From the NCBI RefSeq assembly GCF_000313135.1, contig NW_004457313.1, forward strand, positions 629,878-693,877: a stretch of 64,000 bases of DNA, written 5' to 3'. Source of the stretch: Acanthamoeba castellanii str. Neff (Eukaryota; Discosea; Longamoebia; Acanthamoebidae). The translations under genes and the position numbers were made by a program. The number at the start of each line of letters is the position of its first letter. Position 1 is the first letter of the stretch. The notes under the pieces are model-generated. The model searched no databases and was not told where the DNA came from. It saw nothing but the letters and a program-made list of their open reading frames with translations. Of the stretch, positions 1 to 64,000 are shown one piece after another.

Positions 1-2529
1 TTCCATGATACCTGCGCACGGCCAGTGACCACGCATCAGTACAAACCTGCGCGCACCTACACTTCCCACTCAACTGTGCTCACCTTCTTTTGTGAAATTT
101 GCAACCACGCCGTGGTAGGCCGACCCCAGGCGCGCAGTGGTCACCATGTTCTGTTCATAGCCTCCCACGAACTGTTTGTCGTCAAACGAGTCAGATCAAC
201 AGTCGTGTGCGGTGGCGTGTGCGGTGCGTGTGGGCGCGTGCGATGGTGCGTGAGTAAACCAAGTATGCAAGGACGATATCAACGATACCTCAACAACGTG
301 GGCTCCGGGCCTTGTGGCCGCCAAAAATACGAACCCTGTGGTGGTGGTGGTGGTGGTGGTGGTGGTGGTGGGCACTCTAGAAGTTAGATCTGGGCAGCGA
401 TCGCGGCAGTGTAGGTGAAGTGCAGCCAGCCACGTACCTGCGCCGTGGGGTCCGATCACGAAGTCGGCCTGCGCGAAGAGCTCCAAGGTCTCGCGCAGAG
501 GCGTTGTGGGGAAGTGCTCCCTGTAGTTCAATTTAACATACCTCTCTCCCGTTCGCTCGCCGCTTTCGCTCTTCGTCTTCGTTCTTTTCAGCAGCTCGGC
601 GGGGAAAGTGGTGGCCAGGTCGACCAGTGCGGCCTTCATTTGCTCGTAGTTGACGATGAGGCGGCCTCGCCAGTGGTTGGTCCGCACGCTGACCACAATG
701 TTGACCTCGAGCGGGTGGTCAGCCGAGTAGCCCGGGACCGGCGCCAGGGCCGGAACGCCGAAGAAGGCCTCAACCGCGCCGCGCATGGCCGGGTCGAGCA
801 GGGAGCTCCAGGGCCGATGGCCGGGGATGGCCAGAAGGCTCCACATGCCGCTGCGCAGCTGCTGGGCGAAGCCCAGGGCCGAGGTCTCGTGGCGGGACAG
901 CTCCGGGACGTAGTAGATCACGTCGGCCTTGACGCCCACGTCATCTCCGCCCGTCGAAAAAATGATCCGTGATCTTCACACCGCACGACACACAGAGACT
1001 ATAAGACTCACACAAGATGAGAGCGAAGGAGGAAGGGGCGTTACTTGGAGATGTTGCAGAGCTGGAGGAAGTGGTCGCCGAAGCTGCCGTCCCAATCGTG
1101 GGGGTTGGGAGAACCGAAGAGGAAGATGTGGATGTCGGGGTGCTGCTGGAGGTAGGGCAGCAGGGCGAAGAGGCGGTAGTACTGGTCCTGCACCATGTGA
1201 TAGAACATATCCTGGTGCAGGTGGTAGACGACCGCCACCTCCCGCACCTCCACCAGCTGTGGAATTGCCTCCCTATTGCACGCCAAATACTTCACAAAAT
1301 AAAAATAAATAAGAATTGTCAAATAACAACAAATTTAATTTGGATAGAATAAATAAATAAGAACAAAAAAAAACACAAATGTCAACAAAATTGTCGTGTA
1401 GTACCACCTACCTGGTACGTGGAGGGGAATCCGGCCTCGTTGGCGTCGCGGTTGAGAGTCTCCTCGACAAAGGCACCGGGGATGAAGACGTCGCGGGAGA
1501 TGATGCTGCCGCGCGCGGTCACGAAGCCGTCCAGCACCACGCCCACCTGCGCGAGGCCAGCGTTGTCGGGCATCTTGCGCAGCCGCTTGACCTCCTCCTC
1601 CCGGCCCTCCGCCGCGGCGTTCATGACCGATCGCTCGGCGTAGTGGTGGCGCACGGCCTCGGCCGAGGGCACGAAGTCCGGCGGGACGTAGGTGAGGTCG
1701 TAGAGCTCCGTCAGCGATCGGTCGGTCCAGAGCGCGCAGGCCGGGTCGAAGTGGTCGCAGGTGAGCACCTGGAGGCCATCGGCCGAAATCGTCGGCGAAA
1801 CCTCCTTGTCGAAGAGCCACGCCAGGCTGCGTGTCTGATCCGACTGTGTGAATGACACGACACGACACACGGTACGGCATACGACACGACACGACACGAC
1901 ACGACACGACACGACACGACACACGATGCACACGACACACACAAAACAAGAAAAGGTGGCGGAGTTTAACATTTCCGCGGCCGGTGCCTGGCACTCGGAG
2001 GCGCGTGTGTGTTAAGCTAAAGTTGTGGTGGTCGTTCAGTACCCACTGGCGAGGCTTCGGGGCGGCCTCGAGCCGTGTGTTGGCGGAGCTGCCGCCGCAC
2101 AGCACCTCAACACGCGACGGCTGCGCGACAGACTTAGATGAAGTTGAGTTTGGGCGGGCTGGGGTGGCAAACCTTGGTCTGGGTGTAGTTACGGTGAGCG
2201 GCGAGAAGGGCCTCGTGGGTGCGGCTCAGTGCCGATAGTGGTGGTTGCGAGTGCGACTTGGTGGTGGTGGCGGGTGGTGATGGTGGCGAGTGTGAAGTGG
2301 AGGGTCGCCGGGCGGCGGGTTCTGTATCGGGCGCGGAGGAAGTGGGAGAGGGAGGTGGTGGTGCAGGTGGTGCGGCGCGGTCGAGGCTGGTGAGGTACTC
2401 TTTGAAGAGCTTCTGGGAATCTCCCAGTTGGGTGTGCCAGCCGTAGAACCAGGCCGAGTACACGAAGATGCCACCGCCGAACAGCAGCACGAGCAGAACC
2501 AGGCGAGAAAGTCGGCCGCGCAACCACAT
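1..2529 (-). CDS. GT61-family (DUF563/EOGT-like) glycosyltransferase, partial at left edge
   Basis: Type II membrane glycosyltransferase, probably of the Golgi or ER. Exons read on the minus strand: 2173-2529, 2043-2120, 1412-1843, 1045-1256, 438-973, 289-335 and 84-171; a further acceptor (CAG) lies at about 10, so the gene runs past base 1. The start is the first ATG, at 2529; it is followed by a short cytosolic tail and a membrane anchor (LVLLVLLFGGGIFVYSAWF). A Pro/Ser-rich stem comes next, then the catalytic region with VVYHLHQDMFYHMVQDQYY and the family motif GPHGAG followed by FLAATRPGAHVVEV. The HGAG motif is split by an intron (336-437) whose acceptor tract is a run of CAC triplets; read through without splicing, this run would look like poly-threonine. 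The family transfers pentoses or GlcNAc; the substrate here cannot be told. Splice sites are inferred from frame and GT/AG. Confidence 0.85.
1855..1940. repeat. intronic (ACACG)n-type simple repeat
   Basis: A run of ACGAC/ACACG units fills most of the intron between the exons at 1843 and 2043 of the GT61 gene. On the coding strand it reads GTGTCGTGTCGT. It belongs to the family of intron-confined ACGACAC repeats found throughout this window. Confidence 0.8.
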
Positions 2530-2666
2530 CTCCTTCTCCTCGTTCTTCTTCACCCCAGCAACAGCTTGTTTGGGCCTTCGTCTCGCGAAAAGAACGAATT
2601 TGTTTTACTGCAGTAATGAATAAATAAATAAATAATAATTCCGCGGAAACTGCGTCCGACGCGAGT

Positions 2667-2687
2667 NNNNNNNNNNNNNNNNNNNNN
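2667..2687. other. assembly gap (21 N)
   Basis: A run of 21 N near the 3' end of the SAM-domain gene. The stop codon of that gene may lie inside or just beyond it. The flank at 2620-2650 is AT-rich, like a 3' untranslated region. Confidence 0.95.
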
Positions 2688-5600
2688 CTCGCGCTCCACC
2701 CGCAGCTTCTCGCGTTCGCGCTGGCGCCGCTCGCGCTCCTTGTCGATCGCCTTCTCCCACTCCTTGTCCCGGTCCTTCCGCCCCTTCGCGCTCTCGCTGC
2801 CGCTCACATCGCCCCGCCACCGCCCGCCACCACCGCCACTGCTGTAGCCGTCGTTGCCTCCTCCGCCGGCGCCGCCGCTGCTGCCGAGGCCGTGTTGCAT
2901 CGAGCCGCCGCTGGGCGGGCTCGCACTGAGGCCTCGCGACGACGACGAATGGAATTGCGACAATGACGATGTCGACGAGAACGACGATGATGAAGAGGGC
3001 GATGATGATGATGATGTTGATGGTGATGACGTGGAGCCACCGGTGAGGTTGCCGCGCTTGGAGTTGGCGCGCGGGGTGAAGAGGAGATTGCGGAGCGAGA
3101 AGCGCGACGGGTCGCCCTTCTGCTGCAGCCGCAGGACGCCGTCGCGCTCGCGCTCCTCGCGCTCCCGCTGGCGGAGCTCGGCCTTGAGGCGCTCCTCGCG
3201 CGCCCGCTCGCGCTCAATCCGCTCCGACTCAATCTCCTTCTCGCGCGCCCGCGCCTTCTCGCGCTCGCGCTGCTCCTTCTCCCGCTCGCGCGCCAGCCGC
3301 TCCTTCTCGCGCGCCTGGCGCTCCGCCTCCGCGCGCAGCTGGCGGCGGCTCCCGCTCTCCTCGACGTCGTCAGAGTTATCGTCGTCATCGTCATCATCGT
3401 CGTCGTCGACACGCTGACGGTGATGTTGGTGTTGATGTTGATGGTGGCGCCGGTAATGATGGTTGTCGCGGTCCTGGTTGTTGTCGATGTCGTCGTCTTC
3501 CTCGGAAAAGGAGTGGGAGTTGGAGGAGTTGGAGGAGAAGGGCGAGGAGGTGATCTGGTACGACACGCCGGCGAAGGAGAGGTCGAGCTTGGTGATGATC
3601 GAATTCTTCTCCGTGCGCGTGTTGATGCTGATGTTCTGCTGGCCCTCTGCACCATCAATTGTCACATTATAAACAGAACGTGTTAGCTCTCTGGCCACAC
3701 GGCACACGGCACACGGACGACCGCACAACCGCACACACATGGATTCGAGCGTAGGTAGGTACCAAGGTTTGTGCGAGATCGCGACTTGATGGAGCCCTTG
3801 GCGAGACTGGATCCGCCCGAGGAGCTGTTCTTGACTCGAATCGTGTTGCTCCTCACCTGTCGCGTTTCACGTGGTTCGATTGTTAGTCGAAAAGAGAGGG
3901 AACGACCCAATAGATGGGACCACGAGAGCTGCGCACCTTGGAGCCGGGCGATGACGTGGCAGCCGAGGAATTGGATGACGCGGATGCTGATGATGCCGAT
4001 GATGATGACGTGGCAGCGCCGCCGCCGCGGTCGATCTTGTCGGGTACGCCCTTGGAGGGGGACGACCAGCTCTTCCGCCGCTTGAGCTGCTTGCCCAGCT
4101 CCCCGCCGCCGCCGCCGCTGGCACCGGTGGTGTGCCCCCGCTGCCGTGACCCGCTGCCGCCGCTCGTCGTCGCATCGCTCTCGTCGCTCGCCCCGCCGCG
4201 CCTTAGGCCGCCGGCGATGACGATCGTGTTGGAAGCGCTCGGCTTGGCCGCCGTCGAGTTGCTGCGCTTGTGGGTCTTCTTCTTAGTGCTCGGCTTCGCC
4301 TTCGACGCCTTTGTTTCCGCCGACGCCGCCGGCGCCGCAGCCGCGCGAGGCGACCGCGATTTGGCCAGGCTGTTGGTGCCAGGGTGCACGGCGAGGCCGG
4401 GCTTCGAACTGGCTGACGCCATGACGGCGCGTCGTCCGCCGGTTTCTTCCACCATCTCATCGTCGTCGTCTTCGTCGTCGCTCGGCGAACTGTCGGTGGC
4501 GTACGCCTTCTCCTTCCGCTTGGCCTTTTCCTTCCTGGCCTTTTCCTTTTCCTTCTTCTTTTCCTTGCCGACCGGCTTCTTCGACTTCTTGTCACCGTTG
4601 CTGTTGCTGTTGTTGTTGTCCTTCTTGTTGTGGCCGTGGTGCACGTCTTGGTGCTGGCGCGGCTTCTTCTTGGACGAGTGGCTTCGCTGAGCTGGATCCA
4701 GTTCGAGCCTGGTCACCCGGTCCCAGTCGCGTTCAAAGTCATCGTCATCGTTTCCGCCCTCTTCGGAGTCGCCTCCGTCGTCGTCGGCGGGGGCCGGGTG
4801 GAGGTCATCCACGGCGCGCTCGTGGGGCGGATCACGCACCGGCGGCCTCTCGCTCGAGTACTCCCGGCTCGATGTCTGCGACGCGTCGAACTTGGCCGAC
4901 GTCGTTCTTTCGCCGCTTTCGCTCTTTTTGTCGCTTTCGCTCTTTGGGTGGTCGACGACGACCGCCACGACCGCGGCGGCCTGGGCCGTGGGCTCCTCTT
5001 TGCTGTCGACAGCGACAACGACGGGCGTGAGCTCCGCAGGCTGACCATCGTTGTTTCGTGTCGACACCGGCGTGTCGGGTGACGTCAGCTGCTCGAGCGC
5101 CGGGGCAGTGGTCGGCTGTGCGAGCTTGGGGGCCACCGCCGCGGGGCTGGTGGTGGTGGCCGACTGATCGTCTTTCTTGGCCTGGGCCTGGGAGCGCTCG
5201 GCGATGAAGGAGAGCGGCACGGCGGGGTGCTGCACGCGCGGCAGGTTGCGCTCGGAGAGGAACAGGCGCCGACGCGCGGCCGCCGCCCCGATTGAGCCGC
5301 CACTCGACGCGGCGTTGGTTGATGACGACGACGATGGCGATGGCGGCGATGAGGTGTCACCTCCGCCGCTGCCCTCCATCGAGGACTTGAGCTCGAACCT
5401 GCGTGCCCCCAAAGAATGCGCACAATGTTCAGGAATCTGCATAGCTTCACATGTCAAGGAATGTGAGGAGGAATGTGGTACCGTGCGCGGAGCTGGGTGA
5501 TGTGGCCCTTGGGGATGCCCAGCTTCTCGCTCGGCAGCGCGCCGGGCGATTTTGGCGTCTCTGTCGTCCCAGCCGCCGCCGCGGCCTTTTCGGCCTGGGC

Positions 5601-8600
5601 ACGCTGGCGGTGCTGCTGGATCTCCTGGATCTGCTGCGGGTTGAGCGTCACGGTCTGCGCCTTGCGGGCGTCTGTGGCGGCCGCGGCCCCGGCGGAGATC
5701 GTAGCGAACTCGCCGCTGCGCTGACCGCTCTTGGCTCGCAGAACCTGCGCGCGGCCGAGCGTGCCCAGAATCTCCCGACGGCTCTTGGCCTTGTCGGGCT
5801 GCGGCGAGGTGCTGACGTCAGCAAGGCCGCCTTCGCCGGTGGTCTCGCTCTCGCTCTCTGTCGCCGACACCGCCGCAAATGTCGACGAGCCTTGGCCGTC
5901 GCCACGGGGCGTCGGCGTCGGTGTCGACACCGGCGTGAACGACTGCGACGACACCGGCGTGAACGACTGCGACGACGATGGCGTCAGTGCTGACGTGGCG
6001 TCGACACCGGTGCCGTGGCCGAGTGGTTGCTGTACCCGCGAAGCCGCCGAAGCCGCCGTTGCCTCCTCGTCCGGCTGCGGAGTCGCCATGGTTGCGGACA
6101 CGCATGTATCACTGTCGACACTTGCGCCAGCCGGCTCCGGTTGGGTCGTGGTCTTGTCCGCGCTGGCACCGGCGCCATCGTCGTTTTCGGTTTCGTTCTT
6201 TTCGACAGCGCTGCCGCCTTCGCGTTCGGCCTTGGCGCGCTCCTCGAGCCCCCAGGCGATCTTGGTGCGTGGACCCATGGGAATGCCGAGCTCCTTGAAC
6301 TGTTCGACCTTCATCAGACGCAGCGCGAGCCAGTCCACCTCCTCCCGGACGAACGCCTCGATGTACTTCTCGAGGCCCAGCGATCGCAGGAACGCGCTCA
6401 CCTGCGCGTCGCCCTCCTTCGCCCCCTGCCTGGGCGAGCGCGGGGTGTCGTCGTCGGCGCCGTCGGGCCGCACGATTCGGTCCTTGGCCCGCACGCGCTT
6501 CTCGCTGCCGCTGTCCTCCCCGCGCCCGCTGCTGCTGCACTCGCGTTCGCTCTTCTCGCTCTCCTCGCTCTGCGACCGCCCGCTGCTCAGCCCCCGCCGT
6601 CGCTTTTCGTTCTTTCCGCCGCTCTTCTTTTTCGGCGTCGTCGTCAGCTCCTTGCTGCTGCTGCTGCTCTCGGCGATCTGCTTCTTGAGGGCCTTCTTCT
6701 CGCTGCGGCTGATCTTGTTCTTGTCTTTGGGCCGGCGGCCCTTGCTGCTGCCTTCGGACCGTGAGTCGTCGTCGCTGGTGGTCGCCGTCATCGGCCGCCG
6801 CGCCTCTTCGCCTTCGCTCTCGGCTCGCCGGTTGGAGGCGCCGGGCGAGGAGAGCGAAGACGGGTCGGCCTCCCCGTCGGAGCGCGTGCGGGGGGTTGTC
6901 GCTTTAGTTGTTTCCTCTTCGCTCTTCGCTTTTTTCTTGGCGACCTTGACCTTGCGCGCTGGGCCGCTCTTCGAGGCCGTGAGCGCCGAGGCCGACGACT
7001 TGGAGAGGAGGCCGTACATGGGCGACGCCAGGGCCGACCGAGGCGACAGCATGGACGACGACGAGCTAGACGACGAGGAGGCCGACGACAACGACGGGCT
7101 GCCGCCCGGCGCACGCCGAATGGCGGAGGGCGAGATCGTGGCGGCGGGAGGGATGTTCTCGAGCGTCATCGATCGCTCGCGGCGCATCGTCTCCACGGTC
7201 TCCTGCGACGCACGCGCGGCCGTCAGCTCGTCGTCGCTCTTCACCATCACCTTCGCCTGTCCCATAGCCGAGTGGTTAGCTTCATTCGTGCACACGACAC
7301 ACGACACGCACGACACACAACACGACACACCTTGCGAGTGACAGGTCGAGCGGTGGAGTCGTCCTGGGACGGGCTGGCGTTGGCCTTGTCGCGAGCCTTG
7401 ATGATGGCCTCGCGCGAGTAGATCATCGACGACGATTTCTTCACCTTCTTCTTCGTTTCCTGCTTCTCCTTCTTCTTCTGCCGCTTCTTCGGGTCGGCCT
7501 CGTCGTCGCCGCCGCCCGGTGCCTGCGGCGACGTTGACGCCGACGCAAAGTACTTCTCCTTCACCGCGCGCACGTCGAGCTTGACCCCGCCGCTCTTGGC
7601 CATCTTGCCCGCGAGGCCGCCAGCGTCGCTTGGCTTGCCCCCGCTTCGCTCTTTGGATGACGCGAAGGAGACGCCCGATGATGAAGATGAAGCGGCGGCG
7701 GCGTAGCTCGACACGGGACGCGCCTTGCGGCCCAGTGACGGCGACGTGGTCGCGCTGGCCTTGGGTGGCGAGGACGACGCGGAAGCGTTGTTGGCGGCCA
7801 TCATCAGCTTCCGCTTCGCTTTCTCTCTTTCGTCGGGCTTGGGCTCGCCGCCGCCGCCGCCAAAGAACGCGAGGCTCCGCTTGGCGCCGCCTTCGCTCTT
7901 TCCCTCCTTGTCCTTCTTCGCTTTCTCTTTCTCTTTCGCGTTCTCGGCGCCGCTTCCTTCGGCGGCGGCAGCCTCCTTCGCTCTTTGGGCGCGGCGTCGC
8001 TTTCGTTCTTCGCGTCGCTTGGTGAGCGGCGAGGCCGAGATGACCAGCAGCGTCTGGCCGCCCTTTGTGCTCTCCTCCCGCAGCAGCCGCCGGAACGAGC
8101 CCGAGAATTTTTTGCTCGTTCCGTCCGCGCCCGCCGCGAAGCCCTGGCGCGCCCAGTCGCTGCTCCCGCTACGCGCCATCGCATCCGCACCACCGACGTC
8201 GCCACCTTCGACCGTCAATCCGGCCGCCTTGCGCAGGGCGCGAAGCGAGATGGCCCGCTCCCTGAGCTCCCGCTCTTCCATCTCCTCCAGCTCCCACCCG
8301 CTCGACGACGACGAGTCGTCGTAGCTGTCCTCGGCGCTGTCGTCGTAGTCCTCCTCCCCTCTGCCTCGACCACCCGCTGCAGCCGTCGCTGCGGCCGCGG
8401 CCGAGCCTTCCTCGCTCTGGCTCTCGCCTCCCCCCTCCCCTCGCGGCCTTCGTTCTTTGGCTTCGTTTCGCTTTCGTTCTTTGGCTTCGCGTTCTCGTCG
8501 CTTTCGCTTTCGTCGGCGTATCTCCTTGCGGCGTCGGTGTCGCTGCCAGCGCTCGCGCTGGTCCCGCTCGTTTTCATCTTCGATCCAACTGCGATCGATG

Positions 8601-8887
8601 TTGCGCCCGTACTCGTCCGACGAGGAGGTGGACGACGAAGACGAGGTCGTGGAGGGGGTGAGGAGGGGGTAGTCTCCGCTCCCGAAGATGATACGGCTGC
8701 CGCCCCCTTCATCTTCGTCTTCATCGACGGAGAGGTAGAGGCAGTCCTTCCGCTCCCTCCACACCTCGCCCGTGCTCACATCGCCGAAATAATAAAAGAA
8801 TTCGTCTTCATCTTTGGCGTTGCCGGCGGAGGATGAGAAGAGGCCCGTGAACGACGTCGGCCTGCTCCCGCCGGGCGCACCCAACAT
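2688..8887 (-). CDS. large low-complexity protein with a SAM domain and ER/K helix
   Basis: Very long, highly charged protein of unknown function. Minus-strand exons: 7331-8887 (starts with ATG at 8887, MLGAPGGSRP), 5482-7256, 3937-5398, 3763-3856, and 3646 down to the gap at 2687. The phases agree at every junction. The only clear domain is a sterile alpha motif at about 6225-6400 (FLRSLGLEKYIEAFVREEVD, then MKVEQFKELGI). The rest is Ser-, Lys- and Glu-rich disordered sequence. Exon 5 has a long stretch of alternating Arg and Glu (about 3120-3350) typical of a single alpha helix, followed by Ser/Gly repeats. The end is undefined: past the gap the frame runs into AT-rich sequence that looks untranslated. 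SAM domains mediate protein or RNA binding, so a scaffold role is possible but not shown. Confidence 0.75.
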
Positions 8888-9239
8888 TTGTTTAAAAAAT
8901 TGATTCTACTTCGTTCGCCCTCGCTCTATTTTTTGCTTCTCGTCTGTCGAAATTGCTTCCTGCCTCCTCTTCTTCTCTCTTCTTCCTTTATGTCCTATGT
9001 GTCTATTTGTCAAGAGTTTCTCTTCTCTTCCCTGTATCTTGTGCTGCGTTCCCGAACACAACCACGGTTGTTGCCCAACGGCTACGTGTGCCACAAAGCA
9101 CACAATAACCAGGATACCGTGATCGTACTGTGTCGACGGAAACAAACCTTCTGTGTTCTTTTGCGCTTTTTTTTTCTTGCCTTTAAATCAGGGAAAAGGG
9201 AAAAGAAATAGTGTGTGGGAGTTCTGTTCGACCAAGAAG
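8888..9239. promoter_or_regulatory. divergent intergenic region, SAM gene / ADPGK
   Basis: About 350 bp between two start codons on opposite strands. It is rich in T and C on the plus strand. No further gene or recognisable motif was seen; it presumably holds both promoters. Confidence 0.5.
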
Positions 9240-11585
9240 ATGGTGGCGGTCATTGTCAAGGTGGCTGGACTTGTGGCGCTGGTGGCCGTGCTGCTACACT
9301 CCTACTATGGTGATCGTGTCGCCTTTCTCCCCTCCTCCAGCCAGAAGGGAACGATTGACGGCCCCTTTGGGCGTGAAGCGGCCCTCCTTGGCGCACTCCA
9401 GAAGGCTCTCCGTACACGACACCCTCTGCCCCTCTTCATAGGTGCCCCAGCCCACCTCCTTATCTTACGAATTCTCGAATGGTGTCATCTCTACAGAAAT
9501 CATCTTTCTCATTTTCTCCTGCGTACGTGGGCCGATTCGACATCAGGTCTTGGCTACAACACGAATCTGGACCTGGTCGTCGATGCGCTGGAGGTGGTAC
9601 AGGCTCTTGGAGTCCAACCGCCGCAGGGACCCACCGAGCACCCGGTCATCTCCTCTGCCACGTACGTCGTCCACGCCCGCGCCCACTCCCGCTCCCGCTC
9701 CACCCACCACTCAAGGCCGCGTGGCTCATCGCCTCCACAATCGCGCAGTGACCTGCAGGAGACGTTCGGCCACTACTTCAAGCAGGGAAGCGCCGCCGAG
9801 CGCTACGTGGCCGATGTGCCCCTGTTCGAGCGGCTGGGTACACGCGACACACGACACAACGCACAAGACATACACGCTCACTTACGTGGTGTCATCGCCT
9901 ACACACACAGTGGCCGCCGCAGACGCCCAGGCATCAGCCGTCTATTCGACTGGTGGCAACGCCGCGCTCATGGCCAACCGCCTCGCGGAGCTCGGTATAC
10001 ATGCATACTACACCTCGCGACTGGCCTCAGCCGGCACCTGACCACGTGCGTGTGTGCGTGTGTGCGTGTGTGCGTGTGTGCGTGTGTGCGTGTGTGCGTG
10101 TGTGCGTGTGTGCGTGTGTGCGTGTGTGCGGTCGGGCTGTTAGGAAGCGAGGTTTTCCTGGGAGGGCCGATCGGGCCGCGGCTGGCGGAGCTGCTACACC
10201 CGAACATCCAGCACATGGGCGGCGAGGGCACCAAGGACGAGGTGCACCTCATCCTCGAGTACCCGCGCGGCGCGCAGTGGGGCCACCTGACCGCGCCCCG
10301 GGCCAACCGCTTCATCGCCGTCCACGACGAGACCAACTCGCAGCTGCTGGCGCTCGAGGAGTTCCACGCCGCGATGGAGCCGTTCGAGCCCGACCTGATC
10401 ATCCTGGCGGGCCTGCACCTGCTCGAGGGCCAGCCGGACCAGGTCAGGCGCGAGCGCGTGGGCGCGGTCAGGCGCGCGGTGGAGGAGACCGACCCCGAGG
10501 TGGACGTCCACTTCGAGCTGGCCTCCATCTCCGACGAGGACCTGCTCCTGCTCGTCACCACCCAACTGATCAGCCATGTCGACTCACTGGTATTCATGAC
10601 TTCTCCCATTCCTCTCTTGCGAGTACTCATTCCTTGTGTCGTATGTCGTTGGTCGTGTCGTGTCGTGTCGTGTCGTTGGTCGTGTCGTGTCGTGTCGTGT
10701 CGTGTTCTAGGGCCTCAACGAGCAAGAGCTGGGCGCGCTGGTGCAGGCCCTGGGGAAAATGGACTCGTGCAACTCCGAGTGCAAGGTGCGCGTGGCCGAG
10801 CTGGAGCTGAGCGCGTTCACCAGCCCGACCGTCCACACGGTGACCGATGCCCTCAAGCTTGTCTTCCAAGTGCTGGACCACAAGGATCCTCAGCAGCGGC
10901 TCCTCACTCGCATCCACTTCCACTACCTCGTACGCGCCACCGCACACGCACACGCACAAGCACCACCGCACACGCACACGCACACACACGAAACACACGT
11001 AGCTGACGTTGAAGCTGTTTGGTGGGCGCAGAGCTTCCATGTCGTGGCCGAACGACGGACGACGCCGACAGCCAGCGCGAGGTGGCGGAGATGGGGATCG
11101 GGCGCCATGTCGGTGGTGGGCGGGAGCCTGGGCGCCACGGCGCGTGCCTGCGGGGACGGCCGGTGGGACGTGTCGACGGCCGACGTCGAGGTGCGGCTGC
11201 AGCGGGAGACCCTGCCCCAGGCGCACCACGACGAGCGGCGGACCGACGTCCATATCGACCCCGTGGAGCCCGTCACCATGTGGGAAGAGGGCGACGCCGT
11301 CTACTACCTCGCGCCCGTGCTCGTGTGCAAGCGACCCACACGCACCGTACGCATTCCCTCTTTGCACGTCGTGTCATGTCAGTGTGTGTGTATGTGTGTC
11401 GTGTCGTGTATCGTGTGTCGTGTGTGTCGTCGCTGCGGCTCGCTGACGTCGGGTGCGGCTGGGCGTGACAGGTCGGGTTGGGTGATGTCATTTCGTCGAC
11501 AGGGCTGGTGTACGCCCTTCAGATGAACGCGACTGCCCGGCCAAGCCCTCCGCCTGCGTTGAGACCCACGCCGCTGTCGTTCTGA
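9240..11585 (+). CDS. ADPGK: ADP-dependent glucokinase
   Basis: Phosphorylates glucose using ADP. The start ATG at 9240 is followed by a hydrophobic segment (VAGLVALVAVLLHSYYG), as in the ER-anchored animal enzyme. Eight exons are inferred, with introns at about 9440-9554, 9672-9749, 9838-9910, 10000-10140, 10588-10710, 10930-11030 and 11348-11471. Family landmarks in order: GLGYNTNLDLVVDALEVVQ, VYSTGGNAALMANRLAELG, FLGGPIGPRLAELLHPNI, LIILAGLHLLEGQ, TVTDALKLVFQVLDHKD, RIHFHYL, and near the C-terminus GLGDVISSTGLVYALQ, where GLGD supplies the catalytic Asp. The C-terminus is a short Pro-rich tail, with TGA at 11583. Introns 4 and 5 contain GTGTGTGC and GTGTCGT tandem repeats. The junction at the 5' end of exon 7 is the least certain. 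Confidence 0.9.
10046..10130. repeat. (GTGTGTGC)n octamer repeat in ADPGK intron 4
   Basis: About ten copies of an 8-bp alternating purine-pyrimidine unit, ending just before the acceptor at about 10140. Such sequence can adopt Z-DNA (inference). Similar tracts lie in many introns here. Confidence 0.9.
10635..10707. repeat. GTGTCGT/TGGTCGTGTCGT repeat in ADPGK intron 5
   Basis: Short tandem array of CGTGT units with interspersed TGGTCGTGTCGT, filling the intron up to the acceptor at about 10710. It is the reverse complement of the CCAACGACACGA array at 16500-16730. Confidence 0.85.
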
Positions 11586-11786
11586 CACCAACCCACAAAA
11601 GAGAGCCTTTGCAGTGTTGTCTGCAAAACACGAACGGTCACAACGACCAGAGAGGAACAACGAAATAAATTGGTATCTCTCAAAATTCTTGATTTGCGTT
11701 GCGTGAAGCGCGGCAGAAAGCGGGTTGGACGTAAAAAATAAAAGATGAAAAAGAACACAAAAGTACAAATAAAGAATACAAGCGGC

Positions 11787-13443
11787 ATGGAACAGGAGGA
11801 GAGCAAGGGGGGTGCAGCGAGGAGCGAGAGAGCCGCATGCGCCCACTTCAGCCACACCCTGCAGACCGAGGCCTACACCGAGCAGCTGGCGCGGTGGCCC
11901 AAGTTGGGGCAATTCATCCTCGCCCAGTACACCGGTACCTTACCCCCCCCCCCAGTTCACCTCGTCGTGTCGTGCGGGGGGGAGCACGCCAGTTCCAGTC
12001 TTACGCGTGTGTCGTTGTGTCGTGTCGTGTGTGTCGTGTGTGCCGTGGCAGATGAGGCCATTCTTGTGTATCAAGCGTTCAAGCCCGAGATCGGGAAGTA
12101 CGCAGTGGAGCACCAGCGGTTCACCGGCTGTCCGGGCTACTCCTCGACGCGGATGACCTGGATCAAGCCCAACTTCCTCTGGATGATGTTCCGGTGCCCC
12201 ATGCCCCGTACCCCTGCGACACGCGCGCGTCACTCGTTGGGTGAGGGAGTGAGTTGGGGTGTGGATGACGTGTGCTGAGTGGTGCGTGTGCGATCGGTGG
12301 CGAACAGAAACGGGTGGGGCCGCAAGAGTAATCAAGAGGTGACGCTGGGTATCTGGTACGTGCATCAATCAAGCGATGAGGCTGCTGGTTGCTGTTGTAG
12401 TGGTGGCTGTTGAGGTTGTGGTTTAGATAGCTCATCATCCCATTTCACACACATTGGGGCCAACAGGCTGAAGAGATCCGCGTTCGATCGCTACATTTTG
12501 CTCTCGTCAACGAAAGGTGGTGGAACAGTACGCCTGCAGTGGGACCCGGGTACCGCCTGGCTTCCCCTTTATTTATTTATTGAAATTAGGAAATTCGTTA
12601 TTAATCTCGTTATTTAATAATGAATATTAAGGCAGTAGGTGCTGAGGATGGCGACCTATCCATGACTAACGACGTTTGATTTGCAGACCACGACCCCAGC
12701 GGCGCACCGGTGACGAGCAGACGCGCGATTCAGCTCGGGCTGAAGAATGTGGAGTCCTACGCGAACGGCGAGGACATCCTGCGTATCGACGACCTCTCTC
12801 CGTTCGTGGCTGAGTGCGCCCGCAACGACCCCGCGCGACTCGTGACACCCAAGTACGCATATCCCTCCTTGCGTGTGCGGTGGTGCGTGTGCGTGTGCGT
12901 GTGCGGTGGTGAACTCCGTCTCAAGTAGAGCCATTGACAGGGAGATGATCTATGAGCCGAATGACCCGGCCCTGGGTGCGATTCTTCGCCTCTCCAGCGA
13001 AAGTGAGGTACGTACGGCACAGCACGACATTCACTCCAGGCGCACACCTCCGAGTGAATGGACGGAAATGTGTGGCTTCGGAACTCAAGTGTGAGCTGCA
13101 TGATGATCATGCACGATGCACACAGGAGCCGTTACGATTGACACTCTGCAGCAAAGGGCGGCGCAAGATGGTACTGCTCCACCCGCGCACCATGGACCAG
13201 CTCTATGCCACCATCAAGCAGAAGTTTAGGTCCGAACCACGCTTGTATTTTAACTCACTGGTTTTATTATTTTAATTTGTTGCTGCTGACCGATAACTTC
13301 ATGTTCTTTGTGTCCGATAACTGGGTGATCGCTGTGCGGATTGCAGGACGAAGGCACTGAGCGTCACAGACTCGACGGGCCGAACCGTAACGCAAAAAGA
13401 ACTGCAGGGCCTGAGCCAAGACGCAGTCTTACACTTTGCCTGA
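11787..13443 (+). CDS. DUF4291-domain protein with C-terminal beta-grasp-like extension
   Basis: Function unknown. Eight exons with consistent phases: 11787-11934, 12052-12207, 12308-12355, 12467-12549, 12687-12852, 12941-13007, 13126-13229 and 13347-13443. DUF4291 hallmarks are in the expected order: ILVYQAFKPEIGKYAV, RMTWIKPNFLWMMF, NGWGRKSNQEVTLGIW, VRLQWDPDHDPSG, RRAIQLGL and MIYEPND. The last two exons add about 65 residues not typical of the family: MVLLHPRTMDQLYATIKQKF, then SVTDSTGRTVTQKEL and DAVLHFA. This pattern (strand, helix, strand, short strand) resembles a KHA-, doublecortin- or PB1-like beta-grasp fold. The stop TGA at 13441 is followed in the same frame by the displaced methyltransferase fragment, so the true C-terminus may have been altered by the rearrangement there. 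Confidence 0.8.
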
Positions 13444-13445
13444 CC

Positions 13446-13670
13446 GCTCGGCGACTCGGTGCAGGCCGTGCCGGACTTTGCCGAGCGCAATCCGGGGTTC
13501 GTGTGCGACGTGTTGCGCGTGGACGGCGGGCACTTCGGCGAGGTGCCGCGGTTGGACTTGGTCAACATGCGCGCGCTGGCCGGGCCGCACAGCATTCTGC
13601 TGATGGACGACCTGCGGTGTGGGCTCGGCCACTGCCAGGCGACGCAGAGGGCGTGGGACGAGCTCAAGGC
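13446..13670 (+). pseudogene. displaced C-terminal half of a class I methyltransferase
   Basis: The plus strand reads GDSVQAVPDFAERNPGF, then CDVLRVDGGHFGEVPRLDLV, then HSILLMDDL and QRAWDEL. This is the C-terminal half of a SAM-dependent methyltransferase of the Methyltransf_24 kind (GDS, VDGGH and LMDD motifs). It has no start codon or upstream exon of its own: it begins straight after the stop codon of the DUF4291 gene and in the same frame. Near 13670 the similarity stops, and the opposite strand begins to encode the N-terminal half of the same kind of enzyme. I read it as a fragment inverted relative to 13671-14238. It could be a real inversion or an assembly error. Confidence 0.7.
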
Positions 13671-14238
13671 CGTGAAGCCCGATGTCGAAGGACTGGAGGC
13701 GCAGGCCGGGCTGGCTGGTGAGCCACACGGTGGCCGAGTGGCCCGCGTTGAACCCGATTTCGCACACGGTGCGCACGAAGGGCAGCCGCCCGACGGCGGC
13801 GTAGTAGTGGGCCTGCTCGGCTTCCATGTGGCCTTCGAGCCCCTGGCCCCAGAGCAGCGCGTCGAGCTTGGCCCACTCGGCCGGCCACGCCGGTGCGGCA
13901 TTGGCCTGTGCCGCCATCCACGCCAGGAACTGGGTCTGGGAGAACGTGTCGCCGGCCGCCTGGTCGTGGTTGTCGGATGTCCCCGGTTCGTCTACGGCGC
14001 CGTCGCCGGCGTCGACGTCGGAGGTTGGGCCAAAGAGGGCGGAGGGGGCGTGGTGGTAGAGGGCGTAGAGGGCGAAGGTGAGGGCCAGGGCGACCAACCA
14101 CCCGGCCCATTGCGGCACTGCGATGGAGGAATTGCGGGACGCACTGGGGTGGTGGCTACGAGTACTACTACTTGTCGGTAGCACGCTTCGAAGTGTGAAG
14201 AAGTGAAAGAGTTGGTTGTGCCGCGGAGTGTGGTCCAT
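13671..14238 (-). pseudogene. N-terminal half of a membrane-anchored class I methyltransferase
   Basis: Starts with ATG at 14238 (MDHTPRHNQLFHFF). A membrane segment follows (WAGWLVALALTFALYALY), then an acidic linker, then FLAWMAAQANAAPAWPAEW and the SAM-binding motif CEIGFNAGHSATVWL, then LRLQSFDIGLHG. Family resemblance ends at about 13670. The remaining open frame down to 13429 is only antisense to the C-terminal half encoded on the plus strand. The native enzyme would have continued for about 100 residues more. About 20-25 residues between SFDIGLH and LGDS are absent from both halves, so the event was not a clean inversion. The gene is probably broken, unless the assembly is wrong. Confidence 0.75.
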
Positions 14239-14557
14239 GGCCTGTGGGGGAGAGCCTCAAGAAGAAGAGGAGTTGTGCACTGGGAGATCTCGCGTACGAT
14301 AAGGTGCTTGTAAAGAGGATGGGCTAAGAAATGGGGAATAAAGATGACTTGTTGATGATGATCGAGAATCGCTCCTAACTCTCCGTTCTGTCGTCTCTCC
14401 CTTCTCTAAGCTCGTTCCCCCAGGCGCCTCTCCTTCCATACCTCGGCCGCCTCCTGGTCCGACATGCTTTGCATTCCATTGGCTTTCTTTTGCGCAGAAG
14501 AAATCAAAGAAGAAAAAACAAGAAATGGGTCGGGGCAATTAACTCTGAGCGGCGAAG
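14239..14557. promoter_or_regulatory. divergent intergenic region, methyltransferase / amidohydrolase
   Basis: About 320 bp between opposed start codons. No motif stands out and no further gene was seen. Confidence 0.4.
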
Positions 14558-17448
14558 ATGGAGGGAAGTAATGCTCGAAGCTTCGTGGTGAAGAACGTGT
14601 TTGTGCCTCGCGCCCTGCTACAGGGTACCCTTTGCAACCCGCCGCCAACATCATCATCATCATCATCATGATCAATGATTTGAGGCATTGTGTTTTGTGT
14701 TGTTGGTTGTGTTGTGCAGAGGAGTGGCAGGAGCGAGGCAACACGGAGTGCGTGCGTCGGGACGTGCACTTTGAAGAGGGCGGCGCCATCGTGGCCGTCG
14801 ACGAACCGTCGGACCTCAGCGCCACCACCGGCGACTCCGCCCTCACCGTCATCGACGGCACCAACAAGCTCCTCCTTCCCGGGTACCCCCTATCGTGGCG
14901 CGTGGCGTGCGCCATGCGGCGTGTGTGCGTGTGTCGTGTGTGTCGTGTGTGCGTGTGCGTGTGCGTGTGTGTCGTGCTCACGCGTGAGTCCAGGTTTCTG
15001 AATGGGCACACGCACTCGGGCGAGATGTACAACCGGGGCTCGATCCCGCCGCTGCCGCTCGAGCTGTGGCTGGGCTACCTCTACGACTACGGCCCGCAGG
15101 ACCCCAACCACTACTACCTCGCCGCCCTCCTCACCGTACACACCGCACTCCCTTCCACCCAGCACCTCCTCTCACGCGATCTCACTCGTCCCGTGTCGTG
15201 CGCCGTGCGTGCCGTGTGCCGTGTGCGGTTTGATAGGCGGTGGAGGGACTGATGACGGGCGTGACTTGCGTGCTGGACATGCCGTCGGTCTTGGGCGTCC
15301 CGGGCAAGGAGTTCGAGTGCCTCGAGGCCATCTGCCGGGTACGCGGACCGCGCTACAGAGGCGGCCACCACCGCCCGGGCGCTACAAGCTGACGTGGCAT
15401 GACGTGGTGTGACGTGGCATCAGGCCTACAGGGACGTGGGCGTGCGCGCCTTCGTGTGCCCGCTGTTGGGCGACCTCCCGTTCGATGCGACGGTGGCGCA
15501 CGGCTGCGGCCACGGGTGCAGCCCCTACGCCGGAACCGACAAGCACGACCCGCACAAGACCGACTTCATCATGGCCTTCATGGAGCAAGCCGTCGAGGTG
15601 CGCACAGACCATCATCATTTCCCGTGCCTGTGTGTCGCTTACATGTTCCGCACGACACGACACGACACGACACGACACGACACGACACGACACGACACGA
15701 CACGACACGACACGCACCGCACATGACACACGACACGCACATGACACGAGCGCAGAAACTGCACCGCCCGGAGGAGGGGATCGAGATCGGGGTGGGTCCG
15801 TCGGGCGTGCAGACGTGCAGCGACGAACTGTACACCCGCTGCCGAGAGCTGAGCGAGAAGCACGGCCTCGTGCGACACACCCACCTCCTCGAGACCGTCA
15901 ACCAGAAGAAGGTGCGGCCCCTCTTCTACGGTGACAATGAACACAATGACGACGATGACGATGACGACGATGATGATGCTGGTTGCGATGATGGTGATAC
16001 TGATGCCTGCCTTGATGGCGTGCAGTTGGCGTACGAGAAGTACGGATGCAGCGCGGTGGATCATCTGAAGAAGCTGGGGTTCTTCAACGAGAAGACCACC
16101 TGCGCTCACTCTATCTGGCTCGACGACAAGTACTTGTCCGACACAACACACACGACACACGCACGACACGCACGACATGCATGACACACAAGACGCGCGC
16201 TGACGAAATGCAATTGGCGGAGCACAGCGATATCGAGCAGCTGCAGACGACCGGCGCGACGCCCGTCCACAATCCGCTCTCCAACCTCCGTCTGGGCAGG
16301 TGCGTGCGCGCCCATTTTGTTCCGCTTCCCGCCCACCGCCCACCCTCGCCCATCGCTTTGCTCAACCCTTTTGCTCGCGCGACACTTGCACAGCGGCATC
16401 GCGCCCGTGTTGAAGTACCTGGACGCCCGGATCAACGTCTGCTTCGGGTGCGACGGCGCAGCCTCCAACGACTCACAGGACATGCTCGAGGTGCGCGGAA
16501 CACGACACGACCAACGACACGACACGACACGACCAACGACACGACCAACGACACGACCAACGACACGACCAACGACACAACACGACCAACGACACGACCA
16601 ACGACACGACCAACGACACGACCAACGACACGACCAACGACACGACCAACGACACGACACGACCAACGACACGACCAACGACACGACCAACGACACGACC
16701 AACGACACGACCAACGACACGACACACACGACCTCCGTTGCTGATCGCTGCATGTTTCGGGGACAGGCGATCAAGATGGGCTCCATCCTGCACAACATCA
16801 CCGACTTTGACTACAACCGCTGGATCACGCCCGATCAGGTCTGACCGCATTCTCCATATTCTATGTCGTGGAGCGGTTGGTTGGCTGACGATGATCTGGA
16901 ATGTGAGGCAGGCATTCCGCATGGCCGCGATGGGCGGCGCGCGGGCGGTCGGGCTGCAGGACCAGACGGGCCTCGTACAGGTGGGACGGTCGGCCGACCT
17001 CGTCCTCTACGACCTCGCCAGCTCCCTCTCCATCCTGCCCCGCACCGACATCCTCGGGTATTCCCGCGCGCTTGGCATTCCTGGCTTTATTCCTCTGTTT
17101 TAATGTGCACACGCACCACCGCACACGCACACACGCCGCAGTCTGCTTCTGCTGGGCCGCCCCAATAACCTGGTCACCGACGTGTGGGTGCGCGGTCGGC
17201 GCGTCTTCAAGGAGGGCAAAGTGGTACGTACCCGCCACGACACACAACACAACACGCGCTTACTAAAACGCGCACTCAAGGCGGGCGTGGATGAGGAGAA
17301 GCTCAAGAGGGACCTGTTCGCCACCTCCGAGTGGACCACCATGCCGCGCGCCTCGGCCACCCGCTCGTCGGTCGAGCAGCGCTACCGCCAGGTGATCGTC
17401 GACAAGCAGCCGCCCAGCAGCTCCAACCACTCCACGTCCAACGCCTGA
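14558..17448 (+). CDS. ATZ/TRZ-family amidohydrolase (guanine or SAH/MTA deaminase-like)
   Basis: Metal-dependent hydrolase of the amidohydrolase superfamily. Thirteen exons: 14558-14624, 14720-14882, 14994-15135, 15237-15338, 15424-15597, 15756-15911, 16026-16130, about 16195-16299, 16394-16490, 16767-16838, 16912-17057, 17142-17223 and 17281-17448. Metal and active-site motifs are in order: GFLNGHTHSGEMYNRG, VRHTHLLET, CAHSIWLDD, HNPLSNLRLGSGIAPV and CFGCDGAASNDSQDML. A C-terminal strand region (VWVRGRRVFKEGK) closes the composite barrel. The family removes amino groups from purines or related rings; the substrate is not decidable here. The seventh intron (16131 to about 16194) does not join in frame with AG acceptors I can see. 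AATAAA lies at 17454, six bases after the stop. Confidence 0.85.
15651..15713. repeat. (ACACG)n repeat in amidohydrolase intron 5
   Basis: An uninterrupted run of CACGACACGA units about 60 bp long, lying wholly inside an intron. Confidence 0.9.
16499..16732. repeat. (CCAACGACACGA)n 12-bp tandem array in amidohydrolase intron 9
   Basis: About 230 bp of a 12-bp unit, CCAACGACACGA, in roughly 17 copies with a few shortened units. It fills the intron between exons ending at 16490 and starting at 16767. It is the longest copy of the repeat family also found at 10635, 24100, 25550, 28726, 30440 and 31780. Confidence 0.95.
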
Positions 17449-17556
17449 TTACTAATAAAGTAATTAATAAGGCCTTTATTCGCGCGTGTGCGTGTGTCGT
17501 GTGCCGTGCGTGTCGTGTGCCGTGCGTGTCGTGTCGTGTTTGTCGGGTGACCGTCA

Positions 17557-18644
17557 TCAGCCCATGACGATGAGGGAGCGGTAGATGTTCCAGATGAAGG
17601 AGACGACGTTGCCGAAGAGGATCTGCATGTGCTCGGGCACGTATCGGAACATGATGAAGTTGACGAGGGGCCACATCTTCCAGGCGCTGGTCTGGGTGAG
17701 CCAGTAGGTCTTGCGCATGTCCTCCCGCATCTCGCGCCAGCTCTTGCGGTCGAGCACGCCCATGAAGACGTAGAAGAACAACGTCATCACCGGATCGAGC
17801 ACCAGCTGGTCCAGGCCCAGCTTGATCAGCACCGTGGACAGCGGCTCCTTCTCCTTTCCCTCCTCCCCGTCCTTTTTCTTCTGCACTTCGCTCTTCCGCT
17901 GTCGCACGACACGCACCACCGCACACGCACACGCACACGCACACGCACACGCACACGCACACGCACACGCACACGCACACGCACACGCACACGATGAGAG
18001 TTTGCAAGGATGGAGGAGGTGGAGGAGGAGAGGTGGTACCTTGGCGGGGAAGGAGGTGCGGAGGAGGAAGGAGACGAACTGGGTGATGGGCAGCGAGTCG
18101 AGGAACTGGTACCAGTGGTCGTACAGGGGCGTCACGGCCACGCTGTAGGCCACGAACTTCCAGATACGCACGTGGTCCACCCCCTTGACCCCTGCGCTCA
18201 CGCGACACACACACCAACACCAACGCGACACACCACGACGAGCACCGACCCGACGCGTGAGTCGGTGGAGCGCGCAACCGGCTCGTGTGGGGCAAGTGGT
18301 CGTGTGTCGAGTGGGTACCGGTCTTCTCGAACACGGCCTGCGCCACAAAGTCGCTGAAGTACTGAATGGCGCCCGACGTCACCACCTGTTCCGGGCAGAG
18401 CCGTTTAGATGTTAAAAATTATATGATTTAAAATTATACGATATTCGTTTATTTGTTACGATGGAATAATATATGATAAAAAAATAAAATAAAATAAAAT
18501 AATGGAAATAGAAAATATTAGGGGCGGTGCCTTGGTGAGGAAGGGCTTCTCCTCGAGGAGGCGGAGGTAGCCGGTCCACAGCTGCCCCACCGACGCCGTC
18601 AGGGCCGACGACGTAGAACCAGAAGGAGACGGTGACGACGACAT
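17557..18644 (-). CDS. Mpv17/PMP22-family organelle membrane protein
   Basis: Small multi-pass protein of peroxisomal or inner mitochondrial membranes. Four exons on the minus strand: 18531-18644, 18319-18385, 18040-18191 and 17557-17898. The start at 18644 gives MSSSPSPSGS. Family motifs in order: LWTGYLRLLEEKPFLTK, VVTSGAIQYFSDFVAQ, RIWKFVAYSVAVTPLYDHWY, LDQLVLDPVMTLFFYVFMG, and the signature WKMWPLVNFIMFRYVPEHMQ followed by NVVSFIWNIYRSLI. Intron 1 starts with GC instead of GT (AAG|GCACCG at 18531/18530). Intron 3 holds a (GTGTGC)n tract. A Lys/Glu-rich insert (SEVQKKKDGEEGKEK) precedes the third membrane segment. Known members act as channels or in mitochondrial DNA maintenance; the role here is inferred by family only. 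Confidence 0.88.
17907..17993. repeat. (GCACAC)n hexamer repeat in Mpv17-like intron 3
   Basis: About 14 copies of a 6-bp alternating purine-pyrimidine unit inside an intron, close to the acceptor of the last exon. Confidence 0.9.
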
Positions 18645-18973
18645 GCTGCTGTTCGGTCGGATCCGGAAGATGGGAGAGAACAAAGATTAGCCGGAGAAGA
18701 AAAAACGAATATTAAAATTAATGAATATGAAAATTGCTGACGTCAGGCATGTCGTAGTCGACACTTTCGGTTGTCGGCAGTTTCGAGTTCTTGGATTTGG
18801 AATCAAAGATCAGAAGTGGCAGGAGATTGCACCAGAAGAAGCAGCGGCAGAAGAAATGGGTCGCGTACGTGGCAGAAGAAATGGGTCGCGTACGTGGCAG
18901 AAGATTCATTCAGAATAGATTCCCCGAGTAAGAAGGGTGGCAGAAGAACATAATCACAAAGAACAGAACTGAG
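18645..18973. promoter_or_regulatory. divergent promoter region with TGACGTCA and a tandem repeat
   Basis: About 330 bp between the Mpv17-like (-) and Rab-like (+) start codons. It contains a CRE-type palindrome TGACGTCA at 18738-18745 and a 25-bp direct repeat (18846-18870 and 18871-18895, plus 8 bases of a third copy) just upstream of the Rab-like gene. Regulatory function is inferred from position only. Confidence 0.5.
18846..18903. repeat. 25-bp tandem direct repeat, 2.3 copies
   Basis: The unit starts GGCAGAAGAAATGGG and ends CGCGTACGT. Two identical copies abut, followed by GGCAGAAG. It lies about 70 bp upstream of the Rab-like start codon. Confidence 0.9.
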
Positions 18974-19889
18974 ATGACGGACAAGCGACCCCTTCTTGGT
19001 GCGGAGAAGCAATACCACTACAAGGTGGTGATAGTGGGCGATTCATTCACGGGCAAGTCATCTCTACTATCGCGCCTCTCTGACAAGGAATTCGAACGAG
19101 CCTATGCCCCCACCATCGGCGTCGATTACGTACGTTTGCCTGCCCCACCACACTCCCAGATGATCCGAGGATTAAAAACAACGAAATATCATCCTTGCAC
19201 TGAGTTTGCATGCTGAGAAATAGGGCTTTATATGAGGATCATCTCTTGCTACACTCCTTCTGTTCATTATCAACCACTCCCCACATCTCACACTTGTTTC
19301 ATCTTTACAGAAAGTGCATCAGCTGCGAAACGTGCAGGGCAAGAACGTCAGGCTCTCCCTGTGGGATAATGCGGGCGACAGAAAGTTTAATTCAATCGTG
19401 ACCAACTACTTCCGCGGCGCTGAGGGCGTTCTACTCGTGTACGACGTCACCAACCCGGCCTCCTTCGCCAATCTCAAGACGTGGCTCGCCGAGATCGACA
19501 GCAAGATCGTGCCCGGCTCCGCTACGGTGTGCGTAGTTGGCAACAAGATCGATGCGCCGAGGCGGGCCGTGAGCCGCGACGACGCCCGAAGCTGGGCCTT
19601 CGAGCGTGGCTTCCAGTACATGGAGTGCTCGGCCCTGAACGGAACGAACGTGGAGGAGTGCTTCGTCTCGGTGGCGACCACCTTGCTCAACCACGCGCTC
19701 GAGCGCGAGGAGGCCGAGGAAGAGGAGAAGCTGCGGCGGGCGGCCGCACAGAGGAAGTCCACCACATTCGCCGCCTTCTTCCAACGACAGCGAGAACATG
19801 CGGGCGAGGAGGCCGTGGGCGCGGTGGACGGCTCGACGGGCCGTTGTGGCCTGAGCAGCTACTTTTGCTTCCTGCCTCGGTGGCACTGA
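18974..19889 (+). CDS. atypical Rab/Ras-like small GTPase
   Basis: Two exons, 18974-19129 and 19311-19889. Motifs: P-loop GDSFTGKSS, switch I with APTIGVDY, switch II WDNAGDRKF, then YDVTNPASFANLKTWL, base-recognition NKID and ECSA. The fold is complete, but two features are unusual. The catalytic Gln of the usual WDTAGQE motif is Asp here (DNAGDRK), which in other GTPases reduces hydrolysis. The C-terminus (CGLSSYFCFLPRWH) has no CC, CxC or CaaX prenylation signal. An Arg/Glu-rich helix (LEREEAEEEEKLRRAAAQRK) precedes the tail. Membrane attachment and GTPase cycling are therefore probably non-standard (inference). The start is the only ATG upstream of the P-loop. Confidence 0.88.
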
Positions 19890-20542
19890 GCAAGCCAAGC
19901 CCTCCACACTCTCCACCTCTTTCCCCGACTGATGTACATACCACTCAACACAACACACACCAAACAATGAAAGCGATAACCATCGATTACTGTGTCTCTC
20001 CGCGTAAAATGAAAGAGAGGTGGTTGGTGGTTTGGCGTTGCTCAAGTTGAACAACGTCCATAAACAAACACCAGGAGGAAGAAGAAGAACGTCCATGGGG
20101 TTGTGCATCACTAGGATGAAGCGCATGTGCTGCTGTTGCTGCCAACAGGGAGCTTCCAGTCCAAGGTGTGATGCTGCTCTTGCCCCCCCCCCAAAGCCAA
20201 GGAGGACCTTCGTGGCACTAATGCACGGCCCCACTTACTAGGGCGGAGTCATAGCAGCCAAGGCAAAGCAGCGAGAAAAGACGCGCACTGCCGACGCCAG
20301 CAAGACCTCCGCGCCTGCCTGACGCGACACACACCGTTCGTCTCCCGCACCACCAAACTCGTTCGTGCACGCAAGGGGCTGGATGTAATGTTTGTATTTA
20401 CACAGAGACTACACCACAGGAGAACGCTGTACAACAGAGACAATAGAGAGAGAGGGGAGTACACTGTACACACTCGAGATGGGCCATCACACGCCAATTT
20501 ACAGATTACAGGGGAATTGGACCCAGCGGGTTCGACGCCGAT
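19890..20542. other. intergenic, convergent 3' flanks
   Basis: About 650 bp between the Rab-like stop (+) and the stop of the regulator on the minus strand. No convincing gene, RNA or repeat was seen. A short plus-strand frame encoding five consecutive Cys (about 20128-20142) has no supporting context. Confidence 0.4.
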
Positions 20543-22003
20543 CTAGAGTGACTGGGACTGGGACTGGGACTGGGAGAGGCTGGTGTTGTTGAGGCCGTTG
20601 GTGCTGTTGTTGAGGTTGTCGTAGGGCCACGAGGCGAAGATCTCGTTGTAGAGCTTGTTGGTGTCGATGTCCGACTGCGAGAACTGTCCGCTCTTCCTCT
20701 CGCCCTCGTCCGCCGCTCCTCCTTGCTGCTGTTGCTGCGCTGGCATTCCTCCTTGAAGAGACGGTGGTTGGAGCTGGATCATCTGGCCCAACGGCATGGG
20801 CATGCCCTCGTAGCCGGTGAGGTAGGGCAGCGACGGCAGGCGAGGGGTCGAGGCCGAGCCGAACGAGCCCGCGCCCGGCGCCGGCAGACCCAGGTCGACC
20901 ACCTGATCGGCGAGCTCCGATGACGACGACGACGACGGCTCGGGCTTGATGTGGCGCATCGACGAGGGCAGCGGGAGTGGCGTGGCGTCGTACGACGCAG
21001 AAGAAGGCAGGCCGCCGTTGGTGGTGGCCAGGCCGAAGCTGCCCATCATGCCCGCGGCGGCGAGGTGGCCCAGCAGGTCGTTCATCGTCTCGCGGTCGGG
21101 GCACCCGCGCACCGTGCGGCGCACTGTCTCCGTACGCTGCTCGCGCGGCAGGGCGCCAAACGAGCGGACCAACGTTGCGAAGCTCTCCTCGAACGATGGT
21201 GCCGATCCCTCCGCCGCGTTGTTGTTGTGCGTGCCCTCGCTCTTGGCGGCGGCGGCGCCAAAGTCCTTCGCGAAGTCTCGCTTCTGCCGCTTGGCCGCCG
21301 GCTCGCCTGGTACGCCCTCTCCGCTAAAGGTCCTCTGCTGCTGCTGGGGCTGCGGCTGCATGCCTCCTCCTCCTCCGTCGGCGGCGGCCAGGCGCTGAAG
21401 GATGGAGAGGAGCAGCTGGTGGTGGGTCTCCGACTGGGCCTCGATGCGCTGCAGGTACTGGACGACCTCCTCGGTGAGCGGGCGGCGGGAGGCGGCGGAG
21501 GAGGCGGCGCCGCTGGAGGTGGCCTGGCGCGGCTTGGCCTTGCCCTTGAGCTGGAGCTCCTTGCTCACGACGCGGATGGGCTGGGAGACGGCTACGAGGC
21601 CGAGATCGGCGTTGGCGATCTTGATGAGGAAGAGGCTGTGCTCGTGCTGGGAGGAGAGGACGTGTAGCACTACGACGAGCGTGAGGCGGTCGCCGGCATC
21701 GTTGACGCTGTACTCGAGCACCTCGAGCGGGCGCGTCTTGACGAAGCTCACCTGGCGCTCCTCGACGCCTCGACCGCCGTCGGCGTAGTCGTACAGCAGC
21801 ACCGCAGTGATCACGAATCGATTGAAGTTGATGATGCTACGGTCGAAATTACCGACCAGGGCCAGCTCAAGCTTGAAGGGTGAGCCCTTGATGCACGAAT
21901 GCACCACCTTGGTCTGCCCATTCACGAATGACACGTCGTGCGTGACAGACTCCTGCTTCACTATTTGAAGTCGCACGTCGAGGGGTGGTCGTGCGGCCGC
22001 CAT
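20543..22003 (-). CDS. putative CudA/STAT-like transcription regulator
   Basis: Single-exon gene of about 486 residues starting at ATG 22003 (MAAARPPLDVRLQIV). The N-terminal 170 residues are a compact beta-rich core with HDVSFVNGQTKVVHS, GSPFKLELALVGNFDRS and QPIRVVSKELQLKGK. The last motif resembles the end of the immunoglobulin-like DNA-binding domain of STAT/CudA-type regulators (p53-like superfamily). A helical stretch (VVQYLQRIEAQSETHHQLLL) may dimerise. The rest is low-complexity, with Gln runs, a PALSYLTGYEGMP-like segment and a terminal Gln-Ser repeat (QSQSQSQSL), as in activation domains. CudA in Dictyostelium is a nuclear regulator of differentiation; assignment to that family is from remembered pattern and needs a profile search. 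Two E2F-like sites lie upstream. Confidence 0.55.
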   Translation of the reverse strand: MAAARPPLDVRLQIVKQESVTHDVSFVNGQTKVVHSCIKGSPFKLELALVGNFDRSIINFNRFVITAVLLYDYADGGRGVEERQVSFVKTRPLEVLEYSVNDAGDRLTLVVVLHVLSSQHEHSLFLIKIANADLGLVAVSQPIRVVSKELQLKGKAKPRQATSSGAASSAASRRPLTEEVVQYLQRIEAQSETHHQLLLSILQRLAAADGGGGGMQPQPQQQQRTFSGEGVPGEPAAKRQKRDFAKDFGAAAAKSEGTHNNNAAEGSAPSFEESFATLVRSFGALPREQRTETVRRTVRGCPDRETMNDLLGHLAAAGMMGSFGLATTNGGLPSSASYDATPLPLPSSMRHIKPEPSSSSSSELADQVVDLGLPAPGAGSFGSASTPRLPSLPYLTGYEGMPMPLGQMIQLQPPSLQGGMPAQQQQQGGAADEGERKSGQFSQSDIDTNKLYNEIFASWPYDNLNNSTNGLNNTSLSQSQSQSQSL

Positions 22004-22155
22004 CTCGGTGAAATTGGATGTAGAATCTTTCTTATCAGCCAGGTCTTCTTGCACTTACGTCTATCTCGCTACTTGAATCTCTCACCTTCGCTCGCCAATT
22101 TGAATTGTGATTTCCGTCGCCGCAACTCGCTTTTGTTGCGTTCTGCCGGACGAGG

Positions 22156-22203
22156 TTTGGCGGGAAATGGAATTTCGCATGTTTGCACAATTCCCGCCAA
22201 TTT
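22156..22203. promoter_or_regulatory. inverted pair of E2F-type sites upstream of the CudA/STAT-like gene
   Basis: TTTGGCGGGAAA at 22156-22167 is a perfect E2F consensus. TTCCCGCCAATTTT from 22191 is a second site in the opposite orientation, 23 bp away. Both lie about 155-200 bp upstream of the start codon at 22003, in the roughly 400-bp intergenic region 22004-22402, which holds no gene. Confidence 0.6.
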
Positions 22204-22402
22204 TCTAGTGGCTGCCGCAGAAAGAGCAGAAAAACTGCACGAATGCTGCGCGATGCGAGAAGGAACGAAGAAGGCAGTGGCTTGTCGCGGGGAGCTGAAC
22301 AAGGAGATGGTGGGAGCTGACGCAGGTGATGGGCGATCTCGAGATGCGCCCGTCCCGAGCCAACAACGGCAGTCGCCCGTGGTGGACCCAGCGCGGTGGG
22401 CC

Positions 22403-25400
22403 TCATGCCATGGCCTGGGCGCAGCGCGGGCAGGGCGTGTTCTCCTCGGCGGAGGCGTAACGCCAGCACCGCGGACACTTGACGGCGTGCATCGAGGCCG
22501 GCACCACTTCAACGCCCACCGGCACCGCGTGCACCAGGCCTCCGCCCACGAACGACGGCGTAGGCCCGCTCGTGAGATCGGCCTGGAAAGACAATAATCA
22601 TTGACATAAATAAGAATAAATAAACAAACAAATATAAATATATAAAATAAATAAAAGCGAACCTGTGGTGGTCGGTCGTCGACGACTTCAAAGGCGGGGG
22701 CTTCGGGGACGAGGTCCACGGCGGAAGTGACCAGAATTTCGGCAAGCTCGTCGCTCGTGGGCTCCGCCAGCCACCTCGCGACCTGGTTGTCGTCCGAGCC
22801 CGTGTAGAGCCGCACGCGCGCATCGAGCGAGCTGCCGATGACCCTGCGCGCGTGGCGCGACACCGATCACCGATCGTTCAAGCTGACGTCAGCATCGTCA
22901 CACGAGGGACACGCACATGAAGCGGTGGCACGAGGCCGCACACACACGAACACGACCGCACACGCACACGAACACGACACACGTCGAGCGTACTTGTGGG
23001 CTCGTGCGGCTTCGAGGACCTTGTAGGTCTGGGAGCGCACGTCCCTGATGGCGTCCCACTGCTGGGCCATCCCGTCCTGCTTCCACTGGTCTCCTGCACG
23101 CGGCCACTCGAGGTGGAACACGTTGGGCGCCACCGCGGCCGCCTGCGCGTCGTGCCTGACATGTGTGTCGTTGTGTGTGTGTGTGTGTGTGGTGTGTGTG
23201 TGTGTGTGTGTGGCGTGAGCACGATGCGGTGCACCGTCACGGCAAGACTAATACCGGTGGATGTCCTGGGCGGTGAAGGGTGCGATGGGCGCGAGCGCGG
23301 CGGTGAGGGCGTCGAGCGTGTGCCGCAAGACGGTCTGCGTCGACCTCCGGCGGAGGGAGTCGGTGGCATCGGCGTAGAGGCGGTCCTTCACCACCTCGAA
23401 GTAGAACGCGGACAGGTCCACCGTCGCGAAGTTGACCAGCCCGCGGTACACTGTCGTCGACGCCAGACAGCCGAGTTAAGAGTCAGGTCATCATCAGCGT
23501 CATCATCAAAACCGACATCACCATCAGCACCACCAGAGCTCTGGCGAGAGGCCCGCGCGTACCCTTGGAGAACTGGTAGTCGTCGTAGTCGGTGGTCACG
23601 CCGTGGCTGAATTCGTGGAGCTTGTGCAGCATGTAGCGATCGATGCCCGTGAGGTCGTCGTCGGGGATGGCCTGCCGGCGGTCGTAGTCGGCCAGGTTGC
23701 CCAGCAGGAACCGCGCCGTGTTTCGCAGCTTGCGCAACGAGCCCTTCATCTTGTCTGTACAACACCACATGTCAACCAGTTAGGCGTGTGCGTGTGCGGT
23801 TGGTGCGTGTGCGTGTGCGTGTGCGGTGCTTAGGTGAAGAAAGAAGGGAGACGGTACTGATGACGACGGGTCCGATGAGTGTGTCGCGCGAGTAATCGGA
23901 GGAGGCGACCCACATGCGCAGCACGTCGACTCCGCAGCCGGCCTTCTTTTCGTCGCCGTTGACGAGGGCGACGGGGTCGATCGTGTTGCCCAGCGACTTA
24001 GACATCTTGCGGCCGTGCTCGTCCAGCACGAAGCCGTGCGTCAGCACCGCTCGATAGGGCGCCTACGCCATCCCAACAGTCCATCGAATCAGACATCGCA
24101 TCGTGTGTCGTGTCGTGTGCGTGTCGTGTCGTGTGCGTGTCGTTGGTCGTGCCGTGTCAATACCTTGCCGGTGAGGGCGACAGAGGTGATGAGGGAGGAC
24201 TGGAACCAGCCGCGGTGCTGATCGGAACCCTCGAGGTACATGTCGGCCGGGAAGGGCAGCTCGCGGTTGTGGAGCACCGAGTGCCAGGACACGCCCGAGT
24301 CGAGCCACACGTCCATCGTGTCCCGGCCCTTCTCCCACTTGTCGGCGTTGTGCTTCTCCGAGGGCGGCAGCAGCTCGCTCGTGGGCATCGACCACCAGCA
24401 GTCGGACCCGTGCTTGGCCACCAGCTTTTGGACGTGGCCCACCGACTCCTCCGTCAGCAGCAGCTCACCTGACCCACCACCATCGCACGGGAATGAGTCG
24501 CTTTCATGGTGTGTTGGTGTGTGTGGTGTGTGTGGTATGTGTGGTGTGTGTGTGTGCGGCGTGTGCGGTGAGGCGAGTGTCGTGTGCGTGTGCAGACCTT
24601 GACGAGAGTAAAAGACGGGAATGGGCAGGCCCCAGACCCGCTGCCGCGAGATGCACCACTCTTGGCGCGATCGGATGAACGACTCGAGGCGCGTCCGGCC
24701 GGTGGCGGGCACCATCTGCACCCGCGAGATCTCGTCCAGGGCGGGCGCGACGACGTCCTTGAGGTCGACGAACCACTGCTCGGTGGCGCGCATGATGATG
24801 GGCTTCTTGGTGCGCCAGTCGTACGGGTACTTGTGCGTGTACTTGTGTTGGTGCACGAGCGCGCCCTTGTCGGTCAGCGCCTGGATGACCAGCTCGTTAC
24901 CAGGTCCGAGCACGAACTTGCCTGCCAAGTCCACAAGACAGGGCGTGATATCGTCAGCGTCGAGTTCGCCGGTCGCCGACTGGCGCGTGTTGCTCGGGGG
25001 GGGGGGCGTACCAGCGAACTCGGGCAGGTCCTGCGTGAACTTGCCGTTGTCGTCCACGAAGCTTCGCAGGGGAATGCCGTGCGCCTTGCACACCACATAG
25101 TCGTCCGCACCTGGTCGCGACGGCGATTGGTGAGATTCCACACATTCCGTTTTAGGGCGTTACACAGCCCTGTACGAACCGCACACGACGACACGCCGCT
25201 GGGGGGGAGGGGTACCGTGAGCGGGGGCGGTGTGGACGAGGCCCGTGCCGGACTCGGTGGTGACGTGGGTGCCGGGCAGCACCTTCAGCTCGCGTCCGTC
25301 GAGCGGGTGCACGTAGATCGTGTCGGCGAGCGAGGAGCCCGGAAGGCGGGCGCACACCTCGATCTCCTGCTTGAGCAGCTCCTGCATGGCCTGCAGCCGG

Positions 25401-27095
25401 TCGCTGGCGATGACGTAGTGCTTGTCGTGCTGGTCCGTCGTCTTGACGACACTGTACTCGATGTTCGGATTGACGCAGATTGCCTAACAGGCGCCACAGG
25501 CGAAGGACCCAATCAGTCAAACACAATGCATGTGTCTCATGTGCTGTCGTGTCGTGTCGTTGGTCGTGTCGTGTCGTGTCGTTGGTCGTGTCGTGTCGTG
25601 TCGTGTCGTGTCGTGTCGTTGGTCGTGTCGTGTGTCGTGTTCTCACCATGTTGGCAGGGATGGTCCATGGTGTGGTGGTCCAGATGAGGGCATGCAGGTT
25701 ATTGAACCTGGACAGCTCCCCGGCCTTGTTGGCTGGAGTTTGCAAGAGCGAACGCACAGATTGTGAGTGAATGCGACTCAGAAGATCATCGCCGTGACCA
25801 GGTTCGTACCGAGATGCTTCACAGAGAACGCAACATAGACAGAAGGCGACACGTGCGTGTCCGAGTACTCCACCTCGGCCTCGGCCAGAGCGGTGCGTGA
25901 GGACGGCGACCAGATCACTGGCTTCAGTCCGCGATACACGTAGCCTAATGCAGCAAAGAGTCACACCGAAGAATTCGCCACCAACCAAAAGAAGAAGAAG
26001 AAGAACGCCTTACCCTTCTTGTAGAGGTCGAGGAACAAGCCGAGCTGCGATGCTTCGTACTTGGGATCTGGACGCAGCCCAGAAAGAGGCAACGGTTAGC
26101 AAAAGAAAAAGAAAAGACAAGAAATGAAAAGAAAGAAGTAGGGTGGTACCCTTGGTGGCGTAGGGGTTGTTCCATTCGCCCATGACGCCCCAGCTTCGGA
26201 AACCCTTCATCTGCTGTGCGATCGCCTCCTCGGCGCACGCGTGGGCCTTGGCCCGGATCTCCGTCGGCGAGAGGGTGGAGCCGCTCTTGGCCTGGTCGAC
26301 GGCCTTGAGCTCGATCGGCAGTCCGTGGCAATCCCAGCCCGGCACGTACCTACCAAGGTGGTGCGCCAGGTCAGTGGCAACGCACTACTGCAGCCCAGCC
26401 TGATGACGATTATCATCATCTTGGCATGACGGTCGTTCTTGTTAAAAGAATGGCAATCGTGTGCGTACTTGATGGCGTGGCCGCGTAGCAGCTTGTAGCG
26501 ATTGACGATGTCCTTCAGCACCTTGTTCATCACATGCCCTGTACGCACAAGAAGGTTGCCAGCGTTGAGCGGGCGAGGCACCACGATGGGTGTTTGTGAA
26601 TGTGTAAAACGAACCCGTGTGCAATGGCCCGTTGGCGTAGGGTGGGCCATCGTGCAGGACGAAGCTCTTTTGGCGTTGTTGTTGTGCCTGTGCCACAGGT
26701 CAAGTAGATTAATGAGCTCAATCTCACCGAGGGCAAGGGATGAACGTAGCAAAGAGTACCTGCCAGGCGTACAAGTTGTCGCTGACCTCGGCCAGCAGGG
26801 AACCCTCGAGCTGGAGCTGTGCCTTCTCAGTCGTGTAGAGCGGAAAAGTGGTGCGTGGGAGATTGAGAGTGTGCCCGAACGCCTTGGAGTTGGCCGTGGC
26901 AGCCGGGGCGGCAGCGGCACTGTTCGCTTCAGATGCTGGAGAAGATGCAAAGCCCCGATGCAGTCGGCGGGCAGATGAATTGGCGAAATGAAGCGATTGA
27001 AGATTATAATTTCCGCCTAATCGGTGAGGAAGGAGCGGCGGCGCGCCGCGGTGAAGAGGGGAACCGAGCCCCTTGTTGGTGACCCGCCGAAGCAT
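22403..27095 (-). CDS. IARS2: isoleucyl-tRNA synthetase, bacterial/mitochondrial type
   Basis: Charges tRNA-Ile, probably in mitochondria. The start is ATG 27095 ([14 protein letters not shown]); the leader is rich in Arg, Ser and Ala with no acidic residues, typical of mitochondrial import. At least fifteen exons are present. Landmarks in order: [12 protein letters not shown], the class I motif HTGH ([15 protein letters not shown], split by an intron), [17 protein letters not shown], editing-domain motifs [13 protein letters not shown] and [65 protein letters not shown] (KMSKS intact), the anticodon-binding domain ([20 protein letters not shown]), and a C-terminal zinc finger ([19 protein letters not shown]). 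That finger marks the bacterial/organellar form rather than the cytosolic one. Several introns carry GTGTCGT or GT repeats. Confidence 0.92.
23166..23214. repeat. (GT)n repeat in IleRS intron
   Basis: Nearly pure GT dinucleotides, about 48 bp, inside an intron of the synthetase gene. Confidence 0.9.
25543..25640. repeat. GTGTCGT/TGGTCGTGTCGT repeat in IleRS intron
   Basis: Tandem GTGTC units with three TTGGTCGTGTC interruptions, inside an intron. On the coding (minus) strand it reads ACGACACGACCAACGAC. A shorter copy is at about 24101-24150 in another intron of the same gene. Confidence 0.9.
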
Positions 27096-27586
27096 CGCAG
27101 AAGAGAGGCCTAATCGCACGAGGGCAATTGGCGAAATGCGAGTCAAAATGTGGAATTCGAGGAATTATAATAAAATTGGCTTGTGCAAAAGACTGCAGCT
27201 TTATGCTGTGGTTCCTGGCCTCAGCCGTCAAGGGTATCATGGCCCAAGAGCCGGTTTGCAGTTACTTCTGCAGTGGGTGAGCCAAGAGCAAAGGGCAAAG
27301 GGAAGTTGCGTGCTGGAAATTTGGCAAAAGCAACAACTGCCCCGACAAGAGCGGTCAAGGGCGCGATGGCTGCTCTGGCACCAGTACTCAACCACGCTCT
27401 CTCCTCGTGCTTGTGATCACGTCTTCCCACCAGGCCCGTGATCTATTAGCCGCCTCCAGCACTCTTTCTACGAAAGCGCCAAGTGTTGCTAACCCATTCA
27501 CTATCTCCAAAAGGCGCAGAGAAAAGGCCAGAGAAAAAGTAGCGTCGCCCAAAACAATCAAAACAAATAATCCCTGGCGCGGCGAG
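27096..27586. promoter_or_regulatory. divergent intergenic region, IleRS / raptor
   Basis: About 490 bp between opposed start codons. No gene, RNA or repeat is apparent. The raptor 5' end is tentative, so its promoter boundary is uncertain. Confidence 0.4.
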
Positions 27587-30500
27587 ATGGAGAGGGTACG
27601 CGTAGAGAATGCTCTCCTGTTGCGGACTCTTCCTGCAACTATTGCAACTCTAACAATCACTGCAGCAAACCTCGTTCCAGGCGGGCGAGGTGGATGGGAG
27701 CAACGAGGGGGTGAGCGAGACCATTAGGATTGGCGCTGCCAAGAAGACCGGTGGCCGCCTGGGCACCGTCTACTTCGCCGATTCCCGATTTAGGGACAAT
27801 GCCAATGCCGACCCCGCTCAGAAGCATCAGGTCGCCAAATGGCGAATGAAGCAGCGCGTACCAATTCTCATTCCCCTTCGCAAATGCCGCCATGCGAATC
27901 CAATTTTTTTAATAATCATATCATTATTCGTATCTGTGACAATTTCTGTGCTACACAGATGAAGACGGTGAGCGTGGCCTTGGTGTGTTGCCTCAATATT
28001 GGCGTCGACCCGCCCGACGTCATGAAGCCTTCTCCCTGTGCACGCCTCGAGTGCTGGCTGGGTAAAGCCATCCCTTCTCAGATCTTCCTCTCTCTTTCTT
28101 TTCAGCTCTACATCTTACACGTCCGCTCTTTATGCCTACAAGACCCCTTCTCGCAGTCGTCTGCCAAGGCGCTCGAGCAAATCGGCAAGAACCTCCAGCA
28201 GCAGTACGAGCGATGGCAGTCACGGGTACGACTCTCTTCCTCCTTCTTCATCTTTCTCTCTCTCTCTCTCTCTCGATCGCCAGCCACCAACTCTTTTCCC
28301 TTTAGGCCCGCTATAAGCAGAGCCTCGACCCGACGGTGGAGGAGGTGAAGAAGCTGTGCGTGTCGTTGCGGCGCAATGCCAAGGACGAACGCGTGCTGTT
28401 CCACTACAACGGACACGGCGTGCCCAAACCGACATCGAACGGCGAGATCTGGGTGTTCAACAAGAACTACACGCAGTACATCCCGCTCTCCATCTACGAG
28501 CTGCAGACCTGGATGGGAAGCCCCTCGATCTACGTGTTTGACTGCTCGGCGGCCGGCCTCATCATTCAATGGTTCAACCACTTTGCCGAGCAGCGCGTCA
28601 AGGAGCGGGATCAGGGCTCCTCGCAGGGCGTCGTGGTCAAGGACTACATCCTCCTCGCCGCCTGTGCTGCCGATCAGGTACCTCGGTTTGCCGCTTCTAC
28701 ATGTCGCGTTGGAATCCAATCGACTAAGCACGACACGACACGACACGACCAACGACACGACACGACACACGACGCATAGATCCTGCCGATGAACCCGCAG
28801 CTGCCGGCGGACGTGTTCACCTCGTGTCTGACGACCCCGATTAAGATGGCGCTGCACTGGTACTGCCAGCACACGATGATCAAGGACGTCAACACCGACC
28901 TCATCGACAAACTGCCCGGTCGGCTCAACGATCGACGCACCGCCCTCGGCGAACTCAACTGGTAACACCACACACACACGTTCGTTGTTATCATCATTGC
29001 CGACACTCATCGATGTAACCAGGATCTTCACGGCGGTGACGGACACGATCGCGTGGAACGTGCTGCCGAAGGACCTGTTCCAGAAGCTGTTCCGACAGGA
29101 CCTCCTCGTGGCGTCGCTGTTCCGCAACTTCCTGCTGGCCGAGCGGATCATGCGGTCGGCCAACTGCACCCCGCTCTCCTACCCGGCCCTCCCGCCCACC
29201 TTCCAGCACCCGATGTGGAACGCGTGGGACCTCGCCGCCGACATGTGCCTCGCCCAGCTGCCCGACCTCCTCGCCGACCCCGCCACCGAGTACTCTCACA
29301 CACCACCCCTCGCCATGTCATCGAAGTAGAGCGCACAATTGATCGCGTGTGTGTCGCGTGTGTCGTGTGCGTGTTGTACGCAGATACCAGCACTCGCCGT
29401 TCTTCACGGAACAGCTGACGGCGTTCGAGGTGTGGCTCGAGTTCGGCTCGGAGACGAAGAAGCCGCCGGAGCAGCTGCCCATCGTGCTGCAGGTCCTGCT
29501 CAGCCAGGCGCACCGTCTGCGCGCGCTGGTGCTTCTGGCGCGGTTCCTGGACCTCGGGGCCTGGGCCGTCAACCTGGCCCTGTCGGTCGGCATCTTCCCC
29601 TACGTGCTCAAGCTCCTGCAGAGCCCCGCCGTCGAGCTGCGGCAGACGCTGGTCTTCATCTGGGCCAAGATCCTGGCCCTCGACAAGTCGTGCCAGCTCG
29701 ACCTCGTCAAGGACAACGGACACAACTACTTCCTCAACGTGCTCGCCTCGGCCAGCATCCCCTCCGACCAGCGCACCATGGCCGCCTTCGTCCTCGCCGC
29801 CATCTGCGAGAACTGCAGGTTAGTCTCTCCCTGTGTGTGCGTGTGCGTGTGAGTGTCGGGTGTTGTTGGTTGTGTGTGGTGTTGATTGGACGTCGTGTAT
29901 GCATGCAGGCCGGGCCAATCGGCGTGCCTGAACGGCAAGCTGGTGTCGATCTGTCTGGCGCAGATCAACGACCCCGACCCGCTGCTGCGGCGATGGATCG
30001 CGCTCTGCATGGCCAAGCTCTGGGAGGGCTTCGACGAGGCCAAGTGGGCCGCCCTCAGGGACGGCGCCCACAAGCGGCTCTGCTCCCTCCTCACCGATCC
30101 CGCGCCTGAGGTTCCCTCACCCCCCCCCCATTACTTCCCTTTATCGGCTCCCTCTGCTCAGCTATCAACTCTTCGTTTTTCTTCGTTCTTGTTTTTCTTC
30201 TTCGCTCATCGCTCTTCTTCGTTAGGCGCGCGCGGCAGCTGTGTACGCGTTGGGCACGTTTATGGGCGGTGCGTCGGGCTCGGAACAGCGGAAGAACGTG
30301 GAGCTCAACCTCGCGGTCACGCTGCCCGTGGTGACGGCCGACGGCAGCCCCATGGTCCGCAAGGAGCTCATCGTCGCCCTCTCCCGCCTCGTCTTCTCCT
30401 ACGAGGCGGCCTGCAAAGAGGTTCGCTCCCTTCCCTTCCTACGTTGTCGTGTCGTCGGTCGTGTCGTTGGTCGTGTCGTGTGTCGTAGTCCTAATGGTGC

Positions 30501-33104
30501 CTGCATTACAGGTGGCGTTGGAGCTCCTGCAAGAGGAGGCCAAGCAGGCGGAGCAGCTGCAGAGGGACTCGGCCCTCAAGAAGAAGGGCAACAAGAAGAC
30601 CCCGTTGCGCGCCAGCGTGAGCACCGAGCCGGAGAGCCCCACCGACGAAGACTACATGTCCAAGTACTTAGTCGCTGCCCTCAACCCCTCTCCGCGCCAT
30701 TTTTCAAATCTTTCGTTTTCGTTTCGCCCTTTGCCTGCACATTTATTTACGAAATATGTTGTTGATGATGATGATGAAATGTCAAACAGGCAACAGAGCT
30801 CGGTGTACGGATGCGTGTGGAAGATGATACTCACCCTCGCCGCCGATCCCTTCCCGGAACTGGCCTCCATGGCCCGGCACATCGTGTCCCACATCCACCG
30901 ACAGCTCCAGACCGGTACAGAGCCTCCCTCTCCCCTCCCTATCAGCTCTGCGCAGCCTCGCATACCCCGAATCCCCTTCCCCCCCCCTTCACACTTCGTT
31001 CGCACTCATTCGTGCGCGCATGTCACAGATATTTCCACGGCCGCCGTCCCCAGTCCCCGCACGCCCGTCCACCACCTCCTGCGACGATACGCCGAAAGCC
31101 CCTCCCAGATCCTCGGTACTCTCTCTCTCTCTGTGTGTGTGTCCGATCCCCCTTCGCTGTAATTCGCAGCTCACCGCGGCTTCGTTGCGCGCGCGGGTGT
31201 GCGTGTGTGTTGCGTGTGTGCGTGTGTGTTGTGCGTGTGCGTGTGCGTGTGTGTGGTGTTGCGTCCACAGGTCGCTCGCCCATGTCGGCGCGTCGGACGG
31301 GTCAAGTCAGCATGACCCAGTCGGGACAGACGCCGGTGGTCGCGGATCGGGCTTTGGGCATGCGCAAGACCCTCTCCGTGGAGGACCTCGCCTCCATGGG
31401 ACCCTCCGCCGCCTCCTCCACCGAACCCACCGCCTCCTCCCTCCCTCCGCTCTCCTCCATCGGTACCACCTGCTCTGCTGTGCTATGCCCCTCCCCCCCC
31501 CATGGCTGTACTGACCGTCGTGTGTCGTGTCGTGTCGTGTGTGTCGTGTGCTGCAGAGCTCCAATCGCAGTTCTACGATTGGTCGTGCGAGCACTTCTCG
31601 CGACCGATGATGAAGGACGTCGACGACCCATCGAGCCCGACCAACGCCGTCCGGCAGTGGCGGCACCGGAAGCACCACGCTTCCCTCGCCGAAGCTCGCA
31701 CCACACGCGACAGTACGCACACCGCTCTCCTTTCCCGAATCCCACTTCGACATCCATCGACGCTCAACAACAACACACGACACCACCAACGACACCACCA
31801 ACGACACACGACACACACGACAGAGAAAGTCAAGTTGGACGAGCAGATCGCAATTTTGGACAACGAAACGGAGATGGCATCGCTGCTGCTGTTCCACCCG
31901 CTGGACCCGCTGCTCATCGCCACCGACAACAAGGACACGGTCAAAGTGTGGAACTGGGTGGAGAGCCGCGCCGAGTCGGCCTTCAGCAACGGCAACCCGC
32001 CCGGCACGCGCATCTCGGCCATGGCCCTGGTCAACCCCTACGACGACTCCATGCTCCTCACCGGCACCAACAACGGCGTCGTCCGCGTGTGGAAGAATTT
32101 TGCCGACCGCGACGAGGGCCAGCCCCAGATGATCTCCTCGTGGACCGCGCTGCCGGACATGATCCCGCGCGTCGGCCCCGGCATGGTGCTCGACTGGCAG
32201 CAGCAGACCGGCATGCTCATGACCTCGGGAGACGTCGGCATCGTCCGCGTGTGGAACATGGAGCGCGAGCTCGCCATCCAGGTACTATTTCTTTTTCTTT
32301 CTTTTTCTCTCTCTTCCTTCTACATTTCTCTTTCGATTTCTGTGTGAATGGGCTGAGCTGACCACGCTTGGGCTGCGTAGGACATGGCGACGGGGTCGGA
32401 CTGCTGCGTGACGTCGATCGTCTCGCAGACGGGCAACGCACAGGTGCTGGTGGCCGGCTGCGCCGACGGGGCCATCCGGCTGTTCGACTGCCGCGTACCC
32501 ACGCGCTACAGCCCCGTGGTGGTGTTCCAGGAGCACAAGGACTGGATCGTCAATATCGGCATCACCGCCCACGACCACCAGATCGTGTCCTGCACCCTCT
32601 CCGGCGAGGTCAAGTTCTGGGACGCGCGCAAGTCCATCTCCTACAGGGTACCACGCTCCTTCTCTCCCCACTGCCAAAACCTTTTCTGCAACTTATTGTC
32701 GCACGCGCACACACCGCACACGCACACACCGCACACACCGCACACAAACAGACGTTCTCGACGCGTACGGGGGATGTGACGGCCTTTGCGGTGCATCCCT
32801 ACGCGCCGATCATCGCCAGCGGCTCGCAGGGCCAGAAGATCCACGTGCAAGACTTTGAAGGGCTCGAGCTCAACCAGATCCGATACCACGAGGGCTTCCT
32901 CGGCCAGAGGATCGGCCCCGTCTCCTGCCTCGCGTTCCACCCGTACGTGCACCCCTCCCCCCTCTCCCCCTTGGATTCCACATCGCACACGCACGCGTTG
33001 CTAACACACACGCCACCAGGTTCCGGATGTATTTGGCGGCGGGCGCTACGGACTCGATCCTGTCGATCTACACACACGCACACAACAAGACCTACTACGA
33101 GTAG
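27587..33104 (+). CDS. RPTOR: raptor, regulatory subunit of TORC1
   Basis: Scaffold that presents substrates to TOR kinase. The 5' end is tentative: a 9-nt first exon (ATGGAGAGG at 27587) would join the exon from 27666 ([11 protein letters not shown]). The raptor N-terminal conserved domain is nearly textbook: [79 protein letters not shown] and [21 protein letters not shown]-type helices follow ([20 protein letters not shown], then [20 protein letters not shown]). A Ser/Thr-rich linker carries a Lys-rich patch. The C-terminal WD40 propeller ends with [20 protein letters not shown] and TAG at 33102. About 15 introns are inferred; those at 28730, 30440, 31240 and 31790 contain ACGACAC- or GTGTGC-type repeats. 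Its presence implies a TORC1 pathway. Confidence 0.95.
28726..28772. repeat. ACGACACGACCAACGACACG repeat in raptor intron
   Basis: Short copy of the 12-bp CCAACGACACGA family inside an intron. Further intronic copies in this gene lie at about 30441-30487 (reverse orientation) and 31778-31823. Confidence 0.8.
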
Positions 33105-33626
33105 AGTAGAGTGGTAGGGTGGAGAAGATGGAAAGCACGCCTCTCTTCTCTCTGCTCTTTCTCTTTGCGTTCAATTTTTGTTTGTTTATTTGTTGTTGGT
33201 CGCGTGTTGGCGGGGATGATGCAACTTTGTTTGAACCTGGTTCCTCCTGTAGATAAACCCTTGCCCCAAGGTTGCGCAGTCCCTCCCTGAGCAGAACACA
33301 CCACACACAAGGGGCCTTCCAAGCCACGTATCAAGGGAGCAGTGGTGCCCAACGCGAATGGAAGAGCCCAAAAACACAAGGGGCAATTCTTCACCTGAGA
33401 AATTGTGACTGCGTACTGGCACTTTCCCGTGGCCAATGGGCTCTTTTTCGCGAGGCTGATCAAAATGTCCCGGAGGAAATTTCGCGTGGTAGAGACGGAT
33501 CCAATGGGAAATTGTTGCGCAGGTCTCGGTATCGCCGATAGCTTGCGGGGGTGGGCGGAGACCAATCCTTCATCTTCTCGGCGAGACCACCACAAACGAA
33601 GAGGAAGAAGACAAAAGAAAGAAGCC
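33105..33626. other. intergenic, raptor 3' flank / Zn2Cys6 gene 5' flank
   Basis: About 520 bp between two plus-strand genes. The first part is T-rich, like a 3' untranslated region. No gene or motif recognised. Confidence 0.4.
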
Positions 33627-35585
33627 ATGGCCCATCAGCCGCCGCATTCGGATTTGGATTTGTTTCCCGCATTTTATCAATTACTGAACGACGACATGGC
33701 GTCGGCGGCCGGGTTCAGCTTCCCGCCGACCTTCGATCTGGTCGTGCCTCCCGTAGACGCACACAACAACATTTATATTCAGCAGCAGCTGGTGGGTGAT
33801 GAAGACGATGATGGCGTAGAAGAAATCCAGGGACCGGTCAAGGGCGTGAAGCGAGCCAAGCAAGTAACGAGCCCCCGAGAATCGAGTAGCGTCACCACCG
33901 CGAGTGCCAGCTCGGCTGCCAAGGTGCGAGCGGCGTGCTCGAATTGCCGTTCGAGCCATGTGGCCTGCAGTCACGAGATTCCCTGCAAGCGTTGCGTGGA
34001 GCATGGCCTTGCCGATTCGTGCCAGTACCTGCCACGAAAGAAGAGGACCAATTTCAAGAAGAGGAAGATGCACAGCATCAAGGACGAAGAAGAAGACGAC
34101 GACGACTCCAATAGCAACGGCTCCCTCGTCGACAACGACGCCGCGATCAAAATGGAGGAGATGAGGAGAAACCCACCAGCAAATTTGTTCGAGGGAGGCC
34201 AGCCAGGTAGGCCTGCATTTCACCTTTGGCTGTTGAATTCAATCGAGACATTAAGACTGCCTTCGTTCTTTTTTGCTGACTTGGCCATTCCTTTATGATT
34301 CAGACCAGGGTTTGTGGAATGCCACTCTTCACCAGCTGTTCGGCAATGAGTACGCCTTCCCGCTCGTGAACACCAACATTCCACCGCAATCACAGCCCAA
34401 GGACTATGGTCTGCCGCTTCTGCCTTCGTGTACGCACACCCGCCGTCCTTCAATCTCCAAACATCTTCAATCGAGTAGCGCCTCATGTATCTTTTTCAAT
34501 GCCTCCAGCTACCTCGCCCTACACTGTGGAGAGCCCTCAGAGCTCTCCCTTCGCTGTGGAAGCGGACAACACCTGGCTCTCGCAGTTGATCGGCGACTCG
34601 TCCCCATCTTCTACGTCGTCCTCGTCGGCACCCACCTCGCCCGCCGAGGAGAGCCAACGAAACAGCGCCCAGTCTTCGCCCGACACCCAGCAACTGGGCA
34701 TCATGTCGCAGCGCAGTTGGCTGAAGAACTCGGGCGGCATGATGCAGCTCGCTCCCATGCCCACAGTCGGTCACTCGCGTGTGTCGCAGGTACGTTGTCG
34801 TCATCACCGTCACCATCACCATCACCATCTTCATTCTCTCTCTTCTGACTCGCCTGACGTTGTTGTTGTTCCAGCCACCCATGATCAAGCCACCTTCGCC
34901 AGCCGTGGCGCCGTTGTCGCCGGGCTCGGTCAGCAGCCGGACGGTGAACATTCTCCAGGAGATGAAGGCCAAAAACGACCGACTCGAGCGTCTTCTGCGC
35001 AGCGCGCTCGACGACATCAAGGAGCTCAAGCAGCGGGAGAAGCTTCGCGAGCAGCACAACATCACCATGCAGTCCCTCGTCCAGCTCCAGAACATCGGAC
35101 CGGCCGACGAGTTCCGCAAGGGCGTGCCAGCGCTGGCCATGTTCGCCCTCTCCGAGGAGCGACACGGAGCCGTCCTGCAGGCCAACGAGACCTTCCGCGA
35201 CCTGGTGGGCTACTCGTTCGACCAGCTCGCCACGCCGGGCTTCACCTGCTGCCAGCTCTTCCCCGAGAGGTTCAAGTCCAAGCTGTGCAAGGACTACAAG
35301 GACATCATGGTACACGCAACTCGCTCGCTCACTCTTTTGTTGCCCGCGCTCTGCGTGCGCTCTGTGTTACACGAAAGCTGTTCATGTCATCATCTTACCC
35401 CGAACGCTCTGTCTTGTTGTTGTGCGAATGACCACCAGTCTGGGCTCAAGTCGTCGGGCCAGGACGACCTCGTCATCCGCCGCGGGGACCTGCAGGAAGT
35501 CCCGGTTCGCGCCTTCTACCACGTCATCTACGACGACGTGGGACGTCCGCTCTACAAGATGTTCTACGCCTTCCCCCTCGCCTGA
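33627..35585 (+). CDS. Zn2Cys6 transcription factor with C-terminal PAS-like domain
   Basis: Starts at ATG 33627 (MAHQPPHSDLDLF). A binuclear zinc cluster lies at about residues 105-135: ACSNCRSSHVACSHEIPCKR followed by CVEHGLADSCQYL, giving six Cys with the fungal C-x2-C-x6-C-x6-C-x2-C-x8-C layout, then a basic stretch (RKKRTNFKKRKM). Acidic and Ser-rich linkers follow, then a heptad helix (VNILQEMKAKNDRLERLLRS) suited to dimerisation. The C-terminus is PAS-like: VPALAMFALSEERHGAVLQA, NETFRDLVGYSFDQL and VIYDDVGRPLYKMFYAFPL. This order (Zn2Cys6, then PAS) is that of the fungal AcuK/ERT1/RDS2 regulators of gluconeogenesis, and HGLADSC resembles them too. Common descent or function is inference. 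Introns at about 34205-34304, 34429-34508, 34790-34874 and 35310-35438. Confidence 0.85.
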
Positions 35586-36060
35586 TACCGCCTATCACAC
35601 AAGCACCTCCTCTCTCTTCGAAACGGCCTCGGTTCCTGTTCTCCTCTTCACCGCTTTTACTTTGTACAAAATAAACCAACTTGCTAGACCCGTGGACGAC
35701 GACGGTGGTGGTGGCTGTTGGATTGAAGAAGAAGAAGACGACGGTGGCGATGATGGTGGTGAACGGACCGAGGACTGTCGAACGCGTACTCCAACGGGAG
35801 CGGGGCTGGCCCGGAGCCTGGCGACCGGGTGATCGCTGCATATTTCTTCTTACCGCGCCTCTTGATTCCAAAAAGCACACAGCTTCCGGCAAGTTCAAAT
35901 CGTAATTGTTGTTGTTGTCGTTCATCTTACGTCGACGCGGGAGATCTTGTTGTCCCTCTTGCCGTCCCAAAAGAAAACGACCCAGGTATGTGGTGCATGA
36001 CCTCTCGCTCCGAATGGATTGCCAATTTAATCTGCGTTGCCTGTACAGCGAGATTCACAT
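35586..36060. other. intergenic, 3' flank of Zn2Cys6 gene / 5' flank of phosphatase
   Basis: About 475 bp. AAATAAACC near 35671 could serve in polyadenylation. A TACAG at 36044-36048 just before the next start may be the acceptor of a 5'UTR intron. No gene seen. Confidence 0.4.
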
Positions 36061-38202
36061 ATGGGAGCCAAGGATTCAAAATCGGCTCTTGTTGAGTACG
36101 GCAACTACGATTTGAAGACACGTCTGAAGGAGGCCAAGTGCACCAAGCGATTGTCTTGCACTACGCTCCAACTTTCTACCATTCCCAAGGAGGTGCGCCT
36201 TTTTGTCATCATCTTACATCCCATTCATTTTCAATCTCCATCCATTTGTAGCGACGTTGTAGAGGCCCTCGTGATCCTTTTCACTTCCCATTTTACGAGC
36301 TTTTGATTGGATCATTTGTTCTCTTTGTCTTGCCTCTGCTCGTCGACAACACAACACTCGCACTGACATCAGTGACTACGCGCGCGGCATCTTTCTTCCC
36401 TTTGCCCCCTCCCCCCCAGATACCGAAATGGCACCACTTCGAGCGGCTGGAGCACCTCGACCTGAGCAAGAACAAGCTGGCCGACCTCCCCATTGAATTC
36501 GACCTCCTGGCCAAGAACCTGCGGCACCTCGAGCTGCAGTCCAACAACTTCTCCACCTTCCCCCAGGTCGTGCTCAAGCTCTCCAAGCTGGAGATCCTCA
36601 ACCTCAACAACAACAAGCTCACCATGGAGACCTTTCCCAGTATGCAACCCTCTCTTGTTATGAAACGCGTGTAGCGGCATCACGGCACGCAAGGCCAAGC
36701 TAACGCTCGTGTATGGTGTGTGTGCGTGCGTGTGCGTGTGTGTGTCGTGAATGTGTGTCGTCCGACAGCCGACGAGTTCAGTGCGATGACGAGCCTGCAG
36801 AAGCTGCACCTGTGCTCCAACCACTTCCACGCGCTGCCCTACACGCAGCTCTCCGAGCTGGCCTTCAAGCACGCCCTCCACTGGCTCTCCATCCAGCAGA
36901 ACTACCTCGACCTCAGGTGCGGCGCGTTCTTGTTCTCCACCACCGGTTGCACGCACGCGTGCGTGCGTCGCGGCTCAATTCTCACGCGTGTCTGTGTGTT
37001 GTTGCGCCATATCAGCGAAATGCACGATTTCCTGGAGCAGATGGAGCGGAGTCAGTGCCGGGTGTCGTATTGCCATCAGCACATTCCCCAGGTGGTGTGG
37101 AAGGACCCCTCGGGCAACTCCTCCGCCGCCATCTATCTCGGCGGCGTGCATTCGGCCGGTACAACCCTCTCCCTCCCCCACAACATGCAACTCACATCAT
37201 ACTCCTCCCACCATCGCCTTCGTGTCCACTCTCTTTTCTTCTTCGTTCTTCTCACCTTCTTCGCTTTCTCACCTTCTTCGTTCTTCTTCTCTGTCCTCCC
37301 CCCCGGTTCGTGGACGTGTGCAGAGAATGTAAAGTGGCTGGAGGTGAATCGAATAATCAACGTGCTCTCGGTGGGCGAGTTCCCGTTCAAGTCGGAGAAG
37401 ATCGGGGTCAAGCGACCGAAGCGAACAAAAACGGACGACCAGGAGGCGGCGGAGAGCGGTGCACCACCAAACGACGAAAACGACGACGACGAGGTGATCG
37501 ATGGCGACGACGGCAGCAACAACAACGAAGACGACGAAGAGGCCAAGCGGGAGGCCAAGAAGGAGGCCTCCGTCAAGAGCCTCACCCGGCGGATATACCC
37601 GCCCCATTTCAAGGTGCCACCTCCCCCCCACCACCTCCCCGCCGCCGCGGTGGTGACTGGGCCAGTCCGACTGACCTCCTGGTGGAATGTTGTTGTGTGG
37701 AATGTTGTTGTTGTGCGGTGTGGACTGTTGTGGTGACAGCATGTATTTATAGAGATCGACGATGTCCCATCGGCTGACCTGATGCCGCACCTGGACCGAA
37801 CCAACGACTTCATCAAGGAGGTCATCGGCTCCAACCAACGCATCCTCATCCACTGGTACCGCTCTCCCCCCCCCGCACTTCTGCCCTGGTAGAGGCTCAC
37901 ATGTCGCATGGCTTGTGTGTGTGTCGTGTGTGTCGTGTGTGGTGTGTGGTGTGTGTGTGTGTTCTAGCGCGGCGGGGATATCGCGCAGCACGAGCGTGGT
38001 GATAGCGTACCTCATCTCCGAGGTGGGGATGAACTACGAAAAGGCCTTCATGTCCGTACGTCGGGCGCGACGGTGCATTCAGCCGAACGAGGGGTTCGTG
38101 CATCAGCTGCGAAAGTACCACAGACGACTCAAGAAGGCGCGCGAACTCGCTGCCGGCGAGCAGCAACTGCTCGAGAGCCAGGACAGCAACCTCGACGACT
38201 AA
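36061..38202 (+). CDS. LRR dual-specificity phosphatase, probably N-myristoylated
   Basis: Starts at ATG 36061 (MGAKDSKSALVEYGN); Gly2 with Ser6 fits N-myristoylation. Leucine-rich repeats follow: LEHLDLSKNKLADLPIEF, LRHLELQSNNFSTFP, LEILNLNNNKLTMETFP and LQKLHLCSNHFHALP. The phosphatase domain starts at AAIYLGGVHSA and WLEVNRIINVLSVG. A long acidic and Lys-rich insert (about 37400-37570) follows, then VFIEIDDVPSADLMPHLD, whose Asp is the likely general acid. The signature loop HCAAGISRSTS is complete only after splicing: the first exon ends CAC TG at about 37856 and the next begins C GCG GCG, so an intron interrupts the catalytic Cys codon. The last helix runs MNYEKAFMSVRRARRCIQPN. LRR-DSP proteins are known from amoebae; the substrate is unknown. 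Confidence 0.9.
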
Positions 38203-38312
38203 TGATCTAGTCTGGTGATGCCACCCCCCTGGCCTGTCTGTAGCCCATTTTTTCTCAACACCAAACAGACCCGAAACCGTTTTGTATTCTCTTTTGTGTT
38301 TCGTGAACAATT

Positions 38313-39781
38313 TCAAGAGCTGGAGTAGACAGACCACTTAGCAAGGCCGGTGGCAGATGAGAGAAGGAGGAAGCTGTTGCCATCGGCCATGTCGATGCGC
38401 GTGGAGCCCTCTTCGATGGGGATGGTCCAGGCCCTGGTGCGGGTGAAGGGATCGATGGCCATCAGCTGCCCTTTGGCCACGTCTTGGACCAGTAGCCATT
38501 GGTGGTAGATGGCCCAGAAGTGTTGCTGCGCGGTGAGCTGCTTGCTGAAGGCCAGATCGCCAGTGAACGGGTTGTGGCACATCAGCATGGTGGCGTCAAG
38601 GACCTGGTAGGTGGCGCACACCAGCTGTTGCTTGCCCTGCTCAACCACGCCATGCAGGGTCGTCACCGGCATGGAGTTCCACACTACAGTGTGCTGGAAA
38701 CCACCAAAAAGAGAGAAGAGCAAGTAGCGTGAGTCTCTACAAAAAGCATCAACATGGGCCATGGCACATCATGAAGACCCTTTCTCACCTGCCACAGGAG
38801 GTGGCCATTGGCGGCATTGTAAGCGGCGATCGACGTGTTGTACGGCGGTCGGAAGTAGGCGTTGGTCTTCAAGAGGATGATGTTGTGGCGAGGTCCCGAC
38901 AGCTGCAGCCTCGCCCAGGAGGCCCTAGCGGGGGCCTTGGTGGACCACAGAGGCTGCAGCGTTGTCAGGTCGAGTCCCATGAGGGCCATCGCCCCAGTGC
39001 TGGCCTGGAACAGCACCAGCAAGCGCTGCCACGGGCTCACCAGAATGTTGGGCTCCTGGCTCACCTCGGCCATGTCCATGATGGGCCACGAGAAGTTGGC
39101 TGCGGGCTCGGCCAGCTCGAAGGTGGGCGGCGCCAGGCGGAAGAGCTCGTTGTTGGTCATGGACAACAGGTTGGCCTCGATGCGGGCGATGTAGAGGAGG
39201 TCCTTGATGTTGGCCGTGTACGAGAATCCTGCATCCACAGTTTGTCGCGACTTGATGTTGCCTGTCTACATGCGTGTTGACCAGGTTAATGATTGGGGGG
39301 GTTCATATGTAGCAATATTAAGAAAGTGTACACTGTGTATCACCTTGCAGTCGAGGAGCACGAAGCCGGAGCAGTGGGTGTTGATGTCCTCCTGGAACCA
39401 GAAGTTGGCCACCACCTCGCCGTTGCCGACGAAGGAGCTGGTGGTGAAGGGCAGGCTGTCCTCCTGCACGCGCGGGCACCCGCCCTGCTTCGGACTCAGC
39501 TGGCGCCTCCACTCGATCGCACCGGAGGTCAGGGAGTGGGCCTCCAGGTAGAACTCGCGAGCCAAGTCCTCCCCGGTCACGTTCATGGTGGGCACCAGCA
39601 CCAGATCGGCGTCGGCGCCGATCGAGGGAGGGGCCATCGCCACGCCGACGCCCAGGGGCTTGGACCAGGCCAGCTTCACCGGCGCAGCCCAGCCGGAGAC
39701 CACCTCGGCCGCCGGAGAGAACGTCGCCCCGGCGAAGGTCATCGTGACGACGACGAGAAAGACAAGGAGGCCCTGAGGCAT
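38313..39781 (-). CDS. secreted PQQ-like beta-propeller protein
   Basis: Three exons on the minus strand: about 39343-39781, 38792-39268 and 38313-38695. The start at 39781 gives a signal peptide (MPQGLLVFLVVVTMTFAGA) with likely cleavage after a small residue. The mature protein has repeated blades of the quinoprotein-like kind: SGAIEWRRQLSPK, LTTLQPLWSTKAPA, NAANGHLLWQ, NPFTGDLAFSKQL and DPFTRTRAWTIPIEE. Several Asn-x-Ser/Thr sites (NVTG, NFSW, NTSI) fit a secreted or lumenal glycoprotein. No PQQ-binding or catalytic residues could be confirmed and no anchor was seen. Function unknown. It is transcribed in the same direction as the RBM39 gene, whose stop lies 152 bp upstream of this start. 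Confidence 0.7.
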
Positions 39782-39932
39782 GATGTGGTGGCCTGCAGCA
39801 GTAGTGATGTTGTGTTGACACTGATGGCCGGGTACCCCGAAAGAAATTGTGCGCACCAATCCACAAGCACGTTTTTATTGGTGAGCAGGAGATTGTTGCA
39901 TTGGTGGGTGCCGATTCGCGTGGGGGCAGCAC

Positions 39933-42520
39933 TCACAGCTTGCAGCCGGCGGCGAAGGTGTTCTCGTCGATGAACTCGGCCGAGATTACCTTGCCAGCGA
40001 ACCAACGACCGTTCAGCGCTTGGATCGCCTTGGCCGCTGTTGTTGTTTGTTTGTTGTTGTATAGAGCGATGAAAAAGAGAACGTTAGTTTGTTTTTAAGA
40101 ACGCGATGGGGAAAGGCAGTGGTCTGGTGGCTTGGGGGGGGGGGATACGGTACCTCCTTCGGAAGATTCGAACCTGAGGTAGACCAGACCCGAGGGGGAA
40201 TCCCGTACGACGTGGCACTGCAGCACCTTGCCGTACTTGCTGCACTCCTCCGTCACGTCCTCCTGGATGTCCAGGTGGAAGTTGGGCTCCGTTTCCCTGT
40301 GCACACGAAGAGAAAAAGAGAGAGTGAGTCAGCCTCTGGCATGTGCGTGTGCGTTAAAGAGAGAGATGACGTACTGTGCGGGATCAAACATGTTCTTGAG
40401 GAGCATGAAGGCCGAGGCCACGACGGGCCGAGGAGCGACGGTCGGCGGGATGATCGGAGTGGGCATGGGCATGGCGCCGGCCGTGGGCAGGAGCGGAGAG
40501 GGGGCGCCCAATCCGCCGAGCGCAGACGGCAGACCGGGCATGCCCGGCATGCCCAAACCCGGCAGGACGCCGGGCAGGAGACCCAGGCCGGCCGGGGTCA
40601 TGCCATGGAAGCCCATCGGCGCACCGGGGAGCGAGGGAAAGCCGGCCCCGCCCGTCTGGCCCGCGAGCCGGGCCATCAGCATGGCGCGCGATTGGGCGTT
40701 GAGGCCCAGACCGCCGCCTTCGTCGTCCAGCTCGTTGAGGCCGCCGCCGCCGCCTCCGAAGCCGCCACCTCCGAAGCCGCCGCCGCCGCCAAAGGCTCCA
40801 CCGCCTCCGAAGCCGATCGGACCGCCGAGGCCGGCACCGGGTCCGCCCGCGGTGAGGGTGCCTGGATCGGAGACGATGCCCACCTTCAGCTGTCGCCCCG
40901 CGAGCTCCATTCCATTGCAGTGCTGCAGCGCCTTCTTGGCATCCTCGGGCGACTTGTACTGTACGAAGGCAAAGCCCTTCGAGCGGCCCGTTTCGGGGTC
41001 AATGTGCAGATTGATCTGCTGGATGTCGCCGAACGGCTCGAAGACCGTCCTCAGGTCGTCCTCCGCGAGATCGGTGTGCAGATTGCCCACGTAAAGACGC
41101 GTGGGCGCTGGAGAGGCAAAAGAACGAAAACGATCAGAAAACGAAACGACGGCCGGAATGTAAGACAGGCGCGGGGTGACAGGTTGTGGGGGGGGGAGTA
41201 CCAGAGAGGGACGGTGGAGCGTTGGCCGCCGCTGCCGCAGCCGCTGCAGCGGCGCGATTCTTTTCGGCTTGGGTGATCTGCACCAGCACCGTCTGTCCCT
41301 TGCATTGGGTGCCGTTAAGTTGATGCAGCGCAAGGGGAACAGAGGATTTGTCGAGGTACTCGATGTAGCCAAAGCCCTTCGACTTTCGCGAGTTGCGATC
41401 CGTAATCAAACGGATCTGCGACCCGCGCCGAAGAGAGGGTACACGAAGCGTTATGCGGTTAGCGAGTAAGAACACCAAACACGGTCGTGGAATGAAAGGC
41501 GGCGAAGAGCTCGAGCGGGGGCACGGAAGCTACGTACATCATGCACTTTGCCAGCCTTGCCGAAGAATTCGAAGAGCTCCGACTCACTCGCGCGGATGGG
41601 AAGATTGGACGCGAACACGGTGCGCTCGTCCCGATCGGCCTCCTCGGCCTCCTTTTGCTTCCTCCTCCGTTCCTGCTCTTCGGGAGTGAGTATCTCGTCA
41701 TCTTTACCTGCGCCACGACGATCCCTGTCTCGCCTGCGATCGCGGTCTCGGTCCCTGTCGCGATCACGGTCGCTGTCCCGGTCTCTGCCCCTGTCACGGT
41801 CCCTCCTGTCTCTTCCCCGGGGTGAGCGAGAGCGAGAGCGCGAACGACGCGAACGGCGATCGCGCGACCGGGAACGTGAATGCCTCCTGCTTGCGCGTAG
41901 AGGGTTAGCGATACTGTTCAGGGGAGAGGTATTCGCATGGGGAGTGTGAGGGGGGGTGTAAACCTGCGCTTGTGCCTATGACGGTCGCGGGACCTGCTAC
42001 GCGATTTAGACCTGCGTAGAAAGAAAAAGAGATAAAATTAGATTGTTTTTGGGGCTGGGCAAATTGGTGTCCTCGTTGGTCAGTTAGCCAAACGGGGCGC
42101 AGCCCAAATTCGCAAAACCTATAGAAATTTAACCGGCGTTCCTAGAGCGAGAGATGAGTGTAAATACAAGCGAGCGCCGGGCAGAAGCCATGATTACATT
42201 GTCGAGATGGAGTAAACACGTGCGCATGGTAAGAGGATTGATTGATTACCTTCTCTTCCGGTGTTTGTCGTCCTTGGAGTCGGATTTGGACTCCTTCTCA
42301 CTTCTACTCACTTTGTCGTGTGCAGATCCATTCTTGCTTACCTCTGAGCTGGAAGATGCCTCTTGCTGCGGCGCATCCTGCGAGAAATAGAGCGCGGTCA
42401 GAATACGCGATCAAGAAAATTGTGGAGTAATCTGTTCCAAGGTGTGAAAGGTACCTTATGTGTCTGTGTGGACTTCAGAGAAGCCTCAAGAAGGGCCTCC
42501 ACATCGAGATCGTCGGCCAT
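39933..42520 (-). CDS. RBM39: RBM39/CAPER-type SR splicing factor
   Basis: Nuclear pre-mRNA splicing factor. The start at 42520 gives MADDLDVEALLEASLK, the usual N-terminus of this family. An Arg/Ser domain follows (RHSRSRSRDRRSRRSRSRSR, then many Asp-Arg dipeptides). RRM1: TVFASNLPIRASESELFEFF and KSKGFGYIEYLD. An Ala run separates it from RRM2: TRLYVGNLHTDLAEDDLRTV and RSKGFAFVQYKSPEDAKKAL. A Gly-rich region and a Met/Pro/Leu-rich region follow. The C-terminal U2AF-homology motif has LKNMFDPAQ, EECSKYGKVLQCHVV and GRWFAGKVISAEFI, ending at TGA 39933-39935. The order SR-RRM-RRM-UHM is diagnostic. At least seven introns are present. It is divergent from the LRR gene, with 176 bp between starts. 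Confidence 0.93.
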
Positions 42521-42696
42521 GTTGCGTGTAGCGTGGAATCGAATTAAGATGCCAATCACTGACGGCGTCTTTTTCTTGGCTTTCGCCGCTTTGGTCGGCA
42601 CATATTCGGCATTCCACCCCTACGCCCAACAACATCAACAGGCTCTTTTTCACGAGCGCAAGAGTGCCACCTCTCAAGTCGTGTGTTCGTTACACG

Positions 42697-45600
42697 ATGT
42701 CGAGCACCAACGCCGAACGAAAAAAGAGTGGCTCCGCCTACTCGGCGAAAAAGAAGGCCAGTTCCTCTGATAGGAAGGAAACCTTCGCGCTGGCCGGTGC
42801 TTCGGGCCTCTCCACTTCTGCCTCGAGCCTCGCCTACTCCCCCACGGCCTCGCCATCGCCCCCCTCCTATGGGAGCGGTTATGGATCGAGCGGCGGGACG
42901 GGGGGCGAGTACCGCTACAGCGATGATTCTGACGAAAACAACCTGGGCAATCAAACCTCCCTCTTCACCAAGATGGTCTATCGAGACATAGAAACTGTAC
43001 GCCACCAGCTCTCCTGTACGGTGCGGAAAGAGCGCTCTTCTTCTCACTCTTGTGCTCTTTCAGCTCAAGACGGCCTTCCGCCAGCTGGAGGACACTTATG
43101 TAGAATCCATGAGGAAAAAACACAACGAGGTATGTATTTATTGTTTTTAATTGCTTTCAATTTTATTGGTATTTTATTGAACTTTGTGTGGTAGATGCTG
43201 GACATGCGAGCGTCGGTGAACGAGTGGCAAGCGAACAAGAACCAAGAAGCGAGAGTGGCCGAGCTGGAAAGGGAAGTTGCCACGCTCAGGGAGCGCGTGG
43301 TCGATGGCGACAACTACAGCTACGCATTGCAGAAGCTGAACGCACGGATACGGGACGCGGTGGAAGAAGGCCAAGCACGATTCGAGGACAATCTGGTATG
43401 TACACCAACTACTTCTGCTTGATCATGGTATGGGTCTGTCACTTGACTATATTAACTCTCTATTCGGCCAACAACAACAACAACAGCGACACCTCCAAAC
43501 CACGGAGAACCAGTTGCTGGAGGCCAACAAGGACGGGAGGGACGTGCTGGAGGAGAAGTACCGATTGTCCAACGAGAAGGTGCTGCTGCTCTCTGAGAAG
43601 GCCGATAGCACGGAGCGCGTGCTTCGCGAGATCATGCAACAGGTGGCCAAGGCCTCCTCCACGCCCTCCACCACCGGCAACTCCCTCCTCCAATTCACCT
43701 TGTCCAGCAAGACCACTTCCTCCACCCTCAACTCGTCGAGCGCAATGTCCAAGAGCGGACTGCACGACCCCTTACCCTTTCGGTCCCCTTTGCTCGTACG
43801 GCTTTCCCACTCTTGTTCGCCTCATCACGGCCTCTTGTTGTTCTCATTGTCATGCACCGCGACACAGAGCGACGAAGACGCGGCCGAGAGGCAGGCCGAC
43901 CGAGACCTGGAGAAGGTGGTCAAGGGGATCAAGCACAACACCATCCGCTCGGTGAGCTTTCGAGGGACCCACGCCAAGTCCAAACAGTTCAAGGCCGTGG
44001 CCGACGCGATGCGAGTGAACACCACCATCGTCGCAATGGACCTGAGCCACGTCAAGTACTTGAAGCGTTCTATTTTTTTGTTCTTTTATTATTTTGTTTT
44101 TATCCTTTCTTATTGGTGCTTACATTGTTTTTCTTCGACTGGGCAGAATACCCAACCCTTCGGTCAGCGCGCTATGTGAATCCTTCGCCGTGCACAAGAC
44201 GCTCTCGACGCTCAAGTGCAAGAATAGCTCGCTCACGTTCGAGTGTTGCGTCTCCATAGCCACCTATCTGGCGTCTTCATCCACGCTACGCACGCTCAGC
44301 CTCGCTGCCAACGCCATCGACGAGAGCGTACGGCGCTGATTTCGCCACCCCACCATAACGATTTTGTCTCACTCTCGATCAACAATCCACAGGCGGCCGA
44401 TGCGCTCGGCGAAGCCCTGCGCGAGAACAAGTCTCTCACGTCACTCAACCTGTCCTTCGCCGAGCTGGGGCCGAAGGGCGTGGCGCCGTTGGCGGCTGGG
44501 CTTGCCCAGCACCCCGCGCTGACTCAGCTCAACCTATCCCGCAACGCAATCACCAGCCACGGTATTAAGGAGATTGGTATAGCCTACAATCTTCGCATGA
44601 GTTGAGGATCGGCGATGCATTATATAAGCAAACCTTCTCACTTTGTAAATTCTCAGCGGAGGCCCTAAAGAAGAACACAGTGCTGCAGCGCCTCAACCTT
44701 CAGGACAACAACATCGGCTCACGGGGCGTGGTCGAGCTGGCGAGATCGCTGCGAGGCAACAAGTCACTCACCTGGCTCAACTTGACGCGCAACACCATGG
44801 ACGCTACAAGCCTCTCCGCATTCGTCGACACGTTACAAGGTAACCTAAAATTCTCTTTTAAATCCCTAATGTCAAGCACTAAACACCGGGTGTCGGAAAT
44901 CAGGCGGCTGTGGGGTCACGGACGTGGTGTTGGCGGGGATGGGACTGGGAGTCGAGGGCGGCGTGGCCCTAGGCAGAGCCCTGGAGCGGAGAGTGCCCAT
45001 CAGGTCGCTGGACCTGTGGAGCAATGGCATCGGACCAGCAGGTGCTGCTTCCCTGGCCAAGGGAATATTCGCCAGCGGCCATCTCCACACCCTGAGCCTC
45101 AAGGTACGGGCCCAGACTCAACTTGGTCGTGGTGCAACGCCGACCTGACGCCACCTGGCTGCAGGGCAACTTCATCGGCCCGGCGGGCATGAGGGAGTTG
45201 AGCTCGGCGCTGGAGGGCAACCTCACGGTCACAACTCTCGACGTATCAGGCAACCGACTCGGTGTAGAAGGTGGAAAGGCGCTTGCGAGCCTGCTGACCG
45301 CCAACCAACACCTTAAGAATGTCTACGCCAGCGGCAACAACCTCGACAATGAGGGCGTTGCCGCCTTGGCGGAAGCACTTAGGACCAACGGTACTATTGC
45401 AGCCCTTCTTGAATGATTATCGGAGATCCAATGAATGCTCGCTGTCTAACACCTTACGACAGCGACTGTGAGCACTCTCAATCTGCAGCTCAACCGGATA
45501 AGCGACGCGGGTGCCAAGGACATTGCTGCCATTCTAGCCAACAACAAGGCACATACGCTCACGTTCGCGCCACCACAGAGGCCTAGTTATTAACTTGATT

Positions 45601-46288
45601 TTTTTTTCGTGGCTCTTGCAGAACCTGACGCACCTTGACCTGGGGTGGAACCACATAACCCAAGTGGGTGCCCGCTCACTGGCCGACATGCTCAAGGCCA
45701 ATCGCGTGCTCTGCGGCCTCGGGCTGGAGGGCAACCGCATCACGGCCGAGGGCGGGATGTACCTGTGCGAGTCCCTGGAGAACAACCACGCGCTCACCTT
45801 CCTCAACATCGCCTCCTGCAACCTCCGGAAAACGGGCGGCACCAGCATCGCCGCCTTGCTGCGGAAAAATGCCACCCTCGAGGAGCTAATCGTCAAGAAG
45901 AACGGCCTCACGTCTCAAGGCGTCCAGGTGGGTCCCCAATCACAAGTCTGAGCTGAATGATTGAGCTCATGCCTGGTGCTTTCTCTCTTTTTCGCAGTCC
46001 TTGGCTGATGGTCTGAAGCGCAACCTGGTGCTGAAGAAGCTGGACCTGTGCGAGAATAGGATCGACCTTGACGGTGCGGTGGCACTGGCGGAGATCTTCA
46101 GGCTCAACAACGGTTCGTTTTCTATCGTCGCTAGCCACCAATGTACCTCACTTATTTATGCTCACAACATCTTTCCTGCAGGACTGACGCACGTGAAACT
46201 GGCCGGCAATGCCCTCACAGACGAGGGAGTGTTTGCACTGAAGGAGGCAGCCACCAGAAACACCAAGCTCACCTACACGTTCTCCTGA
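42697..46288 (+). CDS. coiled-coil protein with ribonuclease-inhibitor-type LRRs (NLRC3-like)
   Basis: The start at 42697 gives MSSTNAERKKSGSAY, then a Ser-rich disordered head. A coiled coil spans about residues 110-240 (ARVAELEREVATLRERVVDG, then LLEANKDGRDVLEEKYRLSN). The remainder, from about 43870, is a long run of RI-type LRRs of about 28 residues: LTSLNLSFAELGPKGVAPLA, LQRLNLQDNNIGSRGVVELA, IRSLDLWSNGIGPAGAASLA, VTTLDVSGNRLGVEGGKALA, LTHLDLGWNHITQVGARSLA and LKKLDLCENRIDLDGAVALA. It ends at TGA 46286. About 13 introns are inferred, several falling between repeats. There is no NACHT, kinase or membrane segment. It is a likely scaffold; partners unknown. Confidence 0.85.
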
Positions 46289-46488
46289 AGCTGCAAACTA
46301 TTACACTTGTCCTAATCGTTGTAGCATAGCCCATGTAGCTCAACTCTTGCTCGAACGGGCACGAGCCAATGAACATGTTCCCCCGATAATTTGAATACTG
46401 ATTTCGTTCCCCAAACGAAAATAAAAATGTAGCTTGAAAATTCTTACCCGCAGATCTCTGGCATTTGCGCCTTGTCTTGTTTATCGAA

Positions 46489-48385
46489 ATGGAGAGAACG
46501 GAAGAGGTCCCAGCCGAGCTTGCCGAGACCAACGATGAGCGATCTGTCGAGGTCTTCACCGACAGCCCGGCCACGCCACCTGCCAAATCGTACGCGCCCG
46601 CTTCGTTCTTCTGGAATTTCGCTTCTGCCTTGGCGCCGGTTTGCGGCCCCTCCGATTAACGCATGATTTCGTGTAGTGCCTCTTTCGAATCCGAAAATCA
46701 GGAAGTGGTTGAAGCCAAATCGCCGTCTCCATCTTCTTCGGGATCCTACACACCACAGAGCTCTAGGATGTCCGCGTCGTCCGCGTCTCCGTACACAGCT
46801 CGCGTGCGCGACACGGAATCGCCTCACATGGAGGACATGCAGCGACTCCTCACTTTCCAGGCGCGTCAAATCGTGGAACTGGAACGCCAGCTCGCCCAGC
46901 AGGTTCGATCTCCACCTCTCATCTCGGTGTTTTGTTCAAATCGGCCAACACGCCTTTGCGTTTCGCGCGTGCAGCGGCTTCAAATCCGAATCCTCAACTG
47001 GCGAACATCGGGCTACACGGTGCGAGCATTCAAGGGGGAGGTCAACCACGCCGGCCAGGTCTTCGCGCTAAAGCTCAACGAGAAGGGAGACGAAGTCGCC
47101 TCTGGCTCACAGGTGCCCGCTCCCTCAGCCATAAGCACGTCTCTGACAGAAGGCCTTATACAACGCCAGCCAGACTGACCATGACGACTGTTCTACACGG
47201 CGTGTAGGACAAGACCATCCTCGTGTGGAGCGTCAAAGGGGGACGATGCCTTCGTCGTCTGCGAGGACATGCGGCCGGCGTGTACTCTCTGGTACGGTAG
47301 TTGTTCACTCGTGACGCCACCGTCTCTCATCTCTCGCTAAACTCTCGCTGGTGCTCGCCCCCCCCCTCCCTCACGCAGGACGCTCAAGGAGACATGCTGG
47401 CCTCGGGCTCGGCGGACAAGGTGATCCTCACCTGGAAGTTTTCCACCGGCGAATCTCTTCTGGCCTTCAAGGGCCACAAGGGCACCGTGTACGCCGTCAA
47501 GCTCGCTGGTCACCTGCTGGTCTCCGGCTCTGCTGACCGAACGGTCAAGGTACTGCCGCGCGCCCTCCTTCCTCTTCTTCTTCTTCTTCATCTTCTTCCG
47601 TTTGCTCACGGATGCAATCCCTCTGCTAGGTTTGGGACGTTCGGACCGGTGAGCTGCTCAACTCCCTCGAAGGCCACACCGGGTCCATTTCTTCGCTGGC
47701 GATCATTCGTTCTGCGTCCTCCCCCTCCTCTTCGTCTTCATCGTCTTCTTCCTCTGCTCCGAGCCCGATCATCGCCTCGGCCTCCTTCGACAAGACCATC
47801 AAGCTGTGGAATCTCTACACGGGCGAGTGCGTCGGCACGCTGGAGGGTCACACCGACTTTGTCACCTGCGTCCGTGCCGTGGGCGACAGGACGCTGGTCT
47901 CAGCGAGCAACGACAAGACCATCAAGGCACGCCCCCCCACCCAATGCTTCCTCCGGGCTCCACCGAGCTTGCCTTCTTTCTGTCCTGGTGCTCATTCTCG
48001 TTCATTCTTTCTCCGCCTGTCGTGACCTGCAGGTGTGGGATCTCGAGCGACGGGAGTGTGTGCGCACGTTGACCGGCCACACTGAGTGGGTGAATGCGAT
48101 CGCGGTCGAACCAAATGGCCACGTCGTTGTTTCGCTCAGCAAGGACAGGAGCATCAAGGTGCGGACGCCGCCACGCGTGGAGGAGTGTAAGGTCTTTGGG
48201 CCGTCCAGCTTCTAACCAACCAAGTGTGAATGTATGTCCAGGTGTGGCACCTTCCCACCGGCGAGCTGCTGCGCGAGCTCAAAGGGCACCAGGCTTCGAT
48301 CCAGTGCCTCGAGCTTCTGCCCAACGGCATCCTCTCTGCGTCCGACGACGCCGCCATCAAGCTCTGGACCATGCTCTTCTGTTGA
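46489..48385 (+). CDS. WD40-repeat protein with short N-terminal coiled coil
   Basis: The start at 46489 gives MERTEEVPAELAETNDE, then a Ser/Pro-rich head, a short coiled coil (MQRLLTFQARQIVELERQLA), and six or seven WD repeats to the C-terminus: DKTILVWSVKGGRCLRRLRG, DKVILTWKFSTGESLLAFKG, VWDVRTGELLNSLEGHTGSI, DKTIKLWNLYTGECVGTLEG, VWDLERRECVRTLTGHTEWV and VWHLPTGELLRELKGHQ. It resembles TRAF7/FBXW7-type propellers but has no RING, zinc finger or F-box. A Ser-rich insert (47700-47760) lies within one blade. Three successive introns fall at exactly the same place in the blade (Lys|Val-Trp, phase 0). The intron at 47927 starts with GC. Stop TGA at 48383. Confidence 0.88.
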
Positions 48386-48549
48386 GTCAACTCGCCACGT
48401 CACCGACTGCAGGAAATATTTATTTATCTTTTTTCTTCCATTTTCCTTTCGGCGAGCAAGTCTGTGGTGTGCTGAGATCGTTCGCGTAGCGCAAGAGAAA
48501 GAGGAGGTGGTGGCGAACGAATCAAGAGGGCGACTCAACACAGATAAGC

Positions 48550-50532
48550 ATGGCCGAATCAACGGAAGATCCGGCCCTGGGCGTCAAAATCTTTGCCATC
48601 TTCGTCGTGTTTTTTTGCACGATTATTGGCACGTACGTGCTCTGGCTCACATCACCCTACACAAAGCTTTGCCCCTTTCTCTTGTCTTGAATGCTCAGTT
48701 TTCCTCCATCTCCAGCATTCCTCCGTTCATCCTCAGAACGGCTCAGTTGGAGATGACCGAGCAGCGACAACGACTGTTTTCCTGGATGAACTGTCTCGGT
48801 ATGTTATTCGCCGCACCTTGCACGTGCTCTCACTTCTCACTTGATGCTGTGCCGCGCTGCTCTGCTCTCAGGTGGTGGCATATTCCTCGGCTTTGGCTTC
48901 CTGCACATCCTGCCGGAGGCTGCGTACGTCGATGCGCATTCCCTGGTGGAGGCTAAGTAAAGAGAGTGGAGTGGACTAGAGAGTGGAGTGGCCCCAGGTT
49001 GGATTGAGCGAGTGATGTGACTGTCCAGGCACCGTCTCCCCTTTGTGATGCTAACCTCAGCTCCAATCGCGTTTTCTTTTTTCTTGACAGACAGGACTTC
49101 AAAGCCGACACCAATGTACCTCTCCATGACCCAGGCGCTTGCTTTGCTTCCCTGATTGCGACTAATAAGGACTGTGTGCTTCTTCTTCTTCTTCTTCTCT
49201 TTCTTGGTACTCGACAGGGGTTCCCGCTTATTTATTTCCTGGCGCTGTGTGGGTTCATGCTCATCCTGCTCGTGGAGAAGTTCTTCACCTGGCTGAGCGA
49301 GCGAGCCAGCGGCAACAACAAGTTCGAGAAGATCGATGATTCGGAGGAGCTCCAAGATCTTGGTGCTGGCGATCTTGACGACATGGAGGCCGTCGGCGAC
49401 GAGGACGCGCAGGCGATTGTGCTGGACGGCGGCGACGATGGTGACGCTGACGGCGCGGAACTCTCCGTCAATGGCGACGCACCGGCCATTAAGAAAGCGA
49501 AGAAAAAGAAGAAGAAGCACGGAACGACGCACCAGCACGACTCTGCCTCCCATGGCCACTCGCAAGGCCACGGCCACTCGCACGGCCTCCCGTTGAACGT
49601 GGAATCGCCGCTGCTGCCCTACATCCTCACCGTCGGTGCGAACCACATTCCTCCCTCTGCGATGTCAATGCCCATGGCTGCGAGCGCCAACACTCACACG
49701 TGGCGACAACCTGCTGGCAGGTCTCTCCTTCCATTCGTTCTTCGAGGGTATGGCGCTTGCTCTCACCCGCCGCTTCATCACCGCCATCGTCATTCTCATC
49801 GGTACGTCGGCAGTGACGTCACCGCATGCCGCTGGTTCTTGTTTGATTCGAGAATCCTTCTGACTCACTCCAATTTCCTTTCATGTGCGCGCCAGGCCTC
49901 GCGGTGCACAAGTCCGCCGAGACCTTTGCCATCGGGGTCAAGCTCGTCAACACGAACATCAGCAGCCGCAAGTGGGTGTGGCTCATGCTCACCTACTCGG
50001 CCATCACCCCGCTCGGCATCGTGACAGGTACCTCTTACCCTGTCTACCTCCTGCAAATCGAATGGTGCGCCTAGATCTCATGGCTCTACTCGTTACAACA
50101 ATGCGCGTACGTTTGGCCAGGCATCCTGATCGAGAACTCGGTTTCGGCGAGCGCGTTGGAGAGTGTGTCGTCTGTCCTCCAGTCGATCACTGTCGGTACG
50201 AACATCGTCGTAGTCGTCGCCTTTCTTCCCCTTTCTCCCCACTACGCCATCCAGCGTAGAGAAGCTGCTCAACACGTGCGGTCTTTGATCACGCTGCAGG
50301 TACCTTCCTGTACGTCGGCATTCTGGGCACCGTGGTGGAGGAGTTCTCCACGCACAAGGGCATCGTGCCCAAGGCCTGCCTCTTCTTCTTCGGTACGTTC
50401 ACCTTCGCAATCACACTGCACACCTCTCTCCTCACCTCCTACCTATCTAACATGTATACGTGTTTCATGTCAGGCCTGTTGGCGATGGGCCTGCTGAGCA
50501 TGCTGGACCCACCAGCGACCACGGCCAGATGA
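48550..50532 (+). CDS. ZIP-family (SLC39) metal transporter
   Basis: Imports zinc or related metals into the cytosol. The start at 48550 gives MAESTEDPALGVKIF and the first membrane helix (FAIFVVFFCTIIG). Others follow: TIPPFILRT, GGIFLGFGFLHILPEAA, LIYFLALCGFMLILLVEKFF, then a long cytosolic loop with an acidic stretch, a Lys run and a His-rich metal-binding segment (DSASHGHSQGHGHSHGLP). The core transport helices carry LAGLSFHSFFEGMALAL (HSxxEG) and GLAVHKSAETFAIG (HKxxE), the family's binuclear metal site. The C-terminal helices include FLYVGILGTVVEEF. About nine small introns are inferred. It is closest in layout to the ZIP1/2/3 subgroup. The exon around 48870-49130 (TM3 to loop) is the least certain. 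Confidence 0.9.
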
Positions 50533-50862
50533 GTTTTTATTTTTGGTGACGTCAGCATTCTCTACATTCCTGTTAATCTGATAATTAGCAGCAATAATTA
50601 ATTCGATGTTGTTCGAATTGCTGCCTTTGGGCCACCGACACAACCCTCGCGTGCGCTAGTCACCACACCAGCCTCCACTCTCTTCTGCTCGTGCATCTTC
50701 TTTCAACCTCGTATCGTAGCGGCTCTCTTCATCACAACCCATAAGATTTTTGATCTCTTCTTATCTCTATTGTTCTTCTGTAGATTATCACTTCTCAATC
50801 ACAAGGGGTGGACGCGCTGAAAGCACACACCATCGATCAATAACAACAAGCTACAACACAAG
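50533..50862. promoter_or_regulatory. intergenic region with TGACGTCA
   Basis: 330 bp between the ZIP stop and the CRIB-Tudor gene start. A CRE-type palindrome TGACGTCA lies at 50547-50554. The rest is T/C-rich with nothing recognisable. Confidence 0.4.
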
Positions 50863-52498
50863 ATGAACGGATCTGCGGCAGCGGCATCGCCGGCTCTCTT
50901 GGACAAGAAGGCGGCCAAGCTGAAGTATAAGGAGGAGAGGAAGAGGATCAAGGAGAAGGAAAAGGAGATGAAGGAGCAGAAGAAGAAGGAGGCCAAGGAG
51001 GCCAAGAAGCGCGGCAAGGGCTTCGTGGGTGCCTCCATCAGCGGGCCTACCAACTTCTCGCACGACACCCACGTAGGCTGGGACATGGACCACGGCTTCG
51101 AGGTACTCCACGACTCGCTCTACTCTCTTCCTTCCATCTTGGGGGGGTCCTTGCACATTCCATTTTGTGTAGAGAGCGCATCGATGACCATGCTATCTGC
51201 AATCTGAGATTGAGAGCTCTAATGGCGAGTGCAGGTGCGCAACATTCCAGCCGAGTGGAAGCGACTGTTCATGGAGGCGGGCGTCAAAAAGAGCGAGCTC
51301 CAGGTGCGGTCTTGGTGTTGCTTTTCTTTGAAGCTCACTTTCTCCGCCTCTCGCTCTCCACTCACCTGTGCCGCTCTACTCCGCCGCACCTGGCTTTCTT
51401 TTGCGTCACCACCACCTCTACCAGGACCCGGAGACCAGGAAGGCCATCCTCAACGCCGTTCGCCAGTCTGTCTACGGCGCGCCGCCCGCGCCTCCATCCG
51501 GCGGTGCGTGCCTCCACACGTTGGACCCGGCCTCTTCTTCATCGTCTTCCCTTCTCATCGTGATGTGTTCGTTCTCTTCTTGGTTTCTTCTTCTTTTGTT
51601 GGCGTGTGTGCAGTGCTGGGCGTGGCCGGGCCGCCCGCGCCTCCGGCCCNNNNNNNNNNNNNNNNNNNNNNNNNNNNNNNNNNNNNNNNNNNNNNNNNNN
51701 NNNNNNNNNNNNNNNNNNNNNNNNNNNNNNNNNNNNNNNNNNNNNNNNNNNNNNNNNNNNNNNNNNNNNNNNNNNNNNNNNNNNNNNNNNNNNNNNNNNN
51801 NNNNNNNNNNNNNNNNNNNNNNNNNNCCTGGTGCCCCCGCCTCTGCCTCCGCGCGTCGACATCGAGCCCGGCTTCAAGGGCCAGGCCCTGTGGAGCGAAG
51901 ACGGCAACTGGTGCGTCGTCCTGCCGCCACTGACCCACTCTCAGGCCTGAGCGATCCACTCACTCTCTTTCATCAGGTACCAGGCGGTGGTCGACTCCAT
52001 CAGCGATCAGGACGGCGTCAAGTACTACGCGGTCACCTTCACCGAGTACGGCAACCAAGAAACGGTGCGTGCTCCTTTCTCGTGTGTGTGTGTGTGTGTG
52101 TCGATTCGTGTTGTGTGTGTGTGTGTGTTTGTGCGTGTGTGCGTGTGCGTGTTTGAAACTTTAGAGGTTGACGTCGATCCACGACGTAGGTGACGGAGAG
52201 CGGATTGCGAAACGCGGATGGATCGCCGATCGACGGTGGTGGCTCGTCGTCGGCGCCCGGCGCCCCGGCGCCACCGGCCGGCGGAGTCGACCTGGCGGCG
52301 CTGCTGCAGGCCAAGGCCAACGCGCTCAAGACGCCCGATCTCACCAACATGTCCGAACAGCAGGAGGGCAACATCGTGGACGCCATCCAGAACGCGCTCT
52401 CGTCCCGCAGGCAGGGCATGTGCTACTCGGTCTACGGGCAGGACGCCGGCCAGGACGGCTGGGACGATGACGACGACGAGTCCTGGATGGACTTCTAA
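50863..52498 (+). CDS. WASP-like protein with CRIB, Tudor and acidic C-terminus
   Basis: Exons: 50863-51102, 51235-51303, 51425-51503, about 51614 through the gap to 51911, about 51977-52063 and about 52190-52498. The N-terminus is strongly basic (YKEERKRIKEKEKEMKEQKK). A CRIB/PBD follows: ISGPTNFSHDTHVGWDMDHG, FEVRNIPAEWKRLFMEAGV and LQDPETRKAILNAV, as in WASP and PAK, which bind Rac/Cdc42. A Pro-rich stretch (VYGAPPAPPSG, AGPPAPPA) enters an assembly gap. After it comes LVPPPLPPRVDIEPGF and then an SMN-type Tudor domain: ALWSEDGNWYQAVVDSI and FTEYGNQE. The C-terminus has VDLAALLQAKANALK, then IVDAIQNALSSRRQGM (like the WASP central helix), then DDDDDESWMDF, an acidic tail with a Trp as in Arp2/3 activators. 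A canonical WH2 is not clear. The frames on either side of the gap do not match its stated length. Confidence 0.78.
51650..51826. other. assembly gap (177 N)
   Basis: The gap lies inside the proline-rich region of the CRIB-Tudor gene. Upstream and downstream coding frames differ by one step if 177 is the true length, so the gap is mis-sized or contains an intron. Confidence 0.95.
52083..52156. repeat. (GT)n/(GTGTGC)n repeat in CRIB-Tudor intron
   Basis: Two GT-rich runs separated by TCGATTCGTGT, inside the intron following the Tudor exon. Confidence 0.85.
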
Positions 52499-52684
52499 GA
52501 TCGCTTCTGCTGCTCCTTGCATGGCAGCACTACGTCAAGGGAAGAAGTGGAAGTTGGAAGAGAGAAGCAGCATGTCGTCTATCTGCATCAATGTAAAGTG
52601 TACCCCACGGTTTGATATTTTTTATATATTTATGCGGAGTAGATTTCTTTTTCTTTTTTTCTTGTGTAGAGCCACAACAATCAG

Positions 52685-55600
52685 ATGATGTGGTGGGCCA
52701 CCAACAGCATGCGGCGGCCATACATCGCGAGTTGGACGGTGCTTGCGTGCCTTGTGCTCGCTGCCTGCACCACTTCCACTGCCGATGAGGCCTCCAGATC
52801 ATCTTTCCTTTACACAAGGGTAGCAGCCCCTTAGAAGTTTCTTTACACCAAATGCAAAAAATAATCAGGCCGCACACTCATCCTCTGGCATCTCGCCCAC
52901 ACAGGAGCCGATAGCGGTCGATCTCAGAATCAACGTGGTGCTGGTGGGGCTGAACGGCGACGGGGCCTTCACCTACAAGCTCCCAGAGTCGCGGCTGGCC
53001 TCGCTGCTCGCGACAGCACTGCCCACCTACCGCCCGTCGCTGGTGGAGGAGGAAAGGCCGCTCAATGTGGAGTACACCCTGCGATACGATGTGCACCACC
53101 AGCACAACATAGGCACCTTCACCAAGATGCTCGGCGAGGAGCTCAGCAAGCTCGGGCCTGTACGTTGCGACACTCACCACACAACACACTCACTTGTCGC
53201 GCGCTTTACTCATCACACCCACTGTCGCACACGATCCAGCCGGACAGAGGCGCGACGCTGACGGACTACGCGGTTCCCCCGAGCGCACTGCAAGCGTGGC
53301 AGTCCTACTTTGACTCCATCACCGTCGCGGTACGCAGTGCACACTTTTTCGTTTATGTTCTTCTGTGCTTTGCTTGGTGTCCACATTGTGTCACAGCACT
53401 TTCAAACGGTGGTGGTTGGGTGGTGGCTGGTGGCTGGTGGCTGGTGGTGAACATCAGGACGAGTACAGCATCATTCTGCTCAATCCGTGTAAGCGCGCGT
53501 TGGAAAACGCGAGGACGGGTGCTGAGGGCACCACTGTCGAGCCCCGGTGGCAGTACCACTACAACTACGACGGAGCCCCCACCCAAGGTAATGACACACA
53601 CACACAACGACATGCCAGATCACACACACATACACACACACACCACAACACGGGCTTTACCGCACCCTCGCGGCTAACACCCAACGACGAACAACTTATG
53701 AGAGGTCACCAATGGGCTGACACACTTGATCTATTCATCTATTTCTTCTCCAGCGTGGGTGTCCGAGGGCCGCTACACGGTGGTGGATCTGAGCGCTGGG
53801 CCGGTGGTCTACGGACCCTCGGACGTGGGCGAGGGAGCAGTCACGGCCGGTACGTACCCGTTACCCCTTCATACCAACCAATCAATCGCTGGAGTGTGCG
53901 TTCGCACTCCGTTGCGTGCTTGCTTGCCTACTGACCGCCTCGTCGATCAGCCTCCTTGCCTCGCCTTGGGAAGTTCCACAACAAACTGAGGACGCTGGGC
54001 CAAAACAGACTCTACGAGCGCTACACCGTACATTACCCCCCCACCTCTCTCTTCCAATCATCCTCGCGCCCGCGGGCACGTGGTTGTAGCCTCCTCCCCT
54101 CCTCCCCACCACATGTGGCGGCTCATCGGCGCCCTGGCCTGGTGAGCAGGTGAGCGATTTCGCCGAGATCGAAGCCCACATCGCCACGACCGTGATCTCG
54201 GCCATCCAGCACGTCTTTGTGCCCGACATCCGGTTCCCTGCCGTCCAAGCCGACAAGGTACGCCTCTGGGGCAAGCTTGATGGGGGGGGGTAAGGCCTGT
54301 TTGGCATTCCGCTCATGCTCATCTTTCACCGGTCGACGTGCACGTACCACTTAGGTCTTGGTCCCGATCGTCGTGCTACGGAACCACGTCGAGTTCAATC
54401 CGTGGCGCAAGGGCCACCCGTATTCGATCGACATCGACGCCATCAGGAGGGAGGTGGCCAAGCTGGCTCTGCCTAACCAGGAGGTGACGATCGTGACCGA
54501 CCTGCACGGCCTGCACGAGCACAAGCACATCGCCCTCGCCCTCGCCAAGGCCCACAAGACCGACACCGTCCACGAGCTCAACGTGTGGGGCCGTTATGAC
54601 GTACGTCTGCAACTGACCGATGCAAATTCATGGGATTCTCTCCCGTGCACGGCTTGGCTCACCCGATGTGATGATGGTGTCTTTCTTACCCGACGCGTAA
54701 ACAGGCGAAGGAGAAGCCCTACATCGACGGTCGCGCGCTGCTGCAGCAGATGAAGGACGCGCAGGACATCATCACCTCCGGGTTCCTTCAGTCGGCCGAA
54801 GAGCGCGCTCATCTGTCCGCCTTCTTCTCTCGGTACGCCGCACCTCTCCCCCTGCGCGGTTCGTAGTTCGCTCACCACGCACCGCTGGGCTTGATGGGGT
54901 TAACACATAGGTCGCAGCCAGCGGCCCAGGCCTCGGCCTCGGATTCGCAGAAGGCGTCGCGTCCGCTGGGCACCCGCATCCTGCCCGTCTACGTTTTCTC
55001 CCTCCTGCTTTCTCCTCACCTCCAGAACTCTCTGCTCGACCGCAGCTCTCTATACACTGCGTGCGTACCCCACACCACCGCACTCCACTGCACACAGCAA
55101 CTGCTGATATCGCGAGATTCTTTCTCTGCGATGCAGGTCGGCCGAGGGCGTGATTGTGCTGCAAACGAATTCGACGGAGGTGCCGGTGCCCTACTTTGCC
55201 CAGGACTCGCCCGTGTTGGTCCACCCGAACGACCCCACGCGGTACATCATCGCCGGCATCGCCACTGCCCTGGGTGCCCTCAACACGCCCCTCCAGCGCT
55301 ACTCCCCCCTTCACTCGCGCGTCTTGCAGTCCCACATGTGGGCCAACGGGTACGCCCCCCCCCCAACTCATCCCACTGGCTGACCAGTGAACTAAAACAA
55401 AAATGCGCGACTGGTGGACGGGCAGACATCACCCGTTCGGGCCGTACGCCACGACGACGGGCATTTCGCGGGTGTTCGTGGACATGGTGACCAGGAATGC
55501 CGTGCTGTCGCGCTTGGACCAGGCCCTCAAGAAGATCCACAAGTCCATCGCCGACGTCGACCGGTTCGCCAAGGTAAGACTTGTAGAGGGCGGTCAGGAC

Positions 55601-56540
55601 TTGTTGCGTTTCGTGCCGTGAGCGAGACCCGCGGAGCTGATCGCATGTGTATGTGCTGTCGCTGCAGCGGTACCTGTACGACCCCTTCGGCGAGAACATA
55701 ACGATGACCGAATTCCAGGGGAGAACCGTCGGTTCGACGACCGAGTTCACCGGCTCGATGGCGGTGCGCTCACCTACCCAAGACTTTTGATTCACCGCAG
55801 GTGCATGTGCACCGTTGGAGGGGGGAGGGGGCTCATGCTGGGCTGTGTGGTTGGTGTGTATGTGACCAGGACCTTGAGCCCGGCTCCAATGGCCCCGAGC
55901 TATGGCAGAGCTCGGAGGGCGAGAGGACCTCCACGTTCCTGCACTTTCAGGAACTGCCCGCTTCCACCGGTCCGCTCTCCATTCACTACTCGGCTCCGTG
56001 TTCGGTAGTGCTCACCGTTTTTCGTGTCGTGTGCCAACGCCAACAGTCGAGCGGCTGTACGGCGAAATGAATAGGCTCGAGGGCATGTTCCATCGCGTCG
56101 GCGGGCTCCTGCGGGACTACAAGCTCAATGAAGCCTATGAAGTACAACAACTGCTGCCTTCCAACGCCTCTTCATGCCGCATTATGAACTTACGGCCGCG
56201 TGCCAATTCAAACCACAGGTGTCGAGCTCGCTGGGGCTCGCAGCGATGACCTTTGCCCAGTACGTGAGGGACGAGATCCAGGCGGCCGAGGCCGAGCTCG
56301 TTTGTTGCATTCTGCAGCACACCCCGACCCATTCCTCGTTCTTTGGCGACCTCCTCCAGTACTTCCTCGTGTACGAGTTCTTGCCCCACGTCTTGCCCCA
56401 ATCTGACTGCTTCGCACGACTGACACTGGCGGGACACGCACAATAGCTTCGTGGTGGCGGTGCTCTTCATGCTGGCGCTGGTCGTCTTCCTCAAGAAGAA
56501 GCCCCAGACCAAGCAGTCCCTGCTGTCCAAGCGCCGATGA
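52685..56540 (+). CDS. type I membrane protein of the plant At5g58100/DUF7906-like family
   Basis: The start at 52685 gives MMWWATNSMRRPYIAS and a signal peptide (WTVLACLVLAACTTSTA). A long lumenal domain follows: LRINVVLVGLNGDGAFTYKL, YHYNYDGAPTQAWVSEGRYT, VVDLSAGPVVYGPSD, VLVPIVVLRNHVEFNPWRKG, EVTIVTDLHGLHEHKHIALA, GTRILPVYVFSL, VIVLQTNSTEVPVPYFAQDS, RYIIAGIATALGALNTPLQR, MWANGHHPFGPYATTTGIS and VERLYGEMNRLEGMFHRVGG. Near the C-terminus is one membrane segment (FVVAVLFMLALVVFLKKK) with a short Lys/Arg-rich cytosolic tail, consistent with ER or Golgi. The motif order matches, as I recall it, a plant family of exine/ER membrane proteins; the biochemical role is unknown. About 16 introns are inferred; the last, at about 56405-56446, is inferred from frame. 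Confidence 0.75.
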
Positions 56541-57125
56541 TTAATCGGGCTCCCCACTCCCCCAAACCTCTCTCTCGCCAGTTCTTATTTATTGACGTTT
56601 CTACTCAGCCCGTCATTCTCTCTCTGCTCCGCCAGAAGTCGGTTGTGCTGGTGATCACTCACAAGCTGCTTGGTTTGTAAGTCGGTTCGTTTATTGGGCC
56701 TAACGAACCGGGTGGACAAGGAGCGTTGTGTGGTGTGATTGGTGGGTGGCGGTGGAGATGCAGCGAATGGGTCAGCCGAGGCCCTCTTCCGTGGAAGTTT
56801 GTAGCTACGGCTTCATGCGCGCCGCATCGTCCAGCCGGCCGCTTGATGTCGCGACCAACGCCCCGAGGAGAGCGCGCTGGCCGGCACATCAATGATGTGA
56901 GGAGGACGATGATGTGGTGTTGTGAGCTCACAACCACCTAGACGGGGCCACGCCGCCTGCCCTCTTCTCCAGGTTGAAGAAGAGGATCGGCGACGGCGCA
57001 GCCCCTCCTCACCCGCCCCAAGGCAGCTCGGGAGTAGAAAGAAGAGAGAAAGAGAAAGAGAAAGAGCGAAAAAAGAGAGAGAAGAGCTGCCGTTGGGGGA
57101 GGGTGAGAGGGCGGTGGTTGTGGGC
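56541..57125 (-). other. 3' flank shared by convergent genes; SELENOS 3'UTR
   Basis: 585 bp between the stop of the type I membrane protein (+) and the TAA of SELENOS (-). No coding region seen. It holds the SECIS element at 56757-56828, described separately, and a pyrimidine-rich stretch (minus strand) at about 57025-57085. Confidence 0.7.
56757..56828 (-). promoter_or_regulatory. SECIS element (form 2) in the SELENOS 3'UTR
   Basis: On the minus strand this folds by hand as follows. Helix I: GATGCGGCG (56828-56820) with CGCTGCATC (56765-56757), nine pairs including one G-U. Internal loop: CGC against CCCATT. SECIS core: ATGA (56816-56813) opposite GA (56773-56772). Helix II starts GCCG/CGGC and continues with two mismatches, then G-C, C-G and U-G pairs. 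Twelve nt after ATGA comes the apical AAA (56800-56798), followed by a mini-hairpin CTTC-CACG-GAAG, the mark of form 2. It lies about 300 nt downstream of the recoded TGA on the same strand. Core identity, helix II length and the AA position all agree with eukaryotic SECIS rules. Folding energy was not computed. Confidence 0.85.
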
Positions 57126-57840
57126 TTAACCTCATCCGCCGGTGTTGCAGGCCGGGGCCTTGAAGAAGCGAACGTTGCGACCTCCGCCACCGCCACCGCT
57201 GCTGCTCGACCACGGCGACAGTGGATAGTCGTCCGCTGCACAGAGTCACGCACACATGCACACACGCAAGTACACAGTCAGACGAACACGTTCACTTCCT
57301 TTGGCGCGCTTTGGCGGGAGATAGACGCGTACTGTTGGGGCGAAGCTTTTGGGGCTTCTTCTTGGGCTTGAGCTTCTCCTGTTCTTTGGCCTCCTTGGAG
57401 GCCTCCTTCAACCGCTCCTGCTGCGCCAACCGGGCCAAACGCAGCCCCTCTTCATTATCGGCCTCTGTTGGGTGCAGACGAGACACGTGCGTCAGGTCTT
57501 GGTGGCTTCTCGCCATCTTCTGCAGCCCATCTTTATTCAACGTAGAACAGACGCGGGGGGGGGTTGCAACGTACCAGGGATGCGAGGTGCCGGGTACACA
57601 ATTTGGTTGCGGTAGTCGATGAGGGCCTGCCGCACGTGTGGCCAGGCGATTACCAGTACCACCACCACGAACAGAGCCACCCACAGGAAGGCCTGATGTG
57701 CAAACAGCGTGCATCAATCAATTAATGATGAGCATTGAAGACATCAAGAAAGGTCGAGAAATGAAACGTACATAGTTTTGGGTGACGAATTGGTGCACCG
57801 TTTGGGTGGTGCTGGTCACCAGACCACCAGGGTCATTCAT
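57126..57840 (-). CDS. SELENOS: selenoprotein S (VIMP), with in-frame TGA as selenocysteine
   Basis: ER membrane protein that recruits p97/VCP to Derlin complexes in ER-associated degradation. Four minus-strand exons: 57772-57840, 57575-57692, 57333-57464 and 57126-57235, total 429 nt, in frame. The protein has 142 residues (human has 189). A short lumenal N-terminus (MNDPGGLVTSTTQTVHQFV) leads to a membrane helix at about residues 24-40 (AFLWVALFVVVVLVIAW). An amphipathic coiled coil follows (EGLRLARLAQQERLKEASKE, then KEQEKLKPKKKPQK), as in the VCP-binding region. The tail is Ser/Gly-rich (DYPLSPWSSSSGGGGGG), then KAPACNTGG-Sec-Gly and TAA. The TGA at 57134-57132 stands exactly where animal SELENOS has its GGUG terminus. 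Cys136 could be the redox partner of Sec141 (inference). A SECIS element lies downstream. A standard gene call would stop at TGA and lose Sec. Confidence 0.9.
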
Positions 57841-57880
57841 CTTTTTGTGGCTTCCTTCTCGCTTGTTGCCTTTCTTTCTT

Positions 57881-57896
57881 AGGGTGACGTCACCCT
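57881..57896. promoter_or_regulatory. 16-bp palindrome with CRE core between SELENOS and START genes
   Basis: AGGGTGACGTCACCCT is a perfect palindrome with TGACGTCA at its centre. It sits in the 91-bp gap between the SELENOS start (57840, -) and the START gene start (57932, +), 40 bp from each. A bZIP-binding site serving both genes is likely (inference). Confidence 0.6.
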
Positions 57897-57931
57897 AAAA
57901 TCAAAAGAAAAGGCGGAAAGAAGCAGAGAAA

Positions 57932-59543
57932 ATGCGAAAGAGAAAAGGCGGGGATAGAGACACAAAAGAAGGCAACCGTAGAGGAACAAGTTGCTACTTC
58001 GGCGTGGAGCAGCCGCAGCGAGCCGAGCCGAGCAAGGTGGAGAAGGGCATGCTGCGCTCGGGGTCGGCACCGGCCCTGCCAACAGAAACGACGTCGATCG
58101 ATCGCGCTACGTCCGCGTCGCGTCTTCGAATTGGTGCGGGGCGGGCGGCTACCCATCAGCAGGCTCATCTTGAGGGCGGGGTGGGGCCATCGCCCTGTGA
58201 GGCCTACGCAGCCCTCATCGAGGAGACCTTCGACGATCTGCTGGACGAAGTCGACCTCACCGAGGAGTGGAAGCTCATCAAGGAGGAGCTGGGCGTCAAG
58301 GTCAGCAAAAAGACTCTTGCCGAAAATGGCTCGGTACTCCCATCTTCTTCTTCTCCCTTCTTCCCCGAAACACGCGAGTTGGTGGGAATGAACGGCCCAG
58401 CAGCGGCGAATTGGGCGGCAGCACTGCGCCTGCAACTTCTTCCCTCGTTCTTCTTTCTGCTTCTTCTTGCGTACACGCCGTCTCCGAGTTTCGTCTTCCT
58501 GACCGGCAGACACGTCTCGCAGGTCAACTGCATGCGCGGCGACGCCGACCTCCAGTGCTCCGCGCAGGAGTTCCGACAGCTCGTCCTGCAGGCCGGTTCG
58601 TTTTTTTCGCCTCTTCTTCTTCTTTCTGCCTCGCCTCGACCGCGCACTATTGAAGGAGTCCGCTGCTGTGAGCTCTGACTGACCACGCGTGGTCGCCTGG
58701 CCGGGTGGGTGTGCTCACACAGATCGGTGGCGGGAGTGGGACATTTTTGCGGCGGCCAGCCGGCGGGTGCGGGATCTCGAACCCGACACCCCTGGACACA
58801 CCGGCATTGTACATATTACTTACTCCGCTCCCTGGCCACGTATGCTCGCCCTCCTCGTCGTTCACACGCACACGCACACAACGCACACGCACACGCACAC
58901 AACGCACTTGAAGCGTGCCCTTATTATATTGACACGCCTGTGTGCATGGTTGGTGTACGGTGGTTGTAGTGAATTCGCGAGATGTGTGCGTGGTGATGTC
59001 CTCGCGAGAGTACGAGGATGGCACCGTGATCGTCATCGCACGATCCGTCGCCGACGACAACTGCCCCGAAATCAACGGTACTCTTCTCTCTTCTCTCTCC
59101 TCTCTCTCTGCTTTGCTGCGTCGTGCGTGGCACCACTGCCAGGACGCTAATGATTGCTCGGGGGAGGGGGCAGGCACCGTGCGGGCCGAGCTTTTGTCGT
59201 CGGGCTATGTAATTACACCGCGAGACGAGGGCGGTATCCACGTGGCCTACATTTTGCAGATCGATTTCAAGGGTACGCCCCACCTTCGAGAATGACCTCT
59301 ACTTACACTCACATACACCTAGCTGTCAACGCGCCCTACACACGTATATAATACATGTATAAACTCACTTAACACACACACGACACTCACACCACAGGCC
59401 GAATACCTTCGTGGATTACCAACATATTGAGCATGGAGATGCCCAAGTCGCTGTCGCGGGTCGGGAAGTGCATCATCCGAGAGCGCGAGCAGTTTCTCCA
59501 GCCTCGGCAGAACAAGCAGAGGCGCGCCAGCACCAGCAGCTAG
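57932..59543 (+). CDS. START-domain lipid-transfer protein
   Basis: The first ATG in frame is at 57932 (MRKRKGGDRDTKEGN); a later Met (MLRSGSAPALPTE) is an alternative start. After a basic, Ser-rich head comes YAALIEETFDDLLDEVDLTE and the START domain in about six exons: WKLIKEELGVKVSKK, VNCMRGDADLQCSAQEFRQL, RWREWDIFAAASRRVRDLE, IVHITYSAPWP, SRDVCVVMSSREYEDGTVIV, GTVRAELLSSGYVITPRDEG, IHVAYILQIDFKGRIPSWIT and the C-terminal helix (MEMPKSLSRVGKCIIRE). Motifs such as RDVCVV, LLSSGYVI.P and QIDFKG.IP.W are characteristic. It binds a lipid or sterol in its cavity; the ligand is unknown. Stop TAG at 59541. Divergent from SELENOS, with only 91 bp between starts. Confidence 0.87.
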
Positions 59544-59828
59544 CCGCCTCGTCCGCCCCAAGTACCATAGGAGATCATCATCACCACTCTGCCCGCCCAC
59601 CACCTTATTTATTGCCGGCACGGGTGGCCAACAGTTTTAGCAACACCAAATGCTTCTGGAACGAAAATGAAACACTTTCGAAAGCCTTTTGCGCACCCAA
59701 CGAAAACTGTTTATTTTTGTTTTCTCGATCGTTTTCTTCTTCAATTTGTGGGACCGCAATTTGGGAGTGCAGGACAACTACAAGAAGACTTGTGAGCAAC
59801 GCGCGAGATCGCTGGACAAGGAGCAAAG

Positions 59829-60509
59829 ATGGTACCCCTCCTCACTCACTCTCTGCGGCGCAGGACACGTGGTTGTTCGTTACGTTTGTTTTGTTGGTTC
59901 TAATTATGGGCGAAATGTGGTTAGGGCGACAAATTGGATGACGAGATGGTGGACGAGATCAAGCAGGCCTTCGCCAAGTTTGACAAGGACAAAGACGGGC
60001 GTGTGAACGCGCTCGAGCTGGGCAAGATCATGCGCGAGATGGGCCACAACCCCACCTACGGCGAGCTGGAAACCATGATCAAGGAAAACGGAGGTAGGCT
60101 TGGCCACCCCTCTTTATTTTTATTTTTATTTATTTATTCTTACAAACAAACATTTAACTTCATAATCAATAAATAGCGCTTCCTAATCAAATTTATTTGT
60201 ATTTATTTATTAAATATTCTATTGCTGCCAGGCGGCGGAGTGATGGACGTGAACGGCTTCCTGGGCATGGTGGCCAAGAACTACTCCTCGGTCGACAACG
60301 AGCGCGACCTCATCGAGGCCTTCCAGGTGTTCGACAAGGACGGCAAGGGGTTCATCTCCGTCATGGAGCTGCGGAGCATCCTGTGCAACATGGGCGAGAA
60401 GCTCACCGACCAGGAGGTCGAGGAGATGCTCCGCAATGCCTGCATCCAGGGCGATGGCAACGTCGACTACACCGCCTTCGTGCGCCACATGCTCGCCCGC
60501 GACCAGTGA
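59829..60509 (+). CDS. calmodulin-like EF-hand protein
   Basis: Three exons: 59829-59831 (ATG alone), 59935-60093 and 60232-60509. Joined, they begin M|GDKLDDEMVDEIKQAF, aligning with the calmodulin N-terminus. EF-hand 1 is DKDKDGRVNALE. EF-hand 2 is degenerate (IKENGGGVMDVNGF, missing acidic positions). EF-hand 3 is DKDGKGFISVME, complete. EF-hand 4 (IQGDGNVDYTAF) lacks the first Asp. So perhaps two sites bind calcium strongly. The length, about 146 residues, is that of calmodulin, but the sequence is diverged; a myosin light chain is the other possibility. An intron directly after the start codon is also found in animal calmodulin genes. Intron 2 is strikingly AT-rich compared with all others in the window. 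Confidence 0.88.
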
Positions 60510-60636
60510 ACAGCCATCGTGTAGTGTGTGTGTACAATTTTCTGAATTCCCAAGTCTGTGTTGCTGTGTAATGTGGCCGTGTGTGTGTGTGTGTGTGTCG
60601 ATCGACATTCCGCCGCCGTGGTGGGAGTTGAAGGGG

Positions 60637-62122
60637 TTAGACGGCCCAGGTGAAGCAGAGGGCGTCGAGGTGGGTCGGACACTGCAGAATTTGGCCGGTG
60701 CCGCCATCGCCCCAATCGAACGGGATTGCGTTGTCCTCGTTGATGTTGAACACCACGTTCTTCATCTCCGCCTCGCACGTCGGACAGGACGCGTAGCTCA
60801 CCGCTGCCCACGGCCGCGCACGCATGAGCAACAACACACGCACTCACCACAAACGCACGCACGCACGCACACACACCGCACACGTACACTGGACCCAGGG
60901 CGCCCAGCCGCCCAGCTTGCACGAGTAGTAGGTTTCGTATTCTTCCTCGTCGTCGTCCTCTTGGCCGAGCTCCTCGACGACGTCTTCGCGCTCGTCGGCG
61001 TCGGGCCAGTCGTCGCGCGGAACCCACCTTACGAGCCGCTTGAACGGGAAGTGGCCGTTGAAGCAGGTGTTCTCCGTGTTACGCGCCACGTCATCGTGCG
61101 GCCGCTTGGCCAGCTGCGCCGCGGGGTCCTCGTTGGCGGCGACGTCGGCCATCAGCGCCCCATGCGCCAGCGAGTCCTCCACCTTTTCGTCGAGGCCCGT
61201 CAGGCTCAGGTTCTTCTTCACCTCCGCATCTTTATCTGCGCGCGCACAAGTGAGCTCGCGCGCGCGCGTGTGTGTGTGTGTGTGTGCGTGTGCGGTGGTG
61301 TGTGCGTGTGCGAACGAGAGAACAGACCGGGGTTGGCGTCGAGGGAGTGGGCGACGGAGCGCGAGGCGAGGGAGAGAAGGCTCGGGGCGCGCCCGCGGTG
61401 GGATCGGCCGGCGGCAGCGGCACGAAGCGGAGCAGGACCGCCTTGGAGAAGGGCTCGTAGGTGTCTTCGCACGACCAACAGTAAAACATCTGTAGCAACT
61501 TGTTTGGATCTGTCACACCGCACACACGTCAGGTGTCTGTGGTGATGGTGGGCAGGGGTGCGTGCGCACGCACCATCGCCCACGAACTGTTTGCGGGCCT
61601 CGTCGGGGGCGAAGCGGAAGTCGACCTGTAGGAAGAACTGCAGCTGGTGCGTGCAATCTCTGTTGCTGCAGCGCGGCCACTCTTCGTCCTTGCGCAGCCA
61701 CGGACGCACGCCGCCGAAGCACGTCAGGTCGGTACGGTGGTCGAACCTGAACTCAGGCGCCTCGATGGCCAATCTTTTGGCATCATCTGTTCGATAAAAA
61801 CATGAATGGATTTGGTCAGATCCAAATAGATTGGCGAAGGCACCAATTGCTTTGATCGATCACCTTCGGAGGAGCCGGCCGGGACGTCATAGGCAGGCGC
61901 GACTTCGGGCAGCCAGCACGTGCGCCGCAGCAGCTCGCGAAGGGGACCCTTCTCTTTCTCCTCAGCCTCGTCGCCTTCGTCTTCGTCTTCGTTCTTTTCG
62001 TTGGCTTCGCTCTTTTCGACGTCCTCCGTCTTGGCCTTCTTCTTGGTGCCCTCCAACTCCTTCTCCTCCACGGAGACCTCTTCCTCCTCCTCCCGGGTTC
62101 TCTTCCGGTCCTTGCTCTCCAT
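60637..62122 (-). CDS. DUF1963 (YwqG-like) domain protein
   Basis: Five minus-strand exons: about 61863-62122, 61578-61788, 61324-61510, 60895-61235 and 60637-60804. The start at 62122 gives MESKDRKRTREEEEEVSVEE, a Lys/Glu-rich head that may hold a nuclear signal (GTKKKAK). The domain has CWLPEVAPAYDVPAG, FGGVRPWLRKDEEWPRCSNR, LQFFLQVDFRFAPDEARK, LLQMFYCWSCEDTYEPFSKA, then an Asp/Glu-rich insert, YYSCKLGGWAPWVQS, SYASCPTCEAEMKNVVFNIN, FDWGDGGTGQILQCPTHLDA and LCFTWAV. GG.P.W.Q followed by C..C and a GDGG..I..C block is the DUF1963 pattern. Four CxxC-like Cys could bind a metal. Function unknown. Divergent from the C2-SNARE gene, with 197 bp between starts. Confidence 0.75.
61257..61312. repeat. 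(GT)n/(GTGTGC)n repeat in DUF1963 intron
   Basis: Alternating purine-pyrimidine GCGCGTGTGTGTG run followed by GTGCGTGTGCG, inside the intron upstream of the exon starting at 61235. Confidence 0.85.
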
Positions 62123-62319
62123 CCTTTGGTGACAATGCAGACGGCCAGGCTAGCCTTCCTCGAAACGGTTTGCGCAAATGATTTGGAATTCCGAGGGTTC
62201 AGGAAAGTACTTTAGTGCCCATTTTCTTTTTTCCTTTTTAAGCCAGAACAGCAGAGAAGAAACGTGAAGGGGGTCATAGATTTCAGGGACAAAGTAGTAG
62301 AGCTCCACAGCTGGGACAG

Positions 62320-64000
62320 ATGCGCAAAGGAACTGTCGGAAGGTCGCCACAGCCCCAGCCAAAGCGGCGTGGTCAGGCCGACAGCGGTGAGGATGACGAT
62401 GGGCACCGAAAGCCCTCTTGGATGATACCAGGCAGCCCCGACTACCTGGCCATCAAGGTGCTGGTGGTCGAGGGCCGGTGCGCCCAGCGGGTGGACAAGA
62501 AGGGCAAAATAATCGGCGACCCCGACGTCTACGTGCGTCTCAGCTACTACGGCAACAAGTGGGAGACCCAGCTGATGCGCAACAACACAGCCCCCAAGTG
62601 GAACGAGGCCTTCGAGATCCCCATCCCTCCTGGTAATCTGCTCTTCTCCTCCACCCACTGCTACTCTGTCGCATCGATGTAGTTTCTTTCTGCCTCTCAT
62701 TCCTGCTACTGACATCCGCATGCGCAATACAGACAGGCGCAACGCACTGGGCGAGCTGGAGATCAAGGTGTGGGATATGTTGGACAAGAAGAAGGAGATC
62801 TTCATGGGCGAGGTTCGACTTTCCCTCGGTACGGTTCACCTGCAACACCAGACCTGGCCCACCCCTCGTAGCCCCGTGGAGGTCTCACCCACTGGCCGAG
62901 GGGCTATGCCACAGGGGACTATGGTGGCGTGAACTACGAGTACGTGGAACCGCGAAGGTACAAGCTGAAGGGCGGTGCCACCTCCAAGGATGCGCGAGGG
63001 GACGTGGTCATCGGCCGCCTCACCCTACGCGTGGGCATGGTCCTCCCCAAGAAGAAAAAGTACACCACGTAGTGGGTGGTTCTTCCATCAGTCCTACCTC
63101 TCATCACTTCCCATCGCCCTACTACTTGATTCGCAGGTACCAGTGGGATGAGTCCAAGGGCGAGCGTACCACCGAAAGCTTGTAACGCCCTCCCTCTCCG
63201 TTCATGCACTTCTCCTCCATCGAGCTGCATCTCACCAAACGCGTTTTTCTGCCACAGCATCGCCGAGTCGGAGATGGTGGTGGACGATTCTCACGCGAGT
63301 GCTATGCGTTCCCTGGTACACTACGCCAGCTGTGTAGAACTCTTGTCTCACTTCCCCTTGCCCTCAGCTTACTGACCTAGGAGGACCCTTCGACAGAAAC
63401 TGATCGAGAACACGATGACGACAGCCACCACGACGCTGGAGGCTCTGGAGAAGCAGGGAGACCAGCTCCGCAGGGTGCAGGGAGACGTTGACGAAGTCGG
63501 TGAGATGCTGGAGAGGGGAGACAAACACATGCGCACCATCAAGAGCTGGACCGGCGCCATTGCCAACAAGTTCTCGGTACCCCCCGTGGCGGACTATGAC
63601 AACCCAGCAGTTTCTTTTCCTCACCACACGTGTTGTTTGCGGCGTTGCGCAGAAAACCAAGAAGTACGAACATGCGGCCAAGATGGAGGAAATGACCGAA
63701 GAGCAGAAGGCCAAGAGGGCCGAAGAAGAGTTCAAGAAGTCCAGAAGGCAGAAGTTATCGGGCCGCACCGTCCTCCACCACTCGGGTTGTAAGAAGCACT
63801 TCTGTTAAATTATATTCCCAAAGCTCATGATGCATGCGTGTGAGTGCAGGTCCTCCCGAGGTGAAGAAGCACAAGGAAGACTTCAGCCACCTGAGTGAGG
63901 ACTCGCGCACCAAGATCGACCAGACGGACAAGGCGCTCGACCGAATCGACGAATGTCTGGACCACCTGAAGCTCATGGCCTTTGTACTGCGCCTTCCACC
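62320..64000 (+). CDS. C2-domain SNAP-25-like (Qbc) SNARE, partial at right edge
   Basis: The start at 62320 gives MRKGTVGRSPQPQPKRR. A C2 domain follows: YLAIKVLVVEGRCAQRVDKK, GDPDVYVRLSYYGNKWETQL, APKWNEAFEIPIP, LGELEIKVWDMLDKKKEIFM and GEVRLSLG, then GDVVIGRLTLRVGMVLPKKK. After a short acidic linker comes a first SNARE helix (TLEALEKQGDQLRRVQGDVD, EVGEMLERGDKHMRTIKSW), a Lys/Glu-rich linker (EEMTEEQKAKRAEEEFKKSR) and the start of a second (EDSRTKIDQTDKALDRIDEC, LDHLKLMAF). The gene continues past base 64000. The two helices fit the Qb and Qc motifs of SNAP-25/29. No membrane segment or Cys cluster is seen in this part. The exon at about 63260-63318 breaks frame if joined at the obvious splice sites. 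Confidence 0.8.

Follow-up and report, generated by a model that had tools for sequence, protein, structure and literature searches.

Overall, our analysis of a 64,000-nucleotide stretch of Acanthamoeba castellanii DNA (hereafter the window) points to a selenoprotein gene in which an in-frame UGA would be decoded as selenocysteine (Sec) through a downstream SECIS element, and which is most likely a divergent orthologue of selenoprotein S (SELENOS, also known as VIMP). We put the probability of this reading as a whole at roughly 0.75. That the gene encodes a selenoprotein is, in our judgement, very probable; once this is granted, the sequence comparisons make SELENOS the probable label, held with somewhat less assurance.

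Gene structure and coding end

The four minus-strand exons (57840-57126; Table 1) join to 429 nt in frame and give a conceptual protein of 142 residues, MNDPGG...RFFKAPACNTGG-Sec-G-stop. Each of the three introns starts with GT and ends with AG. Exon 4 ends with GGC GGA TGA GGT TAA, and the end of the protein would read Cys-Asn-Thr-Gly-Gly-Sec-Gly-stop. An in-frame UGA followed by a sense codon (GGT) and then by the stop codon TAA is the arrangement expected of a selenoprotein. Hydropathy analysis gave a single strongly hydrophobic stretch, at about residues 23-43.

An earlier sequence-only reading of this DNA had proposed these exon coordinates, the in-frame total and the terminal codons, and all of them were correct when we re-read the sequence. 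It had also placed a Cys five residues before the Sec, which is right, the distance from Cys136 to Sec141 being five residues. Its further claim that the TGA-GGT-TAA context is improbable by chance agrees with our counts: the pattern GGNGGNTGAGGNTAA has a single occurrence in the window when both strands are counted, and none of 100 dinucleotide shuffles contains it.

Table 1. Positions in the window of the coding exons, the proposed Sec codon and the flanking elements.
Feature	Position	Strand	Remarks
Perfect 20-bp palindrome TTAGGGTGACGTCACCCTAA, TGACGTCA core	57879..57898		39-58 nt upstream of the start codon
Exon 1	57772..57840	-	69 nt; start codon at 57840; short N-terminal segment; junction spliced in P0001
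Exon 2	57575..57692	-	118 nt; predicted transmembrane helix and first cytosolic helix; junction spliced in P0001
Exon 3	57333..57464	-	132 nt; predicted second helix (aligns with the SELENOS p97-binding helix), then a basic stretch
Exon 4	57126..57235	-	110 nt; Gly-rich tail, Cys136, proposed Sec141, Gly142, TAA
TGA codon, proposed Sec (residue 141)	57132..57134	-	in-frame reading; rarity of the pattern against shuffles
SECIS-like element	56760..56825	-	helix I, AUGA at 56816-56813, helix II, AAA apical loop with mini-stem, UGA on the 3' side
AATAAA, possible poly(A) signal	56690..56695	-	3' of the SECIS-like element; a second AATAAA starts at 56593

SECIS-like element in the 3' flank

A SECIS-like element, absent from the sequence-only reading, starts roughly 300 nt beyond the TAA, ahead of an AATAAA. 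The Rfam model SECIS_1 (RF00031) aligns over its full length with positions 56825-56760, where AUGA, AAA and UGA are all present. The score was 20.2 bits (the Rfam cut-off is 35). Over 4227 families, the E value was 3.2 when 6 kb were searched and 0.31 when the search was confined to the 572-nt flank; divided by the number of families, the latter comes to about 7e-5 for the SECIS family alone. This place was not among the results of a genome-wide RF00031 search, and below-cut-off matches to the model also arose in 4 of 14 prokaryote genomes used as controls. Therefore, the 20.2-bit score alone proves little, and our case for the candidate rests on score, place and fold together.

In the predicted fold of a 76-nt stretch, helix I (9 pairs) is followed by an internal loop and helix II, and the apical loop carries a mini-stem. 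The z-score of this fold is -3.24, and 3 of 200 shuffles were as stable. We also searched with a SECIS descriptor requiring AUGA, an unpaired AA preceded by a helix II of 7 or more pairs, and a closing UGA; the candidate was its sole match on both strands of the 64-kb window, with a descriptor that was composed when the candidate was already known and run with one parameter set. Over 31 loci (102 kb, both strands), the descriptor gave three matches, including the SECIS of a SELENOW-like gene in locus L001, and two of the three presumably arose by chance. Twenty shuffled 64-kb strands contained eight. These counts correspond to a chance rate of about 0.4 to 0.6% of 600-nt flanks. The core letters, the fold and the position of the candidate are those expected of a SECIS, with a score under the Rfam cut-off.

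Selenocysteine machinery and other selenoprotein genes in the genome

Judged by its gene content, the A. castellanii genome uses selenocysteine, since both a tRNA-Sec and a SepSecS-like gene were found. The tRNA-Sec scored 72.2 bits on contig C79, the sole one of 14 matches above the cut-off of 47, and ARAGORN also called a tRNA-Sec with the anticodon TCA; among the 14 control genomes, the tRNA-Sec model exceeded its cut-off in five. The SepSecS-like gene appeared as eight matches on contig C242, together covering model positions 8-388, and the SepSecS model exceeded its cut-off in three of the 14 controls. All 20 matches to the SelB-type family TIGR00475 lay below the family cut-off and may represent other elongation factors. 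One report (PMC4561486) describes a NifS-SPS fusion in A. castellanii, together with further SPS2 candidates. A profilin encoded in the present genome agrees at 125 of 125 residues with PDB 1f2k, the profilin II of A. castellanii.

The genome-wide RF00031 search returned one match, of 28.3 bits and also below the cut-off, which lies just 3' of the SELENOW-like gene (L001 1501-2000, minus strand). The CxxU motif of this gene is split; joined by eye, the protein reads MKVLVEYCNAUGRYAFF... and scores 31.6 bits against Pfam Rdx, whose cut-off is 22.6. From its sequence, this gene is likely SELENOW, a further selenoprotein, and it serves as an internal positive control. A six-frame Rdx search of the genome did not find it, presumably because of its short exons.

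Candidates for two other selenoproteins were rejected. SELENOK is a small single-pass membrane selenoprotein with Sec near its C-terminus; it is shorter than the Acanthamoeba protein and lacks the two-helix cytosolic part. Five matches to its Pfam family, PF10961, were found in the genome, all of them sub-threshold. The translations of one of these places, L010, held no SELENOK-like reading, and three of the five (L010, L013 and L014) gave no SECIS up to E 10. TrxR-L is a thioredoxin reductase, with a fold unrelated to that of the SELENOS candidate. The matches to TIGR01438 turned out to be two genes with ordinary ends (L029, ...MRTKRE-stop; L028, ...DDIRYK-stop), and neither locus gave a SECIS up to E 10. 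The pattern Gly-Cys-Sec-Gly-stop occurred at one place, antisense in what appears by eye to be an exon of a phospholipase-C-like gene, and the reversed control also gave one match. TrxR-L was not located in this genome by TIGR01438 and this pattern.

Relatives of the protein

We sought relatives in 5.8 billion proteins; a sequence search gave 4 with E values up to 1 (29 candidates), and a profile search gave 10 with E values up to 10 (1594 candidates). P0001, a protein of 140 residues from a JGI contig, is 96% identical over 99% of the query. Its exon joins coincide exactly with the three predicted junctions, which confirms the predicted splice pattern, and its last residue is Gly140, encoded immediately before the TGA. 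P0125 (166 residues, 57% identical) ends ...RFFRAPACNPGG, that is, with the residue preceding the UGA position. Both are known as protein sequences only, in which the stop codons are not visible. PAC-N-x-GG is conserved in the two tails, so that the Cys and the GG are kept.

P0002, P0003, P0126-P0128 and P0130 are partial readings of the same gene in relatives, partly through introns, and P0129, which comes without an outside source, looks like a translation of exon 1 of the window that continues into the intron. As a separate observation, intron 2 is open in frame in one relative, P0002 running from exon 2 into exon 3; in the window, the frames leaving exon 2 are blocked. P0004 is 63% identical over 38% of the query and crosses intron 3 into the last exon in another frame. 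When its segment PATLAGEVN is back-translated and read in the coding frame, the codons are NGC NAC N[CT]T NGC NGG NGA RGT NAA. These codons allow Cys-Asn-x-Gly-Gly-UGA-Gly-UAA and are thereby compatible with a conserved Sec-Gly-stop, of which they are not proof. The relatives found in viral contigs came down to one 16-residue match, which we took as chance, and prokaryote contigs yielded none.

Comparison with SELENOS

For the comparison, 12 vertebrate SELENOS rows were chosen among the 120 listed of 467 matches. By hhalign, the amoebal set aligned with these rows at 82% (E 1.1e-5; residues 26-86), or at 79% with P0125 included, and the aligned region extends from the membrane helix through the p97-binding helix. 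The window protein alone reached 85.7% with a score of 40.6, compared with a maximum of 35.4 among 150 within-segment shuffles, none of which scored as high. Global alignment to vertebrate SELENOS was equalled by 6 of 1000 segment shuffles. In addition, the tail CNTGG-Sec-G has the proposed penultimate Sec after Gly-Gly together with a tail Cys, as in SELENOS.

Pfam PF06936 (Selenoprotein_S) was not matched up to E 10 by the window protein, P0001 or P0125; a six-frame PF06936 search returned nothing in the genome and was likewise empty in the 14 control genomes. SELENOK (PF10961) was not among the families matched up to E 10 by the window protein, and searches of solved structures by sequence returned no SELENOS chain, one giving four unrelated weak matches and another none. 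The VCP-interacting motif (VIM) is defined as RX5AAX2R in the account of PMC5725882. In the form RX5AAX2R/K, with R or K as the last residue, it occurs in 6 of the 12 vertebrate rows and in neither the window protein nor P0125. Because PF06936 was unmatched and the canonical VIM is absent, SELENOS orthology is probable and not proven.

An AlphaFold2 model of P0001 with P0125, which is weak (two sequences, mean pLDDT 66, pTM 0.27), predicts helices at residues 5-21, 23-55 and 66-92, a Pro-containing break between the last two, and a tail without regular structure. Like vertebrate SELENOS/VIMP, the predicted Acanthamoeba protein would cross the membrane with a single helix close to its N-terminus, continue into a pair of cytosolic helices separated by a Pro-containing break, and end in a Gly-rich tail with one Cys and a penultimate Sec after Gly-Gly. 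At the level of the mRNA, the SECIS in the 3' UTR of vertebrate SELENOS has its counterpart in the SECIS-like element of the Acanthamoeba gene. VIMP is described as bent, with two cytosolic helices and an elbow at V70-P72 (PMC5725882), and its C-terminal region as disordered (PMC3628699).

However, the two proteins also differ. The Acanthamoeba protein has 142 residues, compared with 189 in SELENOS. It has no WRPGRR segment, which all 12 aligned vertebrate rows share unchanged, and neither a PF06936 match nor RX5AAX2R/K. Its Cys-Sec spacing is 5, whereas that of human SELENOS, with Cys174 and Sec188 as given in PMC3628699, is 14. The assertion of the sequence-only reading that the gene carries the exact terminus of animal SELENOS stands for Gly-Gly-Sec-Gly only. 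Its SELENOS label is favoured by the profile comparison and the architecture, but not by PF06936 or the VIM.

Upstream palindrome and its surroundings

The palindrome TTAGGGTGACGTCACCCTAA upstream of the start codon is a possible promoter control site for a bZIP factor (CRE/UPR-like), to judge from its letters. The 18 bases at its centre are unique in the 38.4-Mb genome. P0130 reads ...GGDVTPK...QKMNDPGG, and its codons allow the TGACGTCA core at a similar distance. Within the window, TGACGTCA is found seven times (5080, 5813, 18738, 22884, 49814, 50547 and 57885) against 1.64 expected, and 0 of 100 shuffles reach seven. The pairs 5080/5813 and 49814/50547 are both 733 bases apart; blastn of 3001-8500 against 47501-53500 found no similarity. 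Elsewhere in the neighbourhood, residues read by eye at 59925-60509 on the plus strand suggest an EF-hand, calmodulin-like protein with two or more exons.

Discussion

We provide a putative model for the product of this gene. In the 3' UTR, the SECIS element some 300 nt downstream would direct tRNA-Sec to read the UGA at codon 141 of 142 as Sec. A single membrane helix (about residues 23-43) would anchor the protein, probably in the ER, leaving a short N-terminus and placing two helices and a disordered Gly-rich tail in the cytosol. Cys136 and Sec141 may form a selenylsulfide pair and act as a reductase of, or a redox switch at, the membrane, and the protein may contribute to protein quality control in the ER. 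For human SelS, a selenylsulfide reductase or redox role is proposed in PMC3628699. Recruitment of p97 by the Acanthamoeba protein is uncertain because the canonical VIM is missing.

If the TGA were an ordinary stop, GGT TAA and the SECIS-like fold would both stand there by chance. Such a reading would fit the SECIS score below the cut-off and the database relatives that end one residue before the TGA. However, true vertebrate SELENOS entries likewise end in GG (12 of the 12 aligned rows), GGNGGNTGAGGNTAA was not produced by any of the 100 shuffles, the SECIS core, fold and position coincide, and the genome holds the Sec machinery. We consider an ordinary stop very unlikely, and the Sec recoding proposed by the sequence-only reading is supported by the 3' element, the Sec machinery genes and the two relatives that keep the tail. 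The reported TrxR-L of A. castellanii offers a parallel, as it ends UGA GGT UAA with a SECIS 282-355 nt downstream (PMC8038987); the end is the same as that of the SELENOS candidate, and the SECIS placement is nearly the same. The SECIS of TrxR-L is given there as type 1, whereas the present element, in our own reading of the fold, resembles type 2 in carrying an apical mini-stem.

A selenoprotein other than SELENOS would be easier to reconcile with the lack of a match to PF06936 or PF10961, the absent canonical VIM, the modest global alignment to vertebrate SELENOS and the different spacing of the Cys partner. The gene would then encode another SELENOK/SELENOS-like single-pass membrane protein, whose Gly-Gly-Sec-Gly end arose independently. 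We regard this as unlikely, because hhalign aligns the membrane helix through to the p97-binding helix at a score that no shuffle reached, and the predicted two-helix layout with an unstructured tail fits SELENOS. With a divergent SELENOS as the preferred reading, one refinement is compatible with it: recoding may be inefficient or conditional, with Gly140 as the last residue of most of the protein made and the Sec form as a minor, regulated product. In PMC3628699, the human SelS SECIS is reported to be among the weakest, and a transcript variant is described without an identifiable SECIS; the Acanthamoeba element scores 20.2 bits, compared with 28.3 for the SELENOW-like one. However, a covariance-model score does not measure activity, and we see such regulation as possible rather than likely.

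Among the organisms with described SELENOS selenoproteins are vertebrates and Ostreococcus. The SelS of Ostreococcus, also a unicellular eukaryote, is likened to the present case by its entry in a survey (PMC2375036). The table of this 2007 survey gives no SelS for Dictyostelium, the amoebozoan analysed there. Among the titles and abstract openings returned by our searches of open-licence literature, none dealt with SELENOS in Acanthamoeba or other Amoebozoa. The present case would extend SELENOS to Amoebozoa.

We speculate, with considerable doubt, that Amoebozoa keep an ancient SELENOS that serves as an ER redox anchor, with a close Cys-x4-Sec pair and without the canonical p97 motif; the selenium redox site, and not p97 recruitment of the VIM type, would then be the function that is ancestral to the family and conserved in it. 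The gene would add a probable selenoprotein to a medically relevant genus in which TrxR-L is the studied one and the SELENOW-like gene is likely a further one. It also provides a concrete case of predicted proteins that would be missing the last two residues of a selenoprotein. Finally, a SELENOS without the canonical VIM would allow one to ask which is ancestral in this family, the redox tail or the link to p97.
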